Assembly: GCA_014163555.1 (NCBI GenBank)
Contig: JACJGO010000030.1
Span: forward strand, 1-61,877
Source of the DNA: Flavisolibacter longurius
GTDB lineage: Bacteria; Bacteroidota; Bacteroidia; Chitinophagales; Chitinophagaceae
Length of the DNA: 61,877 nucleotides
Direction: 5' to 3'
The translations under genes were made by a program, and so were the position numbers. The notes under the pieces are model-generated. The model ran no database searches, had not been told where the DNA came from, and was given only the letters and a program-made list of their open reading frames with translations. Of the stretch, positions 1 to 61,877 are shown piece by piece. Position 1 is the stretch's first letter. Every line of letters begins with the position of its first letter.

Positions 1-84
1 TGCAACAAATTGTTGAAACAAGTGTTTGCCGTCATGAAAGCAGAAACGCTCTACCAACCTAACTATGCGTCCGTCAGGCCCTAA
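1..84 (+). CDS. C-terminal end of an IS110-family transposase (partial)
   Basis: The first 27 codons of the window, ending in TAA at 82-84, read as a continuous frame with the sequence CNKLLKQVFAV followed by a YQPNY motif. This is what I recall as the usual C-terminus of Bacteroidota IS110/IS1111-type (DEDD plus Transposase_20) transposases. The rest lies outside the window. It sits next to a cassette-like region, which matters because one IS110 subgroup targets integron attC sites. The identification rests on 27 residues only. Confidence 0.6.
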   Translation, partial: CNKLLKQVFAVMKAETLYQPNYASVRP

Positions 85-143
85 AAACTGTATTTTTTTC
101 TTGGAAATTTACACAGTTCATGTTGGCAGCATGGCTTTCGTTA

Positions 144-866
144 CTAAAACGTTATTGGTTGATTGAACGTCATTTGTACAGTCTTCCCGTTTTGTGTCGC
201 TGGCTTCCATTTTGGTGAAGCTTTGATTACCCGAATAACTTCATCATCCAACAGAGGATGCAAGCTCTTGACGATTTCAACATTACTGACTGCTCCGGTC
301 GGGTCAACAAGAACCTTTGCGATAACTTGCCCGCTTATTTTTTCCTTTTTCAGTGCTTTGGGATATTTCAGGTTGTCACCCAAATATGTAAGCCATGCGG
401 AGCGTCCGCCGGGAAATTCAGCAGTCGTTTCAATCATTTGGAAAACTTGCGTGTTTTCGGTTGCATCCGAACTCCATTCTTTAGTAACTGCTCCATTTTC
501 ATAGACCTGATAAGCGGTCGTGTCTCCTTTTGCATTGTAGTCAACAAAATAGCCGTGAAGCCGTCCATTTTCATAGCAACGGGTCTGTTCCAAATAACCT
601 TTCGTCTCGTTGAAATACTTGTGACAGAGCAGCTTTCTACCGAATGTCGTGTCGGCATAGAAACTCTCGGTTACCAAAACATTGTTGCTGTTGTAGTCCC
701 AACAATGTAAGTAGTCGTTTTCCTTAGTGCACTTTCGAAGGTATTTGCCGGTTGGCGATTTTACCGTATTCCAAGGGTTGGAAAGCCGGAAGTACAAAGT
801 GTCGTTTGCAAAAGCAGTCGCACAAATGAAAAGCAGGAGTAAAAGTAATGGTGTCTTTAGTGTCAT
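144..866 (-). CDS. Secreted protein with TonB C-terminal domain
   Basis: About 240 residues starting at MTLKTPL, which puts a clear signal peptide (a long leucine run ending ATAFA) directly at the N-terminus. The longer frame upstream adds eight residues before it, so I prefer this start. Residues about 150-240 form a TonB C-terminal domain: FPGG, then a GQVIAKVLVDPTG core and a W-x-P motif near the end. The middle contains MORN-like toxin-antitoxin-type YxNG segments (YENGRLHG, YENGAV). Such domains bind outer-membrane receptors, but this protein has no membrane anchor in the usual TonB position, so its partner is unknown. It lies on the minus strand downstream of an attC-like palindrome, like a gene cassette. 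Confidence 0.75.
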   Translation of the reverse strand: MTLKTPLLLLLLFICATAFANDTLYFRLSNPWNTVKSPTGKYLRKCTKENDYLHCWDYNSNNVLVTESFYADTTFGRKLLCHKYFNETKGYLEQTRCYENGRLHGYFVDYNAKGDTTAYQVYENGAVTKEWSSDATENTQVFQMIETTAEFPGGRSAWLTYLGDNLKYPKALKKEKISGQVIAKVLVDPTGAVSNVEIVKSLHPLLDDEVIRVIKASPKWKPATQNGKTVQMTFNQPITF

Positions 867-907
867 GTTTAGTCTTGATTGAAGTAGCATACTGCTCGTT
901 TAAGCTT

Positions 908-1046
908 GCCACCAACGTGAAAGGTGTTGCTGTCAGTGCTGGCATTCCTTGTACTTCAGCCTCACCTTTGCACTAATGTAGATTAGAATCGGTTCTGTTC
1001 AAAACTTGTTCATCAGCCAGCATTGCAGCAAAACCCTGTTAGCGGC
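908..1046 (-). repeat. attC-like imperfect palindrome between two cassette-like genes
   Basis: The arms are 908-943 and 1016-1046. The outer boxes GCCACCAAC (908-916) and GTTAGCGGC (1038-1046) pair at 7 of 9 positions. The inner boxes 927-943 and 1016-1031 pair as 6 bp plus 7 bp, separated by an asymmetric 4/3-base bulge. The apical loop is 72 bases. Paired R and L boxes with an asymmetric bulge and a long variable loop are the architecture of integron attC sites. The core does not strictly match the GTTRRRY consensus, and no integrase is visible. Confidence 0.45.
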
Positions 1047-1048
1047 GT

Positions 1049-1477
1049 CTAAAAGGAGTTTAGTATTGTCCCCTTTACCAACTCGTAGGTCATGTGCTTT
1101 CTGCCGGCAAACAGTTGCTTTAGAGTTCCCTCTTCGGAAGAGGTGCAGGTAAAGCAAAAGAAGAAACGTCTTTTTGATTTAGCTATTTGGTTAATAATTT
1201 CCTTTTCCTGTTTAGAGGCTTCTATTACTCCAGTTGATGAATAATGCTTCAGGAGCATTGCACTCAGTACCTGTTCCATTGGACTTCCGGCGAATAGTTT
1301 CTCTCTAATGGTTTTGTAATCCTTTTGCTCGTGAAGCTGCTTGAAAGTTTCAATTTCTGGTGATGTCTGTGCGCCTGCTGCACAAGTCACTGCAAAACGT
1401 ATTGCATTTGCCTCCTTGTCCTGTGCCAAGGAAAAGATAGAGAAAAGTAGAATAGCTATGGACAGGAACACTCTCAT
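1049..1477 (-). CDS. Small secreted protein, unknown function
   Basis: About 142 residues from MRVFLSIAILL, which begins with a signal peptide cleaved near LAQ. The longer open frame extends upstream through a repeat box and is not credible as coding. After the signal come a charged helical stretch and a Cys-rich FFFCFTCTSSE segment. I do not recognise a family. The gene is bracketed by a perfect 12-base inverted repeat, CTGTTAGCGGCG at 1036-1047 and its reverse complement at 1507-1518, which supports reading it as a cassette. Confidence 0.6.
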   Translation of the reverse strand: MRVFLSIAILLFSIFSLAQDKEANAIRFAVTCAAGAQTSPEIETFKQLHEQKDYKTIREKLFAGSPMEQVLSAMLLKHYSSTGVIEASKQEKEIINQIAKSKRRFFFCFTCTSSEEGTLKQLFAGRKHMTYELVKGTILNSF

Positions 1478-1506
1478 AAAAACTGAATTGTAGTGAAGGT
1501 AGTGGT

Positions 1507-1580
1507 CGCCGCTAACAGTTGTATATACGAACATTCTTGCTCCAATCGCCATTCATTTTCAACAGCAATCAGAGCAAGAA
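1507..1580 (-). repeat. Second cassette-boundary inverted repeat
   Basis: CGCCGCTAACAG at 1507-1518 is the exact reverse complement of 1036-1047. Just beyond it TTCTTGCTC (1534-1542) and GAGCAAGAA (1572-1580) form a perfect 9-bp stem. This resembles the inner boxes of the neighbouring attC-like site, but I could not find a convincing second outer box, so it may be an array end or merely a hairpin. Confidence 0.35.
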
Positions 1581-1614
1581 ATGAGAAGGTTGTATTTTGA
1601 TTTTACCAATCCTT

Positions 1615-1974
1615 TTACTGCTTGCCTTCTTTCTTCACCACCGCCGGCAGCAGCTCAAAATAGCTTGCTTTAAACTTGCCATCCACCAATTCGCCCTGCA
1701 CTTTGGCTTTGCGAATGGCGTTGCAAAAACCATTTTCGTCATGCGCATCGCCATGGTCGTTAATATCGGTGCCGTCAACAAAATAGGCCTTGCCATCCAT
1801 GCGAACAGCCAGGGTGCAGCCGGGGGCTTTCAAATCAAATTTGCACTGTCCGCAGGACGCTTCCACTTCATGCAGTTTTTTGGCAGGATCCGGTGCCGTT
1901 TTGCCTTCTTTTTTCTGTGCAAAAAGCAGAGTAGCAAACAGCATGGAGAAAGAGAGGAGAAGTATTTTTTTCAT
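1615..1974 (-). CDS. DUF6370 family secreted protein
   Basis: About 119 residues from MKKILLLSFSM, beginning with a signal peptide ending in LLFAQ. The longer frame adds 30 residues before the signal and is rejected. The mature part has CGQCKF, then a GC-x-LAVR-x-DGKAYFVDGT block and HGDAHDENGFCN, a Cys/His pattern I recognise from the DUF6370 family of Bacteroidota. Four conserved cysteines suggest disulfides or metal binding in the periplasm, but the function is unknown. Confidence 0.75.
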   Translation of the reverse strand: MKKILLLSFSMLFATLLFAQKKEGKTAPDPAKKLHEVEASCGQCKFDLKAPGCTLAVRMDGKAYFVDGTDINDHGDAHDENGFCNAIRKAKVQGELVDGKFKASYFELLPAVVKKEGKQ

Positions 1975-2020
1975 GATAAAACTTGTTTTAAATGCACAGG
2001 AAAGATACAGCGTGATACAG

Positions 2021-3187
2021 TTATTCCGGCAGGGGGTCGGCGGGTGCCGGCTTTGCGGGGTCAAACACCGCTACGGCTACCCTTGAATCGGCGCAGCCGT
2101 AATACAAAAACCACTTGTTTTGGAAATAGACAAGGCCTTCAATAAACACGGTTCCGTTTACATACTGCCCGCTTTTTTCAAAGGGCTCCATTGGCCGCAG
2201 AAAGGGAGCATCCAGCCGGCCGATAGCTTTGGTAGGATCGGCTTTGTCAAACAACACCTGGCCGGCACAATACGCATTTCCCGTAAACCGCTTGTCGCCT
2301 CTTTGCGGATTGTTTTTTCCGTTGTAAAGCAGCAAAATCCCCTTATCGGTTAGCACCGCCGGTGGACCGCATTCCGTAAGGTCGCTGTCGAAATAGCCTT
2401 CCCGAGGTGAGATGAGCGCTTTGGGTTCACCCCTTTCATCCAGCAAAGGCTGCCAGTTGATCAGGTCATCGGAGGTGGCCATAAATACACCCAGTTCGCC
2501 CCAGTAAAGCGTGTATTTACCGGCCACCTTTGTGATCACCTGTTTGCCGTCTTTAACGGCCGTTACAATGGATGCAGATTTATGCGGTACATCAAATACA
2601 CCTCCTTTTGCGTTTCGAAAGATCGGTCCGTGCTTTGTCCAGGCCTGAAGATCTTTGGATGTAGCCACTCCCAGCCTTGGAATCTTGCGGTTCCACTGCG
2701 TGTAAAACACCACATAGGTTCCATCTTCCGTCACCGCTACACGGGGGTCTTCGCAGCCGCCCGGCCATTCAAATTCCTTCTGACTGTCGTCACCGGGATA
2801 AAGTACTGGTGTAGGATGACGGGTAAAATGCAGGCCGTCGCTGCTTTCGGCATAGCCCAGTCGCGAGGTGCGTTCGCCAATGGCCACGCCACTCTTGTCC
2901 TCTGCCCGGTAGAGCAACACTACTTTTCCATCTTTGATGGCAGCGCCGGGATTAAAAGTGTCGTTCGACTCCCAGTCTACAAGACTGTCCCGCATTGGAT
3001 CCATAAACCGGGACTCTTCCCGCGGCGAGATTACCGGGTTAATGCCGGTGGGCCGTACAAATCCACCAAAGGCCCATCCCGGCAAAGGATTATTGGTGGT
3101 CCTATTTGCCGTTTTTGATGATGTGGCACAGGTGGTAAAAAGTAAGGCCAGCAGCAGGGCATTTGCAGAAAAATACAATGTTCGCAT
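2021..3187 (-). CDS. Glycoside hydrolase family 130-like lipoprotein
   Basis: 388 residues. The N-terminus is a lipoprotein signal (ALLFTTC), so the protein is probably anchored outside the inner membrane. The body is a five-bladed beta-propeller type sequence: NPGAAIKDGKVVLLYRAED, a GYAESSDG segment and WPGGCEDPRV, which are the GH130 substrate- and phosphate-site motifs (E-D-P-R with an upstream Asp). GH130 enzymes are mostly beta-mannoside phosphorylases, and some are hydrolases. An extracytoplasmic member would more likely hydrolyse than phosphorolyse. It is divergent from nadB, with which it shares the 190-bp intergenic region. Confidence 0.8.
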   Translation of the reverse strand: MRTLYFSANALLLALLFTTCATSSKTANRTTNNPLPGWAFGGFVRPTGINPVISPREESRFMDPMRDSLVDWESNDTFNPGAAIKDGKVVLLYRAEDKSGVAIGERTSRLGYAESSDGLHFTRHPTPVLYPGDDSQKEFEWPGGCEDPRVAVTEDGTYVVFYTQWNRKIPRLGVATSKDLQAWTKHGPIFRNAKGGVFDVPHKSASIVTAVKDGKQVITKVAGKYTLYWGELGVFMATSDDLINWQPLLDERGEPKALISPREGYFDSDLTECGPPAVLTDKGILLLYNGKNNPQRGDKRFTGNAYCAGQVLFDKADPTKAIGRLDAPFLRPMEPFEKSGQYVNGTVFIEGLVYFQNKWFLYYGCADSRVAVAVFDPAKPAPADPLPE

Positions 3188-3325
3188 AGCAGCATTTGTT
3201 GTTTAAATGTAACCACATCCGGTTATTCGTAAAAGTAAAACCATGGCAACTACAGACTGACGGGTAGCTACAATCGATTTTTCCGAACATCTTCCACGGT
3301 TGTAATCATTTGGTTGCGTATCGCC

Positions 3326-3353
3326 TTGCTGCGGTGGTAAACTCTTACCTTCA
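3326..3353 (+). promoter_or_regulatory. Bacteroidota-type promoter of nadB
   Basis: TTG at 3326-3328 and TACCTTCA at 3346-3353, separated by 17 bases, resemble the Bacteroidota -33 and -7 elements. They lie 24 bases before the nadB ATG. Confidence 0.4.
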
Positions 3354-3376
3354 CGGCCATAAAGAAGTAGTGCCTC

Positions 3377-4975
3377 ATGCAGACAGATTTTCTTGTTATC
3401 GGTTCGGGTATCGCAGGTCTTACGTATGCGTTAAAGCTGGCGCAGCACTTTCCCGAAAAACAGATCGTTGTTATCACCAAGGCTGCACCCGATGAAACGG
3501 CCACCAAATATGCACAGGGCGGCGTAGCGGTGGTAAATGACCTGGAGAATGATTCGTTTGAAAAACATATTGAGGATACACTCATTGCCGGTGATGGTTT
3601 GTGTAACCGCGAGGTGGTGGAGATTGTGGTAAAAGAAGGGCCGGCCCGAATTAATGAGATTATTGAATGGGGGGCAAATTTCGACAAGGATGCGGAAGGT
3701 GAATACAAACTCGGACGCGAAGGCGGACACTCCGAATTTCGCATCCTGCACCACAAAGACGTGACGGGTAAAGAGATGGAAAGAGCTCTTCTGGATGCCG
3801 TAAAAGCAGCGCCCAATATTACATTGCTCAACCATCTTTTTGTGATCGATGTGATTACGCAGCACCACCTGGGTTATCTGGTAACCAAGTCAACACCGGA
3901 TATCTGTTGCTACGGTGTGTATGTTCTCAACTCGAAAACCAACCGCATCGAAAAAGTTCTTTCCAAAATAACACTCCTGGCCACCGGGGGTAACGGGCAG
4001 GTGTACCGTACCACCACCAATCCCTACATTGCCACCGGCGATGGTGTGGCGATGGTGTACCGGGCCAAGGGTCGGATTGAAAACATGGAATTCATCCAGT
4101 TTCACCCGACGGCCTTGTACGAAGCCGGCAAAAGAGGACAGGCGTTTTTAATTACCGAAGCGGTGCGGGGTGATGGCGGTATTTTACGGAATAGTCATGG
4201 CGAAGCGTTCATGGAGCGCTATGATGAGCGCAGGGACCTGGCGCCACGGGATATTGTAGCCCGTGCCATCGACAATGAAATGAAGATCACCGGTACCGAA
4301 CATGTGTACCTCGACTGCCGCCACATGGATATGGAAAAGTTCAGGGAGCACTTCCCCAACATTTATGAAAAATGTCTTTCCATTGGTATCGATGTTGCCG
4401 TGAACATGATACCGGTAGCACCGGCAGCGCATTACAGTTGCGGTGGCATAAAAACCGATGAGTGGGGCCGCAGCTCCATTAATAATTTATATGCCTGCGG
4501 CGAATGTGCCTCTACGGGCTTGCATGGCGCCAACCGCCTGGCCTCCAACTCGCTGCTCGAAGCCATGGTGTTTGCGCACCGCTGTTATATGGATGCTGCC
4601 AGCAGGATCAACGGCATTGAAACCCTGCCGCCCATTCCTGATTGGAATGCTGAAGGCACCTCCGATCCAAAGGAAATGATCCTCATTACCCAAAGCCTGA
4701 AAGAACTGCAGCAGGTGATGAGCGATTATGTGGGCATTGTCCGCAACAATGTGCGCCTGCAACGGGCCCTGAAACGCATTGACCTCTTGTACGAAGAAAC
4801 AGAGGGGCTGTACCAGACCACCACGGTTTCGCACCAATTGCTGGAGCTGCGTAACCTGATAACAGTTGGTTACCTGATCATCAAGGGGGCCGCCTTCCGC
4901 AAAGAAAGCCGTGGCCTGCATTACAATACAGATTACCCGGCCAAATCCGAACTGGTGCAGAATATTGTGCTGTAA
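3377..4975 (+). CDS. nadB: L-aspartate oxidase
   Basis: 532 residues, normal length for NadB. It oxidises L-aspartate to iminoaspartate, the first step of de novo NAD synthesis, in the cytoplasm. The FAD dinucleotide fold GSGIAG is at residues 9-14. ATKYAQGGVAV, the substrate loop HPTALYEAG with the following EAVRGDGG, and the catalytic-region RDIVARAI are all present, and the C-terminal helical domain is complete. The start at 3377 fits both the dinucleotide fold position and the upstream promoter. nadA and nadC are not adjacent. Confidence 0.95.
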   Translation: MQTDFLVIGSGIAGLTYALKLAQHFPEKQIVVITKAAPDETATKYAQGGVAVVNDLENDSFEKHIEDTLIAGDGLCNREVVEIVVKEGPARINEIIEWGANFDKDAEGEYKLGREGGHSEFRILHHKDVTGKEMERALLDAVKAAPNITLLNHLFVIDVITQHHLGYLVTKSTPDICCYGVYVLNSKTNRIEKVLSKITLLATGGNGQVYRTTTNPYIATGDGVAMVYRAKGRIENMEFIQFHPTALYEAGKRGQAFLITEAVRGDGGILRNSHGEAFMERYDERRDLAPRDIVARAIDNEMKITGTEHVYLDCRHMDMEKFREHFPNIYEKCLSIGIDVAVNMIPVAPAAHYSCGGIKTDEWGRSSINNLYACGECASTGLHGANRLASNSLLEAMVFAHRCYMDAASRINGIETLPPIPDWNAEGTSDPKEMILITQSLKELQQVMSDYVGIVRNNVRLQRALKRIDLLYEETEGLYQTTTVSHQLLELRNLITVGYLIIKGAAFRKESRGLHYNTDYPAKSELVQNIVL

Positions 4976-4981
4976 ACTTCC

Positions 4982-5013
4982 TTGTCCCCCGCCTAAGGCG
5001 GGGAGACTAAGCC
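4982..5013. repeat. Dispersed palindromic repeat, copy 1
   Basis: A GTCCCCCGCC-TAA-GGCGGGGAGAC palindrome downstream of nadB. Related copies are at 5160-5187 (opposite orientation) and 61501-61530. It looks like a REP-type intergenic repeat. Confidence 0.5.
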
Positions 5014-5159
5014 CTGGGAGTAATTATTTTTGCAACTTGTAATGAATGCAGGTCTTGGAGAGCCATTAATGTTCCTCTCTTAAGAATTATTTTTTATAAA
5101 CTGAACGCTGATATTTCTTTTGCTGAGAGAGAAACCAAACAAGGAAAAGAGTGTTGCGT

Positions 5160-5187
5160 CTAAGTCTCCCCTTTAGGGGACAGAGGG
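5160..5187. repeat. Dispersed palindromic repeat, copy 2
   Basis: TAAGTCTCCCCTT-TAGGGG-ACAG lies just before the acyltransferase start and is close to the reverse complement of 61501-61530. Being untranslated in the preferred gene model, it supports starting the next gene at 5193. Confidence 0.5.
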
Positions 5188-5192
5188 AAATT

Positions 5193-6068
5193 ATGTATTA
5201 TATTGTTTATGGCCTTTTATACGTATTGTCGCTGTTGCCGTTGCGGGTTTTGTTCCTCTTTTCCGACTTGGCCTACGGGGTACTTTATTACATAGTAGGC
5301 TACCGGAAAAGTGTTGTGCTTTATAACCTGTCAGTTGCCTTTCCGGAGAAATCAGAAGGTGAGCGAAAAAAGATCGCCAAAAAATTCTACCGCAACTTCA
5401 CCGATAATTTTATTGAAACTATCAAGTTGCTGAGCGCCGATACGGCTTTTGTCAACAAACATTTTACAGCAGACTATTCCGCTTTTCACAAAGTGTACGA
5501 ACAGGGCAGGAAAAGTCAGATTCACACCGGGCATAATTTCAACTGGGAGTTAGCCAACCTGGCCATTGCGGCCAACATCCCGCAAAAGCTTCTGACGGTG
5601 TATATGCCTATTGAAAGCGGCGTGTTTGAAAAGCTTTTTTTGAAACTGCGTACCAAAACCGGCGCTGCCCTGCTGCCGGCAACGAAGATCCGCGCCTCCA
5701 TTCTGCCCTGGCGCAATACGCAATACGTCCTGGGACTGGTCTCAGACCAAAGCCCTGCTGATCCAAGGGCCGGTTACTGGATTCCTTTCTTCGGCCGGCC
5801 CACGGTTTTTTTAAAAGCCCCTGAAAATGGCGCCCGGGTGGCCAACCTGCCAGTGATCTTTTGTTTTTTTATCAAGAAAAAGCGGGGTTATTACGAAGGT
5901 TTTTTTGAGATCGCTGAAGAAGTCCCGGGCTCCCTGCCGAAAGGTGAGCTTACAAAACGGTATGCGGCGTACACCGAAAAATTCATCCGGCAACACCCGG
6001 AAATGTATCTGTGGAGCCACCGGCGCTGGAAATGGGAATGGCGGGAAGAATATGGTCCGCTGATCTGA
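5193..6068 (+). CDS. LpxL/HtrB-type lysophospholipid (lipid A) acyltransferase
   Basis: 291 residues from MYYIVYGLLYVL; the 14 upstream residues would come from a repeat element. An N-terminal membrane helix is followed by the family catalytic HX4E motif, here GHNFNWE, and a later SDQSPADPRAGYW block. These enzymes add a secondary acyl chain to lipid A or a related lipid at the inner-membrane face. It is a single gene with no LPS-core genes beside it, so the exact acceptor cannot be told. Confidence 0.85.
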   Translation: MYYIVYGLLYVLSLLPLRVLFLFSDLAYGVLYYIVGYRKSVVLYNLSVAFPEKSEGERKKIAKKFYRNFTDNFIETIKLLSADTAFVNKHFTADYSAFHKVYEQGRKSQIHTGHNFNWELANLAIAANIPQKLLTVYMPIESGVFEKLFLKLRTKTGAALLPATKIRASILPWRNTQYVLGLVSDQSPADPRAGYWIPFFGRPTVFLKAPENGARVANLPVIFCFFIKKKRGYYEGFFEIAEEVPGSLPKGELTKRYAAYTEKFIRQHPEMYLWSHRRWKWEWREEYGPLI

Positions 6069-6084
6069 TACCGCAAAACTGTAA

Positions 6085-6306
6085 TTACAGGTAACCTGCT
6101 TTAGTCAATGCCTCCACCTTGTTGTGGGCGTTGAGTTTTTTGTAAACGTTGCGCAGGTGCTTTTTGACGGTTTGCGGACTAAGCGTTAGCTGCACTGCAA
6201 TTTCTTTTTGCTGCATACCTCTTGCCCACAGGTTCAGCACATCTCTTTCCCGGGCTGTCAGCGGGCTGTAGTTCATAAGACCGTTGGCGGTTACAATTAT
6301 AGACAT
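6085..6306 (-). CDS. Small LuxR-type HTH DNA-binding protein
   Basis: About 73 residues from MSIIVTANG, or slightly shorter from MNYSPLT. It consists essentially of a GerE/LuxR helix-turn-helix: LTARERDVLNLWARGMQQ, then the recognition region LSPQTVKKHLRNVYKKL. There is no receiver or ligand-binding domain, so it is a stand-alone output domain whose signal is unknown. Longer upstream starts lack any recognisable sequence. Confidence 0.7.
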   Translation of the reverse strand: MSIIVTANGLMNYSPLTARERDVLNLWARGMQQKEIAVQLTLSPQTVKKHLRNVYKKLNAHNKVEALTKAGYL

Positions 6307-6475
6307 AGGAAAGCAGTGATTTTTGCAAAGATGAGGGATAAAAGCTATCCCGGCAATACCCTGATGAGGGTAGGTAAATACCATTATATAAATGTAATAA
6401 ATAATAACTACCCCTTTTGGGTTACATATTGATTTTTATTGCATATGGAAGTTGCGGTTGGGTAAAAAAGAAAAA

Positions 6476-6493
6476 GGAGCATAGACATGCTCC
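6476..6493 (-). terminator. Hairpin with T-tract on the minus strand
   Basis: GGAGCAT-AGAC-ATGCTCC, followed on the minus strand by a CTTTTTCTTTTTT tract. It could end transcripts arriving from the MBL/rhodanese gene. The 6307-6665 interval holds only this and the next hairpin; I see no gene in it. Confidence 0.45.
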
Positions 6494-6614
6494 CGTTTTC
6501 GTACAACTAAGAATAAAAAACATTATCTGATTATGGTAAGGGCGACGGTTAGTATGGAATGCAAAATTGCAGCAATCAAACATATCCGCCAATACCCATT
6601 TTGGGGTAAATTTT

Positions 6615-6641
6615 AAAGCCGGAAGAAATACTTCCGGCTTT
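6615..6641 (-). terminator. Terminator-like hairpin after the MBL/rhodanese gene
   Basis: A perfect 11-bp stem (6615-6625 with 6631-6641, loop of 5), 24 bases past the stop of the minus-strand gene at 6666, followed on that strand by AAAATTT rather than a pure T-tract. Confidence 0.5.
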
Positions 6642-6665
6642 GTATCAAACGGTTATCAGTACTTG

Positions 6666-8072
6666 TTAGTTCAAGACGCTTTTTTCTTTTCCGGTTTTGA
6701 TCTTCGGCTCCTCTTTTATTTTGCTCCAACCGCCAACAATATTGCGGAGGTTATGGATGCCCTGCCGCTTCATAAGGGAGGCAGCAATAACACTGCGGTA
6801 GCCACCGGCACAATGCACATAGATATTTTGGTTTTCTTCCAGGCTACTCAAATTCACCAGGTCATTCATTTCGTTCAGCGGAATGTTCACAGCGTCCTTT
6901 ACATGGCCATCGGCATATTCGGCTGGCCGGCGTACATCCACCACCACCAGGTTGGGATCAAAAGGAATGTCCATGGCCAGTTCGTCGGCTTCTACATCGA
7001 TGATCATATCCATTGGTTCGCCGGCAGCCTGCCAGGCTTCAATGCCACCATCGAGGTAGCCGGCCAGCTTGCTGAAACCTACCCGTGCCAAGCGGGTAGC
7101 CGTTTCTTTTTCTTTGCCCGTTTCGGTTATCAGGGCAATGGCTTTATCAAATGGCAACAAACTGCCGGCCCACTCGGCAAAACGACCTTCCAGTCCAATA
7201 AAAATGGATTCAGGAACAAAACCAAGGGTAAACTGTTCGGCCGGACGGGTGTCCAGCAAAATGCCGCCGGTCTGCAGATGCTCTTTTATTTGTGCAGGCG
7301 AAAGCGGTGTCAGCGCTTTTTCCCAAACATCGGTGATGCTGTCGTAGCCTTCCTTGTTGATTTTTGCATTGATCGGAAAATAATTTGGCGGCTCGGTTAA
7401 TCCTTCCGTAACAGCTGTAATAAAATCCTGCTTGCTCGTCGCCTTTAAAGCGTAGTTGGTTTGCTTCTCCTGGCCAATGGTGCTCTCGGTACCGGAAAAG
7501 CTTTTGCCGCAGGCGCTACCAGGACCGTGCGCCGGATAAACAATAACAGCGTCAGCCAGTGGTGCAAGTTTGGACTGTAAGCTATCGTAAAGCATGCCGG
7601 CAAGGTCCTCCATGGTAAGATCGGTTCCTTTCTGTGCCAAGTCGGGGCGACCAACATCCCCTACAAAAAGGGTGTCACCGGTAAACACACAATGATCTTT
7701 CCCGTCTTCATTTTTTAACAAAAAACAGGACGATTCGAGGGTGTGCCCGGGTGTATGGAGCACTTCAATGGTAAGATTTCCGAGGGTAAACTGCTCACCA
7801 TCCTTTGCCACATGTACCGGGAACGAAGTTTCCGTTCCGGGACCATAAACAATGGTGGCGCCGGTGGCCTTTGCCAGGTCGAGATGACCACTTACAAAAT
7901 CAGCATGGAAATGGGTTTCGAAGATATATTTAATGGCAGCCTTGCGTTCATCAGCCAGTTGCAGGTAAGCATCAATGTCCCGCAGGGGATCTACCACAGC
8001 GGCTTCACCATTGCTCTCAACATAATACGCAGCTTCACTGAGACAGGTGGTATACAATTGCTTTACGAACAT
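6666..8072 (-). CDS. MBL-fold hydrolase with two rhodanese domains
   Basis: 468 residues. Residues about 1-240 form a metallo-beta-lactamase domain of the persulfide dioxygenase (ETHE1-like) group: HFHADFVSGH metal-binding motif, HTPGHT, FTGDTLF and YPAHGPG. Two rhodanese modules follow. The first, at about 255-350, has no cysteine at its active-site loop (ALITETGKE), while the second has an intact HCAGGYRS loop. The arrangement predicts oxidation or transfer of sulfane sulfur (persulfide detoxification) in the cytoplasm. An ArsR-type regulator lies directly upstream on the same strand, 62 bp away, and probably controls it. Confidence 0.88.
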   Translation of the reverse strand: MFVKQLYTTCLSEAAYYVESNGEAAVVDPLRDIDAYLQLADERKAAIKYIFETHFHADFVSGHLDLAKATGATIVYGPGTETSFPVHVAKDGEQFTLGNLTIEVLHTPGHTLESSCFLLKNEDGKDHCVFTGDTLFVGDVGRPDLAQKGTDLTMEDLAGMLYDSLQSKLAPLADAVIVYPAHGPGSACGKSFSGTESTIGQEKQTNYALKATSKQDFITAVTEGLTEPPNYFPINAKINKEGYDSITDVWEKALTPLSPAQIKEHLQTGGILLDTRPAEQFTLGFVPESIFIGLEGRFAEWAGSLLPFDKAIALITETGKEKETATRLARVGFSKLAGYLDGGIEAWQAAGEPMDMIIDVEADELAMDIPFDPNLVVVDVRRPAEYADGHVKDAVNIPLNEMNDLVNLSSLEENQNIYVHCAGGYRSVIAASLMKRQGIHNLRNIVGGWSKIKEEPKIKTGKEKSVLN

Positions 8073-8134
8073 AAAAAAACCTTTAGCTGCAAAAGTAACC
8101 CAATACAGCTAAAGGATCGGCGAAGTAGGTGTTG

Positions 8135-8458
8135 TTACTTCAGCAGTTCGTATGCAACTTTATGAATTTCACTCAGGCGGTCGTGATTCACCGAATAGAA
8201 GATGAACTTGCCATCTCTTTCCGTGGTCACAAAGCCGGCTTTGCGTAAAATGGCCAGGTGTTGAGAGGCCACTGACTGTTCTAACCGAAGCTTAACATAG
8301 ATCTGAGTAACGGTAATTCTGCCGTTCTGATTGATGAACTTGATGATTTGCTGCCGGAGCTTGTGATTGATAGCCCTGAAAATTAAAGAGGCTTTCTTTA
8401 ATTGGATAGGGTCAATCTTCAGTTCATCTTTTGCAGATGTAACTTTTTCCATAATCAT
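8135..8458 (-). CDS. ArsR-family transcriptional regulator
   Basis: 107 residues with a winged helix-turn-helix: LRQQIIKFINQNGRITVTQI, then EQSVASQHLAILRKAG and the wing DGKFIFYSVN. It lies upstream of the MBL/rhodanese gene in the same orientation, so it is the likely local repressor of a sulfur-detoxification unit. Unlike the sulfide-sensing BigR/SqrR relatives it contains no cysteine at all, so it cannot use their dithiol switch and lacks a classic thiol metal site. The ATG at 8452 is an equally possible start. Confidence 0.85.
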   Translation of the reverse strand: MIMEKVTSAKDELKIDPIQLKKASLIFRAINHKLRQQIIKFINQNGRITVTQIYVKLRLEQSVASQHLAILRKAGFVTTERDGKFIFYSVNHDRLSEIHKVAYELLK

Positions 8459-8550
8459 AGATACTGTTTCTTAAATTAGTTGTTTATGCAACGCAAGTTA
8501 TTCAATAATATTTCTATAAAGCATAGTTTATTGTTATACATAGCTAAGTT

Positions 8551-9225
8551 TTAATAAATCTTTTTAGAAATAGGTGAGTGAAAATCCTTACCATAGAAAG
8601 GTTCACTGTACGCTAAATCCAAAAAATCTCCCCTTTTGAATTTTTCTGCTGCCAAGACTACCATGTTTTTTGCTGTAGCCGAAACATCTGCAAAACGTGC
8701 ATTGGGGTGGTTGATGATACCTTCCGCTTTCTTACTTCCATTGCCAAAAAAAAGAATAGAGTATTCTGCTAACCAGTCAGCAAAGGAGTTTTCATCCAGG
8801 ATCATATTGGTAGGGGGCAACACCTCCTGTAACGATTGATTGTAAAGTGCCGTAAACACCTCCATCCGGCGGGCATCAATCATCGGGCAAAGCAGTTCCG
8901 ATGTGTTCTCCTGCGCAGCGGCTGCCATCATTTGTAAGGTGTTAATGCCGATCAGCGGAATGGAAAGGGCATAACACAATCCTTTTGCTGCCGACAAGCC
9001 TACACGCAGTCCTGTGTACGAACCTGGCCCTGTGCTTACAACAACAGCCGCCAGTTGGGCTGGTACTACGTTGTTTTGTTGCAGGATGGATTGTATGGCC
9101 ACATGAAGCCATGAAGCGGATTCTTTTTCAGAAGGGTTCGCAAGAGAAGCAATGATGTCGTCACCATCCGAAAGACAAACCGAGGCCACTTGTACAGCCG
9201 TGTCGATATGAAGAACTGGATTCAC
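8551..9225 (-). CDS. tsaB: tRNA threonylcarbamoyladenosine biosynthesis protein TsaB
   Basis: 224 residues of the TsaB/YeaZ family. It is an ASKHA-fold partner of TsaD in forming t6A37 in tRNAs reading ANN codons. The N-terminal LHIDTA, the STGPGSYTGLRVG motif and the following AKGLCYAL match the family closely, and length is normal. It is a stand-alone gene here. The 8459-8550 gap holds no gene. Confidence 0.92.
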   Translation of the reverse strand: MNPVLHIDTAVQVASVCLSDGDDIIASLANPSEKESASWLHVAIQSILQQNNVVPAQLAAVVVSTGPGSYTGLRVGLSAAKGLCYALSIPLIGINTLQMMAAAAQENTSELLCPMIDARRMEVFTALYNQSLQEVLPPTNMILDENSFADWLAEYSILFFGNGSKKAEGIINHPNARFADVSATAKNMVVLAAEKFKRGDFLDLAYSEPFYGKDFHSPISKKIY

Positions 9226-9307
9226 AGCGGAAAATTAAAGCAGGACAGTGGATTCTGGAGATTAGAATAACATTAGGGAGATCGATAATGTGAGAAATTG
9301 ATGATTT

Positions 9308-10399
9308 TTATTGAATTGCGTCAAGCAAAACTTCCAGCGTTTCTTCCTCCAGGACTTCGCGTTTGGGCACTTCGGCTTTCGTTATCCATTTTACCAGCCG
9401 CAGGCAGCCGTCCTCAATTTCGATACCGGTAATATCACCATCATTGAAGCAACAGCAACCAGCATTAAAATAGGTAGGCTTCATCGTTAGGTAGTCTTCC
9501 GAAACCGTAGTGTATTCAAATTTCCGCTTTTGAATCTCGGCTTCTGTGGCTTTTACCAATTGCTCGTTGTTGGCAGCCTTGGCTGTCAGCAACTGGCGGT
9601 ACAGCCGCTCAATATGGGTCAGTGAGCCAAATACCGGCTGGTGCGTATGGCCTGTAATGACCAGCATATTGTTGTGTGCCATGCTCCACTGGTACATCAG
9701 TTGGTTGTGCAAGGTTTTTAGCTGCGCATCGTATGCCGGGGTGTTGGGATTGATTTTTAGCCAGGCCTGAAGCGGCGCCCATATCTTGGCAACAAAAAAC
9801 TTGCTGAACCAGTTGCCGTCGCTGGCTTTGTCGCCTTGGTGGCCATGCGTACAAAGAATGCGTAACTCACGGTTATGGATAGTTGTTTGCAGTAGAATAC
9901 CGTCGTAAACAGGCAGGTCGGCACCAAAAATGGCTTTGATTTGGGGAATGACCAGGGGGTTGTTTTTCCAATCGAGGTCGTGATTACCGATTGTTTTATA
10001 AAAGCGGGATTGCGCTATAAATTTTTTATACCGCTCAAAGCTGGGCTGTTGCTTATCCAGTACCTTGAAAAGCGTGTTTTCCCATAATTCTTCGCAGTCG
10101 CCTAGCGTAATGAAATGAAAATTATTTACGTGGTAATAATCCAGCGCTGCCAGGTAGGCTGGTTCGCAAAGCATAAAATCATCGGCTCCGTTTTTTGCGC
10201 CCTTGTGTTGGTCCGAAAATAAAACAAAGCGACCCTGCTTCCAGTCAAAAGGAATCACGACGCCCTTGCTTTCTTTTCCGTTTTCGATGCCGCGGACTAT
10301 TTTATCCAGTGCGGCAAACACACGTTCTTTTTCAGGCCGCGAGGAAAATTTGTTGGAAGCCCAAACAACGAACTTAAAAATCTGTTGGCGTAACCACAT
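9308..10399 (-). CDS. Calcineurin-like metallophosphoesterase
   Basis: 363 residues with the dimetal phosphoesterase motifs in order: FSDQHKG (usual D-x-H), GDCEELWE (GD-x-x-E/D), GNHDLDW (GNHD), a CTHGHQG histidine site and GHTHQP (GHxH). The substrate is not evident. The long insert between GNHD and GHTH (residues about 170-255) contains the KIWAPLQAWL amphipathic stretch, which may bind membranes. Single gene, minus strand. Confidence 0.85.
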   Translation of the reverse strand: MWLRQQIFKFVVWASNKFSSRPEKERVFAALDKIVRGIENGKESKGVVIPFDWKQGRFVLFSDQHKGAKNGADDFMLCEPAYLAALDYYHVNNFHFITLGDCEELWENTLFKVLDKQQPSFERYKKFIAQSRFYKTIGNHDLDWKNNPLVIPQIKAIFGADLPVYDGILLQTTIHNRELRILCTHGHQGDKASDGNWFSKFFVAKIWAPLQAWLKINPNTPAYDAQLKTLHNQLMYQWSMAHNNMLVITGHTHQPVFGSLTHIERLYRQLLTAKAANNEQLVKATEAEIQKRKFEYTTVSEDYLTMKPTYFNAGCCCFNDGDITGIEIEDGCLRLVKWITKAEVPKREVLEEETLEVLLDAIQ

Positions 10400-10533
10400 G
10401 CGATTGACTCTGTTTTGCCAAGGTAAAAAAATAGCCTCGTTTTAACCGAGGCATTTTCTATTTCAATTTATTGTTTGGCTACTGTTTGGTGCATGTACTA
10501 AAAATCTGGTGTCGATTATTGACCTTCCAAAAG

Positions 10534-10914
10534 CTATTGCACGGCAATCATGCTGATTTCAATGTTCACAAATTTCGGCAACGCTGAAACCTGCACGGTT
10601 TCGCGGGCCGGGAAATCACCGCTGAAATATTTGCCATAAATTTCATTGATCTCGCTGAACTGGTTCATGTCGGTGATAAAAATGGTGGTCTTGACGACAT
10701 TGCTGAAGCTCATGCCGGCCTCTGCTAATATGGCTTTCAGGTTTTGCATTACCTGGTGCGTTTCTTCCTGAATGTCCCGGTTTTTAAGGTTGCTGGTTTG
10801 CGGGTCAATGCAAACCTGGCCCGAAATGTAAAGGGTGCCATTCGCAAAAATGGCCTGGTTATACGGTCCGATAGGCGCGGGGGCAGCCTGCGTATTGATG
10901 ATCTTTCTTTCCAT
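10534..10914 (-). CDS. RidA family deaminase
   Basis: 126 residues from MERKIINTQAAPAPIGPYNQ; the longer frame adds 17 residues that do not fit the family. GPYNQAI, SGQVCIDPQT, the long EEAHQ-type helix (EETHQVMQNLKAIL) and the C-terminal FPARETVQVSALP with its catalytic-site Arg are typical of RidA/YjgF. These proteins hydrolyse reactive enamine/imine intermediates from PLP enzymes. Confidence 0.9.
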   Translation of the reverse strand: MERKIINTQAAPAPIGPYNQAIFANGTLYISGQVCIDPQTSNLKNRDIQEETHQVMQNLKAILAEAGMSFSNVVKTTIFITDMNQFSEINEIYGKYFSGDFPARETVQVSALPKFVNIEISMIAVQ

Positions 10915-11012
10915 GGTACGAATTACACCATTTTGACCGAATTGGCCGAAACAATTTTGCAACAAGCCCGATTGGATTTGTGTAATTCAGGCGAATTTGG
11001 GTATTTCGTGCC

Positions 11013-11639
11013 ATGCAGGTGATTGTTTTGGCAACAGAAGAGCAAAAGGTCCAATTCCCGGGAAAGAAGAGCGATATTATTTGGGTGGATGATTTTTCTG
11101 CTTTTGCAACGTATGCATCCGCTGATGCATTTATCGATCTACAGTTTGTACCAACAGAAAAAAGAATAGCTGTTCTGGCAAGGTTACTGCCCAAACCGGT
11201 TATCATTAACAGTATCGCACATACGTTAAACGATGCGCATCCGGATTTTATCCGTATCAATGCATGGAATGCGTTTCTTTCATCGCCTGTTTGGGAGGCG
11301 GCTTGCCTAGAGGAAGAAAGGCAGCAAAAAGCAGATGCCGTATTTCGGTTTTTGGGAAAAAGGCCAGAATGGCTCCCCGATACTCCCGGCTTTGTTACGG
11401 CCAGGGTTGTCAGTATGATCGTGAACGAAGCCTACCTGGCGCTGGAAGAAGGTGTCAGTACAAAAGAAGAAATAAACACGGCCATGAAACTGGGTACGGC
11501 TTATCCGTATGGACCTTTTGAATGGGCAGAAAAAATTGGAGTGCAAAACATTGTACAACTTTTGCTGATGCTGGCCCGGCAAAATTCCCGCTATACACCG
11601 GCACGTTTACTGGTACAAGAAATAGAAAGATCTGTTTGA
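11013..11639 (+). CDS. 3-hydroxyacyl-CoA dehydrogenase C-terminal domain protein
   Basis: 208 residues. Residues about 110-205 match the 3HCDH C-terminal domain (DTPGFVTARVVSMIVNEAYLALEEGV and YPYGPFEWAEKIG). The N-terminal 100 residues look like the second half of a Rossmann fold but lack the glycine-rich NAD motif. It is therefore about two-thirds of a full dehydrogenase, and activity on its own is doubtful. Divergent from ridA. Confidence 0.75.
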   Translation: MQVIVLATEEQKVQFPGKKSDIIWVDDFSAFATYASADAFIDLQFVPTEKRIAVLARLLPKPVIINSIAHTLNDAHPDFIRINAWNAFLSSPVWEAACLEEERQQKADAVFRFLGKRPEWLPDTPGFVTARVVSMIVNEAYLALEEGVSTKEEINTAMKLGTAYPYGPFEWAEKIGVQNIVQLLLMLARQNSRYTPARLLVQEIERSV

Positions 11640-11696
11640 TTCCGCAGAGGTGCAATAGATTGCAGTAGTGATTCCAAGTTTGACTTTTGTGTTGGG

Positions 11697-11846
11697 TTAT
11701 TTTACTTGGTGAATAGCAACAATACAAACGCCTGTATCTCTTCTGACTTCCTTTACATTCATTCTATTTGCAGTTTGCAGAAGCTTATAAAATTCATCAT
11801 TGAATTGCCATTTCTGTTTTGGCAATAAAGCATATCTACAAAAGTA
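11697..11846 (-). pseudogene. Possible remnant of a coding sequence
   Basis: On the minus strand an open stretch of about 49 codons without an upstream start reads YALLPKQKWQFNDEFYKLL and continues to a VAIHQVK stop. Composition is protein-like, but I recognise no family and no ATG precedes it after an in-frame TAA. It sits directly downstream of the UmuD-like gene. Confidence 0.25.
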
Positions 11847-11858
11847 TTAAAGGCTGCT

Positions 11859-12284
11859 TTACACATTGTGTATTACATAGGTTACAACGCCCCAAATCTT
11901 TAGCTCCGTTTCGCTTACATCAATTGGAGAAAGTTTTTTTGTAGCGGGAACAAGCTTTCTTTTATTTCCGGAAATTTCCAGTCTGCGTATCAATAATTCG
12001 CCATCCACAACAGCAATCACGATCTTGCCATTCTTCGGTTCCAGCGACCGGTCGACGATCACCATATCACCCACATGCACACCCGCGCCGGTCATGGCAT
12101 CGCTGTTGACGCGGAGAAAAAAAGTAGCCGGTTTGTTTTTTACCAACTGTTCATTGAGGTCGATGCTTCGCTGCGCATAATCATCTGCGGCTGCGAAAGC
12201 CATTGTGCTGGGGGTACGTAACGGCGGCTGTGTAAACTTCTTCGGGGCTTTATGCGAAGAATAAAAAAACTTTTCTTCCTCCAT
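11859..12284 (-). CDS. UmuD-like S24 domain protein, catalytic residues replaced
   Basis: 141 residues aligning end to end with UmuD: the AAADDYAQRSIDLNEQL arm, then the S24 fold. The nucleophile position (Ser60 of E. coli UmuD in GDSM) is Ala63 here (SDAM; codon GCC), and the general base (Lys97 in TVKKL) is Arg100 (LIRRL; codon CGC). The N-terminal arm also lacks an Ala-Gly or Cys-Gly cleavage pair. It should therefore be unable to self-cleave and may act as a constitutive scaffold or as a partner of a Y-family polymerase encoded elsewhere. It is divergent from the 2H-like gene, with a perfect palindrome between them. Confidence 0.8.
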   Translation of the reverse strand: MEEEKFFYSSHKAPKKFTQPPLRTPSTMAFAAADDYAQRSIDLNEQLVKNKPATFFLRVNSDAMTGAGVHVGDMVIVDRSLEPKNGKIVIAVVDGELLIRRLEISGNKRKLVPATKKLSPIDVSETELKIWGVVTYVIHNV

Positions 12285-12312
12285 GATGTTTGGTTTTGTA
12301 GTGCTAAGTTAT

Positions 12313-12330
12313 TTAGTAATTTCGTACTAA
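12313..12330. promoter_or_regulatory. Perfect palindrome TTAGTA-N6-TACTAA, candidate operator
   Basis: A 6+6+6 perfect inverted repeat in the 82-bp region between the divergent UmuD-like and 2H-like genes, well placed to control both. It may be an SOS-type operator read by an S24/LexA-like repressor not present in this window. Confidence 0.45.
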
Positions 12331-12366
12331 AGAAATTAGGTTATTCACAATCGTAAAACCAACCAT

Positions 12367-12972
12367 ATGAGTAACGCATTGGTCATGCCCGGCTACCGCA
12401 TCGCAGAATACCGTTTGATCATACCACTTAGCGAAGCCTTGCAGCAAACGATAATGCAGGTACGTAAAGATCTGCACGATCGTTATCGCATTCCCATCCC
12501 TTTTGAACTCAAACCTTCGCTTACCATTTTGCACTGTCATGCTTACGAAGGCATGGAAGCCAAACTAATTGAGCGCATGCAGCAGGTAGCTACCCGCAAC
12601 AGTTGTTTTAAAGTAGAGTTACAAAACTTTGCCGCCCATCCATCGCACACAATTTATATTCATGTTGCCACACGTAGCCCTTTCAGTGAGTTGTGTAAAG
12701 AGTTGAAGGTGGTCCGGTCGCTGACCAAAGTACCCGAGCATGATCCGCATTTTATCAACGAACCGCACCTGCTGATTGCGCAAAAGCTAAAGCCGTTTCA
12801 GTTTACCCGCATGTGGATGGATTGCGAGCACACACAGTTTACGGGCCGCTTTATAGCGAACAATATGGTGCTGTTGAAACGCTCTGTATCCGGTAGCCAG
12901 TACGAGGAAGTACAGCAGTTTGAATTTGCATCCTTAACCCATTCGGTCAAACAGGGAACCCTGTTCGGATGA
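12367..12972 (+). CDS. 2H phosphoesterase-like (2'-5' RNA ligase family) protein
   Basis: 201 residues resembling Bacteroidota proteins annotated as 2'-5' RNA ligase family: MPGYRIAEYRLIIPL, LTILHCHAYEGME and SHTIYIHVATRSPF, then PHLLIAQKL. The two H-x-T/S signatures of the 2H fold are only partly present (SHTI; LHCH and PHLL are altered), so catalysis is uncertain. Its 3' end overlaps the convergent SRAP gene by 39 bases. A decayed paralogue lies about 0.8 kb downstream. Confidence 0.6.
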   Translation: MSNALVMPGYRIAEYRLIIPLSEALQQTIMQVRKDLHDRYRIPIPFELKPSLTILHCHAYEGMEAKLIERMQQVATRNSCFKVELQNFAAHPSHTIYIHVATRSPFSELCKELKVVRSLTKVPEHDPHFINEPHLLIAQKLKPFQFTRMWMDCEHTQFTGRFIANNMVLLKRSVSGSQYEEVQQFEFASLTHSVKQGTLFG

Positions 12973-13677
12973 AACCAGTTCGGGATAATCAAACGGCTCA
13001 TTGATCTGCGGTACATTGGTGTCGGCCCCGCGGGTGGTGATCAACTTTGAAATAGGATAAGCTTTCATTTTCTTGTCTTCGCAGGGGAATAACATGCTTT
13101 TTACCTGTTCTTCGTTGAGTGAAGGCTCCAGCCAATGCTGCCACTGCTCTTTGGGAAGGATCACCGGCATGCGCTGCTTGGTATTGTGGATGCGGGCCAT
13201 CAGCGGATTGGCATCAGTAGTAATAATCGTAAAGGTATGCAGCAACTCACCGGTTTCTTTATCGGTCCAATGCGCATACAGCCCGGCAAAACCAAAAATC
13301 TCATTGCCATCTAAATGCACATAATGCGGGTACTTTTTCTTTTTGAATTCCATCCACTCGTAAAAACCATCAGCCAGTACAATGCAACGGTTTTTGGTAT
13401 AGGAGCGAAAGGCCGGTTTTTCAAAAATGGTCTCGCCGCGGGCATTCAGGGTCTGGTTACGGATCTTGTCGGCATCGGCAAGCGATTTAACCCAATGGGG
13501 AATCAGTCCCCATTGATACTGTTGTACTGTATTGGGCTTTTCGGAAGTTATGACCGGCATCTGCGGAAAAAGAAATCCCGACGAATGAAACACCGGCTCA
13601 AAGGGGCTTTCCCACTCTGCCTGGATTATGCGCATGATCTCTTCCTGGTTTTTAGTAAGGGAGTAATGATAACACAT
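12934..13677 (-). CDS. SOS response-associated peptidase (SRAP/HMCES/YedK)
   Basis: 247 residues. The initiator Met is followed by Cys2 (MCYHYS), the residue that forms a thiazolidine crosslink with abasic sites in single-stranded DNA. RNQTLNARGETI, the CIVLADGFYEW block and the catalytic-site HNTKQRMPVIL are all present. The family protects abasic sites during replication. Its neighbours (UmuD-like protein, radical SAM protein) support a DNA-damage theme. Confidence 0.92.
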   Translation of the reverse strand: MCYHYSLTKNQEEIMRIIQAEWESPFEPVFHSSGFLFPQMPVITSEKPNTVQQYQWGLIPHWVKSLADADKIRNQTLNARGETIFEKPAFRSYTKNRCIVLADGFYEWMEFKKKKYPHYVHLDGNEIFGFAGLYAHWTDKETGELLHTFTIITTDANPLMARIHNTKQRMPVILPKEQWQHWLEPSLNEEQVKSMLFPCEDKKMKAYPISKLITTRGADTNVPQINEPFDYPELVSSEQGSLFDRMG

Positions 13678-13798
13678 ACGAACGTTTTTTATGGAAACGG
13701 TTCTGCTTCTTTCCGTTGAAACACAAAAGTAGACAGACCTGAGGAGAGTACGTCAAGTCATTTTCAATTCACTTTAACCAAACAATAAGCCAACCAAC

Positions 13799-13972
13799 AT
13801 GCAATTCATCCTCAATTCTAACCCCGGGCTACTACATTTCAGAATACCTTTTGGTGCTCAGCACAACAGGCGAAACCTGTCAGTAGATCTGTTCCTTCAA
13901 ACGTGATATTGATCGGACATTTCATGCGGAGCTCGCAACTAGATATGAAACGTTGCAGGGTAATTTCTGAGA
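13799..13972 (+). pseudogene. Decayed copy of a 2H phosphoesterase-like gene
   Basis: In one frame this reads PGYYISEYLLVLSTTGETCQ, then a stop, then FKRDIDRTFHAELATRYETL, then a second stop. The first block parallels the start of the intact gene at 12367 (MPGYRIAEYRLIIPL). The only nearby ATG (13799) is in a different frame. So it is an N-terminal fragment with a frameshift and in-frame stops. The rest of the 13678-14008 interval shows no gene. Confidence 0.55.
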
Positions 13973-14008
13973 CTTTAAATCATTCCTTTAAATAGCCAAG
14001 TCGAAAGC

Positions 14009-15091
14009 ATGCGAAAGAACAATCTGAATGAAGAGCAAAATGAGTTGTACAAACACGGTCGTGGAGCGCAGTTCAATACCCAAAATAAATTTCTTAAAAA
14101 CGAGTTTACCCGCGAGCATAGTGAAGGCATAGACGAATGGATAGAGGCGGATGTGAAAACGCAGTTTATTGATGTAAAAGCAAAAAGCCTTGTCAACAAA
14201 GTAGAGAGTCCGGATGTGGGGATGTTTTACAGCATGAATCCTTACCAGGGTTGCGAGCATGGCTGCATTTACTGTTATGCCCGTAACTCGTTTGAATATT
14301 GGGGCTATAGTGCAGGACTTGATTTTGAAAGCAAAATCCTCGTGAAAAGAGACGCACCGAAATTGTTGCGCAAATTTTTAAGCCATCCAAGGTGGGAGTG
14401 TGTGCCCATCAGCATGAGTGGCAATACGGATTGTTACCAGCCTGCAGAAAAAAAGTTCCGGCTATCAAGGGCTTTGCTCGAAGTATGCAATGAGTTTAAC
14501 CAACCTGTTGGTATTATCACCAAAAACGCAGGTATTTTGCGGGACATTGACCTGCTGAAGGAAATGGCCGACAAGCGGATTGTTTCTGTGATCATGACCA
14601 TTACTTCGTTTAACGAAGACCTGCGGCGGGCTATGGAGCCGAGAACTACTACGGGTGCACAGCGTTTACGGACAATTGAAACATTGAGTAAGGCCGGCGT
14701 GCAAATGGGTGTAATGTTGGGGCCAATGATACCGGGACTGAACGACCATGAAATGCCGGCGATACTGAAAGCAGCAAGTGATGCCGGTGCAACATTTTCA
14801 GCTTATACATTTATCCGTCTCAATGGCGCCATTAAATTTTTATTTCACGATTGGTTGAACAAGAATTTTCCCGATCGAGCAGACAAAGTCTGGCACTTGA
14901 TTGAACAAAGCCATGGTGGAAAAGTAAACGACAGCCAGTTTGGGCGGCGTATGCGGGGAGAGGGCCCAATGGCGCAATTGATCGCAGATCAATACAAAAC
15001 CTACACAAAAAAATATGGATTAAACCATGAACGTTTAGGACTTGACTGTACAAAGTTTTGCAGGCCGGGAGAGCAGGGAAAATTGTTTTGA
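14009..15091 (+). CDS. PA0069-family radical SAM protein
   Basis: 360 residues. The radical SAM cluster motif CEHGCIYCYAR (CxxxCxxC) is at about residues 82-92. An N-terminal NPYQGCEHG and a C-terminal CRPGEQGKLF are the hallmarks of the PA0069/Rv2578c group, which is related to spore photoproduct lyase. The substrate is unproven, but the group is commonly viewed as DNA-repair related, and the SRAP and UmuD-like neighbours agree with this. Confidence 0.88.
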   Translation: MRKNNLNEEQNELYKHGRGAQFNTQNKFLKNEFTREHSEGIDEWIEADVKTQFIDVKAKSLVNKVESPDVGMFYSMNPYQGCEHGCIYCYARNSFEYWGYSAGLDFESKILVKRDAPKLLRKFLSHPRWECVPISMSGNTDCYQPAEKKFRLSRALLEVCNEFNQPVGIITKNAGILRDIDLLKEMADKRIVSVIMTITSFNEDLRRAMEPRTTTGAQRLRTIETLSKAGVQMGVMLGPMIPGLNDHEMPAILKAASDAGATFSAYTFIRLNGAIKFLFHDWLNKNFPDRADKVWHLIEQSHGGKVNDSQFGRRMRGEGPMAQLIADQYKTYTKKYGLNHERLGLDCTKFCRPGEQGKLF

Positions 15092-15103
15092 CCAACCGTG
15101 GCA

Positions 15104-15538
15104 CTAGCCATGCAGTTCGTCAATAATTTCTACATTCCATTTGTTGCGGATCAAAAAAGCGGTCAGCAGGATGCGCATTCGTTCGACGGGTATAGCCAGG
15201 TACATGGCTGCCATGCCCAACACCTCGCTTTCTTTTTCATCTATGTTGCCGCGGAAGGTGATCACTTCGCAAAGTATGGCAAAAAGCGTTTCCCTGAAAT
15301 CCTCGGCAATCAGCGGCGCACTTTGTTCAAGAATTGTTTTGGTGTCATTTTGGGCCTGGAGCGATATGGCTTTTATGGTTAAATCATTTAAGTCTGTCCC
15401 TTTGAACCTGGAGCAAAGCACAACCATGCGGGATAGCTGATCGACCTGCGATTGCAACAGGCTTTTCTGCTTGTACATCACACAGGAAAATAAGATGGCG
15501 GCAGCGGCTTCCTGTTCGGTCTCGATGGTAAAATTCAT
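15104..15538 (-). CDS. TerB-like helical protein
   Basis: 144 residues from MNFTIETEQE (the longer frame adds 26 unsupported residues). All-helical. The C-terminal half, FRETLFAILCEVITFRGNID followed by EKESEVLGMAAMYLAI, fits the TerB/DjlA acidic helical domain (an A-x-D-G-x-E-type pattern). Function unknown. It is convergent with the radical SAM gene and borders the RNA-rich region. Confidence 0.5.
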   Translation of the reverse strand: MNFTIETEQEAAAAILFSCVMYKQKSLLQSQVDQLSRMVVLCSRFKGTDLNDLTIKAISLQAQNDTKTILEQSAPLIAEDFRETLFAILCEVITFRGNIDEKESEVLGMAAMYLAIPVERMRILLTAFLIRNKWNVEIIDELHG

Positions 15539-15645
15539 GGAAAGGGTTTTGTCAAATGTAGGCAAGTGAACGTAAAAAGAATCGATACAGTTGGTAACAG
15601 TCATGCATAATTGCAAACCTGCTGCAAAAATATTTTTTCTTTAAA

Positions 15646-15680
15646 TTTTGTTTACATCAAAAAAAATCTTTCATCTTTGC
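15646..15680 (+). promoter_or_regulatory. Bacteroidota-type promoter of a small transcript
   Basis: TTTTG (15646-15650), 20 bases, then TCATCTTTGC (15671-15680) closely follow the TTTG / TAnnTTTG consensus. A short transcript would start near 15687. Confidence 0.5.
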
Positions 15681-15686
15681 AACGCA

Positions 15687-15840
15687 AAAAAAATATTTCA
15701 CATGCTCCGCAACAGATTACATATCGATACAAAATGGTTTAGCCCAATAGGCTATTCTCATTGCGGGGTTTTTGTGTTGGTGCATTAATGATAAACCAAA
15801 ACAAATTGGAAGGCCCCGCAACCATTGCGGGGCTTTTTTA
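15687..15840 (+). ncRNA. Small transcript ending in an intrinsic terminator
   Basis: From the promoter to the terminator at 15813-15840. It contains a 28-codon ORF (15702-15788, MLRNRLHIDTKWF...). It also contains a second stem, CCGCAA near 15707 with TTGCGG at 15762-15767 followed by T5, so two alternative hairpins can form. It could be a small RNA, a leader peptide or an attenuator. No known RNA family is recognised. Confidence 0.35.
15813..15840 (+). terminator. Intrinsic terminator
   Basis: Perfect 9-bp stem GCCCCGCAA/TTGCGGGGC with loop CCA, followed by a T-tract. Confidence 0.8.
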
Positions 15841-15884
15841 TTTCTATTTTTTAACAACAAAAATCCATTCGCAGAAGCAAAACG

Positions 15885-16043
15885 ATGATTCAGCAACAAC
15901 GTAAAATACATACCGTGCAGCAGCCGAAAGCGTATCAGCGTGTACTGCGCTTATCAGGCAAGGTGTGCCCCGAAATGCGGTTGCTATTAGCTGTTGGTTT
16001 TGCGAATGAAAAAACATATTGGCCGGCGTTTGTCCATAGGTAG
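15885..16043 (+). CDS. Small 52-residue ORF, weak SymE-like N-terminus
   Basis: ATG at 15885, stop TAG at 16041-16043, and its own strong terminator 20 bases later. The start (QRKIHTVQQPKAYQ, then VLRLSGK) faintly recalls SymE-type toxins, but the rest does not. It may be a decayed or novel small protein. Confidence 0.3.
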   Translation: MIQQQRKIHTVQQPKAYQRVLRLSGKVCPEMRLLLAVGFANEKTYWPAFVHR

Positions 16044-16063
16044 GTGTCTTATGCATCTGCAGG

Positions 16064-16098
16064 AAAACCCGGTCGCGACAACGACCGGGTTTTTTGTT
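16064..16098 (+). terminator. Intrinsic terminator
   Basis: 12-bp stem 16064-16075 with 16082-16093 (AAAACCCGGTCG), loop of 6, then more T residues. Confidence 0.8.
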
Positions 16099-16121
16099 TT
16101 CATCCGGTAAAATAACAAACA

Positions 16122-16196
16122 ATGAAATTTTTAATAGCCGTGCTTGTGCTTCACTGGATCCTGAACCGGGTAGCGAAAAAAGTACAAAAACATTAG
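16122..16196 (+). CDS. Tiny membrane peptide ORF (24 residues)
   Basis: MKFLIAVLVLHWILNRVAKK then VQKH and stop: one hydrophobic helix with a basic tail, like small type I toxin peptides. It lies between a terminator and the tRNA below. No homologue is recalled, so low confidence. Confidence 0.3.
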   Translation: MKFLIAVLVLHWILNRVAKKVQKH

Positions 16197-16211
16197 GTGC
16201 AGAAAAGGAGG

Positions 16212-16244
16212 AAAGCGTTCCCGCGAGATGCAGCGGGACGCTTC
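16212..16244 (+). other. Hairpin directly upstream of the tRNA
   Basis: AAGCGT-t-CCCGC pairs with GCGGGACGCTT (11 bp, one bulge), ending two bases before the tRNA. It has no following T-tract, so it may be a processing or protective element. Confidence 0.4.
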
Positions 16245-16246
16245 AA

Positions 16247-16318
16247 GGATGAATAGCTCCAAGGGTAGAGCATCACGTTGAAGCCGTGACCGTGCAAGTT
16301 CGAATCTTGCTTCATCCG
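16247..16318 (+). tRNA. tRNA-Phe (GAA)-like, CCA not encoded
   Basis: A complete cloverleaf in normal order: acceptor GGATGAA/TTCATCC (7 bp), TA at 8-9, D-stem GCTC/GAGC, anticodon stem TCACG/CGTGA with loop TTGAAGC (anticodon GAA at 16280-16282) and T-arm GCAAG-TTCGAAT-CTTGC. Oddities are a 4-base variable loop, G37-C38 instead of the usual purine A37, and a G discriminator where tRNA-Phe normally has A. It lies only 21 bases before the YkuK-like ATG, so the two are probably co-transcribed. It may be a specialised or decoy tRNA rather than the housekeeping one. Confidence 0.75.
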
Positions 16319-16339
16319 CATGACATAAAAACAAAACCA

Positions 16340-16825
16340 ATGGAACAGCAGCAAACATGGAGGAGGTTGGATGGAACACAGGTCAGGCAGTCGATTGCTG
16401 ACGAAGTGCGGCAGGCGATCGTGAGGGAAAAAAGATTGGGACACCAACTGAAGGTGTGTATCGGCACCGACAGCCAGGTAAAAGGCAGGGAAGCTGAATT
16501 TGCCACGGTGATCGTGTTTATTCGGAAAGGCAAAGGTGGATTCATGTACATCCACAGCGAAACAACAAAGCAGAAGATGGGCATCCGGCAACGAATGTTA
16601 ACCGAGGTGGCGAAGAGCATTGATGTTGCCTACGCTTTGTGCCACCTGTTTACGCTTTATGGTGTGGACATGGAAGTGCATGCGGACATCAACACCAATC
16701 CTGCTTTCAAAAGCAATCGTGCCCTGAAGGAAGCCATGGGTTACATCGCCGGAATGGGTTTCGCTTTCAAAGCCAAGCCCCATGCGTTTGCCAGCTCAAA
16801 CTGTGCTAACAAACTAGTTCAATAA
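16340..16825 (+). CDS. YkuK/DUF458 RNase H-like protein
   Basis: 161 residues from MEQQQTWRRLDG; the longer frame runs back into the tRNA. IGTDSQV followed by FATVIVF, then HADINTNPAFKSN, matches the YkuK (DUF458) family, which has a ribonuclease H-like fold whose acidic residues would bind metal. The activity of the family is unproven. It is sandwiched between a tRNA and two permuted tRNAs and followed by Band-7, AAA and RtcB genes, so a nuclease role in tRNA processing or damage is a reasonable inference. Confidence 0.75.
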   Translation: MEQQQTWRRLDGTQVRQSIADEVRQAIVREKRLGHQLKVCIGTDSQVKGREAEFATVIVFIRKGKGGFMYIHSETTKQKMGIRQRMLTEVAKSIDVAYALCHLFTLYGVDMEVHADINTNPAFKSNRALKEAMGYIAGMGFAFKAKPHAFASSNCANKLVQ

Positions 16826-16892
16826 GTTCTTTACAATATTGTTGATAGCATCAACAAAAAAGCTTGCTTAACGGCAAGATGGAGATTGTCTG

Positions 16893-16922
16893 TTGACAGC
16901 AAACCGGATGTGTGTTTTTATA
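16893..16922 (+). promoter_or_regulatory. Possible promoter upstream of the permuted tRNAs
   Basis: TTGACA (16893-16898) and TTTATA about 18 bases later resemble a sigma-70 promoter of general type. This is weak evidence, since Bacteroidota usually use a different consensus. Confidence 0.25.
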
Positions 16923-16960
16923 GCACCATAGTCCAGACGTAGTAACGCTCTGTATGCTGT

Positions 16961-16975
16961 TGCGCCAATAGCGCA
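16961..16975 (+). other. Hairpin in the leader of the permuted tRNAs
   Basis: TGCGC-CAATA-GCGCA, a perfect 5-bp stem with a 5-base loop, 10-25 bases ahead of the first 3' half. It has the size of an anticodon arm, but its role is unknown. Confidence 0.4.
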
Positions 16976-16990
16976 GTTTCCACCCACATG

Positions 16991-17062
16991 CTGTGTGTTA
17001 GAGGTTCGAGTCCTCTTCCTGCTGTGCAGCAGGATAGCTCAATGGTAGAGTAACAGTTCCCG
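16991..17062 (+). tRNA. Circularly permuted tRNA-like gene A (3' half before 5' half)
   Basis: Order in DNA: anticodon-stem 3' strand CTGT (16991-16994), T-arm AGAGG-TTCGAGT-CCTCT (17000-17016), acceptor 3' arm TCCTGCT (17017-17023), linker GTGC, acceptor 5' arm AGCAGGA (17028-17034), TA, D-arm GCTC-AATGGTA-GAGT, then (A)ACAG-TTCCCGA. The two acceptor arms are perfectly complementary (7/7). ACAG at 17053-17056 can pair with CTGT at 16991-16994, so the molecule would be completed by a join inside the anticodon loop. The 5' side of that loop reads TTCCC, which would give a CCC (Gly) anticodon. Outer boundaries are approximate. Confidence 0.6.
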
Positions 17063-17142
17063 AAGCGCAGGTTCGAATCCTGCTCCGGGCTTTGTGCCCG
17101 GATAGCTCAGTTGGTTAGAGCGCTACACTTATAATGTAGGAG
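17063..17142 (+). tRNA. Circularly permuted tRNA-like gene B, anticodon TAT
   Basis: Order in DNA: T-arm GCAGG-TTCGAAT-CCTGC (17067-17083), acceptor 3' arm TCCGGGC (17084-17090), linker TTTGT, acceptor 5' arm GCCCGGA (17096-17102), TA, D-arm GCTC-AGTTGGTTA-GAGC, G26, then an intact anticodon arm CTACA-CTTATAA-TGTAG with anticodon TAT at 17130-17132. The acceptor arms are 7/7 complementary. All cloverleaf elements are present once and in permuted order, so a mature tRNA needs a join in the variable loop (about 17142 to 17063) and removal of the linker. TAT would read AUA (Ile), which most bacteria instead read with a lysidine-modified CAU tRNA. Confidence 0.65.
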
Positions 17143-17441
17143 TAAGCAGAAGTACACCGCTTCTCAAATGGTGACCAAAACAAAAAGCCGTAAGCTCCTT
17201 CCTTTTCTTCTTTGCTCCGTGAAAGAAGAACAATCCGGCGAACACCTGCAAACAGTTGCAGCCGGTAACGGAAGCCTACTCTTCGGATACTATTAATTCG
17301 GTATTGCAGCAACACAGGTTGTGCATGCCCGGTAGACAGAGTGGAACAGTGGTGGGAAGTTGCCAGCGCAGTTGTTTCCGTGTTTATCGGATGGAAGGTT
17401 TGACGGCTTTTTAAAATTTCGAACGATTAAACAGAGATAAA
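17143..17441 (+). other. Non-coding, hairpin-rich segment after the permuted tRNAs
   Basis: No gene is seen. It holds AGAAG-TACACCG-CTTCT (5 bp, 7-base loop) from 17148, a 9-bp stem TTCTTCTTT/AAAGAAGAA at about 17206-17231, and CTGCAA-ACAG-TTGCAG. It contains no TTCGA T-loop and no further copy of the acceptor arms, so it does not supply a conventional 3' half for tRNA B. It may be the 5' UTR of the Band-7 gene. Confidence 0.4.
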
Positions 17442-18542
17442 ATGAAATGGGTAAAAATCAACGCCTACCAGGTAGGCCTGGTATTTAAGAACGGCGTTTA
17501 CCAGCGAGTGCTGAAAGAAGGAACCTACTGGTTTTGGAAAGCTGAACAGGTGTATGTGTACAACCGGATGCAACCTTTTCATGTGCCGGTGGAACTGAAC
17601 ATCCTGTTGCAGGATGAAGCCCTGGCGCAAATGCTGACAGTTGTAGAAGTAAAGGATAATGAGATTGCATTGGTGTATCAGAACGGGTTGTTTCAACAGG
17701 TGCTAACACCGGGTCGTTACACCTACTGGAAAAGTGTGATCAACTACCAGTTTGTTCATGCTGATGTCAGCAAGATCGAGATCACAGAAAACATTGATCG
17801 GACCGTGTTGCAGAACCGGTTGGTGCAGCCCTTTGTTCGCAGCAGCGAAGTGCAGAGTTATGAAAAGGCACTTTTGTTTGTGGATGGAAAATATCAATCG
17901 TTGTTGGAGCCTGGCGTGTACACCTGGTGGAAAAACAGCATCCCGGTGCAGGTGGTCAAGGTGGATGTGCGGCAGCAACAGATGGAGATCAACGGGCAGG
18001 AGATCCTGACCCGTGACAAGGCTGCTTTGCGGATCAATGCCTGGTCGCAATACAAGGTGCTTGTGGCTGAAAAGACCGTGTTGCAAAACAAGGACTGGGA
18101 AAAACAATTGTATGTGGCCTTCCAGTTGGCGTTGCGTGAATACATCAGTGGTTTCTCCTTTGATGAATTGCTGGAGAAGAAGGAAGGCATGGGGCCTGTG
18201 GTCCTGCAGCGGGTAGCGCAAAAGGCTGAAGACCTGGGTGTGGAAGTTTCCGGATTTGGTATCCGTGATATCATTTTGCCGGGCGATGTAAAGGAGATCA
18301 TGAATGGGGTATTGGTGGCTGAAAAGAAAGCGCAGGCGAACATCATCATGCGCCGTGAGGAAACGGCCAGCACCCGGAGCTTGCTGAATACCGCAAAGCT
18401 GATGGAAGAAAACGCTATGCTGTGGAAGCTGAAGGAAATGGAGTACGTGGAAAAGATCGCAGAAAGGATCAGCAATATCAGCGTAAGCGGCAGCGGTGCC
18501 CTGGTAGAGCAGTTGAAGCAGATTTTCGTGCCGCAGAAATAA
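17442..18542 (+). CDS. Soluble Band-7/SPFH (slipin-like) protein with three repeats
   Basis: 366 residues. Residues 10-33, 74-97 and 141-164 are three copies of a motif of the form G/A-L-V-F-x-N-G-x-Y-x-x-V-L-x-x-G-x-Y-x-x-W-K. Residues about 165-300 match the SPFH domain (VVKVDVRQQQMEINGQEILT, VSGFGIRDIILPGDVKEIMN), and a helical tail (EKKAQANIIMRREETA) follows. Slipins usually start with a membrane hairpin, but none is present here, so this one is probably cytoplasmic or peripheral. SPFH proteins form large ring-shaped oligomers. It is flanked by tRNA genes and followed by AAA and RtcB genes, suggesting a scaffold for RNA repair. A terminator follows. Confidence 0.82.
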   Translation: MKWVKINAYQVGLVFKNGVYQRVLKEGTYWFWKAEQVYVYNRMQPFHVPVELNILLQDEALAQMLTVVEVKDNEIALVYQNGLFQQVLTPGRYTYWKSVINYQFVHADVSKIEITENIDRTVLQNRLVQPFVRSSEVQSYEKALLFVDGKYQSLLEPGVYTWWKNSIPVQVVKVDVRQQQMEINGQEILTRDKAALRINAWSQYKVLVAEKTVLQNKDWEKQLYVAFQLALREYISGFSFDELLEKKEGMGPVVLQRVAQKAEDLGVEVSGFGIRDIILPGDVKEIMNGVLVAEKKAQANIIMRREETASTRSLLNTAKLMEENAMLWKLKEMEYVEKIAERISNISVSGSGALVEQLKQIFVPQK

Positions 18543-18544
18543 CC

Positions 18545-18578
18545 AAAGATCGGGATGACCCTCGGTCCCGATCTTTTT
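18545..18578 (+). terminator. Intrinsic terminator after the Band-7 gene
   Basis: A perfect 11-bp stem AAAGATCGGGA/TCCCGATCTTT with a 10-base loop and a terminal T-run. It separates the Band-7 transcript from the tRNA-Lys that follows six bases later. Confidence 0.8.
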
Positions 18579-18583
18579 AACCT

Positions 18584-18656
18584 TGGCTTGTAGCGCAACT
18601 GGCAGCGTAGCCGGCTCTTAACCGGCGGGTTGTGGGTTCGAGTCCCACCAAGCCAA
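18584..18656 (+). tRNA. tRNA-Lys (CTT)
   Basis: Complete 73-base cloverleaf: acceptor TGGCTTG/CAAGCCA, D-stem GCGC/GCGT, anticodon stem GCCGG/CCGGC with loop CTCTTAA (anticodon CTT at 18617-18619), 5-base variable loop, T-arm GTGGG-TTCGAGT-CCCAC, discriminator A, no encoded CCA. The U1-A72 first pair is unusual for tRNA-Lys. It lies in the same orientation between the Band-7 and AAA genes. Confidence 0.88.
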
Positions 18657-18766
18657 CGAATTTTTTAATGTTTAAAACCTTGTGTTATGCGTGTTCATGT
18701 AATGAAATAGTCTTTTTGTTTGACAAGATGGTGAATAATAATTGATTAAATAGTGCAAACCAAGTT

Positions 18767-19837
18767 ATGGACAATACACAGCAACAGCGAACGTTGGATG
18801 CAGCCTCTGTTTTTGCACAGCGTTACCTGAACAGCAAGTCTTTGTACCTGTATCGCTTCAATGCGCTGCCCAATCTGCATTTTGTGGGCAACATCGATGG
18901 AGAAAAAGCGTACAAAGCATTCAAAGAAAAATTTTCCGACCTAATTGAGTCGGAGTATCAATACCGATGGTTCAAAAAAGAGAAAAAGAAGTACCAGTTT
19001 GATGATACCGTTTTTGTGTTACGCAACCAGTGCGTGGTAGAGCTAAATGGCTATTGCGAAATACTGCACGATGGAAGGCAAGACGATTTTATTGCGCAGT
19101 GCACAGGCTTGATGAATCGCTTCAAGGAAAAGAAAAAGCGGGAGCCGCTGGAAGTGAATCTGATTGTAAAAGGAAGCTATGGACTGGAATTGAAAGCAAT
19201 GGAGATCAAACGAACAAAACTCGATCTCGGCCTTTTTTACGAAGATGATTTTCGGGAAGTGGATAGTATCATTCAAAAGCGATTAAATCAGAAAAAGGAC
19301 AAAGGAATAGTTCTGTTGCATGGCTTGCCCGGTACCGGCAAAACAACCTATCTGCGCTACCTGGTTGGAAAGGTCAGAAAGCGGGTGCTGTTCCTTTCGC
19401 CAAATGTTGCAGGCAACCTGATGGATCCTGATTTTATTGATCTGCTAATCGACAATCCGAACACGGTTGTGATCATTGAAGATGCAGAAAATATTATCAT
19501 GGATCGCAGAACATCCGGAAGTTCATCTGTATCCAATTTGCTGAACATTTCCGATGGGCTGCTGGCTGACTTTTTGAATGTACAAATCATCTGTACGTTC
19601 AACAGTTCGCTGACCATGGTGGACAATGCACTGATGCGAAAAGGCCGGCTGATTGCCAAATACGAATTTGGAAAGTTGAGCACAGAAAAAGCACAACGCC
19701 TGAGCCTTCACCTTGGGTTTGATCAGACGATCACCAAACCCATGACGGTGGCAGAAATCAGCAATCCGCATGAAAAAACGTTTGAAACAAAAAGCGTGGA
19801 AGTGATAGGGTTTCGAAGAGCGGTACTGGAAAATTGA
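18767..19837 (+). CDS. BCS1-like AAA ATPase
   Basis: 356 residues. A unique N-terminal region (about 1-170) is followed by an AAA module: Walker A GLPGTGKT (186-193), Walker B VVIIEDAE (234-241), sensor-1 CTFNSS and an arginine-finger-region MRKGRLIAKYEF that is typical of BCS1-like ATPases. There is no transmembrane helix. BCS1-type AAAs remodel or move folded substrates, so here it may act on RtcB, the Band-7 ring or an RNA-protein complex (inference from context). The downstream rtcB lies 111 bp away on the same strand. Confidence 0.85.
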   Translation: MDNTQQQRTLDAASVFAQRYLNSKSLYLYRFNALPNLHFVGNIDGEKAYKAFKEKFSDLIESEYQYRWFKKEKKKYQFDDTVFVLRNQCVVELNGYCEILHDGRQDDFIAQCTGLMNRFKEKKKREPLEVNLIVKGSYGLELKAMEIKRTKLDLGLFYEDDFREVDSIIQKRLNQKKDKGIVLLHGLPGTGKTTYLRYLVGKVRKRVLFLSPNVAGNLMDPDFIDLLIDNPNTVVIIEDAENIIMDRRTSGSSSVSNLLNISDGLLADFLNVQIICTFNSSLTMVDNALMRKGRLIAKYEFGKLSTEKAQRLSLHLGFDQTITKPMTVAEISNPHEKTFETKSVEVIGFRRAVLEN

Positions 19838-19870
19838 TAAAGAGTATTTATTATAGAACGATGAACAGGC

Positions 19871-19927
19871 TGCACCGCTTCGACTTTTCTTAGCACACGC
19901 TGAATGGAAAAGTATCGAAGCAGTGCA
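19871..19927 (+). promoter_or_regulatory. Long imperfect hairpin in the rtcB leader
   Basis: 19871-19889 pairs with 19907-19927: TGCAC/GTGCA, GCTTCGA/TCGAAGC and CTTTTC/GAAAAG, interrupted by one mismatch and a two-base asymmetry, with a 17-base loop. It ends 21 bases before the rtcB ATG. No T-tract follows, so it is a leader structure rather than a terminator. It could be a regulatory element or an RtcB/nuclease target. Confidence 0.55.
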
Positions 19928-19948
19928 ACCGGAGTTAAAAAAAGAATT

Positions 19949-21400
19949 ATGGCAAAACTTAAATTAACAGGCAAGGAGTTGCGTAAGATTGGTTACCCCG
20001 AAGGACCGGTGATCTCCATTGCCATGAACGTGATGGAAAAAAGTTTCAAGCATCTTTCAAAAGAAGATGCGCTGGAAATATTGAGCGCTGTCCTGCAAAG
20101 TCCCAACCAGTATGCACACGATGGTGTTCTGAATAAAATTGCAGAGGCCCTGTTGCCCAAACCCAAAGTGGGTGGTGACGAATTGCCGCTGGCAGAAAAA
20201 GGAATCCATTTTAATGTGTTCGGTGCCGAAGGTATTGAGCAAGGTGCCCTGCATCAAATGTACACCGCGGCCAAGCTGCCGGTGGCAGTAGGCGGTGCGC
20301 TGATGCCCGATGCGCATCATGGTTACGGATTGCCCATTGGTGGTGTACTGGCCACGGAAAACGCTGTTATTCCGTATGGAGTGGGGGTAGATATTGGCTG
20401 CCGGATGGCGCTTTCCATTTTCGACATCAATCCCAAAGAGTTGACCGACCGGGAACATTACTTTACCCGTGAGCTGAATGAAGCTACGTTGTTTGGAAGC
20501 GGGTCTGTGTTTCAAAAGCCTGCAGACCATGAAGTGATGGAACGGAAGGAATTTGATGAACTGGGATTGTTGAAAGGCCTGCAGGCAAGAGCCTGGAAAC
20601 AATTGGGCTCTTCTGGTTCGGGCAATCATTTCGTGGAATGGGGCGTGGTGGAGGTAAAGGAAAAAGACAACGTATTAGGCGTTGAGCCGGGGGCTTATGT
20701 TGGCCTGCTTTCACACTCCGGCTCACGGGCACTGGGTGCGAATGTGGCCAACCATTACACCAAACTTGCCAAAGAAAAACGGCGCCTTCCCGGCGATGCC
20801 GTAAACCTTGCCTGGCTTTCGCTGGATGAACAGGAAGGCTCGGAATACTGGATGGCCATGAACCTGGCGGGTGATTATGCCTCGGCTTGTCACCAGGTGA
20901 TTCACGACAAGATTGCAAAGCAGTTGGGTCGCAAGCCACTGAAGCGGGTAGAAAATCACCACAATTTTGCCTGGAAAGAAGTGTGGGAAGGAAGAGATGT
21001 AATCGTACACCGGAAAGGAGCAACGCCTGCCGGTAAGGATGTACTGGGGATTATTCCAGGCTCCATGGCCGCACCCGGTTTTATCGTGAAAGGAAAGGGG
21101 GAGATGGCTTCGGTGAATTCGGCTTCGCATGGTGCCGGACGGAAGATGAGCCGGACGGCTGCGTTAAAATCCGTTACCCATAAAGAGCTGAATGATGCCC
21201 TGGCCAAACAAGGGGTAAAACTCCTGGGTGGGGGATTGGACGAAGCACCGTTTGCCTACAAGGATATTCACGAAGTGATGAAAGCGCAAACAGCCTTGGT
21301 TGATACGGTTGGTGTGTTTTACCCAAAAATTGTAAAGATGGATGGGGCACAGCCGAAGCAGTGGAAGAAGGGGAAGAGTGATGCGATCATGGGGGAGTAG
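19949..21400 (+). CDS. rtcB: RNA-splicing/repair ligase RtcB
   Basis: 483 residues from MAKLKLTGKE; the longer frame runs back through the leader hairpin. RtcB joins 2',3'-cyclic phosphate (or 3'-phosphate) ends to 5'-OH ends using GTP and Mn2+. The active-site motifs are complete: DAHHGYG (121-127), GVDIGC (Cys151), GSGNHF (His227), LSHSGSR, ENHHNFAW and SHGAGR with His394, which corresponds to the guanylylated histidine. No archease, RtcA or RtcR is adjacent. The upstream + strand genes (AAA, Band-7, YkuK-like) and tRNAs define its likely pathway. Confidence 0.96.
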   Translation: MAKLKLTGKELRKIGYPEGPVISIAMNVMEKSFKHLSKEDALEILSAVLQSPNQYAHDGVLNKIAEALLPKPKVGGDELPLAEKGIHFNVFGAEGIEQGALHQMYTAAKLPVAVGGALMPDAHHGYGLPIGGVLATENAVIPYGVGVDIGCRMALSIFDINPKELTDREHYFTRELNEATLFGSGSVFQKPADHEVMERKEFDELGLLKGLQARAWKQLGSSGSGNHFVEWGVVEVKEKDNVLGVEPGAYVGLLSHSGSRALGANVANHYTKLAKEKRRLPGDAVNLAWLSLDEQEGSEYWMAMNLAGDYASACHQVIHDKIAKQLGRKPLKRVENHHNFAWKEVWEGRDVIVHRKGATPAGKDVLGIIPGSMAAPGFIVKGKGEMASVNSASHGAGRKMSRTAALKSVTHKELNDALAKQGVKLLGGGLDEAPFAYKDIHEVMKAQTALVDTVGVFYPKIVKMDGAQPKQWKKGKSDAIMGE

Positions 21401-21532
21401 TCTGAACCAAGATTTATAGGATTAATGGGATTTGCAGGAAATAAAAGAGTCGTTCATTATTGAACGACTCTTTTATATAGAAGGCCATCATTTCCTCCCA
21501 ATCCTTACCATCCTAAAAATCTTGGTTCAGAC
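21400..21532. repeat. 133-bp imperfect palindrome with 15-bp perfect core hairpin
   Basis: Terminal 16-base perfect inverted repeat (GTCTGAACCAAGATTT at 21400-21415, complement at 21517-21532), a degenerate middle, and a core TAAAAGAGTCGTTCA-TTAT-TGAACGACTCTTTTA (442-475 of 21 kb). The core can act as a bidirectional terminator between rtcB and the convergent acyltransferase. The outer part resembles a Bacteroidota dispersed repeat. It overlaps the last base of the rtcB stop. Confidence 0.75.
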
Positions 21533-21542
21533 AAATGATGTT

Positions 21543-22769
21543 TTAGACTTTTATATAAATCTTCTTTTTGTCCATCCAATAGCAAATGGCCCACATAAAT
21601 GTAATGATGGTTAGCGCAAACAGCAGGGAACCGATCTTGGGATCGCCGGGTATGAACTTGTATACCTTGTCGTACAAAAAATTCCAGGGATTGGTATAAA
21701 GAGGATCGCCTTTGGCATTGACGCCGTTCGGAATCCGGATCAGCCGCAGGCCTTTGGGCAGAAAAGCGCTCAGCGCAAAAACAAACAGCGCATTTTTCCC
21801 AAACACATCAAAAAATCGGGTCCACCAACCCCGAACACCCCTGATCTCAATAAAATAGATAAGTGTAGCCAGGATGGCGATGGCCATGCCGGTCGTCAGC
21901 ACCACGTATGAACTGGTCCAGATCTTTTTGTTGATGGGAAAGCTGAGTCCCCAGGCATACCCAGACAGCAGAAAAGCCATGGCGACAATAAACAGCCCGG
22001 TAATAATCTGGTAAAGTGGACTAACTGTTGAAACAACTCCAGTGTTTTGACTTTCTGCCGCCAGTTTAGTACGTTTCAGGATATAATTACCCAACAGGTA
22101 GCCAAAGATAACCTGGACAATAGCTGGCAATGTACTGGTGAGGCCTTCAGGGTCAAATGGCACGCCTTCACCCCGGTACATATGCGGCTCGTGAAGGATG
22201 GCCTTGTCGATGGCTGTTCCAAAATACCCTTCCAGGGTGTAAGGGTCAACCGCATCACCAAAAACAAATGTTAGCAGCCAGTACAGCAATAAAAGGATAA
22301 GCCCGGCTAAAAAAGCCCCTTTGGCTTTGAAATAGTAAACAAGAACAGAAGCAAAAAGATAACACAAAGCAATCCGTTGCAGCACACCAAATATGCGAAC
22401 CCCAATGGTGCGGCCATCAGCATTGGCCCAAGTCCAGCTGTTGAAAACCAGTTCTCCGTCCTGGTACCGCACAAAAGGCCACCAGTTCAGGAAAAGCCCA
22501 ATGGCAAAGATGAGCAGGCTGCGTTTGAGCACTTTTCTCCAAAAGATGGCATCACCAGCAGCTTCCAGTCGGGGCATGACAAAAGCCATGGCATTGCCTA
22601 CGGCAAACAGGAAAAACGGAAAAACAAGATCAGTCGGTGTCAGACCGTGCCAGGGCGCATGAGCCAGCGGGCCATAAATATGGCTCCAACTGCCGGGGTT
22701 GTTCACCAGGATCATCAGGCATACAGTGGCACCACGAAAAACATCTAGGGAATAGTAGCGTTGGTTCAA
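21543..22769 (-). CDS. DUF5009/heparan-alpha-glucosaminide acetyltransferase-like membrane protein
   Basis: 408 residues with about ten hydrophobic helices. The start YYSLDVFRGATVCLMILVNN and the following PWHGLTPTDLVFPFFLFAVG are the signature of HGSNAT-like acyltransferases (DUF5009), which transfer acetyl groups to sugar amines across a membrane. Its location next to the exopolysaccharide locus suits sugar modification, but it is transcribed away from that locus. Confidence 0.82.
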   Translation of the reverse strand: MNQRYYSLDVFRGATVCLMILVNNPGSWSHIYGPLAHAPWHGLTPTDLVFPFFLFAVGNAMAFVMPRLEAAGDAIFWRKVLKRSLLIFAIGLFLNWWPFVRYQDGELVFNSWTWANADGRTIGVRIFGVLQRIALCYLFASVLVYYFKAKGAFLAGLILLLLYWLLTFVFGDAVDPYTLEGYFGTAIDKAILHEPHMYRGEGVPFDPEGLTSTLPAIVQVIFGYLLGNYILKRTKLAAESQNTGVVSTVSPLYQIITGLFIVAMAFLLSGYAWGLSFPINKKIWTSSYVVLTTGMAIAILATLIYFIEIRGVRGWWTRFFDVFGKNALFVFALSAFLPKGLRLIRIPNGVNAKGDPLYTNPWNFLYDKVYKFIPGDPKIGSLLFALTIITFMWAICYWMDKKKIYIKV

Positions 22770-22881
22770 GTGGTAAGATTTAGATTAAATGTAAGAGGTG
22801 GCGGATAAAGTTCAGAGGGAAAATTTAAAAGTAAAAGCAGACACCTTTTTATAGCTACGTTGTAGCTCATCGATTCAGCTC

Positions 22882-22911
22882 TTTGAACCCCGGACACAAA
22901 TAGTACTTTCG
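22882..22911 (+). promoter_or_regulatory. Bacteroidota-type promoter, nearly leaderless
   Basis: TTTG (22882-22885), 18 bases, TACTTTCG (22904-22911). The ATG of the acetyltransferase is 8 bases downstream, so the message would have almost no leader. Confidence 0.5.
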
Positions 22912-22918
22912 CCAGCAA

Positions 22919-23488
22919 ATGGAACAATTCTTTCAACATGCTTCGGCTATTGTGGATGATGGTGCTACTATTGGGAAGGCGACCCGGATCTGGCATTTTT
23001 GTCATGTGATGCCCAAGGCAATTATCGGTACCAATTGCATTTTGGGTCAAAATGTCTTTGTTGATAACAGTGTAGTTATTGGAGATGGTGTTAAAATTCA
23101 GAACAATGTTTCGGTTTATAATGGTGTTATCATTGAGGATGATGTGTTTATCGGCCCCTCGGTCGTATTCACCAATGTAATCAATCCGCGGAGTTTTATC
23201 GAACGTAAGCAGGAGTTCAGACAAACAGTTGTCAAAAAAGGGGCAAGCATTGGTGCCAATTCAACCCTTGTCTGTGGTATAGAAATCGGTGAATATGCTT
23301 TCATTGGAGCCGGAAGTGTGGTAACCCGAAATGTTCCGCCATATTCACTGGTTTATGGCAATCCGGCACAACATAGAGGTTGGATGAGCAGACAGGGACA
23401 TGTACTGCGTTTTAAGAATGCGAAAGCCACCTGTCCGGAGAGCGGAGAGAAGTATTTATTGGAAGGAAATAGGGTACAACCCGCTTGA
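22919..23488 (+). CDS. WbpD/WlbB-type hexapeptide-repeat N-acetyltransferase
   Basis: 189 residues with left-handed beta-helix hexapeptide repeats (IGKATRIWHFCHVMPKAIIG, then IGDGVKIQNNVSVYNG and IEDDVFIGPSVVF). It is close to the UDP-2-acetamido-3-amino-2,3-dideoxy-glucuronate N-acetyltransferases that make di-N-acetylated uronic acids for O-antigens. It is the first gene of the polysaccharide region, but the dehydrogenase and oxidase partners are not seen here. Confidence 0.82.
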   Translation: MEQFFQHASAIVDDGATIGKATRIWHFCHVMPKAIIGTNCILGQNVFVDNSVVIGDGVKIQNNVSVYNGVIIEDDVFIGPSVVFTNVINPRSFIERKQEFRQTVVKKGASIGANSTLVCGIEIGEYAFIGAGSVVTRNVPPYSLVYGNPAQHRGWMSRQGHVLRFKNAKATCPESGEKYLLEGNRVQPA

Positions 23489-23551
23489 ATTTTGCCCTTA
23501 ACTGATTCATTTCTTGGCTTTTTTGGAATTTTTTCAGTCCCATCAGAAGCC

Positions 23552-23560
23552 TATATTTGC
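23552..23560 (+). promoter_or_regulatory. Probable -7 element of the exopolysaccharide operon
   Basis: TATATTTGC matches TAnnTTTG and would start transcription about 70 bases before the antiterminator gene. The -33 element is less clear. Confidence 0.4.
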
Positions 23561-23636
23561 ACCGCCTTAAAGTAGCCATCCTTTCTAAACCCTGTAAAAA
23601 TTGGTGTGACTGAGGGAGGCGAAGCCGTGCCCGAAT

Positions 23637-24113
23637 ATGCAAGATTGGTTAGTTATACAGATTCGGCCCCGTTGGGAAAAAAAGGTTGCTCGTCAGTTAG
23701 AACAAAAAGGAATTGAAACCTATTGCCCGCTGGTAAAGGAACGTCATCAATGGAGCGATAGGGTCAAGGTTGTGGAGAGACCCTTATTCAGATCGTATGT
23801 TTTCGTTAAAATCAGTGAAAACCAACGGACAGATGTTCGTTTAACTCCGGGGGTTATAAACTTTGTTTACCGAAACGGTAAGCTAGTCGTTCTGAAAGAA
23901 AGGCGGATTTGCAGCATCCGTGAATTTCAACAACTTTATCCGGAAGTCAGGGTTTTAGAGAAGGTGTTTTTAGAGAGACAAACAAACAGTAAAAATTCAG
24001 GCCTCATCATGGAGGAAAAAATTGTCACCTTGCCGCTTAAAGTCCTTGATATGACCTTGGTCGCTTTTACCGGCCAGCAAAAACGCAACGCAGCAACAAT
24101 AGATAACATATAA
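23637..24113 (+). CDS. UpxY-type transcription antiterminator (NusG paralogue)
   Basis: 158 residues. The N-terminal NusG domain is clear: WLVIQIRPRWEKKVARQLEQ, then ETYCPLVKERHQWSD and the RSYVFVKI segment. The C-terminal KOW domain is divergent. In Bacteroides such proteins are encoded first in capsule operons and allow RNA polymerase to read through the leader and the long operon. The position here, three bases before the export lipoprotein gene, is the same. Confidence 0.85.
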   Translation: MQDWLVIQIRPRWEKKVARQLEQKGIETYCPLVKERHQWSDRVKVVERPLFRSYVFVKISENQRTDVRLTPGVINFVYRNGKLVVLKERRICSIREFQQLYPEVRVLEKVFLERQTNSKNSGLIMEEKIVTLPLKVLDMTLVAFTGQQKRNAATIDNI

Positions 24114-24115
24114 TC

Positions 24116-24889
24116 ATGCGATTTTTCTTTTTTCCAGTTTTTCTCACATCTCTTTTTTTGGTTTCGTGCAGAAGCCAGCAACTTACAATAAGCAACTATC
24201 TTCAGCAAGTAGATACAACAGGGCAGGTTTTGTCAAATATGACAGAGCCGCGGATTCAAAAAAATGATCTTTTATCGATAAAAGTGTACAGCCAATCTGC
24301 AGACCCTAGAACTGATTTGCCTTACAATTTGCCAGAACAAACCGTCGTTGGAAGTACAACGGGGTCCGCAACAGCCGGATTTCTCGTAGACGAGAAAGGA
24401 ACAATTGAATACCCGCAACTGGGCGTTCTGCGTGTGGAGGGGCTCACCAAAAGTGAACTGGCGCAACAAATTAAATCCAAATTGGAAAGTGTATTACGGA
24501 ACCCTTCTGTTATTGTTCGGTTTTTGAATTACCGTGTGACGGTGCTGGGTGAAGTTCGAAATCCGGGCACCTTTACAATTCCGACCGAAAAGGTTACCGT
24601 GTTAGAGGCACTGGGGATGGCAGGTGACATTACGGAGTTTGGGAAACGGGATACAATAAAGGTTGCCCGTGAGGTAAACGGGAAAATGGAGATTGGCTCA
24701 ATTACATTGGCATCGAGTGATCTTTTTCAATCGCCTTATTATCGTCTTCAGCAGAACGATGTGTTGTTTGTAGAACAAACCCGACGCAGAGTACAGCAGG
24801 AAGAACGGCAAACCTTTGCGCAGAACATTTCCATTGCAACTGGAATTGTCACAGCTATTGCGTTAATAATAAATATAGTTCGTTTTTAA
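24116..24889 (+). CDS. Wza-like polysaccharide export lipoprotein
   Basis: 257 residues. A lipoprotein signal (FFPVFLTSLFLVSC) is followed by the Poly_export domain (ndLLSIKVYSQ, VDEKGTIEYPQLGVL) and an SLBB domain (VTVLGEVRNPGTFTIP). A C-terminal hydrophobic helix suits the short Bacteroidota form. It forms the outer-membrane export channel with the Wzc-like protein next door. Confidence 0.92.
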   Translation: MRFFFFPVFLTSLFLVSCRSQQLTISNYLQQVDTTGQVLSNMTEPRIQKNDLLSIKVYSQSADPRTDLPYNLPEQTVVGSTTGSATAGFLVDEKGTIEYPQLGVLRVEGLTKSELAQQIKSKLESVLRNPSVIVRFLNYRVTVLGEVRNPGTFTIPTEKVTVLEALGMAGDITEFGKRDTIKVAREVNGKMEIGSITLASSDLFQSPYYRLQQNDVLFVEQTRRRVQQEERQTFAQNISIATGIVTAIALIINIVRF

Positions 24890-24917
24890 GTATATTTTCC
24901 ATACATAACTATCCAGG

Positions 24918-27308
24918 ATGGAGGAGCAAGTCATTCTTCAAAAGAAGGTTTCAGAGTCGGCAAACTTTAATATAAAAGAGTTATTCTTTAAGTATTTACG
25001 GTTTCTGCCGCTCTTTGCCATTTTTATCGGGTTGTCACTCCTCGGGGCGTATATCTATTTACGCTATGCTACGGAAGTTTATCGTTCTTCCGGGCAAATT
25101 GTAATTAGGGACGAAAAGTCAGCCGGTTCCGCCAAAGATGATAAACTGGACATGCTGATGCAGTCCGATGGCCGTAAAAATGTGCAAACAGAGATTGAGA
25201 TCTTGCAGTCAAGACCGGTCATGATTCGTGTAGTGGAAGGCCTGAATCTTAATTTTAACTACTTCGCCAAAGGCCGGTTTAAGGAACTGAATATTTATAA
25301 GATAGCAGCATTCCGGGTAGAAGCCATCAAGATTAAGGATTCCACTCAGGGATTTACACTGAACCTGGTTTTCCCAACACAGCAAAGCTTTTCGGTGAAC
25401 GGTGCCAATACAATCTACGGATTTGGGCAAACCTTCCAGAATGAATTCGGGGAATTCAGGCTGGTCAGAACCAGCAACGACAAAATCAATCCGGACTGCA
25501 AAGTTGTATGGAACCCAAGCGCAACGCAGGCAAGTTTGCTTTCAAATGGCTTGGTGGTAACGCCCAAACAAAACACCGGCATTTTGACAATAACAATGGA
25601 AGCCACCAATCCGCACCTGGCAGCTGATGTTATCAACCGGCTCATAGATGAATATAAAGACATTACAATAGAGGATAAAAATGAGGTAACCCTCAAGTCA
25701 CTATCTTTCATTGATGCAACCTTAAAAGAAAGGGAAAAAGAACTTGACAGCATCAAACAGGCTTATGTTGCTTATCAGAAGGCGAACAATATCATTGATC
25801 CGGAGACACAGTCATCGAACTACTTCACAAGGGTAGAGGATGCACTGAAATTGGAGCAGGATCAGCGGATACAATTGAACAATGCAAGGCAGTTGCAGGA
25901 TTACCTGCTCAACAGAGAGAACAGCCAGGACTTAGCCCCCTCTTCATTAGGGATTACTGACCAGACACTGAATTCGCTTGTAGAAGTATACAACAAGGCA
26001 CAACTTGAACGGAAGGAGCTATTGGCTAATGCACCGGCAGGGAATGTAGTGGTGCAGCAGAAAACGGAACAAATAGAAGAATTAAGGTCTAAAATTCTTG
26101 AAAATGTAAGAAATATCCAGTCTGCTTATGGCGGTGCAATTGGTACGTTACGCTCTACAAGTAGTGAAGCTGTTTCTCAAATAAAAACGTTGCCCAATAA
26201 AAAGCAGGAACTCATCAACATTCAGCAACAACTTGCCAGCAAAGCACAAATCTACAATACCCTGCTGTCCAAACGCGAGGAGTCAGCAATTGCGCTGGCC
26301 TCTACCATTTCCAACACGAAGGTATTGCTTGAAGCCTCGCCTAACGACGAACCTGTAAAGCCCAATGGGCGAAATGTAAAGCTGCTTGCCATCGTAATTG
26401 GATTTGTGATACCGGTTGTTATCATTTTTATTATTGAGCTGCTGAACGACAAAGTGAATTCGAGAAGTGATATTGAAAAACTAACAGACATTGCTATTCT
26501 GGGAGAAGTAGGGCATTCGTCCGGTGATCAAACGCTGATCGTTACGCAGGGAAACAGGCGGTTTATCGCCGAACAATTCAGGATTTTACGCTCCAACCTG
26601 CAATATATTTTGCCGCATGCTAAAAAGCCGGTCATTATGGTGACTTCTTCCTTTAGCGGGGAAGGAAAATCGTTTATCAGTACCAATACCGGCGCCGTGA
26701 TGGCACTTGCCAGCAAAAGAACGGTGATCCTTGAATTTGATATTCGTAAGCCCAAGATAATTTCGGGTTTGGGCTTGCCAAAGCAAAGAGGGTTGACGAA
26801 CTTTATTTTAGGACAAGCCACACTCGATGAACTGATTATAAAGGTAGAGGGCTATGAAAATTTATTTGTTTTACCCTGCGGCCCTATTCCCCCAAACCCT
26901 TCCGAGCTCTTGTTGGATACCCGCTTCGATGAGCTGTTTGAACAGTTGCGTGAAAAGTTTGACGTAGTGATCATGGATACGGCCCCTGTGGGAATGGTTA
27001 GCGATGCGATGACCCTCAGTAAATACGCCGATTGCACATTGTATATTGTCCGGCAGGGGCATACATACAAAAAGCAAATCAGCTCGCTGGAACAATATCA
27101 CAAGGAACGAAAGCTGCCCAAGATGTCTATTGTCCTCAACGATGTGAACGGGCAGGGAGGTTATGGCAGCTATGGTGCTTACGGCTACGGCTATGGTTCC
27201 GGGTATTTTGAAGATGAACAAAGCACGTCTTCGCTTAACCGTTGGTTTGGCTGGCTAGGTGCAAAAAACGGATCGGCACGTAAACATAATTCAAAGAAAA
27301 AAGTATAA
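24918..27308 (+). CDS. Wzc-like polysaccharide co-polymerase and tyrosine autokinase
   Basis: 796 residues. Wzz domain with membrane helices near residues 27-47 and 490-510, a long periplasmic coiled coil (about 240-450), then a cytoplasmic BY-kinase: Walker A FSGEGKS, Walker A' VILEFDIRKP and Walker B VVIMDTAP. The tail has a tyrosine cluster (GSYGAYGYGYGSGY), the usual autophosphorylation site. It sets chain length and drives export. The CpsB-like phosphatase at 55.9 kb would reverse the phosphorylation. Its stop overlaps the next ATG. Confidence 0.94.
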   Translation: MEEQVILQKKVSESANFNIKELFFKYLRFLPLFAIFIGLSLLGAYIYLRYATEVYRSSGQIVIRDEKSAGSAKDDKLDMLMQSDGRKNVQTEIEILQSRPVMIRVVEGLNLNFNYFAKGRFKELNIYKIAAFRVEAIKIKDSTQGFTLNLVFPTQQSFSVNGANTIYGFGQTFQNEFGEFRLVRTSNDKINPDCKVVWNPSATQASLLSNGLVVTPKQNTGILTITMEATNPHLAADVINRLIDEYKDITIEDKNEVTLKSLSFIDATLKEREKELDSIKQAYVAYQKANNIIDPETQSSNYFTRVEDALKLEQDQRIQLNNARQLQDYLLNRENSQDLAPSSLGITDQTLNSLVEVYNKAQLERKELLANAPAGNVVVQQKTEQIEELRSKILENVRNIQSAYGGAIGTLRSTSSEAVSQIKTLPNKKQELINIQQQLASKAQIYNTLLSKREESAIALASTISNTKVLLEASPNDEPVKPNGRNVKLLAIVIGFVIPVVIIFIIELLNDKVNSRSDIEKLTDIAILGEVGHSSGDQTLIVTQGNRRFIAEQFRILRSNLQYILPHAKKPVIMVTSSFSGEGKSFISTNTGAVMALASKRTVILEFDIRKPKIISGLGLPKQRGLTNFILGQATLDELIIKVEGYENLFVLPCGPIPPNPSELLLDTRFDELFEQLREKFDVVIMDTAPVGMVSDAMTLSKYADCTLYIVRQGHTYKKQISSLEQYHKERKLPKMSIVLNDVNGQGGYGSYGAYGYGYGSGYFEDEQSTSSLNRWFGWLGAKNGSARKHNSKKKV

Positions 27309-28273
27309 TGCGCATTTTGGTAACAGGTGGTGCCGGTTTTATTGGATCCAATTTGGTTGAACGCTTGTTGAGCAAGCCTGGTGTAACCAGTGTTCGGATA
27401 TTGGACAATCTTGCAACCGGATCCTTGAAAAACATTGAAAGTTTTCTGGATCATCCAAACCTTGAGTTTGTTGAAGGCGACATTCGTAATTATGAAACCT
27501 GTTTACAGGTTTGTAAGGGAATAGACCTCATCTCCCACCAGGCAGCGTTAGGCTCTGTACCCCGTTCGATCAACGATCCTCTTACATCCAATGATGTAAA
27601 CGTTACAGGTACCTTACATGTTTTTACTGCTGCCAAAGAGAGTGGTATCAAACGGGTTGTGTATGCGGCTTCTTCCTCTACCTATGGCGATCATCCTGGC
27701 CTTCCGAAAGTGGAGGACCGTATCGGCAATCCGCTTTCTCCTTATGCCGTTACCAAACTGGTGAACGAGTTGTATGCACGGGTTTATGCAAATCTTTACG
27801 GACTAGAGCTGATCGGACTACGTTATTTCAACATTTTTGGTCCAAGGCAAAACCTTAATGGACCGTATGCGGCTGTTATTCCGCTTTTCATCAATGCCGT
27901 CTTAAATAATGAGCCGCCTACCATCAATGGCGATGGAGAACACAGCCGTGATTTTACCTATGTGGCAAACGCAGTGCAAGCTAATGAACGGGCACTTTTT
28001 ACACAAAATAAAGATGCTGTTAATGAGGTCTATAACATTGCCTGCGGTGAACAGACAACCTTGAATGCCTTATTGGAAAATATCAAGGCGATAGCGGGGA
28101 GTGATTTGGTGCCAAAATATGGCCCGGAAAGGAATGGTGATGTAAAGCATAGCCTTGCTGATATTACAAAAGCAAAAACACTTTTAGACTATTCACCTTC
28201 GGTTACAATTAAAGAAGGATTGAAGCCGACATTTGAATTTTATCGCCGGCATCACAAATTTGCCTATAGCTAA
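27308..28273 (+). CDS. NAD-dependent epimerase, UDP-N-acetylhexosamine 4-epimerase type
   Basis: 321 residues of the extended SDR family: GGAGFIGSN dinucleotide motif, AASSSTYGDHPGLPK with the catalytic Ser/Thr, and SPYAVTK with Tyr and Lys. The SVPRSINDP loop and length fit the WbpP/TviC UDP-GlcNAc 4-epimerase group, which supplies UDP-GalNAc or related sugars. Substrate specificity is inferred from similarity only. Confidence 0.82.
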   Translation: MRILVTGGAGFIGSNLVERLLSKPGVTSVRILDNLATGSLKNIESFLDHPNLEFVEGDIRNYETCLQVCKGIDLISHQAALGSVPRSINDPLTSNDVNVTGTLHVFTAAKESGIKRVVYAASSSTYGDHPGLPKVEDRIGNPLSPYAVTKLVNELYARVYANLYGLELIGLRYFNIFGPRQNLNGPYAAVIPLFINAVLNNEPPTINGDGEHSRDFTYVANAVQANERALFTQNKDAVNEVYNIACGEQTTLNALLENIKAIAGSDLVPKYGPERNGDVKHSLADITKAKTLLDYSPSVTIKEGLKPTFEFYRRHHKFAYS

Positions 28274-28285
28274 ATCGAACTGTCA

Positions 28286-29350
28286 ATGATGACTTTTTCA
28301 AGGACCATTCTTATCACGGGTGGTGCGGGTTTTATTGGTTCGCACGTGGTGCGGTTGCTGGTGACGAAGTATCCTGCGTACCGCATTATCAATTTGGATG
28401 CCCTCACATATGCCGGTAATTTGGAGAACCTGCGGGATATTGAAAACAGTCCGAACTACCGCTTTGAGAAGGTCAACCTGCTGGATACCGTGGCCCTGGA
28501 GCGGGTGTTTACCCAACACAGTCCGGATGGCGTCATTCACCTGGCGGCCGAATCACACGTGGACCGCTCCATTCTTTCCCCTCTGGATTTTGTCTACACC
28601 AATGTGGTGGGAACGGTGAATCTGCTCAATGCTGCCAAAAAGCACTGGCAGGGAGCCTTTGAAGACAAACGATTTTACCATGTTTCTACCGATGAAGTCT
28701 ATGGTGCTTTGGGAGAGGAGGGACTGTTTACTGAACAAACGCACTACGATCCGCATTCACCCTATTCGGCCTCCAAAGCGTCTTCGGATCATTTTGTACG
28801 GGCTTACCACGACACCTACAGGCTGCCGGTGGTGGTAACCAACTGCTCCAACAACTACGGCCCTTACCACTTTCCCGAAAAGCTGATCCCGCTTTTTATC
28901 CATAACATTATTCAAAAAAAGCCCCTGCCGGTTTACGGTGACGGGCTGTATACGCGGGACTGGCTTTTTGTTAAAGACCATGCTGCCGCTATTGACCTGG
29001 TGTTTCACAAGGGAAAAATTGGAGAAACCTACAACATCGGAGGCTTTAACGAATGGAAAAACATTGACCTGGTCAAACTACTCTGCCGGCTCATGGATGA
29101 AAAGCTGGGACGGGAGGCGGGAGAAAGTGAAAGACTTATTACCTATGTAAAAGACCGCCCGGGCCACGACCGCCGTTATGCCATAGATGCCTCTAAAATC
29201 AACCGTGAGCTGGGCTGGGCGCCTTCTGTGACGTTTGAAGAAGGCCTGAGCCAGACCATTGATTGGTACCTTCAGAACGAAGAGTGGCTTCGGCATGTTA
29301 CCTCAGGTGAATACCAGGACTATTACAGCAAACAATACACAACTGCTTAA
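28286..29350 (+). CDS. rfbB: dTDP-glucose 4,6-dehydratase
   Basis: 354 residues. [32 protein letters not shown] (catalytic Asp-Glu) and [10 protein letters not shown] (Tyr-Lys) are all characteristic of RfbB. It converts dTDP-glucose to the 4-keto-6-deoxy sugar. rfbA follows after four bases. rfbC and rfbD are absent from the window, so the final deoxysugar is not determined here. Confidence 0.94.
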
Positions 29351-29354
29351 CGCC

Positions 29355-30227
29355 ATGAAAGGAATCATCCTGGCCGGCGGCTCGGGCACCCGGCTCTATC
29401 CCATAACCAAGGCCATCTCCAAACAACTCATGCCCATCTACGACAAGCCGATGATCTATTATCCCTTGTCGGTGCTGATGATGGCAGGTATTAGTGAGAT
29501 ACTAATTATCACCACACCGGAAGATAATGCTTCGTTTAAGCGCCTTTTAGGCGATGGCAGCCAGGTGGGTTGTCGTTTTGAATACGCTATTCAAGAAGTG
29601 CCCAATGGACTGGCACAGGCCTTTGTCATTGGTGAAAAATTTATTGGCAGCGAGAAAGTGGCGCTTGTGCTCGGGGATAATATTTTTTATGGTTCTGGAC
29701 TGGGACGGCAGTTGCAGGCCTTGAACGACATTGATGGCGGCTATGTGTTTGCGTACGAGGTGTCGGATCCGGAGCGCTATGGGGTCGTGGCATTTGACCA
29801 ACAGAATAAGGTAATCTCCATTGAAGAAAAACCCCAAGCGCCCAAGTCTAACTTCGCCGTGCCCGGTCTTTATTTCTATGATAACCAGGTGGTAGAGATT
29901 GCGAAAAACCTCAAGCCGTCAGCAAGAGGCGAATACGAGATTACGGATGTCAACAAAGAATACCTCAAAAAAGGTCGGTTGCACGTGTCGATCCTGGACC
30001 GCGGCACCGCTTGGCTGGACACCGGTACCTTTGATTCTTTAAGCGACGCCTCAGAGTTTGTACGGGTGATTGAAAAACGCCAGGGTACCAAGATTGGCTG
30101 CATCGAAGAAGTGGCCTACCGTATGGGCTATATTTCGGCCGATCTGTTGTTAAAACATGCTGATGCGCTAAGCAAAAGCGGCTATGGCGGCTATTTAAAA
30201 ACGATTATCAATAAAAAGAAGCAATAA
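29355..30227 (+). CDS. rfbA: Glucose-1-phosphate thymidylyltransferase
   Basis: 290 residues from [14 protein letters not shown]; the longer frame overlaps rfbB and adds unrelated residues. The nucleotide-binding [36 protein letters not shown] and EEKPQ motifs are intact. It makes dTDP-glucose for RfbB. Confidence 0.95.
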
Positions 30228-30230
30228 GCT

Positions 30231-31280
30231 ATGAGTTTAGATTTAAATGGTAAATCGCTATTGATTACTGGTGGAACCGGCTCATTTGGGAAAGCATTCA
30301 CCAAATATGTTTTAACGAAATGGCCAGACATCAAGCGCCTTGCCATTTACTCGCGGGATGAGCAAAAGCAGTTTAACATGGCGCATGAGTACCCGTCTGC
30401 GAAGTACCCTAACATTCGATTTTTTATTGGTGACGTGCGGGATTTTGAACGCCTGAAGCGGGCCTTTAAAGGTATCGACTATGTAATTCATGCCGCAGCA
30501 ATGAAACATGTACCCATTGCCGAATACAACCCGGATGAGTGTGTAAAAACAAACATTGGTGGCGCCGAAAACGTCATTCGTGCAGCACTGGAAACCGATG
30601 TGCAAAATGTTGTGGCCCTTTCTACCGATAAAGCCTGTGCGCCGGTAAACCTTTACGGTGCTACCAAGCTGACTTCTGATAAATTGTTTATTGCCGCCAA
30701 CAACATCAAAGGCGAAAAAAACATCCGGTTTTCTGTTGTTCGTTACGGAAACGTGATGGGTTCTAATGGTTCAGTGATCCCATTCTTTATGAAGAAACGG
30801 GAAAGCGGCGTACTGCCCATTACAGATGCGCAGATGACCCGCTTTAATATTTCTCTCCAGGAAGGTGTAGAGATGGTGTTGCATGCGCTGGAAACCGCCT
30901 GGGGTGGCGAACTGTTTGTTCCCAAAATTCCTTCGTATCGCATCACCGAAGTGGCGGAAGCTATTGGCCCTGATTGCCGCCAGGAAATCGTCGGTATTCG
31001 TCCCGGTGAAAAAGTGCACGAAGAGATGATATCCAGCTCTGACTCCTTTAACACCTACGACCTTGGAAAATATTATGTGATTCTGCCACAGACACATGAA
31101 TGGAGCCGGGAAGAATTCATCGACCATTTTGACGCCACCAAAGTGCCGGTAGGTTTCAACTACAACAGTGGCACCAACGAAGAATGGCTGTCAGTGGAAG
31201 AAATCCGCTCGCTGATCAGAGAACACGTTGACCCCACCTTCCAAGTAAAACCTGTTTATGAAGCCGATACCGTACGGTAA
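30231..31280 (+). CDS. pseB: UDP-GlcNAc 4,6-dehydratase (inverting), pseudaminic acid pathway step 1
   Basis: 349 residues. GGTGSFGKAF binds NADP, AAAMKHVPIAEYNP is the family signature, and STDKACAPVNLYGATK carries the catalytic Asp, Lys and Tyr. PseB dehydrates UDP-GlcNAc with C5 inversion. Its 3' end overlaps pseC by 23 bases, suggesting coupled translation. The usual AANP after STDK is ACAP here. Confidence 0.94.
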   Translation: MSLDLNGKSLLITGGTGSFGKAFTKYVLTKWPDIKRLAIYSRDEQKQFNMAHEYPSAKYPNIRFFIGDVRDFERLKRAFKGIDYVIHAAAMKHVPIAEYNPDECVKTNIGGAENVIRAALETDVQNVVALSTDKACAPVNLYGATKLTSDKLFIAANNIKGEKNIRFSVVRYGNVMGSNGSVIPFFMKKRESGVLPITDAQMTRFNISLQEGVEMVLHALETAWGGELFVPKIPSYRITEVAEAIGPDCRQEIVGIRPGEKVHEEMISSSDSFNTYDLGKYYVILPQTHEWSREEFIDHFDATKVPVGFNYNSGTNEEWLSVEEIRSLIREHVDPTFQVKPVYEADTVR

Positions 31281-32454
31281 GCAACACATCACCGAAGAGG
31301 ACATTCAGGCAGTAATCACCACCCTTACGTCTGATTTTTTAACGCAGGGACCCAAGATCGAAGAATTTGAAAAAGCCTTTGCCAGCTATATTGGCTGTCA
31401 ATATGCAGTCGCCGTTTCTAACGGTACGGCAGCCTTGCATCTTGCAGCCTTGGCGTTGGGTGTGAATCAACACACCAATGTCATTACCACACCCATCACC
31501 TTTGCAGCGTCGGCCAATTGCATTCGCTACTGCGGTGGCAATGTCACCTTCGGTGATATTGACCCCAGGACGGCGACGCTATCGCTGGAATCCGTCCGCA
31601 CCCTTCTGAAGTCGGTACCCAGCGGCACTTATCAGGGAATTATTCCGGTTGACTTTGCCGGCTATCCGGTGGACATGGAAGCCTTTCGTCAGCTGGCCGA
31701 TGAATACGGACTATGGATCATTGAAGATGCTTGTCATGCACCCGGTGGGTATTTTACCGACAGCAAAGGCGTAAAGCAGCTTTGCGGTAACGGTGTTTAT
31801 GCTGATGTGGGTATTTTCTCCTTTCACCCTGTAAAGCACATTGCCTGCGGCGAAGGTGGCATGGTGACCACCAACAACGAAGTGCTGTTTAGAAAACTCA
31901 TTAAGCTGCGCACCCACGGCATCACAAAAGACCCTTCGCTGTTGCACGAAAACCACGGCGGCTGGTATTACGAAATGCAGGAACTGGGTTATAATTACCG
32001 CCTCACTGATTTCCAGGCAGCACTTGGTTTAACGCAATTGCAAAGGGCTGATGAAGGATTGGCCAAACGCAGGTCCATTGCAAAGCGATATGACGAAGCG
32101 TTTACAGAAGCAGGCTTAGACTTTATTCAGCCGCCAGTGAATGGCGAGAATGCCTATCACCTCTACATCCTGCTGGCTGATGACCGCAAAGGCCTCTACG
32201 ATTACCTGCGGATGCAGGGCATCTACTGCCAAGTGCACTATATTCCCGTTCATATACTGCCTTATTATAAAGGGCTCGGCCACAAGGCTGGCGAGTGCCC
32301 CAAGGCTGAAGCCTATTACGAAAAATGCTTAAGCCTTCCAATGTATCCTTCGCTCAGCCAGGAGGAGCAGGATTATGTTATCCATCAAATAAAATCATAT
32401 ATCAATGAACCTGAACGAACAACAAGCCTTCTGGAGAGAAAAATATTCAACTGA
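31258..32454 (+). CDS. pseC: UDP-4-amino-4,6-dideoxy-N-acetyl-altrosamine aminotransferase
   Basis: 398 residues of the DegT/DnrJ PLP family. SNGTAALHLA binds PLP phosphate, IIEDACHAPGG supplies the ring-stacking Asp, and SFHPVKHIACGEGG holds the Schiff-base Lys193. Step 2 of pseudaminic acid synthesis, using glutamate as amino donor. It overlaps the next gene by 50 bases. Confidence 0.94.
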   Translation: MKPIPYGKQHITEEDIQAVITTLTSDFLTQGPKIEEFEKAFASYIGCQYAVAVSNGTAALHLAALALGVNQHTNVITTPITFAASANCIRYCGGNVTFGDIDPRTATLSLESVRTLLKSVPSGTYQGIIPVDFAGYPVDMEAFRQLADEYGLWIIEDACHAPGGYFTDSKGVKQLCGNGVYADVGIFSFHPVKHIACGEGGMVTTNNEVLFRKLIKLRTHGITKDPSLLHENHGGWYYEMQELGYNYRLTDFQAALGLTQLQRADEGLAKRRSIAKRYDEAFTEAGLDFIQPPVNGENAYHLYILLADDRKGLYDYLRMQGIYCQVHYIPVHILPYYKGLGHKAGECPKAEAYYEKCLSLPMYPSLSQEEQDYVIHQIKSYINEPERTTSLLERKIFN

Positions 32455-33022
32455 GTATATAAAAAAAAATGACCGGTTTGTCACTGATAAAGGCGTTAAA
32501 TGCTGGGCAAAAATGTTGGAACGTGCCGAAGGAGTTACATCCCTTTTAGAGTGTGGTTCAAACGTTGGCAAAAACATCGGTCTCTTAAACCATGTTTTGC
32601 CAACGGCCAGCAAATCAATCATCGAAATCAGCCCTGAAGCATACGAAATTGTTACCTCTCGCTATTCTTTACAGGACTCATTCAATGGACCGATCGTTGC
32701 TTCTTCGTTCGCGGAAGAACAGTTCGACCTCGTTTTTACAATGGGTGTATTGATTCATATCCATCCTGAAGACCTGCTGGCAAACATGCAGAAAATGTTC
32801 AGCTACTCGTCAAAGTATATCCTGATGGGTGAGTACTTCAACCGAACGCCAGTCATGCTCGAATACCAGGGAGAAAAGGACAAATTGTTCAAACGTGACT
32901 TTGGCAAAATGTTCATGGAGAATTTTCCGGTGAAGCTGGTGGATTATGGATTTATCTGGGGCCATCTCTACGATGATGCCGGCTTTGACGATATCACCTA
33001 TTGGATGTTTGAAAAAAAATGA
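32405..33022 (+). CDS. Pseudaminic acid biosynthesis-associated methylase
   Basis: 205 residues. SAM-binding motif LLECGSNVGKNI and EISPEAYEIV, with a family-specific FWREKYSTEYIKKND start, match the methylase family repeatedly found inside pse operons. It may methylate the sugar or a precursor. It is positioned between pseC and pseG and overlaps both (50 and 4 bases). Confidence 0.82.
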   Translation: MNLNEQQAFWREKYSTEYIKKNDRFVTDKGVKCWAKMLERAEGVTSLLECGSNVGKNIGLLNHVLPTASKSIIEISPEAYEIVTSRYSLQDSFNGPIVASSFAEEQFDLVFTMGVLIHIHPEDLLANMQKMFSYSSKYILMGEYFNRTPVMLEYQGEKDKLFKRDFGKMFMENFPVKLVDYGFIWGHLYDDAGFDDITYWMFEKK

Positions 33023-34461
33023 GCAAACCCGTTCTTATCTTCCGAACAGATGCCGGCAGCAAAATGGGTACTGGTCACCTAATGCGGAGTGCGTCGCTGG
33101 CAGGACTGCTTTCGGAGCAGTTTACCACGAAGCTGATTACCACCTGCACTATTCCGCAACTGATCGATAGCGTGTGGGACAATTTCTCTTCTGTTTTTTT
33201 GCTGAATGAGAGTACCGATGAATCGCTACTCTTTAACCAGGAAGCCGGCGATCAAAAATTAGCCGTTCTTGATGGCTATCATTTTGACAAAGTCTATCAA
33301 CAAAAACTTCAGCAAAGCGGCTTCCGGTTGACCGTCATTGATGACCTTATTACTGAACCCATTTCCGCTGACCTTGTGATCAATCATTGCGGGGGACTTA
33401 AGCCGTTTCATTATCAGTCCACGCCACAAACGGTTTTTGCACTGGGAACGGGTTATCTTTTGTTAAACCCTGTTTTTCAATTATCGTCCCAGGAGCGCCG
33501 CAAATCGGTGACCGATACAAACTGCTTTGTTTGCCTTGGTGGCGCCGACCCCCAAAACGATACAGTGCAGGTGGTGAAAAAACTAGTTGAAGCTGCCCAG
33601 TTTGATAACATTCAAATTGTTACAGGCGCCGCTTACCAGCACAAAGAAGTCCTCGCCGATTACTGCACCGGCAAAAAAAAATTGCATTGGCATCAAGGCA
33701 TCTCCGCTAAAGAAATGAAAGCGCTGATGCAGCAGTGTTCTTTTGCTGTTTGCTCGCCCAGCACTATTGTTCATGAATATCTTTCTGTAGGTGGCGTGGT
33801 ATGGCTAAAGCAAATTGCCGACAACCAAAAGCATATCCTGCAGTTTATGATCAAAGAAGGATTGGCCTTCAATCTTGATAAAGACACCATCAATACAGCA
33901 GATTCGTTTGACCAGATGTTTGCGCAGCAATCGCTTTATTTTGATGGTGGTACCGCACAGCGCCTGCAAAAACTTTTTCAGAGCTGGACTACCGCTACAG
34001 CATCCAACATTCGCCGGGCAGGTAAGGACGACCTGATGACTTGCTACTACTGGGTGAACGATGCCGAGGTGAGGGCACAATCCTACGCTTCAGAACCAAT
34101 CCCCTTGGTGAACCACACTGCTTGGTTTACAAAAAAGATCAATGATCCATCCTGCTTTTACTATATCCTGCTGCAAGGCGAAACACCCGTTGCACAAATC
34201 CGGTTCGATGTATCGGGTAACGATGCCACCATCAGCTATCTTACTGATCCTTCGTGGCGCGGGAAAGGCATGGGCCCCTGGATATTGGCAAAAGGCATTA
34301 AAGCCCTGACTGCCGAAACATCCATTAAAAAAATCGTTGGCCATGTAAAGGCCAATAACATCGCCTCGCTTCGCTCTTTTGAGAAATTGGCTTTTGAAAA
34401 ACAGGAAAGCTCTGCTTTTCCTGATTCGTTCACCTACACAATGATTCTTCATGGAAATTAA
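33019..34461 (+). CDS. pseG: PseG-PseH fusion: UDP-sugar hydrolase plus N-acetyltransferase
   Basis: 480 residues, about 200 longer than PseG alone. Residues 1 to about 320 are PseG: RTDAGSKMGTGHLMRS with the catalytic His20, VIDDLITEP, CLGGADPQND and a GT-B type second half. Residues about 335-480 form a GNAT domain (RRAGKDDLMTCYYWVND, then DPSWRGKGMGPWILAKGI for acetyl-CoA). This matches PseH, otherwise missing from the cluster. So steps 3 (4-N-acetylation) and 4 (UDP removal) are carried on one chain. Confidence 0.9.
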   Translation: MSKPVLIFRTDAGSKMGTGHLMRSASLAGLLSEQFTTKLITTCTIPQLIDSVWDNFSSVFLLNESTDESLLFNQEAGDQKLAVLDGYHFDKVYQQKLQQSGFRLTVIDDLITEPISADLVINHCGGLKPFHYQSTPQTVFALGTGYLLLNPVFQLSSQERRKSVTDTNCFVCLGGADPQNDTVQVVKKLVEAAQFDNIQIVTGAAYQHKEVLADYCTGKKKLHWHQGISAKEMKALMQQCSFAVCSPSTIVHEYLSVGGVVWLKQIADNQKHILQFMIKEGLAFNLDKDTINTADSFDQMFAQQSLYFDGGTAQRLQKLFQSWTTATASNIRRAGKDDLMTCYYWVNDAEVRAQSYASEPIPLVNHTAWFTKKINDPSCFYYILLQGETPVAQIRFDVSGNDATISYLTDPSWRGKGMGPWILAKGIKALTAETSIKKIVGHVKANNIASLRSFEKLAFEKQESSAFPDSFTYTMILHGN

Positions 34462-35488
34462 AATAGGGCAACACACTATTGGCGCAGCTCACAAGCCTTT
34501 CATCATTGCCGAAATGTCGGGCAACCATAATCAGTCGCTGGAAAGAGCGCTGGCCATAGTGGATGCCGCCGCCGATGCCGGTGCCCATGCCATCAAACTG
34601 CAAACCTACACAGCAGATACCATGACCATGCGAGGCGCCTTCACCATTAAGGATCAAAACTCGTTGTGGAATGGCCGCGAACTGTACGACCTTTACAAAG
34701 AAGCATACACTCCGTGGGAATGGCATGCCCCCATTTTTGAACATGCCCGTAAGCGCGGCCTTCTTCCTTTCAGCTCTCCGTTTGATGAATCGGCGGTAGA
34801 CTTTTTGGAAAGCCTGGATGTGGCGCTGTATAAAATTGCTTCGTTTGAAAACACTGACTGGCCGCTGCTCAAAAAGATTGCCGCAACCGGAAAGCCAACG
34901 ATCATGTCTATCGGTGTAAGCCGGCTGGCTGATATTGACGAATCAGTGAACGTGCTGCGACAGAATGGATGCACCGAACTGGTGCTGCTGAAATGTACCA
35001 GTACGTATCCTGCTACCCCGGAAAACACTAACCTGGTAACGATCCCGCACTTGCAAAAATTATTCAATTGCCAAGTAGGTTTAAGCGATCATACCATGGG
35101 TATTGGTGCAGCAGTTGCTGCGGTAGCTCTGGGTGCCCGTGTGATTGAAAAGCACTTCACGCTTCGGCGTGCCGATGGCGGAGTTGACAGTGCCTTTTCG
35201 CTGGAACCGGAAGAGTTACATGCACTGGTGGTAGAAAGCGAAAGGGCTTTTCTCGCCTTGGGTGATGTGCAGTACGGCGTTCAAAAAGCTGAGAAGGAAA
35301 GCACCCTGTTTAAACGCTCTATCTATATTGGAAAAGATATTTCAGCCGGAGAGGCGATCACCACAGATCACTTGCGTATTATCCGACCGGCCCTAGGCCT
35401 TTCGCCTAAAAACCTTGACCTGGTCATTGGCCGCAAAGTAAAGCAGGACATAAAGGCAGGAACGCCGCTTACGTTTGATTTGATTTAA
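34451..35488 (+). CDS. pseI: Pseudaminic acid synthase
   Basis: 345 residues. The NeuB domain (FIIAEMSGNHNQSLERAL, KLQTYTADTMT, VGLSDHTMGIGAAVAA and EKHFTLRRADGGVDS) is followed by a SAF antifreeze-like domain (ISAGEAITTDHLRIIRP). It condenses the 6-deoxy altrose derivative with phosphoenolpyruvate. It overlaps pseG by 11 bases. Confidence 0.95.
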   Translation: MEIKIGQHTIGAAHKPFIIAEMSGNHNQSLERALAIVDAAADAGAHAIKLQTYTADTMTMRGAFTIKDQNSLWNGRELYDLYKEAYTPWEWHAPIFEHARKRGLLPFSSPFDESAVDFLESLDVALYKIASFENTDWPLLKKIAATGKPTIMSIGVSRLADIDESVNVLRQNGCTELVLLKCTSTYPATPENTNLVTIPHLQKLFNCQVGLSDHTMGIGAAVAAVALGARVIEKHFTLRRADGGVDSAFSLEPEELHALVVESERAFLALGDVQYGVQKAEKESTLFKRSIYIGKDISAGEAITTDHLRIIRPALGLSPKNLDLVIGRKVKQDIKAGTPLTFDLI

Positions 35489-35490
35489 CC

Positions 35491-36192
35491 ATGAAAAAAG
35501 CAGTTGCAATCATTACCGCGAGGGGCGGAAGCAAACGTATACCCCGAAAAAACATCAAGCCTTTTGCCGGCAAGCCGATTATTTCGTATAGCATTGAGGC
35601 GGCATTGGGCAGCAGTATTTTTGAAGAGGTGATGGTATCTACCGATGATGAAGAGATTGCAGACGTGGCCAGAGGGTTTGGTGCAGTGGTTCCATTTATG
35701 CGCTCACTGAGGGCATCGGACGATTTTGCTACTACGGCAGATGTTTTGAAAGAAGTGCTGGAAAGTTACCGGCAGGTTGGCCGTGAGTTTGATTACGCCT
35801 GCTGCATCTATCCCACTGCACCTTTTGTTTCGGCCGCAAAACTGGCCAAGGCCTTTCAACGACTGATAGAAGCCGGTGTCGATTCGGTTATACCTGTTAC
35901 CAAGTTTAGCTTTCCGATCTGGCGATCGTTCAAAATGGATGATGGTAAAGTGAGTTATAATTGGCCGGAGTTTGCACCTCGCCGTTCACAGGACCTACCT
36001 GCGGCATTTCACGACTGTGGACAATTTTACTTTTTTAATACAGCCGTTTTCGAGGCAACCGGTAAATTGGTGACAGAAAATACATTGGGACTTGAAGTTC
36101 CTGAAACAGAGGTTCAGGATATTGATACTGAAGAGGACTGGACGATTGCTGAAATCAAATACGGATTTCTATCGCAAAAAGCTGACTATTGA
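35491..36192 (+). CDS. pseF: Pseudaminic acid cytidylyltransferase
   Basis: 233 residues: IITARGGSKRIPRKNIKPF, the CTP-binding motif of CMP-sugar synthetases, then DDEEIADVA and a CCIYPTAPF segment. It activates pseudaminic acid as the CMP sugar for glycosyltransferases. It completes the pathway begun by pseB. Confidence 0.93.
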   Translation: MKKAVAIITARGGSKRIPRKNIKPFAGKPIISYSIEAALGSSIFEEVMVSTDDEEIADVARGFGAVVPFMRSLRASDDFATTADVLKEVLESYRQVGREFDYACCIYPTAPFVSAAKLAKAFQRLIEAGVDSVIPVTKFSFPIWRSFKMDDGKVSYNWPEFAPRRSQDLPAAFHDCGQFYFFNTAVFEATGKLVTENTLGLEVPETEVQDIDTEEDWTIAEIKYGFLSQKADY

Positions 36193-37157
36193 TGGTGAAA
36201 GCGTTGCTGATTGGTTGTGGAAATATAGGTGCCGGTTACGACTTGCACCAGGAAACAAAGGTGTGGTCACATGCAAAGGCCTATGCGAACACACCGGGCC
36301 TGCAGTTCACCGTAGTTGATACTGATGCCGAAAAAGCAAGAGAGGTAGCTGAAACGTATGGTGCTAGGTATCTGCCCGAATTAGCGGATATTTCTTTAAG
36401 GGCTTTCGATATTGTTAGTATTACCACACCCACAACGACACATTTTAACTATTTATCCTCCGCGTTGACGGAAAATGTACCAGTGATTATTTGCGAAAAA
36501 CCGGTGGTGGGTAACCTTGAACAGACAGCACAATTGGAATCAATTTACCGCCAATCTTCTTCAAAAGTGCTGGTGAATTATATCCGACGTTTTCAGCCTG
36601 CTTACCAGCAGTTGAATAAGATGCTCCTAGGTACACAAGAACAAATTCCCCGGTCAATTGTCATCAAGTACAAGCGTGGGTTTTTAAACAATGCCAGTCA
36701 TGCGGTGGATCTATTGGAACTTCTTTTGGGAGAGCCTTTCCTGTTCCAGCGGTTTCAATTCAGCATAGCCGAATTTGATGCATTTGATTACGACCCTACG
36801 CTTACTGCTACTTGCCTGTACGGGAAAATTCCTGTAAGTTTTATTGGCATATCACAGGTAAGTTATGCGGTTTTTGAACTCGAGTTTTTCTTTGCATCAT
36901 CGAAAATTGTGGTCTGCCACAGCGGTAACGAAATTCGCTTCTACAGTGATGTTAAGGGGAACCTTGTAGAGCAGCTGGCACTAAGGCAAACAGGAATCCT
37001 GGATGCCTACATGCTGCCGGTGATGCAAGAGGCGATGGCCTTGGTTTCGGGAACAAGCAAGCAGGATAATTTTCTTTCTGCCCTGCAGTTAAACAAACGA
37101 CAATTGCAAATCATTGAATCTATAAAAACAACAACGAATGCCACAGCTAGCCATTAA
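36192..37157 (+). CDS. Gfo/Idh/MocA family oxidoreductase
   Basis: 321 residues from MVKALLIGCGNIGAGYD; the ATG overlaps the pseF stop (TGATG). N-terminal Rossmann fold (GCGNIG), the family EKP motif in ICEKPVVGN, and a C-terminal substrate domain. It probably oxidises or reduces a nucleotide sugar for the aminotransferase encoded next, with which it overlaps by 20 bases. Confidence 0.82.
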   Translation: MVKALLIGCGNIGAGYDLHQETKVWSHAKAYANTPGLQFTVVDTDAEKAREVAETYGARYLPELADISLRAFDIVSITTPTTTHFNYLSSALTENVPVIICEKPVVGNLEQTAQLESIYRQSSSKVLVNYIRRFQPAYQQLNKMLLGTQEQIPRSIVIKYKRGFLNNASHAVDLLELLLGEPFLFQRFQFSIAEFDAFDYDPTLTATCLYGKIPVSFIGISQVSYAVFELEFFFASSKIVVCHSGNEIRFYSDVKGNLVEQLALRQTGILDAYMLPVMQEAMALVSGTSKQDNFLSALQLNKRQLQIIESIKTTTNATASH

Positions 37158-38448
37158 AGGGGGAGAGCCGGTTCGCAAAAAGCTGTTCCCGGCTTATAAT
37201 ACCATTGGAAAAGAAGAAAAAGAAGCCGTGCAGAAAGTGTTGGACAGCGGCAATCTTTCGCAGTACTTGGGCGCCTGGACCGATGATTTCTTTGGCGGCC
37301 CAATGGTGCGTCAATTAGAAGAAGCCTGGATGAATGCCCTAGGCGTACAGTATGCTGTTAGCGTCAATTCCAACACCTCAGGATTGTTTGCCGCCATTGG
37401 TGCCTGCGGCATCGGTCCTGGCGATGAAGTGATTGTATCACCCTACACAATGTCAGCCAGTGCCATTGCGCCGGTTGTTTACGGTGGCGTGCCTGTGTTT
37501 GCCGATATTGATCCGAACACCTTTTGCCTCGACCCGCAAAGTGTGGAAGCGAAGATTACCTCCCGAACAAAGGCCATCCTTATCGTACATATTTTCGGTC
37601 ACCCGGCCGATATGGATTCCATCATGGCAATTGCCAAAAAGCACAACCTGAAAGTCATTGAAGACTGTGCCCAGGCACCAATGGGTAAATACAAGGGCCG
37701 GTACGTTGGTACTATCGGCGATCTTGGTGTTTTCAGCCTGAACTATCATAAGCATATTCATACAGGTGAAGGTGGAATTGTGGTTACTAACAATGCCAGC
37801 CTTTGCGAAAAAGTACAATTGATCCGTAACCATGCGGAGAATGTGGTAGAAGCCAAAGGAGTAACCGACATCACCAACATGATTGGTTATAATTACCGCA
37901 TGACCGAAATTGAAGCTGCCATTGGTATTGAGCAGTTAAAAAAACTGCCACGCCTTTTGGAAGAACGCCTGGCCAATGCTGCTTTTCTGCATGAGGCACT
38001 GGGGGCTATTGAGGGCTTGGTTTCTCCCCCTTGGGTGGAAGGGCCTTCACTACACACCTTCTATGTGCAGCCGGTCAAATACAAACAGGACGTCCTCGAG
38101 GTGCATCGTAACGAATTTGTAACGGCTATTAAGGCTGAAATTCCTTCCGCCATATTGCGGGAAACGGCACCCCTGATTGGCGCCGGTTATGTGCGTCCGC
38201 TTTACCTGCAGCCTATTTACCAGCAACGTGCTGCTTTTGCTTTCAACAATAATCATTTCAAAAGTGAAGTTGACTACAGCAAAGGTCTCTGCCCGGTGAC
38301 GGAGCACATGCACTTTACTGAATTGATTACCCACGAATATATGCGACCAGGCATGACCCGCAGCGATATGGAAGATGTGGCGCGTGCCTTTGAAAAAGTA
38401 GCCACGCACATTGATGAACTAAAGCTGCATGCAGTCGCTGCCGTTTAA
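37138..38448 (+). CDS. DegT/DnrJ/EryC1 sugar aminotransferase
   Basis: 436 residues. SNTSGLFAAIGACGIGPGDE, VIEDCAQAPMGKYKG and FSLNYHKHIHTGEGG with Schiff-base Lys205 define the PLP sugar aminotransferases. It is longer at the C-terminus than PseC and shares little with it outside these motifs. Coupled with the upstream oxidoreductase it likely forms an amino sugar distinct from pseudaminic acid. Confidence 0.87.
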   Translation: MPQLAIKGGEPVRKKLFPAYNTIGKEEKEAVQKVLDSGNLSQYLGAWTDDFFGGPMVRQLEEAWMNALGVQYAVSVNSNTSGLFAAIGACGIGPGDEVIVSPYTMSASAIAPVVYGGVPVFADIDPNTFCLDPQSVEAKITSRTKAILIVHIFGHPADMDSIMAIAKKHNLKVIEDCAQAPMGKYKGRYVGTIGDLGVFSLNYHKHIHTGEGGIVVTNNASLCEKVQLIRNHAENVVEAKGVTDITNMIGYNYRMTEIEAAIGIEQLKKLPRLLEERLANAAFLHEALGAIEGLVSPPWVEGPSLHTFYVQPVKYKQDVLEVHRNEFVTAIKAEIPSAILRETAPLIGAGYVRPLYLQPIYQQRAAFAFNNNHFKSEVDYSKGLCPVTEHMHFTELITHEYMRPGMTRSDMEDVARAFEKVATHIDELKLHAVAAV

Positions 38449-39373
38449 GCATATTGCTTTTGTATTTAGCGACCCTGCCAGTGCCAATGCCTGTGCCGCC
38501 ATGGCGAACATGGTGCGGATGCAAGGCAAGGAGATCGCTTGTTTTTCCAACAGGCAGCACACGTGTATCGATTCATACACACTAACGGAAGTCGTCCCGG
38601 ATTTTACAGAACTAGGTGTTGATGGTATCTTTACTGGCACCTCGCATCCTGAATCATCGAAAGGCTTTGAAGTGGCTGCCATCAAACAAGCAAAGGCTGC
38701 CGGCATCCCGGTATACTCCTTTATCGACCATTGGGCAAATTTTCGCCTGCGCTTTCGGGGCCTGGAGGAAAACGAATTACCCGATCAAATCTGGGTGGTT
38801 GACGAAACGGCCCGACAGCTGGCTTTGGTAGACCGACTGCCGGCCGAACGGTTGATTGTTTCCGGCAATCCTTATCATTATTTTTTGCAGTACTACTGGC
38901 AGCCAAAGTTTGCCGGGAAGGAATATTTAGCGCAATTAGGCATCCCGGTTGAAGGACGCCATCTTTTATTTGTTCCCGATCCTTTGTCCTTGCGCAACGG
39001 AAAAGCCATCGCCGGCTTTACGGAAGATGAGGCACTTGCCGAACTGGTAGAAGTGATGCAGGGAACGCAAACGAAACTGATGGTGAAATGTCATCCCTTG
39101 CAACCGATGGAGCGTTTAAATGCAATGCAGTCGGAAAATAACGCTATTCACCTGGTGCAGTCGGCAGATACGCTGGAGTTAGTACATGCCTGCGATGTAG
39201 TGGTTGGCTTTTACTCCAACCTGCTGCTGGAGGCCGAGGCCGTGGGTAAAAAAGTGATTCGCTACTTCCCCGGTAAGCCTGAAGCTGATTTGCTCTGGCA
39301 CCGGACTTCACTGATAAAAACGGAAACCAAAGCAGCACTGGCAACAGCACTGCAAACTTATTTGCATGGATAA
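38429..39373 (+). CDS. Putative GT-B fold glycosyltransferase or epimerase-like protein
   Basis: 314 residues, no confident family. The second half (HLLFVPDPLS, LMVKCHPLQPMERLNAM, then VVVGFYSNLLLEAEAVGKKVI) has the layout of a GT-B nucleotide-binding domain, as in CDP-glycerol transferases and UDP-GlcNAc 2-epimerases. The first half (GIFTGTSHPESSKGFEVAAI) is unusual. It overlaps both neighbours (20 and 8 bases). Confidence 0.5.
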   Translation: MQSLPFKHIAFVFSDPASANACAAMANMVRMQGKEIACFSNRQHTCIDSYTLTEVVPDFTELGVDGIFTGTSHPESSKGFEVAAIKQAKAAGIPVYSFIDHWANFRLRFRGLEENELPDQIWVVDETARQLALVDRLPAERLIVSGNPYHYFLQYYWQPKFAGKEYLAQLGIPVEGRHLLFVPDPLSLRNGKAIAGFTEDEALAELVEVMQGTQTKLMVKCHPLQPMERLNAMQSENNAIHLVQSADTLELVHACDVVVGFYSNLLLEAEAVGKKVIRYFPGKPEADLLWHRTSLIKTETKAALATALQTYLHG

Positions 39374-39914
39374 TATTGTTTTTTTGAAAGGTAACCGCAT
39401 TCACCTGAGGTCCCTAATGGAGCAGGACCTTTCTTCTGCTTACCTACAGTGGCTCAATGACGAAGAAGTGTGCCGGAATAATTCGCATGCTGTATTCCCC
39501 AATACGGAAGCCAAAATGAAAGCTTATTTCAACAGCCTGCAAAACACGCAGCGGGATGTGGTGCTGGCCATTGTTCATACCGAAAGCGGAACCCATATCG
39601 GCAACGTATCGCTTCAGAATATCAACTGGGTTTCTCGTAATGCTGAGTTTGCAATTTTGATAGGTGACAGGAACTACTGGGGCGGTGGCTATGGAACGGA
39701 AGCCGCACAGTTGATTGTAGCGTACGGCTTTGAGCGCCTCAATTTGCACCGGATTTATTGCGGAACGATGCAGGAAAATGAAGGAATGAAAAAACTGGCA
39801 TCTGTTTTAAACATGCGCCTTGAAGGTGAGCGAAGAGAAGCGGTGTATAAAAACGGCCGCTATCATAATATTCTTGAATACGGTGTATTGAAAGCAGAGT
39901 TTACTGGTGTATGA
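39366..39914 (+). CDS. GNAT family N-acetyltransferase (RimJ/RimL type)
   Basis: 182 residues. RLRSLMEQDLSSAYLQWLND-like start (HLRSLMEQDL, YLQWLNDEEVCRNN), then IGDRNYWGGGYGTEAAQLIV for acetyl-CoA and a C-terminal MRLEGERREAVYKNGRYHN. In polysaccharide loci these enzymes acetylate sugar amines, so it may act on the product of the upstream aminotransferase. Confidence 0.85.
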   Translation: MDNIVFLKGNRIHLRSLMEQDLSSAYLQWLNDEEVCRNNSHAVFPNTEAKMKAYFNSLQNTQRDVVLAIVHTESGTHIGNVSLQNINWVSRNAEFAILIGDRNYWGGGYGTEAAQLIVAYGFERLNLHRIYCGTMQENEGMKKLASVLNMRLEGERREAVYKNGRYHNILEYGVLKAEFTGV

Positions 39915-41038
39915 AATATTGTAAAAAGTGCCTGCAAACGGATACAAGACCGGGTATAAAGTTCGACCCTGAAGGGATTTGCCCGGCCTGCCGTTACCAT
40001 GAAAGCTTGCAGGCTGTTGACTGGGACGACAGACGTAAAGAGCTGGACGAAATCATTGATTTTGGTAAACGCAACAATCATTCGGGGTATGATTGCATCA
40101 TTGGTGTCAGCGGTGGTAAAGATTCCACTCGCCAAGCCATCTATGTAAAAGAAGTGCTGGGAATGCGGCCCTTGCTGGTTTGCTTAAGTTATCCGCCCGA
40201 GCAGGTTACCCAACGCGGAGTTGATAATATTTCCAATCTTATTCAACTGGGTTTTGATTGCATTTCCATCAACCCTTCGCCACAGGTTTGGCGCAAATTG
40301 ATGCGGCTGGGGTTTTTCGAGTATACGAACTGGGCCAAATCCACCGAACTGGCTTTGTTCAGCAGTGTGCCGCGTTTGGCCATTGCTTACCAGATACCCT
40401 TGATCTGGTGGGGTGAAAATGCTGCTTTGCAACTGGGCGATCTTAATGTCATGGGTAAAAGCGGCAGCGACGGAAACAACCTTCGCAAAATGAATACGTT
40501 GGGTGGGGGCGATATTACCTGGCTCCTGAAAGAAGTTAAGAAACATCAGATCCTGCAATATGTGTATCCGTCAGAACGGGAAATGGAAGAGGCCAATCTG
40601 CGCATCACCTTCCTCGGCTATTTCTGGAAGGACTGGTCGCTGATAGATAACGGTAATTATGCAGCCCTGCGCGGACTGGAAATTCGTCAGGAAAAGCCTT
40701 GGGAGATCGGTGACCCGCTGGGCATTACATCGCTGGACGAAGACTGGGTAACACTCAACCAGATGATCAAATACCTGAAGTTTGGCTTTGGCCGCATTTC
40801 CGACTATGTCAATGAAGATATTCGGCTGGGTCGCATGACCCGCGACGAAGGCATTGCACTCGCTGAAAAATTCGATGGCAAGTGCTCGGATCAATACATC
40901 GAAAGCTTTTCAAAATATATTGGTATTTCCAAAGATGAATTCTGGTATCAGGTAGACAAATCAGTAAACGAAAATTTGTTTGTAAAACATAAACCCGGCG
41001 TTTACGAACCGAAGTTTAAAGTGGGGATTGGATTATGA
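39911..41038 (+). CDS. N-acetyl sugar amidotransferase (PseA/WbpG type) 1
   Basis: 375 residues. An N-terminal zinc-type CKKC...CPAC motif (residues 4-29) precedes an intact PP-loop, GVSGGKDST. WbpG/PseA enzymes turn an acetamido group into an acetamidino group, and some use ammonia delivered by HisH/HisF homologues, which are encoded directly downstream here (4-base overlap). Confidence 0.88.
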   Translation: MKYCKKCLQTDTRPGIKFDPEGICPACRYHESLQAVDWDDRRKELDEIIDFGKRNNHSGYDCIIGVSGGKDSTRQAIYVKEVLGMRPLLVCLSYPPEQVTQRGVDNISNLIQLGFDCISINPSPQVWRKLMRLGFFEYTNWAKSTELALFSSVPRLAIAYQIPLIWWGENAALQLGDLNVMGKSGSDGNNLRKMNTLGGGDITWLLKEVKKHQILQYVYPSEREMEEANLRITFLGYFWKDWSLIDNGNYAALRGLEIRQEKPWEIGDPLGITSLDEDWVTLNQMIKYLKFGFGRISDYVNEDIRLGRMTRDEGIALAEKFDGKCSDQYIESFSKYIGISKDEFWYQVDKSVNENLFVKHKPGVYEPKFKVGIGL

Positions 41039-41658
41039 CACAACCGAAAATCGTCATCATTGATTATGGTGTTGGAAACACTTACTCAGTAACCAATGCG
41101 ATTGCTGCACTTGGCTACAAAAGGCTCCAGATTTCGGACCGGGAGCCAGATATTGCGGCCGCCGATGCCCTTATTCTGCCCGGCGTAGGTGCTTTTGAGG
41201 CCTGTGCAAGCAACCTGCGTCAGCGAGGACTTGATCAAGTGTTGGGTGAGCAGGTGATAGTGAAGCAAAAGCCAATTCTTGGCATCTGTGTGGGGATGCA
41301 ACTCATGGCAACCGTTTCAGAAGAAAATGGTTTGCACAGAGGCCTTAACTGGATTGAAGGTAGGGTAAAGAGATTGTCTTTGCCGAAACAGTACGCGATC
41401 CCACATGTGGGCTGGAACAATGTGAACTGCCAAAGCCAAAACAGGATTTTTTCCCGCACCGGTACTAATTGTAATTTCTATTTCGACCACAGCTATCACT
41501 TTGAATGTGATGATCAATACGTGGCAGCCTGGTGCGATTACGGCATTCGTGTAACGGCCGCTGTGCAAAAGGAAAATATTTTGGGTGTACAGTTTCACCC
41601 CGAAAAAAGCCAAACCAGCGGATTAAAACTATTCAGGGGCTTTTTTAACTCGATATAA
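41035..41658 (+). CDS. hisH: HisH-type glutamine amidotransferase (polysaccharide paralogue)
   Basis: 207 residues with class I glutaminase motifs: PGVGAF, the nucleophile in GICVGMQ, and VQFHPEKS with the catalytic His and Glu. Location between two sugar amidotransferases, and not in a histidine operon, makes it a HisH2-type subunit supplying ammonia to amidino-sugar synthesis. Confidence 0.88.
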   Translation: MTQPKIVIIDYGVGNTYSVTNAIAALGYKRLQISDREPDIAAADALILPGVGAFEACASNLRQRGLDQVLGEQVIVKQKPILGICVGMQLMATVSEENGLHRGLNWIEGRVKRLSLPKQYAIPHVGWNNVNCQSQNRIFSRTGTNCNFYFDHSYHFECDDQYVAAWCDYGIRVTAAVQKENILGVQFHPEKSQTSGLKLFRGFFNSI

Positions 41659-41660
41659 CT

Positions 41661-42527
41661 ATGCTGAAAAAAAGGATTGCGGCAGCGGTTGTTGTTAAAG
41701 ACGGGATTGTTGTACAAAGTATAGGGTTTAAAAAATACCTGCCGGTCGGAAAGCCGGGTATTGCGATCGAGTTTCTGAATCGCTGGGGCATTGACGAAAT
41801 CATTTATCTTGATATTTCAGCCAGCCGCAAGCAACAGGGGCCGGACTACGAACAGATAAAAATGGCCTCGCAAAAATGTTTTGTACCGTTAACAGTTGGA
41901 GGAGGCATCACCAATATTGACGAGATAAAAGAATTGATGCACTGCGGGGCGGACAAAATTTCGCTAAACCAGTCGGCCATCCGTCAGCCTTCGTTAATAA
42001 AAGAAGCTGCCCATATTTTCGGAGATCAATGTGTAGTCGTAAGCATCGACGCAGTACGCACGAACGATGGGTATCGTGTATTTGATTACATTAACCACCA
42101 GACGCTGAATGAGACACCGGCCGCTTTTGCGCAAAAAGCGCAGGAACTGGGTGCCGGTGAAATTTTCATCAATTCGGTGGATCAAGACGGTAGTTACGCC
42201 GGCTTTGACCTTGAACTTATAAACTCAGTGTGCGAAGTGCTAAGCGTACCCGTAATTTGTTGCGGAGGCGCCAGGAATGCCAGCGACTTTGTAACCGTTC
42301 TGCAGCAGACCAAAGCAAGTGGCGCTTGCGCTGCTAACTTCTTTCATTTTACAGAAAATAGTGTCAATATAAGCAAGGCGCACATCAGCAAAGTGATCCC
42401 TATCAGGCTAGAAACACATGCAAGCTATCAAGACAATAATTTTGATAACGAATTGCGGTTACTGAAAAAATCTGAGGATGAATTGGAACGGATGCTGTAT
42501 GTGAAAATAGAAAAGGAAGAAATATGA
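41661..42527 (+). CDS. hisF: HisF-type cyclase subunit (polysaccharide paralogue)
   Basis: 288 residues, a (beta/alpha)8 barrel. Asp14 (KDGIVVQS) and the Asp in VSIDAVR match the catalytic pair of HisF, and PLTVGGGITNIDEIK is the phosphate-binding loop. It is about 30 residues longer than typical HisF at the C-terminus. Pairs with the preceding HisH. Confidence 0.88.
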   Translation: MLKKRIAAAVVVKDGIVVQSIGFKKYLPVGKPGIAIEFLNRWGIDEIIYLDISASRKQQGPDYEQIKMASQKCFVPLTVGGGITNIDEIKELMHCGADKISLNQSAIRQPSLIKEAAHIFGDQCVVVSIDAVRTNDGYRVFDYINHQTLNETPAAFAQKAQELGAGEIFINSVDQDGSYAGFDLELINSVCEVLSVPVICCGGARNASDFVTVLQQTKASGACAANFFHFTENSVNISKAHISKVIPIRLETHASYQDNNFDNELRLLKKSEDELERMLYVKIEKEEI

Positions 42528-43774
42528 TTTTTTGTAAGCGCTGTTTATATCCCGTATCCCACCCTTTGAACCTGACTATCGATGAAGAAGGAGTTTGCAG
42601 CGGGTGCCGTGTACACGAAGAAAAAGACATCCTCGACTGGTCGGTCCGCCGCGAAAAACTGCGGAAGATTTTTGACGCATATCGCAACCAGTCTGGTAAC
42701 AATTACGATTGTATTATTCCTGTTAGTGGTGCCCGGGATTCGTTTTTTATTGTAGATACAGTAAAAAACGAGTTTGGTATGAACCCGCTACTGGTTACTT
42801 ATAACAAACATTATAATACCGATGTTGGTGTTCGTAACCTTGCCAACCTGCGCATTCAATTCGATTGCGATATCATGACGCTGACGGTGAATCCGCAAAC
42901 GGTAAAAAAAATAACACGGGCAACTATCCGTAAGATGGGTAGTATTTACTGGCACTGCTTAGCAGGTCAGACTGTATATCCGGTACAAACAGCTGTAAAG
43001 TTTAAGATACCACTCATTGTGTGGGGTGCTCATCAGGGTGTGGATCAGGTTGGAATGTTCTCGCACCTGGATGAAGTGGAAATGACGCGGAAATACCGAA
43101 AGGAACACGACCTGTTGGGTGTTGAGGGCGATGACCTCATTGATGATTTTGATGGAATTACTGAAATGGATGTTCTTCCATACAGATATCCCGACGATAA
43201 AGAGCTCGAGCAGATAGGTGTAAGGGGAATTTACCTGAACAATTATATACGCTGGGATTCAAAGGCCCAACACGAACAGATGATTAAACGTTACGGATAC
43301 GAGACCGCTCCTCAAACCCGTACCTTCGACACGTATAATGACGTGGATTGCTTTAATTATTCTGATGTGCATGACTACATCAGATTCCTTAAGTATGGTT
43401 ATGGTAAAGTAACTGATCATTGTTCCAGAGAGATTCGTCTTCGGCGCATGACACGGGAGCAGGGAGTTGAATTGGTGAAAAAGTACACACCGGTTGCACC
43501 TGAAAACCTTGCGCTTTTTTTAGATTGGTTAGGTATTACGAAAAACAGTTTTGACTATCTCATAGATCAGCACCGCAATAAGAACCTGTGGCAGCGAGAC
43601 ATGAATTGGGAATGGGAAGTAAAGGAAAACTTAATCCCTCCGGTGGACGAAGACACAGCGGCCGTGTCATTGCCATTGTTAGAAACATGGCATGACTTTA
43701 TAATAACCGAACCCAAAACAAGCACCGATAGAAAAGCCGCCTATATTTTGATTGGAAAAGGCTATCCTGCCTGA
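42524..43774 (+). CDS. N-acetyl sugar amidotransferase-like protein 2, altered PP-loop
   Basis: 416 residues, a paralogue of the protein at 39911 with the same CKRC...CSGC zinc-type start. Its PP-loop reads PVSGARDSFF instead of SGGKDS: the second glycine and the lysine are changed, which should affect ATP pyrophosphate binding. It may have another acceptor or be a regulatory partner of the first copy. Confidence 0.82.
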   Translation: MIFCKRCLYPVSHPLNLTIDEEGVCSGCRVHEEKDILDWSVRREKLRKIFDAYRNQSGNNYDCIIPVSGARDSFFIVDTVKNEFGMNPLLVTYNKHYNTDVGVRNLANLRIQFDCDIMTLTVNPQTVKKITRATIRKMGSIYWHCLAGQTVYPVQTAVKFKIPLIVWGAHQGVDQVGMFSHLDEVEMTRKYRKEHDLLGVEGDDLIDDFDGITEMDVLPYRYPDDKELEQIGVRGIYLNNYIRWDSKAQHEQMIKRYGYETAPQTRTFDTYNDVDCFNYSDVHDYIRFLKYGYGKVTDHCSREIRLRRMTREQGVELVKKYTPVAPENLALFLDWLGITKNSFDYLIDQHRNKNLWQRDMNWEWEVKENLIPPVDEDTAAVSLPLLETWHDFIITEPKTSTDRKAAYILIGKGYPA

Positions 43775-43798
43775 TTTGCTCACCATCGCTGATTGCTA

Positions 43799-45016
43799 AT
43801 GCCGGAAAAACAAAAACCATCTATCCTTTTGTGCTGGGGATACAACAGAAGGGACTGGGTTCAATATTTTGAAAAGTTGAATGACGAGTTCGACTTTACC
43901 TATTTGTACTACATGTATCCTTATGAAGAAACAACCAGCTTTACAACCTGCAGGCGTATTTACTATACACAATTTGGCAGCCCTGGCAAATTGCTAAAAG
44001 CCATCAAACCCGAAAAAGTCATTTTTATGGGGCTTGATGGCCTGCAAAGCATTGCTATTAATATTGAGTGTAAAAAGCAGGGAATACCTACGTTTTTGAT
44101 GGTACATGCAGGAGCAGCATTGTCTGTCGAAGATTATGATGCTATAAAACTCAACAATCGCAAGCTGCTACAGGAAACTAAATCTCGACTACAGTGGTGG
44201 CTTTTCACGTTTTCCTTCCTGCTTAAAGCATTGGGTATACGCTACCTGCATCATCTGCCCATACTGTTGCGCTACCAATGGCAGAAAACAAAGATGCATC
44301 CGATTCAGGCTTTGAAAAAAAATAGAACGTTGCTTCGCCTGCCTGGCAAATACCTCGTGTATAGTGATCTGGACGTTGCGTTTTTTAAACAACAGGATAA
44401 TGCAACGGACAAGGACTTCATTATTTTGGGTAACCTTGAAATTGACAAGTTTATTGATCACAAGGATAATACCAGCGAGGAAAAGTACCTGCTTTACATT
44501 GAAACGCCATTGAGTCAATTGGAAGGACAGGAATTTGATTTTGCGGTACTACAACCCAGTGAATATAACCGCCTGATCGAGAACATTAATCGCTATGCCA
44601 TGCAGAACGGCTATAAATTGAGAATAAAGCTTCACCCATATAGCTATTCAAACACATATCTATTCAAACACCCAAATATTTCTTATCTGAAAAACTGCGA
44701 CATTGTGCCCTTGATTTTGGGAGCGGAGAAGATAATCTTTTACAATTCATCGCTTTCAATTCCAGCCCTCTTATTCAAGCAGGGTTGTATGTTGGTGTCC
44801 AACAATCCCGATTTTTTTCAACGAAACGTAAAGGAAATCGGGCTGTGCAGTGTTGTAAAATGTGATGATGTGATTGCCGGAAATGAGCTTGAATTGTTTT
44901 ACCAAAAGCCCGATTGTGCATCCAGGGAAAAGTTCGTTCGTCTGTACATAGGGCAAAATACCGATGGTACCGGAATGCTCCGCTTAAAGAAAGCCTTGGC
45001 AAAACCTGCTGTTTAA
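43799..45016 (+). CDS. Unknown protein of the polysaccharide locus
   Basis: 405 residues from the ATG at 43799 (an upstream TTG would add two). No recognisable motif in the first half. The region YKLRIKLHPYSYSNTY, then CDIVPLILGAEKIIFYNSSLS resembles the second domain of polysialyl/CDP-glycerol type GT-B enzymes. It is probably a glycosyltransferase, but this is an inference. Confidence 0.45.
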   Translation: MPEKQKPSILLCWGYNRRDWVQYFEKLNDEFDFTYLYYMYPYEETTSFTTCRRIYYTQFGSPGKLLKAIKPEKVIFMGLDGLQSIAINIECKKQGIPTFLMVHAGAALSVEDYDAIKLNNRKLLQETKSRLQWWLFTFSFLLKALGIRYLHHLPILLRYQWQKTKMHPIQALKKNRTLLRLPGKYLVYSDLDVAFFKQQDNATDKDFIILGNLEIDKFIDHKDNTSEEKYLLYIETPLSQLEGQEFDFAVLQPSEYNRLIENINRYAMQNGYKLRIKLHPYSYSNTYLFKHPNISYLKNCDIVPLILGAEKIIFYNSSLSIPALLFKQGCMLVSNNPDFFQRNVKEIGLCSVVKCDDVIAGNELELFYQKPDCASREKFVRLYIGQNTDGTGMLRLKKALAKPAV

Positions 45017-45019
45017 AAA

Positions 45020-46471
45020 ATGAGCCTTTTCAAGAGCACTTCTATCTACCTTTTACTCGGCTTTCTTCCCATTGCGTCCAATTTTTTTCTTGCCCCGGTT
45101 TATACATCCTACCTTCAACCGGAGGAGTATGCTTTGGTTGGCATTGCTACCTTGTTTCAGACTTTTATTTCCTTTTTCATCAGTCTGAGTCTGGATGGTG
45201 CTTACAATCGCCTGTTCTTTAAATACCAAGATAATCCGGCTGAAGAAAAGTTACTGTTGAGCAGTTTACTGTTAACAGTATTAGCGACGTCGTTTGTAAT
45301 TGGCGTATTGTTCTTTTTTTTTGGTGACCGGCTATTTGCTGCCTTGTTGCAAAACCAGCAATTTCGGTTTTCTAATTTCGGTTGTTGGGTATTGGTTACT
45401 ACCCTGGCCAATGTTTTATTTTTATTTTTCGCGGCGCATTTTCGAAACAAGGAAAATGTTTTAGGCTTTTCTTATGCGAGCATTGCCTTTTTTCTGGTAC
45501 CGGTAGCAGGTACCCTGATCGGTTTGATTGGTATGGACAAAGGGGCACAGGGTGTTGTAGCAGGACGGGCAGTGGGTAGCATAGCCGTTGCACTCTTTTA
45601 CACCGTCTTTTTTTTCCGCAAAACAGGTTTCCTGTTTCAATCAAAAAAGTTTAGAGAGGCGATTTTGTACTCGTTTCCTTTGATCCCTTACCAGATAATG
45701 TTTGCTGCGTTCAGCAACATCGACAGAATTATTTTAGAGCAGAAATTTAGTGCACATGTATTCGGCGTCTATAATTTTGCCGCTTTAGTCAGTTCGGTTG
45801 TTTTGGTTTTTATCACGGCTCTATATAATGCCATCAATCCACGGATCTATAAATCGGTTGCCAATGGGCAAGATAGCTATGTGAAGAAGTTGAATGATGG
45901 CAGTATTTACATTTCTGTCGGTTTTATCTGCCTTTGCGTAGCGTTTGTAGTGCCGATGATGCGTCTCTTTATTTCCAACCAATATGCAGATGCCTCGCAA
46001 TACATTGGCCTGCTCTTCCTCAGTTACATTCCATACGTTCATTATCTGATTTACTCATTGCCGCTTTTATACCACAGCAAGACAAAGGTTTTTCCGATCA
46101 TTAGTTTTTTTGCACTTGCCAGCGGGCTTGCGTTCAACTTTTTCCTTGTGCCGTTAATTGGTATCTGGTCTGTATGTCTGTCGGTGTTCGTTATTCGCTT
46201 CGTGCAGATGGCTTGTTGCTATTTTTACGTTTGGAAGAACAAATATCACCATCTCGATTACATACACCATAAGGACCTGGTGATCCTCACCTCGCTTGTT
46301 ATGTTCATTTACCTGGTTTTTTTCTGGTTGAATCTTCGTTATAACCTTTTCCCGGTAGAGCTTGTCAATTTGCTGCCGCTGCTACTGTTCTCTCCATTTG
46401 TCATTGTTAAAAACCGGCGGTATTTGAAGGACGTACTGGCTTTTATCAGCTTACGAAAAAATGTGCATTGA
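45020..46471 (+). CDS. wzx: Wzx-type oligosaccharide flippase
   Basis: 483 residues with about 14 hydrophobic helices across its whole length, and family features such as FFLAPVYTSYLQPEEYALVG and IDRIILEQKFSAHVFGVYNF (MVF/MATE-like Polysacc_synt fold). It moves undecaprenyl-linked repeat units across the inner membrane. Confidence 0.87.
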   Translation: MSLFKSTSIYLLLGFLPIASNFFLAPVYTSYLQPEEYALVGIATLFQTFISFFISLSLDGAYNRLFFKYQDNPAEEKLLLSSLLLTVLATSFVIGVLFFFFGDRLFAALLQNQQFRFSNFGCWVLVTTLANVLFLFFAAHFRNKENVLGFSYASIAFFLVPVAGTLIGLIGMDKGAQGVVAGRAVGSIAVALFYTVFFFRKTGFLFQSKKFREAILYSFPLIPYQIMFAAFSNIDRIILEQKFSAHVFGVYNFAALVSSVVLVFITALYNAINPRIYKSVANGQDSYVKKLNDGSIYISVGFICLCVAFVVPMMRLFISNQYADASQYIGLLFLSYIPYVHYLIYSLPLLYHSKTKVFPIISFFALASGLAFNFFLVPLIGIWSVCLSVFVIRFVQMACCYFYVWKNKYHHLDYIHHKDLVILTSLVMFIYLVFFWLNLRYNLFPVELVNLLPLLLFSPFVIVKNRRYLKDVLAFISLRKNVH

Positions 46472-46519
46472 TTACAGGGAGCAAATGATACACTTTATTA
46501 AAAAATAACCATTCCGATT

Positions 46520-47293
46520 ATGAATAAATTCATTTCTTTTTTATTTGGACTGTTACCTGAAACTGCGTTCAAGCACCACCTGCGATGTTTCTTTTATAAT
46601 CGTTTACAGAAGAATTTCAAAATCCATTATAACGCCGGCCTTTACCTGGTTCAATACAACGGGCACACCCTGAAATTTACGCACAACCCGTATCACCTCC
46701 TTATGCGTGATCGTGATTATAGTTATAAGTACAATTTGCAGGAGGGCGATTCTGTGGTCGACGCCGGTGCTTTTTACGGGGTGTTTACTGTTTTTGCAGC
46801 AAAGACTGTAGGTGAAAGGGGTAAGGTTATTGCTTTGGAACCCGATCTGGATAACTATAAGATTGTAGAGAGGCATATCGCCTTAAACCAACTCAATAAT
46901 GTTGTTCTTTTAGGCAAAGGACTTTGGAGCACAGAAGGAGAACTACATTTTGCTTCTGGTAAAGAGCTGGGTTCAACATTTATTGTTGATCATGACGAGC
47001 CTACTCAAACCACTTCTATACCTGTTACGACGATTGACACCATCTTTCAGGGTATTCCGGTAATCAAAAATATTTTTATAAAAATGAACATCGAAGGCAG
47101 TGAAATTGAAGCCGTGAAAGGAGCTCGCCAGACCATCACAAAGTACCAACCGCGGTTCGCCATTCGTACGAATCATTATGTGGATGGATTTTACACCGAC
47201 AGCCGGATAGAGCAGGAACTCCACAACTATGGGTATAGAACCGAGTCAACCGTACTATCTGAACTATCAACTTTCGGCTGGCCAGAACATTAA
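46520..47293 (+). CDS. FkbM family methyltransferase
   Basis: 257 residues. SAM-binding DAGAFYGVFTVFAAK and VIALEPDLDNY, then IFIKMNIEGSEIEAVKGA, the FkbM signature. Probably O-methylates a sugar of the repeat unit. The 49-bp gap before it and the 134-bp gap after it hold no gene. Confidence 0.87.
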   Translation: MNKFISFLFGLLPETAFKHHLRCFFYNRLQKNFKIHYNAGLYLVQYNGHTLKFTHNPYHLLMRDRDYSYKYNLQEGDSVVDAGAFYGVFTVFAAKTVGERGKVIALEPDLDNYKIVERHIALNQLNNVVLLGKGLWSTEGELHFASGKELGSTFIVDHDEPTQTTSIPVTTIDTIFQGIPVIKNIFIKMNIEGSEIEAVKGARQTITKYQPRFAIRTNHYVDGFYTDSRIEQELHNYGYRTESTVLSELSTFGWPEH

Positions 47294-47427
47294 TCACTTT
47301 GTGTCAACAGTATTCCCCTAATTCAAATAATAAGGCTGATTGTGCTGGAGAACTGTTAAGAGATAAGGAAGCAAGAGAACTATAAATTTAGAACAGTAAG
47401 CACACCGATATTTAAAATGATGTGTCC

Positions 47428-48567
47428 ATGAAGGTTCTTCAGATTTTATACAGTGGGCTCGGAGGTCATGGTTCAGTTGTGTTTTCAATGCTTGATGCAG
47501 ATAAAAAACGGTTATGGGATCATGTACTGGTATTTTTTGGAATTGAAGACTTGAAAGAGGAATATGCAAGTCAGTGCGACGTAAAAAATGTTCGTCACTA
47601 CTTCGTTAAAAAAAAATTCAAGGTTGATGTCCGCAGCGTAAAAGCTATCTGTAAGATTATCGACAAAGAAAAACCGGACCGCATCCTGTTGCATTCAACC
47701 ATTCTGGCGCCGTATTTTTTATTTATTCACTCTTCCATCCGTGCAAAAGTGGTAATGGTGGAGCATACACCCAACCATACCAAAACGAAGGCTGAATATC
47801 TTTCTTCTATTTTAGGAATGTTACTTTTTCCAAAAGTGGTTTACCTCACCGAGGATTATCGTACTGAAATGCAACAGAAGTTAAAGGCTGTGTACAAAGC
47901 TGAAAAGGTAGCCATTATACCAAATGGAATCAACACAGACTTCTTTTGTCCGGTTACTAAGAAAGGTGACCAAGAGCTGATTGTTATCAGTATGGTGGCT
48001 CGATTCTCTAATACGAAAGATCAGTCTTCATTGTTGAGGGCATTTGCAAAGTTGTTGTTTCGTTTTCCGGAAAAAAGACACTTGCTCATTCTTGCCGGTG
48101 ATGGTGACACCAGAATTGCTTGTCAACAGGAAGCTGAAACCTTGGGCATTGCAGCCCATTGTAAGTTTACCGGTACGCTTGACGAAGCGGGTATCCAAGA
48201 TGTTTTACAAAAAACCACCGTTTATGTGCATTCTACGAAATCCGAGACCATGAGTACCTCTATTATGCAAGCCATGTCTTGCGGATTACCGGTTATAGCC
48301 ACGAATGTTCCGGGAATTAGAAACATGTTGCGCCACAACGAGACTGGCATTTTAGTACCGGTAGGCGATGCTGCAGAAATGGCCAATCAAATCGAGTTTC
48401 TTTTACAGAACGGTGAAAAAAGAAGCGTCCTTCAGGCGGCTGCCCGGCTGTATGCAATTGACCATTTCTCGAACGAAAGAATGTTTGCACAATACCTGAC
48501 TTTACTTTCTTTCAATACGGTTGAATCCGTACCACAGGCACACAACAGCTATAGCGAAGGCAGCTAA
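47428..48567 (+). CDS. Glycosyltransferase family 4
   Basis: 379 residues from ATG at 47428 (a GTG six bases upstream is possible). GLGGHGSVVFS at the N-terminus, then VSMVARFSNTKDQSSLLRAF and the C-terminal KSETMSTSIMQAMSCGLPVIA, which contains the E-x7-E type site of retaining GT4 enzymes. Sugar not predicted. Confidence 0.87.
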   Translation: MKVLQILYSGLGGHGSVVFSMLDADKKRLWDHVLVFFGIEDLKEEYASQCDVKNVRHYFVKKKFKVDVRSVKAICKIIDKEKPDRILLHSTILAPYFLFIHSSIRAKVVMVEHTPNHTKTKAEYLSSILGMLLFPKVVYLTEDYRTEMQQKLKAVYKAEKVAIIPNGINTDFFCPVTKKGDQELIVISMVARFSNTKDQSSLLRAFAKLLFRFPEKRHLLILAGDGDTRIACQQEAETLGIAAHCKFTGTLDEAGIQDVLQKTTVYVHSTKSETMSTSIMQAMSCGLPVIATNVPGIRNMLRHNETGILVPVGDAAEMANQIEFLLQNGEKRSVLQAAARLYAIDHFSNERMFAQYLTLLSFNTVESVPQAHNSYSEGS

Positions 48568-48800
48568 ACCTGCTGTACGTTTCACTGCGTAAAGGATGTT
48601 ACTGTCGTTTATCAAAAAATCAAGCAATGGCAAGGGTTTCACCTTATCTCTTTACTTTCCTTCTTCCATCGATTGCGACCACCATTGCTGTAACATCTAA
48701 GAATTTGATGTCGTGATAGTGATTTAGGTGTTGATGTAATGACAATCTTAATAAGAAATATGAGCTCAATAGGTAACAAATAACTGATAAGATAAGGACC

Positions 48801-49964
48801 GTGAGCGATAAACATACGTTGACTATCTTACATATTATTGCTGTCAATGGAATTGGCGGTGCAGAAAAGTTGCTTGTTACGCTGTTGCCTGCTCTGTTGG
48901 AAAAAGGCACACAAGCCACCTGCTTGCTATTTTATACATCGCCATACTTGCCAGACGCAAAAAGCATTGGCGCGGCATTGGCGCAGAAAGGCATCCCAAT
49001 CATTTATCGGGAATACAGCGGTATCTTTCAACAGGCAAATCTCAGTTTTATTGCTGCAACCATCCAGTCGCAGAGTCCTGATGTGGTGCATGTGCACCTG
49101 AAACATGCTGAAATATGGATTGCTTTGCTGAAAGTTTTCGGTAAAGTAAAGCAGCCGGTGGTGGCTACATTGCACGGCTACCGGGATCAATATCATAGTG
49201 TACATGGGTTGCAATGGAACAGTCGCGGAAAATTTTCACCTTATTATTGGTTATCGCGGTTTGCGGCATCACGAATCGATCGATTTATTTCTATCTCTAA
49301 CGGCGTTGCCCGTTTCTTTATGGCATCGGGAATGGTGGCGAAAGAAAAGATGAAGACTATCTACCACGGAACGACTGTCGATGACATTCACTTGGTACCG
49401 CGGCAACAAGCCGATCCTGATTTTGTAGTCATTGGACGGTTGGTAGGCTTTAAAGGCCACCGGTATGCGTTAGAAGCAATGACGATCCTGGCTAAAAAAT
49501 ACCCACAAGCGCAGCTTCATTTTTACGGGGTGGGACCGGAGGAAGAGAGCCTCCGGCAGATGACAACTGCTTTAGGACTTGAGGCAAATGTTATTTTTCA
49601 TGGCTTTGTTGAAAACCTGAAGGAAAAGCTGCCGGACCATTCCATTGCCCTGATGCCATCTATTGGAGAGCCCTTTGGACTTGTCTTTTTTGATGCCTTC
49701 AAAGCCGGTCTGCCTGTCGTAGCCTTTGACCTGCCGGCCGGTAACGAAATTATCCAGGATAAGGAGAATGGCCTTTTGGCTAACCCGTTGGATGCCGCCA
49801 GCCTGGCGGCTAGGGTCGAAGAACTATTACAGGATGCAGAGCTTTTTCAATCGACCCGCCAAAAGGCGATTGCCGTTTTGAAAGATCATTTTACCATAGG
49901 CCAGATGGCCGAACGCTACATTGACTTCTACCGGGAAACGGTGGAAGTAACGGGAAAAAAATAA
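48801..49964 (+). CDS. Glycosyltransferase family 4
   Basis: 387 residues starting with GTG preceded by AAGGA. HIIAVNGIGGAEKLL, VIGRLVGFKGHRYALEAM and EPFGLVFFDAFKAGLPVVAF are clear GT4 motifs. The 233-bp interval before it contains no gene or clear structure. Confidence 0.88.
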   Translation: MSDKHTLTILHIIAVNGIGGAEKLLVTLLPALLEKGTQATCLLFYTSPYLPDAKSIGAALAQKGIPIIYREYSGIFQQANLSFIAATIQSQSPDVVHVHLKHAEIWIALLKVFGKVKQPVVATLHGYRDQYHSVHGLQWNSRGKFSPYYWLSRFAASRIDRFISISNGVARFFMASGMVAKEKMKTIYHGTTVDDIHLVPRQQADPDFVVIGRLVGFKGHRYALEAMTILAKKYPQAQLHFYGVGPEEESLRQMTTALGLEANVIFHGFVENLKEKLPDHSIALMPSIGEPFGLVFFDAFKAGLPVVAFDLPAGNEIIQDKENGLLANPLDAASLAARVEELLQDAELFQSTRQKAIAVLKDHFTIGQMAERYIDFYRETVEVTGKK

Positions 49965-49990
49965 AATTCGCTTAGTCCTAATACTGATCT

Positions 49991-51901
49991 ATGTGTGGAA
50001 TTACAGGCGCATTTGCGTTTACAAAACGAGGAAGGGAGAGTGCTGGAAATGTAACGGCTGCCACAGAGGCCATTACGAAAAGAGGCCCTGACTTCGGTAA
50101 CACGTTTATCGAAGGAAGTGTGGCACTTGGGCATCGCCGGTTATCCATCATTGATGTTTCCTGCAACGCTAACCAACCAATGTTTAGTCGCGATGGACGT
50201 TATTGCATCATTTTCAATGGTGAGATTTTTAACTACAAAGAATTAATTAAAACAGTATTGAACGATGCCGAGCGGGATGCGTTAGTGACCAGTTCGGACA
50301 CGGAAGTGTTTCTCTGTCTTTTCCAAAAGCATAAAGAAAAAGCTTTTTCACTGTTAAGGGGGTTTTTCGCCGCTGCTATCTACGATCGACTTGAAGACAG
50401 TCTGGTGCTGGTACGGGACCGCATGGGCAAAAAGCCCCTGTTGTACTATCGTGATGAAGATAAACTGGTGTTTGGGTCTGAAATGAAAGCGCTGTTCGCA
50501 TTTGGTATTCCGCGGAAACTTGAATGGCAGGTGCTGCCATATTACTTGCAGTTGAATTACGTGCCGCAACCCCTTAGCCTAATTGAAAATGTACAAAAGG
50601 TGGAGCCGGGGCATTACCTTACCGTAACCTCGGAGGGGGTTCAGTCGAAAGCCTATCATAAGCTTTCTATTCAGAAAGATAGCTATGGCCATTACCAGTA
50701 TGAAGGGGCAAAGGAAAAGTTGGTGGTGCTGATGGAGGAAGCCGTTCGCCTTCGCCTGATTGCGGATGTGCCATTAGGAGCTTTTTTAAGCGGGGGCATC
50801 GATTCATCAGTGGTGGTAGCCATGGCTGCCCGCCATACCAATCATTTAAAAACCTATTCCATCGGCTACAGGGACAACCCCTTCTTTGATGAGACCTATT
50901 ATGCGAACCTGGTAGCGGATAAGTACAAAACAGATCATACCGTTTTTTCGCTAACCAATGACGATTTTCTGACGCACCTACATAGTATCCTTGACTATAT
51001 CGACGAGCCCTTTGCCGATTCATCAGCCATTCCACAATACATTCTCTGTTACCACACCCGAAAACATGTCACCGTTGCCCTTTCTGGTGATGGAGGCGAC
51101 GAGGTATTTGCCGGCTATAACAAACATGCAGCCGAATGGCGCATGCGGCAGGGAGGTGTGTTGAATTCGCTCGTGAAAATTGGTCAACCCCTGTGGGCGG
51201 CTTTACCCCAAAGTCGCAGCGGAAAGCTGACCAATACGGTGCGGCAGCTGCACCGATTTGCGTCAGGAGCCCGGTTGAACGAAGGGGAACGGTATTGGCA
51301 ATGGGCTTCACTCCAAACGTCAACGCAGGCTCTCCAGTTGTTATCTTCCACTTCAGCTGCACGTATCGACCACGCAAAGAACGGTTTTCAGCAACAGGTA
51401 GTGAACTGGTTGGGCAACGGGGACTTCAATGAAGTGCTGCTAGCCGATATGAACCTTGTGCTGCTAAGCGATATGTTAGTAAAAGTGGACTCCATGAGCA
51501 TGGCTAACAGCCTCGAAGTACGCAGCCCCTTTCTTGATCAGGAAGTAGTGAACTTTGCTTTCGGCCTGCCTTCAGCCTACAAAATCAATGGGCAGCTTAA
51601 AAAGCGAATTGTGCAGGATGCCTTCCGCAGCTACCTTCCCGAGGAGCTTTATAACCGGCCTAAAAAAGGATTCGAAATTCCCTTGCTTCAATGGCTTCGA
51701 AAAGAGTTATGGGGGCTGATTAACGATGACCTCCTGAGTGATGCTTTCGTTGCGGAGCAGGGTGTTTTTTCGCTACCGGCAATCCAGCGACTCAAAGCGC
51801 AGTTGCAATCCGCTAACCCACAAGATAGCCATGCCACTATTTGGGCACTGCTTGTTTTTCAATACTGGTGGAAAAAATTTGAGCTGACAACTGAGGATTA
51901 A
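49991..51901 (+). CDS. asnB: Asparagine synthase (glutamine-hydrolysing) family
   Basis: 636 residues. Cys2 (MCGITGAF) is the Ntn glutaminase nucleophile, and the synthetase domain has LSGGIDSS and SGDGGDEVFAGY. Copies in polysaccharide loci often amidate uronic acids rather than aspartate. That is likely here, as it lies among glycosyltransferases. Its 3' end overlaps the convergent membrane protein gene by 65 bases. Confidence 0.9.
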   Translation: MCGITGAFAFTKRGRESAGNVTAATEAITKRGPDFGNTFIEGSVALGHRRLSIIDVSCNANQPMFSRDGRYCIIFNGEIFNYKELIKTVLNDAERDALVTSSDTEVFLCLFQKHKEKAFSLLRGFFAAAIYDRLEDSLVLVRDRMGKKPLLYYRDEDKLVFGSEMKALFAFGIPRKLEWQVLPYYLQLNYVPQPLSLIENVQKVEPGHYLTVTSEGVQSKAYHKLSIQKDSYGHYQYEGAKEKLVVLMEEAVRLRLIADVPLGAFLSGGIDSSVVVAMAARHTNHLKTYSIGYRDNPFFDETYYANLVADKYKTDHTVFSLTNDDFLTHLHSILDYIDEPFADSSAIPQYILCYHTRKHVTVALSGDGGDEVFAGYNKHAAEWRMRQGGVLNSLVKIGQPLWAALPQSRSGKLTNTVRQLHRFASGARLNEGERYWQWASLQTSTQALQLLSSTSAARIDHAKNGFQQQVVNWLGNGDFNEVLLADMNLVLLSDMLVKVDSMSMANSLEVRSPFLDQEVVNFAFGLPSAYKINGQLKKRIVQDAFRSYLPEELYNRPKKGFEIPLLQWLRKELWGLINDDLLSDAFVAEQGVFSLPAIQRLKAQLQSANPQDSHATIWALLVFQYWWKKFELTTED

Positions 51902-53240
51902 CCTCGTTGCTTTTTGCCTTTTCAGCACGGTAGTATAAAACAACCAAAAGGGCAGCAAAAAAAGGGATACAGGGGATTTTGTAACGGGAAAGTGTTCCAA
52001 AGTTGCCTGTTGATATGCCCACTGCAAATGCAAAAATGATAGAATAGATAAAAAAGAAAGCAAGATTGGGATCTTTACTGATGGCCTGCCCGGTTTTTTT
52101 AAATCCTCTTTTATACAACACGGCTATCACCAGCAACACAAAACAAAAAGACTCTAACGCTGACAGCAGCATAATGGGCTTTTTTGCTTCCCACAGAAAG
52201 GGGCGGAAAAGCGTCACCACCACCGCTTGCGGAAATTTGCTGACCATGCTGACAATGGTTGGTTCAAAGGTGCCAAGGTCATAGGCAGATCCGCCTTCCG
52301 CTTCAGATACATAGTTGATATAATCCTGGGTGACTTTGGCTGTCTTAGCCAGATTTTCCAGTGAGTATTGACCCAACTCTTTGGCAAATCGCTGCGATAG
52401 GACAACAAGGACGATTAGGCTCGCCCCAATGAATAGAATATTGACTGCCCACCGGGCAGTTTTTTGTTTTATCCGGCTTGAATAAGTCATCAGCAACCAC
52501 ATCATCAAACCCGGGATAAAAGCCACCAGGATGTACACTTTGATCAGCGCAATCAGGTAAAAGCTAAAGGCAAGCATCAGCAGGTTACGAACCGAAAAAT
52601 CCTTATCGACAAACATGCGGAAAACCGTATAGGTTATCCAACCCAGCCCAAACATACAAACAGTGTCTTTGAAAACCCCCGAGCCCCACACAATAGTGCT
52701 GGGGATATATAGAAAGGCAAAAGCCAGTTGCTTGTGCAGCGAAGGGTAAACCCGGGTAAAGGTGCGGAACATCACCCAAATGCCGGAATAGGAGAAAAAG
52801 GCAAACAGCAGGGCAATAGGCATATAGGTTGTGCCATTGAGTAGTCCGAAGATGGCACCGATAACAGGGATTGCATAACTCGATGGATTGGTATACCACA
52901 GCATCTGGCTTGAGTAGCGGTAAATATAGGGATCGTTTTCAGGTGAAACCCCAAAGAGTACCTTCAGCCAAAGAACAGGCGAGTCATTCAACGAAGAGTT
53001 GATGATTTTACTGTGCGTAAAAAAGTTGAACGTGTCGCCTTCACCATAATAAAACTGGTAAAGAAGGCCGATGAAAATTGCACCCCCAAATTTCAGGAGT
53101 AGTCCTGGCATGTAATATTGCCTTAGTGAATGTCCGGGTGGGTAATGCCGGTCACGGATCCTTTTGCTAATAAATAATAGCACAAGTAAATACAGTGGTG
53201 TTAGGACAAGGTCCCATATTGTTAGGTATTGTTGCTCCAC
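51837..53240 (-). CDS. Polytopic membrane protein, possible Wzy polymerase
   Basis: 467 residues with about 10-12 hydrophobic helices and a large loop (EFGDTFNFFTHSKIINSS region, YGEGDTF). No Wzy signature is strong enough to be certain, but the locus has Wzx, Wza and Wzc yet no other candidate polymerase. The ATG at 53240 is the first in frame. It is on the opposite strand from the locus. Confidence 0.5.
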   Translation of the reverse strand: MEQQYLTIWDLVLTPLYLLVLLFISKRIRDRHYPPGHSLRQYYMPGLLLKFGGAIFIGLLYQFYYGEGDTFNFFTHSKIINSSLNDSPVLWLKVLFGVSPENDPYIYRYSSQMLWYTNPSSYAIPVIGAIFGLLNGTTYMPIALLFAFFSYSGIWVMFRTFTRVYPSLHKQLAFAFLYIPSTIVWGSGVFKDTVCMFGLGWITYTVFRMFVDKDFSVRNLLMLAFSFYLIALIKVYILVAFIPGLMMWLLMTYSSRIKQKTARWAVNILFIGASLIVLVVLSQRFAKELGQYSLENLAKTAKVTQDYINYVSEAEGGSAYDLGTFEPTIVSMVSKFPQAVVVTLFRPFLWEAKKPIMLLSALESFCFVLLVIAVLYKRGFKKTGQAISKDPNLAFFFIYSIIFAFAVGISTGNFGTLSRYKIPCIPFFAALLVVLYYRAEKAKSNEVNPQLSAQIFSTSIEKQAVPK

Positions 53241-53433
53241 ACAAGATCCCTTTATATAATAAACGAAAATAGGGGAGAAAACTTCTCAATTCAGAAAGAA
53301 AACTGCCACTGCTGTTAAAAAGGCACAAACAGCCACCACCCCCGGATGGATGCTGCATTGCTGTATCCGCTTGGTTTAATTTTTTTAATGAAACATAGCA
53401 GAAATTCTAACTAAACAAGTTTAAGAACGCGAG

Positions 53434-54588
53434 ATGAAGAAATATTTAGTGGTTGGTGCTGGCTTCTCCGGCGCTGTTTTAGCACATGAATTAGTAAATA
53501 ATTTGAATTGTTCTGTGGATGTTATTGATGAACGACCGCATATCGGTGGCAACTGTTATACGGAGCGGGATGAAAAAACCGGTGTGATGGTACATATTTA
53601 CGGGCCACACATCTTCAACACCGACCGGCAGGATATCTGGGACTACGTGAATCGTTTTATTGAACTGGTACCCTATACCAACCGCGTAAAAGCTGTTTAC
53701 AACGGTAATGTTTATTCCATGCCGGTGAACCTGCACACCATTAACCAGTTCTTTAACAAAACCCTGAATCCAACGGAAGCCAAAGAATTTTTGGAATCCG
53801 TTGCCGATAAAACAATTGATGAGCCACAGAATTTCGAAGAGCAGGCGATGAAATTCATTGGGAAGGAGTTATACAAAGCCTTTTTTTATGGCTATACCAA
53901 AAAGCAGTGGGGCTGTGAGCCTACCGAACTGCCGGCAGCTATATTGAAACGTATTCCGGTACGGTTCAATTACAACGACAATTATTACAACAATCCCCTG
54001 CAGGGAATTCCCCGCAATGGTTTTACCGAAATGTTCGCCAAACTGCTCGATCATCCTTCCATCACGGTTACGCTGAACAAAAAATTCGACAGCAGCGAGG
54101 ATGTTTCCGGTTACGATCATGTGTTTTTCACTGGGCCCATTGACCAATTTTTTCAGTATCGCTACGGACGCCTTTCATATCGCACCGTGTATTTTGAAAA
54201 AGGGTATGCGGAAGGCGACTACCAGGGCAATGCTGTGATCAATTATTGCAACCAGGAAGTGCCCTATACCCGTGTACACGAACACAAACATTTTACCCCC
54301 TGGGAAAGCCACGAACAGACCGTGTATTTTAAAGAATACAGCAAGGAAACGACAGAAGAAGATGTGCCATACTATCCCAAACGACTGGCTGATGATAAAG
54401 AAAAACTGGCGAAGTACCGGACCGATGCCGAAGGGCTGAAAGGTGTTAGTTTCCTGGGCCGACTGGCGACGTACCGCTATATGGATATGCACCATGTGAT
54501 TGGCGAAGCATTGGACTTTTCTAAAAAGTTTCTGCAGGCTTCTGCCGAAAATACGCGGCCGCCCGTGTTTCCCAACTTAGAAGCATAA
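53434..54588 (+). CDS. glf: UDP-galactopyranose mutase
   Basis: 384 residues. FAD motif GAGFSGAVLAHEL, IGGNCYTERDEKTG, the signature YGPHIFNTD and GYTKKQWGCEP are present. It makes UDP-galactofuranose, so the polysaccharide probably contains galactofuranose. It is followed by a terminator. Confidence 0.96.
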   Translation: MKKYLVVGAGFSGAVLAHELVNNLNCSVDVIDERPHIGGNCYTERDEKTGVMVHIYGPHIFNTDRQDIWDYVNRFIELVPYTNRVKAVYNGNVYSMPVNLHTINQFFNKTLNPTEAKEFLESVADKTIDEPQNFEEQAMKFIGKELYKAFFYGYTKKQWGCEPTELPAAILKRIPVRFNYNDNYYNNPLQGIPRNGFTEMFAKLLDHPSITVTLNKKFDSSEDVSGYDHVFFTGPIDQFFQYRYGRLSYRTVYFEKGYAEGDYQGNAVINYCNQEVPYTRVHEHKHFTPWESHEQTVYFKEYSKETTEEDVPYYPKRLADDKEKLAKYRTDAEGLKGVSFLGRLATYRYMDMHHVIGEALDFSKKFLQASAENTRPPVFPNLEA

Positions 54589-54604
54589 GAAAACAGTTTT
54601 CTGT

Positions 54605-54640
54605 AAAAGGCCAAAGAATGCAAGTTCTTTGGCCTTTTTT
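54605..54640 (+). terminator. Intrinsic terminator after glf
   Basis: A perfect 14-bp stem (AAAAGGCCAAAGAA and complement, loop TGCAAG) ending in a T-run. The next gene has its own promoter. Confidence 0.9.
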
Positions 54641-54662
54641 CGTTCTAAGGCGCTTTCTGCCT

Positions 54663-54670
54663 TACTTTCG
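54663..54670 (+). promoter_or_regulatory. -7 promoter element of the GT4-cpsB unit
   Basis: TACTTTCG lies nine bases before the ATG at 54679, which argues against the GTG at 54670 as a start and implies a nearly leaderless message. Confidence 0.4.
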
Positions 54671-54678
54671 TGACCCTT

Positions 54679-55893
54679 ATGCCTAGAGTTCTGAGGATAT
54701 TAAACCGGCTGATTGTCGGTGGCCCTGTTCTAAACGCTACCTATCTCACCAAATATCTTTCGCCTGAATTTGAAACCTTGCTGGTGGTAGGAGAACGGGA
54801 GCCGCACGAAAAAAGCGCCGATTACCTGGCTGCACAACTGGGGATCGACTACGTCACCGTTCGCGAAATGGGACGTTCCATTAGCCCGGCCAAAGATCTT
54901 CAGGCATACTATAAACTGAAAAAGATCATCCGGGATTTCAAACCCGATGTGGTGCACACCCATGCCGCCAAACCTGGCGCCCTGGGCCGGCTGGCTGCTT
55001 CTTCCTGTAATGTTCCGGCCATTGTACACACCTATCACGGCCATGTATTTCACTCATACTTTAATAAGTTAAAGTCGGGTTTTTATATCAATACCGAGCG
55101 GTTCCTGGCCAGCAGATCCAGCGCTATCATCGCTATCAGCGATGCGCAGAAAAAAGAATTGTGCGAAGATTTCAGGATTGCTCCGGAACACAAGTTCAAG
55201 GTCATTCCACTGGGACTGGACCTGGATAAATTCCAGCAAAACGGGGAAGAAAAGCGGGTTCGCTTTCGCACTGAATTTGGTTTGCAGGATGATGAAATTG
55301 CCATCGGCATTATTGGCCGCTTGGTTCCGGTAAAAAATCATTCACTCTTTTTGCAGGCTTTGCACTATGTGTTGCAAAACAGTAAGCGAAAAGTAAAAGC
55401 CTTTATCATCGGCGATGGCGAAACCAGGGGAGAACTGGAAGCAAATGCAACGGCATTGGGCATTCCGTTTTCGGTGCAAAACAGTGAGCAGCATCCGCAC
55501 CCGCTTGTATTTACTTCCTGGCGCAGCGATGTGGATGCCATCAATGCCGGATTAGATATCGTTACTCTCACGTCCTTTAACGAAGGCACGCCAGTAAGTC
55601 TCATTGAAGCGCAGGCGGCCAATAAACCCATCCTTAGTACACGGGTAGGCGGCATCAGCGATATTGTGGTGGAAGGAAAAACGGCCCTCTTGGCCAATGT
55701 GGAGGATACAGAAACTTTCTGTCAGCATCTTTTACAATTGGTAGAAAATGATAACCTTCGGGCCGAATTGGGTAGCAATAGCCGGTCCCTGGTCATGCAG
55801 CGGTTTAGCTACCAGCGCCTGATGAATGACGTGTCGGGCCTCTATTACGAATTACTAAGCAAAAAACTAACGGCGAATGCTGTTCTTCGGTAG
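54679..55893 (+). CDS. Glycosyltransferase family 4
   Basis: 404 residues. ILNRLIVGGPVLNATYL, HTHAAKPGALGRLAA, GIIGRLVPVKNHSLFLQAL and the SFNEGTPVSLIEAQAANKPI site mark a WbpA/WcaL-like GT4. It overlaps the phosphatase gene by 17 bases. Confidence 0.88.
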   Translation: MPRVLRILNRLIVGGPVLNATYLTKYLSPEFETLLVVGEREPHEKSADYLAAQLGIDYVTVREMGRSISPAKDLQAYYKLKKIIRDFKPDVVHTHAAKPGALGRLAASSCNVPAIVHTYHGHVFHSYFNKLKSGFYINTERFLASRSSAIIAISDAQKKELCEDFRIAPEHKFKVIPLGLDLDKFQQNGEEKRVRFRTEFGLQDDEIAIGIIGRLVPVKNHSLFLQALHYVLQNSKRKVKAFIIGDGETRGELEANATALGIPFSVQNSEQHPHPLVFTSWRSDVDAINAGLDIVTLTSFNEGTPVSLIEAQAANKPILSTRVGGISDIVVEGKTALLANVEDTETFCQHLLQLVENDNLRAELGSNSRSLVMQRFSYQRLMNDVSGLYYELLSKKLTANAVLR

Positions 55894-56617
55894 AAAGAAA
55901 AAAGAATCCGTCCCGCTTGACCTTAGTTGGCTCGGCACCGATATGCACTCCCACATTCTGCCGGGTATCGATGATGGATCACCGGATGTAGCTACATCCA
56001 TTCAACTGATCAAAGGCCTGCAAAGTGCAGGCTATAAAAAACTGATTGCCACGCCGCATATTTTCTGGGAAATCCACCCCAATACGCCGGAAAAAATTTC
56101 CGAAAGCCTGGCCAGCCTGCGCAAAGGGCTGGAAGAGGAGGGAATGAACATTGAACTTCATGCGGCGGCTGAATATTATATCGACGAACATTTTGAAACC
56201 CTGCTGCGCAACAAAGCGCCGTTGCTCACCCTTAGCGAGAACAAGGTGCTGGTGGAGTTTTCGATGGTGACGGCACCCATGGAATTAAGCCGTGTGATCT
56301 TCGACCTGCAGATTGCCGGCTATCAACCGGTCATTGCACACCCCGAACGGTATACCTACCTGCTGTTCCGAAAAGATTTGTTTGACGAATTAAAAGAAGC
56401 CGGCTGCCTGTTTCAACTGAATCTGCTGGCCCTTATCGGCTACTATGGCAAACAAGTGCTGGAACTGGCTGAATACCTCCTCAAAAAAGAATATTACGAC
56501 CTGGCCGGCACTGATCTGCATCACGAACGGCACCTGGAAGCCCTGCAGAAATTAAGTACTAACGGCCTCCTGTCCCGGTTGCAGGAAAGTGGTATTTTGC
56601 GAAATGGGGTTCTGTAA
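55877..56617 (+). CDS. CpsB/CapC-type PHP tyrosine phosphatase
   Basis: 246 residues of the PHP fold: DMHSHILPGIDDGSPD at residues about 22-37, AAEYYIDE, VEFSMV, IAHPERY and GTDLHH metal-site motifs. It dephosphorylates the tyrosine tail of BY-kinases such as the Wzc-like protein of this locus, so it probably controls chain length. Confidence 0.92.
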   Translation: MLFFGRKKKESVPLDLSWLGTDMHSHILPGIDDGSPDVATSIQLIKGLQSAGYKKLIATPHIFWEIHPNTPEKISESLASLRKGLEEEGMNIELHAAAEYYIDEHFETLLRNKAPLLTLSENKVLVEFSMVTAPMELSRVIFDLQIAGYQPVIAHPERYTYLLFRKDLFDELKEAGCLFQLNLLALIGYYGKQVLELAEYLLKKEYYDLAGTDLHHERHLEALQKLSTNGLLSRLQESGILRNGVL

Positions 56618-56623
56618 TTCAAC

Positions 56624-56643
56624 CAAACGTAACTTTGGTTTGT
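56624..56643. promoter_or_regulatory. Promoter with overlapping inverted repeat before carH
   Basis: AACCAAA-CGTAAC-TTTGGTT is a perfect 7-bp inverted repeat that includes the -7 element TAACTTTG (about 56630-56637). It may be an operator for autoregulation. Confidence 0.4.
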
Positions 56644-56653
56644 CATAAAGGCA

Positions 56654-57535
56654 ATGAGCTTTACAATCAAAGAACTGGAGTCGCTATCTGGAATCAAGGC
56701 CCATACCATTCGCATATGGGAGCAGCGCTACCAATTTCTAAAGCCTGCCCGTACTACCACCAACATCCGGCGGTATAACAACGATGAGTTGAAAACCCTT
56801 CTCACCGTTGCCCTTCTCAACAAGTATGGCTACAAGATTTCCCGCATCGATGAAATGCAGCATGAGCAGCGCATTGAGGCAGCATTGCAGTTGCAGGAGC
56901 CTACGGCCCGTCAGGAATATGTGATCAATGAGCTTATCGGCTGCATGATCGATTTAAAAAGCATCGAATTTGAAAAGCTGCTAAACCGGCAGATTGCCGA
57001 AAACGGTGTGGAAGAAACTGTAAAAGGTGTGATTTTTTCGTTTCTCGACCGGGTAGGCATTCTTTGGCAAACCAACCGGCTCCGTCCTGTTCAGGAACAC
57101 ATTACCTCCTGCATCATCCGGCAAAAAATCATACATGCCATTGAGGGACTTCCTTTTGCCGAAAGCAAATCGCCCCTGTTTGTGCTCTTTCTCCCCGAAG
57201 GGGAGCACCATGAATTGGGCCTATTGTATGTTTATTATCTACTCCGCAGGCAGGGCATTGCCACCCTTTACCTTGGTGCCAATGTGCCAATCAGCGATAT
57301 TGAATACGTTGTTCAGGTAAAGAAGCCCGAATACCTTTATCTCCATCTTACTACATTCCCGCAAAGCCGTTCTACCCGGCTGATACAACGCATTCAGCAA
57401 CAAGGTTCCGGCAGTACGCTGGTCCTTTCGGGCTACATGGCGCAGCAGTATGAAAAAGCGGCCGGTGACCGGGTCGTCCTCCTGCAATCACTCCAGGCCG
57501 TACAGGGGTACATTGGCGCATTACAACACAGCTAA
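56654..57535 (+). CDS. carH: CarH-like MerR regulator with B12-binding photoreceptor domain
   Basis: 293 residues. MerR helix-turn-helix at 1-70 (FTIKELESLSGIKAHTIRIWEQRY). The four-helix cap carries Trp138-x9-Glu148-His149, the Wx9EH motif that distinguishes light-sensing CarH. The B12 domain has E184-H-H-E-L-G189 with His186 as the likely lower cobalt ligand. In the dark, CarH binds adenosylcobalamin, forms tetramers and represses carotenoid genes, and light breaks the complex. It lies directly upstream of the carotenoid operon with repeated operator half-sites between. Confidence 0.92.
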   Translation: MSFTIKELESLSGIKAHTIRIWEQRYQFLKPARTTTNIRRYNNDELKTLLTVALLNKYGYKISRIDEMQHEQRIEAALQLQEPTARQEYVINELIGCMIDLKSIEFEKLLNRQIAENGVEETVKGVIFSFLDRVGILWQTNRLRPVQEHITSCIIRQKIIHAIEGLPFAESKSPLFVLFLPEGEHHELGLLYVYYLLRRQGIATLYLGANVPISDIEYVVQVKKPEYLYLHLTTFPQSRSTRLIQRIQQQGSGSTLVLSGYMAQQYEKAAGDRVVLLQSLQAVQGYIGALQHS

Positions 57536-57542
57536 CAATTTC

Positions 57543-57628
57543 TGTTTAATTTATTTGACATAATCATTAAACAAAAATTTTTCTGGTTTGTAATATTGTT
57601 TAACTTTGAACATGTAAACGTTAAACAA
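57543..57628. promoter_or_regulatory. Two inverted-repeat pairs: candidate CarH operators
   Basis: TGTTTAAT (57543-57550) pairs with ATTAAACA (57566-57573), and TTGTTTAAC (57596-57604) pairs with GTTAAACAA (57620-57628). The second pair encloses the -7 element TAACTTTG (57601-57608) and the expected start of transcription and touches the sigma-factor ATG, so a bound tetramer would block the promoter. Confidence 0.65.
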
Positions 57629-58107
57629 TGAGTACGCAGGAATTTAATAGTTTGGTTTTAAACAATGCAGATGGCCTGAAGCCATTTGCCATTACACTTA
57701 CCAAAGACAGCGAAGTCGCAAAAGACCTTTGTCAGGAAACTCTATGCAAAGCCTTTACCTACCGCGACAAGTATGAACCGGGTACCAACATCAAAGCATG
57801 GTTGTTTACCATTATGCGCAACATCTTTATCAACGATTATCGCCGAAACGGCCGTAAAAAGATTGTGATGGATGTGGTGAAAAGTTCGGTAACCCCGTAT
57901 GCACTTTCCTCTGAAACCCGGTTGCGGTTAAAAGAAATTAATTCGTCTATTCATCATTTACCTGCTATCTTTAAAAATGCCTGCCTGTTGTATCTCCATG
58001 GCTATAAGTACCATGAGATCGCACTGGCCCTTAACGAACCCTTGGGAACCATCAAAAGTCGCATTCACTTTGCGAAAAAAATGTTGCAAAAACAGGTAGA
58101 CAGGTGA
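57628..58107 (+). CDS. ECF-type RNA polymerase sigma factor
   Basis: 159 residues. Region 2 (AKDLCQETLCKAFTYRDKYE, IKAWLFTIMRNIFINDYRR) and region 4 (LPAIFKNACLLYLHGYKYHE, PLGTIKSRIHFAKK) are complete. As in other light-induced carotenoid systems, such a sigma factor downstream of a CarH/LitR gene may amplify the light signal to distant promoters. No anti-sigma gene is adjacent. Its stop overlaps crtI by four bases. Confidence 0.9.
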   Translation: MSTQEFNSLVLNNADGLKPFAITLTKDSEVAKDLCQETLCKAFTYRDKYEPGTNIKAWLFTIMRNIFINDYRRNGRKKIVMDVVKSSVTPYALSSETRLRLKEINSSIHHLPAIFKNACLLYLHGYKYHEIALALNEPLGTIKSRIHFAKKMLQKQVDR

Positions 58108-59579
58108 GGAAATCAGTTGTAATCATAGGTGCAGGATTTGCTGGGCTTTCCGCGGCTGCGTTTATGGCCAAAAGCGGTTGGCAGGTAACGGTAGTGGAGA
58201 AAAACGCTACTGCAGGCGGTCGTGCACAACAACTGGTAGCCGATGGATTTACCTTCGACATGGGGCCAAGCTGGTACTGGATGCCGGATGTATTTGAGCG
58301 CTTCTTTCAACAATTTGGCCGCTCAGTTTCCGATTATTATTCTCTCACCCGCCTCGATCCTTCATATCGCGTTTTTTGGGAAGATGACCACCTGGATGTA
58401 CCGGCGGATTATGAAGCGCTGAAAGTTGCTTTTGAAACCATTGAAAAAGGGAGCAGCCAAAAGCTGGATAAATACCTGGCGGAAGCCAATGTGAAATATC
58501 GCATTGGTATGCAGGACCTGGTATTCAAACCGGGCCAATCTATGGCTGAGTTTTTGGATTGGAATGTGATCCGAAACGTTTTCAAGCTGGATGTTTTTAC
58601 CTCTATAAAATCCCACGTAGCCAGGCATTTTCACTCCGAAAAGCTTCGGCAGTTGATGGAGTTCCCCGTGTTGTTCCTGGGTGCTTTGCCCAAGAACACG
58701 CCGGCACTGTATAGCCTAATGAATTACGCAGACATTATGGGTGGCACCTGGTACCCGGAAGGCGGTATGTACAGTATTGTAAAAGCCATGCAAAGCCTGG
58801 CGGAAGAGTTGGGGGTGACGTTTCGTTTTGGCGAAGCAGCCCGGGAAATTGTGATTGAAAAGGACAAGGCGAAAAAGCTGGTGACTTCAAAAGGCGAATA
58901 CACCGCCGACGCCATCATTAGTGGTGCCGATTACCAGTTTACCGAATCGGCCCTGCTGCCACAGGCCTACCGCACCTACTCCGCATCTTACTGGGATAAA
59001 AAAGTGCTGGCGCCTTCCTGCCTGCTTTATTATGTTGGCCTCAACCGTCCCCTGAACAACATCCTTCACCATAACCTGTTTTTTGATGTTCCGTTTGATG
59101 AACATGCCAACCAGATTTACACCCATCCGGCATGGCCAGCCGAACCGCTATTTTACCTGAATGTTCCTTCAAAAACCGATAGCACGTGTGCCCCTTCAGG
59201 TTGCGAAAACCTGATGGTGCTGATACCGGTGGCGTCGGGCCTGGCAGACGATACAGAAGAAAAAAGAGATTACTACTTTCAGAAAGTAGTACAACGGCTG
59301 GAAAAATTTACCGGACAAAGCCTGGCCGACGCCATCATTTTCAAAAAGACCTTTTCCGTTTCCGATTTTATCAGCGAGTACAATTCGTACAAAGGCAATG
59401 CGTACGGACTCGCCAATACCCTTTTGCAAACCGCCATCTTTAAGCCATCCTGCCGGAGTAAAAAAGTTGCCAATCTTTTTTATACCGGTCAGTTCACCGT
59501 TCCCGGACCCGGTGTGCCACCCAGCCTGATCAGCGGCGAAGTGGTGTCCCGGCAATTGATTCAATCGTTTAAAGAATAG
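58104..59579 (+). CDS. crtI: Phytoene desaturase
   Basis: 491 residues starting with GTG. FAD motif GAGFAGLSAAAFMAKSG then GGRAQQL, and the CrtI C-terminal signature FTVPGPGVPPSLISGEVV. It converts phytoene to lycopene or another desaturated carotene. Overlaps the sigma factor gene. Confidence 0.93.
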   Translation: MRKSVVIIGAGFAGLSAAAFMAKSGWQVTVVEKNATAGGRAQQLVADGFTFDMGPSWYWMPDVFERFFQQFGRSVSDYYSLTRLDPSYRVFWEDDHLDVPADYEALKVAFETIEKGSSQKLDKYLAEANVKYRIGMQDLVFKPGQSMAEFLDWNVIRNVFKLDVFTSIKSHVARHFHSEKLRQLMEFPVLFLGALPKNTPALYSLMNYADIMGGTWYPEGGMYSIVKAMQSLAEELGVTFRFGEAAREIVIEKDKAKKLVTSKGEYTADAIISGADYQFTESALLPQAYRTYSASYWDKKVLAPSCLLYYVGLNRPLNNILHHNLFFDVPFDEHANQIYTHPAWPAEPLFYLNVPSKTDSTCAPSGCENLMVLIPVASGLADDTEEKRDYYFQKVVQRLEKFTGQSLADAIIFKKTFSVSDFISEYNSYKGNAYGLANTLLQTAIFKPSCRSKKVANLFYTGQFTVPGPGVPPSLISGEVVSRQLIQSFKE

Positions 59580-59583
59580 GAAT

Positions 59584-60426
59584 ATGACGGTAGATTTATT
59601 TCATAGGGTCAGCCACGAGTGTAGCCGCTATGTCACCATCCGGTACAGCACCTCGTTTTCATCAGCTATTAAGTTGTTGCACCGCGATCTGCGGCAGCCC
59701 ATTTTCAACATTTATGGCTTTGTACGATTTGCCGATGAAATTGTGGACACCTTTCACGAGCACGACAAGCAGGATCTGTTACAGCAGTTCAAAAAAGAAA
59801 CCTTTGATGCCATTGAACGGGGGATAAGTTTAAATCCCATTCTCAACAGCTTTCAGCAAACAGTAAATGATTTCAAAATTGATCACCACCTGATCCATGC
59901 TTTTTTCAGCAGCATGGAAAGCGACCTTACTCAAAACCAATACGACCGGCAGGGGTACGAAGAGTATATCTATGGCTCTGCCGAAGTGGTGGGCCTGATG
60001 TGTCTGTATGTATTTTGCGAAGGCGATGCTGAGCAGTATCAAACCCTGAAAAAACCAGCGCAGGCTTTGGGTGCTGCCTTTCAAAAGGTGAATTTTCTGC
60101 GGGACATCAAGGCTGATTTTGTTGACCTTTCCCGTATTTATTTCCCCGGTTGCGATTTTCACAACTTTACGGAGCAGGATAAGAACCAGATACAGGAAGA
60201 TATTGAGGCCGATTTCAGGGAAGCGTACAAAGGCATTCTGCGACTGCCCATCAAAGCCAAATTTGGTGTGTATGTTGCCTATAAATATTACTATTCGCTG
60301 TTTAAAAAAATAAAGCAGATAGAGCCACGCTATATCTTGCAAACCCGAATCCGGATTCCAAACTATCACAAAGCCTATATTGTTATCAGGGCCGGGGTAA
60401 AAAACAGGTTGAACTTACTTTCATGA
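59584..60426 (+). CDS. crtB: Phytoene synthase
   Basis: 280 residues. RYSTSFSSAIKLL, YGFVRFADEIVDTF with the first aspartate-rich motif (DEIVD), and NFLRDIKADF with the second. It condenses two geranylgeranyl diphosphates. Overlaps idi by four bases. Confidence 0.93.
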   Translation: MTVDLFHRVSHECSRYVTIRYSTSFSSAIKLLHRDLRQPIFNIYGFVRFADEIVDTFHEHDKQDLLQQFKKETFDAIERGISLNPILNSFQQTVNDFKIDHHLIHAFFSSMESDLTQNQYDRQGYEEYIYGSAEVVGLMCLYVFCEGDAEQYQTLKKPAQALGAAFQKVNFLRDIKADFVDLSRIYFPGCDFHNFTEQDKNQIQEDIEADFREAYKGILRLPIKAKFGVYVAYKYYYSLFKKIKQIEPRYILQTRIRIPNYHKAYIVIRAGVKNRLNLLS

Positions 60427-60995
60427 ATCCAAACGAAGTAATATTGGTAACACCCGAAGATGAGGCCATTGGCGTCATGGAAAAAATGGAGGCACACCAG
60501 AAAGGTGTGCTGCACCGTGCTTTTTCCGTTTTTCTTTTTGATAAAGAAGGTCGCATGCTGTTGCAGCAACGGGCCCCGCAAAAATATCATGGCGCATATC
60601 TTTGGACCAACGCCTGTTGCAGTCACCCGATGCGGGATGAACCTGTAGAACAAGCGGCGCAACGAAGGCTGATGGAGGAACTGGGTTTTCAAACACCGCT
60701 CAACAAGATATTTACGTTCACCTACAAAGCAACCGTTGAAAACAATCTGGTGGAACACGAGTACGATCATGTGTTTGCCGGTGAGTACGAAGGGCCGGTG
60801 AAGATGAATCCGGAAGAGGTTTGTGATTACGCTTACGTTGATCTGGCTTCCATAAAAAACCGGTTGCAGGAAGAGCCGGAGCGTTTCACTTCCTGGTTCC
60901 GGATTGCTTTTCCAGAGATTGAAGCATGGTGGAAAGCGCAGTATGGTGAGAGGCAACAAGGCGTGAACAGGATACGTGAACAAGAAAACAACTAA
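60423..60995 (+). CDS. idi: Isopentenyl-diphosphate delta-isomerase, type 1
   Basis: 190 residues of the Nudix-fold Idi-1 group. NACCSHP holds the catalytic Cys, the RRLMEELGF box is the Nudix-like motif, and HEYDHVF supplies Glu/His ligands. It balances IPP and DMAPP for carotenoid synthesis. Confidence 0.94.
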   Translation: MNPNEVILVTPEDEAIGVMEKMEAHQKGVLHRAFSVFLFDKEGRMLLQQRAPQKYHGAYLWTNACCSHPMRDEPVEQAAQRRLMEELGFQTPLNKIFTFTYKATVENNLVEHEYDHVFAGEYEGPVKMNPEEVCDYAYVDLASIKNRLQEEPERFTSWFRIAFPEIEAWWKAQYGERQQGVNRIREQENN

Positions 60996-60997
60996 CC

Positions 60998-61498
60998 ATG
61001 AACACCGTATTTTATATTCTGGTTTTACTGGGAACTTTTTTGGCGATGGAAGGCATTACCTGGCTTACCCATCGTTATGTGATGCACGGGTTTTTATGGT
61101 CGCTGCACCGCGACCATCACCAGAAAGAGCCCGGCTTTTTTGAAAAGAACGATTGGTTCTTTGTCATTTTTGCTGTACCCAGCATGGCGCTCATTGCTTA
61201 CGGAACTTATGCCCCGGTTTGGTGGATGCAGGCCATTGGCTTTGGCATTATGCTGTACGGCGCTGCCTATTTTCTGGTGCACGATGTGATCATTCACCAG
61301 CGCTTTAAATGGTTTAGCCGAAGCAGCAGCACTTATGTGCGGGCCATTCGCTGGGCCCATAAAATGCACCACAAGCACCTCGATAAACACGAGGGCGAAA
61401 GCTTTGGTATGCTCCTCGTTCACAAGCGGTACTGGGAAAAAGTGCGCCGCGACAAAAAGCTGATGGCCGCCAAGAAGGTGGGCTATGCACCGGAGTAA
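60998..61498 (+). CDS. crtZ: Beta-carotene hydroxylase (CrtZ type)
   Basis: 166 residues with four membrane helices and the di-iron histidine boxes HRYVMHG, HRDHH, HDVIIHQRF and HKMHHKH. It adds 3-hydroxyl groups to beta-rings, giving zeaxanthin-type products. No lycopene cyclase (crtY/crtYcd) is visible in the window, so it must be encoded elsewhere. Confidence 0.93.
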   Translation: MNTVFYILVLLGTFLAMEGITWLTHRYVMHGFLWSLHRDHHQKEPGFFEKNDWFFVIFAVPSMALIAYGTYAPVWWMQAIGFGIMLYGAAYFLVHDVIIHQRFKWFSRSSSTYVRAIRWAHKMHHKHLDKHEGESFGMLLVHKRYWEKVRRDKKLMAAKKVGYAPE

Positions 61499-61500
61499 GG

Positions 61501-61530
61501 CCCCCTGTCCCCCTGAAGGGGAGACTTAGG
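61501..61530. repeat. Dispersed palindromic repeat, copy 3
   Basis: CCCCTGTCCCCCTGAAGGGG followed by AGACTTAGG, close to the reverse complement of 5160-5187. It sits just past the crtZ stop. The remaining 61531-61790 shows no gene. Confidence 0.5.
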
Positions 61531-61797
61531 TTTGAAAGACGTTATCTTCACAATCATTTTTTCAGCAATCACATATTCTTTATAAAAATTCCTGTCTTTA
61601 AAACAGGCATTTCCTTTTTATAGGCTAAGCTTTCGTACTACTATTTAACATCCGTTGCGTCGCACACTTGTACGGCTGGAGATTCTATTCAGCAAGAGGG
61701 CCAACCATTCTGCTGCCAGAAAAGTTCAAAAGCGAAAAGCAAAACCGATCTAATACCGTTTTGAATTATTAGGTACGGTATATGTGCGGGTTAGGTC

Positions 61798-61877
61798 ATG
61801 AAGTGTTTAAACTACAGCAAAGAGATTGGTGAGGAGGTGGAGGTCTTGCAGGGACTGTATCGCAAACAAAGCCGGTC
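61798..61877 (+). CDS. Start of a possible IS630-type transposase gene (partial)
   Basis: An ATG at 61798 opens a frame that is still open at the window end: MKCLNYSKEIGEEVEVLQGL then YRKQSR. This resembles the N-terminus of IS630-family helix-turn-helix proteins (LEALYRKQ-type). Only 26 codons are visible, so the call is tentative. Confidence 0.4.
   Translation, partial: MKCLNYSKEIGEEVEVLQGLYRKQSR

Follow-up and report, generated by a model that had tools for sequence, protein, structure and literature searches.

Tandem permuted tRNA-like units upstream of slipin genes form a candidate tRNA-mimic RNA of RNA-repair loci in Bacteroidota

A permuted gene order is known for tmRNA in some bacteria. 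The permuted tRNAs of unicellular algae and Thermofilum are processed at a BHB motif and then mature by way of a circular intermediate (PMC3978253). For the Y RNA YrlA, the role was left open by the authors, who mentioned that it might inhibit an anticodon nuclease (PMC7790460), and phage tRNAs with mutations in the anticodon loop have been proposed to evade such nucleases (PMC10264068). SPFH/Band-7 proteins, which include the slipins, have appeared in related settings: rtcB, a slipin gene (of the subfamily treated here or of another) and a tRNA array are derepressed in a trcR mutant of Anabaena (PMC10272220), and the rtc locus of Pseudomonas aeruginosa includes an SPFH protein (PMC13086221). 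Here we analyzed a locus from Flavisolibacter longurius (Chitinophagaceae, Bacteroidota) that combines a permuted tRNA-like fold with a slipin gene. The window is the 61,877-nucleotide stretch of contig JACJGO010000030.1 that contains it, and all coordinates below refer to its forward strand unless another genome is named.

The two units together span 16990-17139, with unit A at 16990-17057 and unit B at 17067-17139, both delimited by direct reading, by matches to YrlA and by covariation. In unit A, the T-arm (17000-17016) is followed by a closed acceptor hairpin of 7 bp, in which TCCTGCT (17017-17023) pairs with AGCAGGA (17028-17034) across the linker GTGC (17024-17027), and then by the D-arm (17037-17051). 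The strands CTGT (16991-16994) and ACAG (17053-17056) close the unit at the position of an anticodon stem; there is no anticodon loop, and the strand enters and leaves at that place. Unit B repeats this order with a T-arm (17067-17083), a closed 7-bp acceptor hairpin formed by TCCGGGC (17084-17090), the linker TTTGT (17091-17095) and GCCCGGA (17096-17102), and a D-arm (17105-17121). It continues into an anticodon-type hairpin, CTACA-CTTATAA-TGTAG (17123-17139), which has a perfect stem of 5 bp and a 7-nt loop carrying TAT. By its predicted pairing, unit B is a tRNA topology opened in the variable loop, and unit A is one opened at the anticodon stem. A sequence-only reading of this DNA had described a permuted tRNA topology occurring twice in tandem, with perfect acceptor pairs across these two linkers and a perfect anticodon arm in unit B. 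The arms and linkers were confirmed by reading the sequence, and the topology was borne out by that reading together with the conservation and covariation reported below.

Neither unit was reported when ARAGORN was run on the window. At its cut-offs, Rfam returned one partial tRNA match of 32.1 bits that overlaps both units, and at these cut-offs the element is absent from Rfam 15; there was no tmRNA match in the window at the Rfam gathering score and none by ARAGORN. In a permissive Rfam search, both units matched the tRNA-like part of YrlA (RF02553) with 36.7 and 34.9 bits (E values of 2.3e-6 and 7.5e-6), these being partial matches below the gathering score of 69. In the minimum-energy fold of the 150 nt alone, the T-arm, acceptor and D-arm of each unit form. 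The CTGT/ACAG stem and the hairpin of unit B are replaced by an alternative pairing, and these two elements therefore rest on covariation. The energy of this fold was modestly below that of shuffled sequences (z -1.84), with 8 of 200 shuffles as good.

The units are flanked by further structure. An alignment of 26 loci analyzed with RNAalifold placed a conserved 5' hairpin upstream of them, with approximate bounds of 16923-16962 and the motif AGCA..ACAGTGCAG..CTGTATGCTGTTG in relatives, and a conserved 3' hairpin around GAAGTACACCGCTTC at 17148-17164. Folding also indicated a 3' domain at 17183-17411, which is closed by a long-range stem between 17183-17191 and 17403-17411. This stem is terminator-like in that it ends in an oligo-T run about 30 nt 5' of the slipin start codon; visual inspection showed comparable ends in only a few relatives. 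A search of 16800-17460 yielded no sigma-70-type promoter, and a scan for short-stem terminators found none on the strand of the units.

To the right of the units lie the genes for the slipin (17442-18542), for a conventional tRNA-Lys(CTT) reported by ARAGORN (18584-18657), for an AAA ATPase (18767-19837) and for the RNA ligase RtcB (19904-21400), all on the same strand as the units. The sequence-only reading had rightly placed RtcB about 3 kb away on that strand; the distance is 2.8 kb. On the left, again on the forward strand, are a gene for an RNase H-like protein (PF04308) at 16286-16825, the start of which is possibly ATG 16343 or nearby rather than GTG 16286, and a conventional tRNA-Phe(GAA) at 16247-16319 (ARAGORN), so that conventional tRNA genes flank the RNA on both sides. 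The neighborhood was compared over 17 stretches of 10-16 kb each, one of which (L034) carries a decayed slipin. RtcB was present in 10 of the 17, once at the edge of the stretch, and gave no match in the other seven, one of which (L025) covers only 1 kb past the slipin. The RNase H-like protein was present in 8 of the 17 and the AAA ATPase in 5. At least two conventional tRNAs, and up to 13, were found in 10 of the 17, including the one with the decayed slipin. At two loci (L109 and L110), the cluster holds tRNA arrays (Asn, His, Lys, Ile, Arg, Phe, Gln and others). A radical SAM protein is encoded upstream in the window (14009-15091) and lies near the cluster in 5 of the 17 stretches (L026, L029, L108, L110 and L114). 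Of the neighboring genes, only that for the slipin accompanies the RNA constantly. PADLOC gave two marginal matches for the AAA protein and none for the other three window proteins, and NCBIfam named none of the four above its cut-offs.

The slipin was used to collect homologous loci. A threshold of E<=1e-60 gave 64 positive genomes out of 294 in the host's family, and one of E<=1e-50 gave 20 out of 395 in the phylum; these matches, pooled with ten strong ones, make up a first set of 83 slipin loci. With one acceptor mismatch allowed, 81 of the 83 have one or more permuted units in the 720 nt 5' of the slipin, on its strand; the two without are L105 and L107. The first set yielded 139 units with 125 distinct acceptor pairs. 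A perfect acceptor of 5-7 bp outside ARAGORN tRNAs was present at 75 of the 83 loci, and one of 6-7 bp at 62. A second set comprised 80 loci from named genomes, the best 80 of 548 and including 16 that repeat first-set leaders. A unit was present in 78 of these; the misses were L244 and L243, the latter with only 226 nt of upstream sequence. The named hosts include Chitinophaga, Niastella, Niabella, Flavihumibacter, Chryseolinea, Runella, Flavobacterium and Aquimarina. A strict scan detected a unit at 9 of 10 strong slipin matches (all but L006), although some of its hits are due to chance, as at L005, and at 0 of 14 weak or decayed ones (L011-L024), which served as a negative control. Among the latter, L011 and L024 (G025) represent a decayed slipin gene with stop codons, for which the strict scan gave no unit. 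No slipin relatives were found in viral contigs or phage records. The module can be extended: at two loci (L163 in G629 and L165 in G413), units A and B are succeeded by a third permuted unit, which has an anticodon-type hairpin of its own.

The reality of the pairing was examined by a swap control on 158 T-arms located within 720 nt before the 83 slipin genes. Of these, 88 are followed by a perfect acceptor hairpin of 6-7 bp and a D-arm, 28 by a perfect hairpin of 5 bp and 23 by one with a mismatch; 19 have none. When the acceptor 3' strand was swapped between loci, perfect hairpins of 6-7 bp numbered 4.8 on average and 10 at most over 200 rounds, compared with the observed 88. When the acceptor strands were each shuffled, the mean was 9.0 and the maximum 18. 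An alignment was then considered of the 42 loci in which both units were fully parsed. Such selection by parse favors structure; the swap control is independent of it. In this alignment, 93.4% of the cells pair, versus 38-50% when partners are slid; double-sided changes occur at 36 of 41 pairs, in each of the eight helices, and the 445 double-change cells compare with a shuffle mean of 123. RNAalifold independently predicted 34 of the 41 pairs; those it missed belong to the D-arm of unit B or are the outermost ones of the acceptors. The five inner acceptor pairs are complete in 117 of 139 units with the permuted partners versus 2 of 58 with the conventional ones, the first of these counts being biased because units were chosen for pairing, so that the swap control is the fair test. 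The tRNA elbow positions are likewise maintained. U8, A14, G19 and C56 are present in 42 of 42 sequences for unit A, and the corresponding positions of unit B in 38-42 of 42 (U8 in 38, A14 in 40 and the G in 40). The T-loop and the GG of the D-loop were search criteria, whereas U8 and A14 were not. The sequence-only reading had named loss of acceptor complementarity at homologous loci as something that would refute it; as judged by both the swap control and covariation, these loci keep the complementarity.

The specificity of the element was assessed with a two-unit covariance model built from this 42-sequence alignment, which includes the window. The window, being a training sequence, scored 130.6 bits. 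Scores of at least 82 bits were reached by 59 of the 83 first-set loci, of which 42 were training sequences and 17 were not, and by 60 of the 80 second-set loci, so by this measure the full two-unit form is missing from at least a quarter of the loci. Those 59 first-set loci outscored every ordinary tandem tRNA seen. When 345 genomes of the phylum were scanned, 342 had matches at E<=0.001. Those inspected that scored under 82 bits resemble ordinary tandem tRNAs, and use was therefore restricted to the 15 listed matches of at least 90 bits. All 15 lie, by coordinates, within 720 nt 5' of a slipin; 8 of them were in the training alignment of the model and 7 were not. The highest listed match away from a slipin in the 345 genomes scored 81.1 bits. 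Among the 20 slipin-bearing genomes of the phylum, four (G331, G409, G511 and G570) had no match of at least 90 bits, and a fifth (G074) was outside the rows of the scan. The simple hairpin parser is not specific in tRNA arrays: it fired at 5 of 15 loci without a slipin (L171, L173, L175, L178 and L180 among L170-L184), several of which have ordinary tandem tRNAs.

Slipin relatives outside Bacteroidota were present on nine plasmid or large replicon records, five of which were read; they are treated as leads and were kept out of all counts. The relative in Citrobacter adjoins rtcR, and that in E. coli adjoins RlaP, of an RNA-repair polymerase family; of 5426 E. coli genomes, 1617 contain 80% or more of the length of this E. 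coli stretch. By eye, a T-arm and then a closed hairpin lie 5' of the slipin in both E. coli (L267:5460-6000) and Citrobacter (L266:5700-5990), the hairpins being ATTCATT/AATGAAT and TTTCAT/ATGAAA, respectively. With the model, the Citrobacter and E. coli leaders scored 14.0 and 15.6 bits, and the Citrobacter leader folded no better than shuffles (z -1.0, 27/200). In Subdoligranulum (Bacillota), a T-arm, a closed hairpin of 7 bp and a weak D-arm were seen by eye before the slipin (L265:5655-5760). This leader scored 23.3 bits with the model and folded better than shuffles (z -4.3); it is possibly a single unit. The Photobacterium leader contains conventional-looking tRNAs, and the Burkholderia leader a conventional tRNA match; with the model, they scored 50 and 29 bits, respectively.

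The anticodon-type loop of unit B is the variable part of the element. Loops of 7 nt were parsed 58 times in the first set, where they fall into 39 types, and 31 times in the second. A unit-B hairpin with such a loop was not parsed at 25 of the 83 first-set loci, which makes the displayed anticodon loop a common but not a universal feature. U33 is kept in 43 of the 58 and 26 of the 31 loops; its loss in 20 of 89 compares with 4 of 150 conventional tRNAs (p 1.5e-6). The tRNA pattern at positions 36 and 37 is seen in 55 of the 58 first-set loops (G-G 23, U-A 21, A-A 9 and C-A 2) and in 26 of the 31 second-set loops, in which A36 is followed three times by G37 and once by A37, all counted against the pattern. 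C36 is rare, at 4 of 89 loops versus 21 of 150 sampled tRNAs (p 0.027) or versus 8 of 31 tRNAs sampled from this genome and counted by eye (p 0.002). An exact match to the anticodon loop of a sampled conventional tRNA was found for 21 of the 58 loops, compared with a mean of 10.4 and a maximum of 18 in 1000 column shuffles; the reference is partial, comprising tRNAs near 30 of this genome's 45 matches and neighbors of other loci. Comparison of 34 same-genus pairs shows 293 of 338 positions of the hairpin stem (87%) unchanged, whereas divergence is greatest at positions 34 and 35 of the anticodon, which are identical in 11 (32%) and 15 (44%) of the 34, respectively; whole loops are identical in 6. 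In one comparison (L038 and L041), units A and B are the same save for two changes in the loop, CGGTTAA versus CTGATAA. Loop and pair counts are not fully independent owing to shared ancestry. As far as the compared sequences tell, the pattern of unit B is one of a constant frame with an exchangeable loop.

Several explanations of the element must be weighed. Pairing by chance, or the presence of relics of ordinary tandem tRNA genes, might be suspected from the partial tRNA match of 32.1 bits over both units and from the response of the hairpin parser at 5 of the 15 inspected non-slipin loci. However, it is the permuted partners that pair and not the conventional ones, only 1 of the 139 units lies inside an ARAGORN tRNA, and the contrast of 88 hairpins with the swap mean of 4.8, with covariation in the alignment, refutes chance pairing; we regard the probability of this explanation as negligible. 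The sequence-only reading took the units for tRNA genes, and this part of it was not supported. Were they functional circularly permuted genes, the transcript would be cut, its ends joined by RtcB and the linker removed to make a normal tRNA. Such a reading agrees with the permuted order, the paired acceptors, the intact unit-B anticodon arm, the nearby RtcB and the retention of U33 in 69 of 89 unit-B loops. Linkers here are 3-13 nt long, most commonly GTAA (6) and GAAA (5), and an archaeal permuted tRNA with an intervening sequence of 1 nt has been described (PMC3978253), so short linkers alone do not exclude tRNA genes. On the other hand, unit A cannot decode because its anticodon loop is missing, the anticodon of unit B differs between close relatives, and U33 is lost in 20 of the 89 loops. 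With one mismatch allowed, the best parse of the acceptor is 5 bp in 40, 6 bp in 48 and 7 bp in 51 of the 139 units; in the window both acceptors have 7 bp and unit B has U33. The acceptor 3' strand is followed by CCA in 0 of 139 units, and base 73 is unconserved (A in 54, T in 50, C in 24 and G in 11), although CCA may be added by an enzyme. Permuted tRNA genes were rejected as the main reading on U33, acceptor length and the loopless unit A, and we consider them very unlikely; the units probably do not encode functional tRNAs and are more likely to act as tRNA-imitating decoys or sensors.

A true Y RNA, in which the tRNA-like domain belongs to YrlA and works with Ro60, would explain why both units match the Rfam YrlA family. 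The Salmonella operon rsr-yrlBA-rtcBA contains both YrlA and RtcB (PMC7790460), and in one genome (G263, contig 1, 568925-573986) a Ro60 gene (TROVE) lies about 3 kb upstream of the slipin on the same strand, the leader there (L098) scoring 85 bits with the covariance model. Yet the YrlA scores are under the gathering score of 69, no TROVE match was found in the 99.8% complete genome of the window, Ro60 occurs anywhere in only 7 of the 64 slipin genomes of the host's family versus 4.4 expected by chance, and the element here has two units and longer flanks. The assignment to true Y RNAs was dropped because of the score below the cut-off and the failure to find Ro60, and it appears improbable. 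The strongest rival is instead a leader that controls the slipin in cis. Termination at the 3' stem would be one way of doing so, with the tRNA mimics bound by a regulator that recognizes tRNA. The location of a unit within 720 nt 5' of slipin on the same strand at 81 of 83 loci suits this possibility, as does the long-range stem with its oligo-T about 30 nt before the start codon in the window. The standard scan, however, found no short-stem terminator on this strand, and a single regulator leaves the variation of the loop on a constant stem unexplained. We view cis control as possible though rather unlikely as the main function, and the cis and bait roles may both hold.

The reading we prefer starts from the sequence of the RNA, its covarying secondary structure, its linkage to slipin and the variability of its loop, all of which were computed. 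We tentatively propose, without putting it quite at even chances, that this is a tRNA-mimic RNA of RNA-repair loci that serves as a decoy or sensor for tRNA-damaging nucleases, a function that we infer. A structured non-coding RNA some 500 nt long would have the two units at its core, and it is presumably transcribed as one molecule directly 5' of slipin and on the same strand. Each unit is predicted to fold as a tRNA-like L with the acceptor end sealed by a tight loop, giving a tRNA look-alike that could not be charged; such an RNA might occupy tRNA-recognizing enzymes without entering translation. Unit A would anchor the module, and unit B would display the 7-nt anticodon-type loop. In this way, the RNA could present tRNA elbows and an exchangeable loop to tRNA-damaging enzymes such as anticodon nucleases. 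The bait might either titrate these nucleases or report an attack on tRNAs to its putative partners in the repair cluster, namely the slipin, the AAA protein, RtcB and the spare tRNAs. A tRNA-like loop would draw anticodon nucleases, while a changed U33 might prevent cleavage, which might mean that the bait is bound but uncut. RtcB could mend cut tRNAs or the bait itself, and spare tRNAs would fit the same stress. It is doubtful, though conceivable, that these RNAs form a class of baits in which the scaffold stays constant and the loop is rapidly replaced to mimic whichever tRNAs are attacked, which would make them an RNA-level defense against anticodon nucleases that acts with slipin and RNA ligase. 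Against the bait reading stand the exact match of only 21 of 58 loops to a sampled tRNA loop and the retention of U33 in 69 of 89, together with the seven stretches that gave no RtcB match, the lack of the closing stem and the unit-B hairpin in the single-sequence fold, and the negative promoter search; the placement directly 5' of slipin suits cis-regulation equally. The idea of a decoy is testable, as the loops predict which tRNAs, and hence which nucleases, matter. If correct, slipins of RNA-repair loci gain a candidate RNA partner. A caution for annotation is that such units can score as partial tRNA genes.

How the element relates to known systems can be stated as follows. Its fold, that of a tRNA mimic, is known already; the tandem arrangement, the display of a loop, the link to slipin and the absence of Ro60 we did not find described in a literature search of incomplete coverage that took in titles and the openings of abstracts. 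The same Y RNA-type fold recurs in tandem in many Bacteroidota, mostly without Ro60 and with a loop that varies as if it were tracking anticodons. It shares with YrlA the permuted order of T-arm, acceptor hairpin and D-arm, the closing stem at the anticodon-stem position and the setting near rtcB. It differs from YrlA in being tandem, with a third unit in G413 and G629, and, by conservation, in its longer flanks; here the partner is a slipin, unit B has an anticodon-type hairpin with a variable loop, and Ro60 was not found. With the permuted tRNA genes of unicellular algae and Thermofilum it has in common that the 3' half precedes the 5' half and that the acceptors pair across a short linker, but decoding features are missing or relaxed in the units described here. 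The phage tRNAs (PMC10264068) resemble unit B in their tRNA-like anticodon loops, which carry changes and are tied to tRNA damage, but they are conventional and were proposed to serve translation. In the trn operon and TrcR regulon of Anabaena (PMC10272220), an extra tRNA array, rtcB and a slipin gene likewise come together, there under one stress regulator; the main text of that study uses neither "permuted" nor "tRNA-like".
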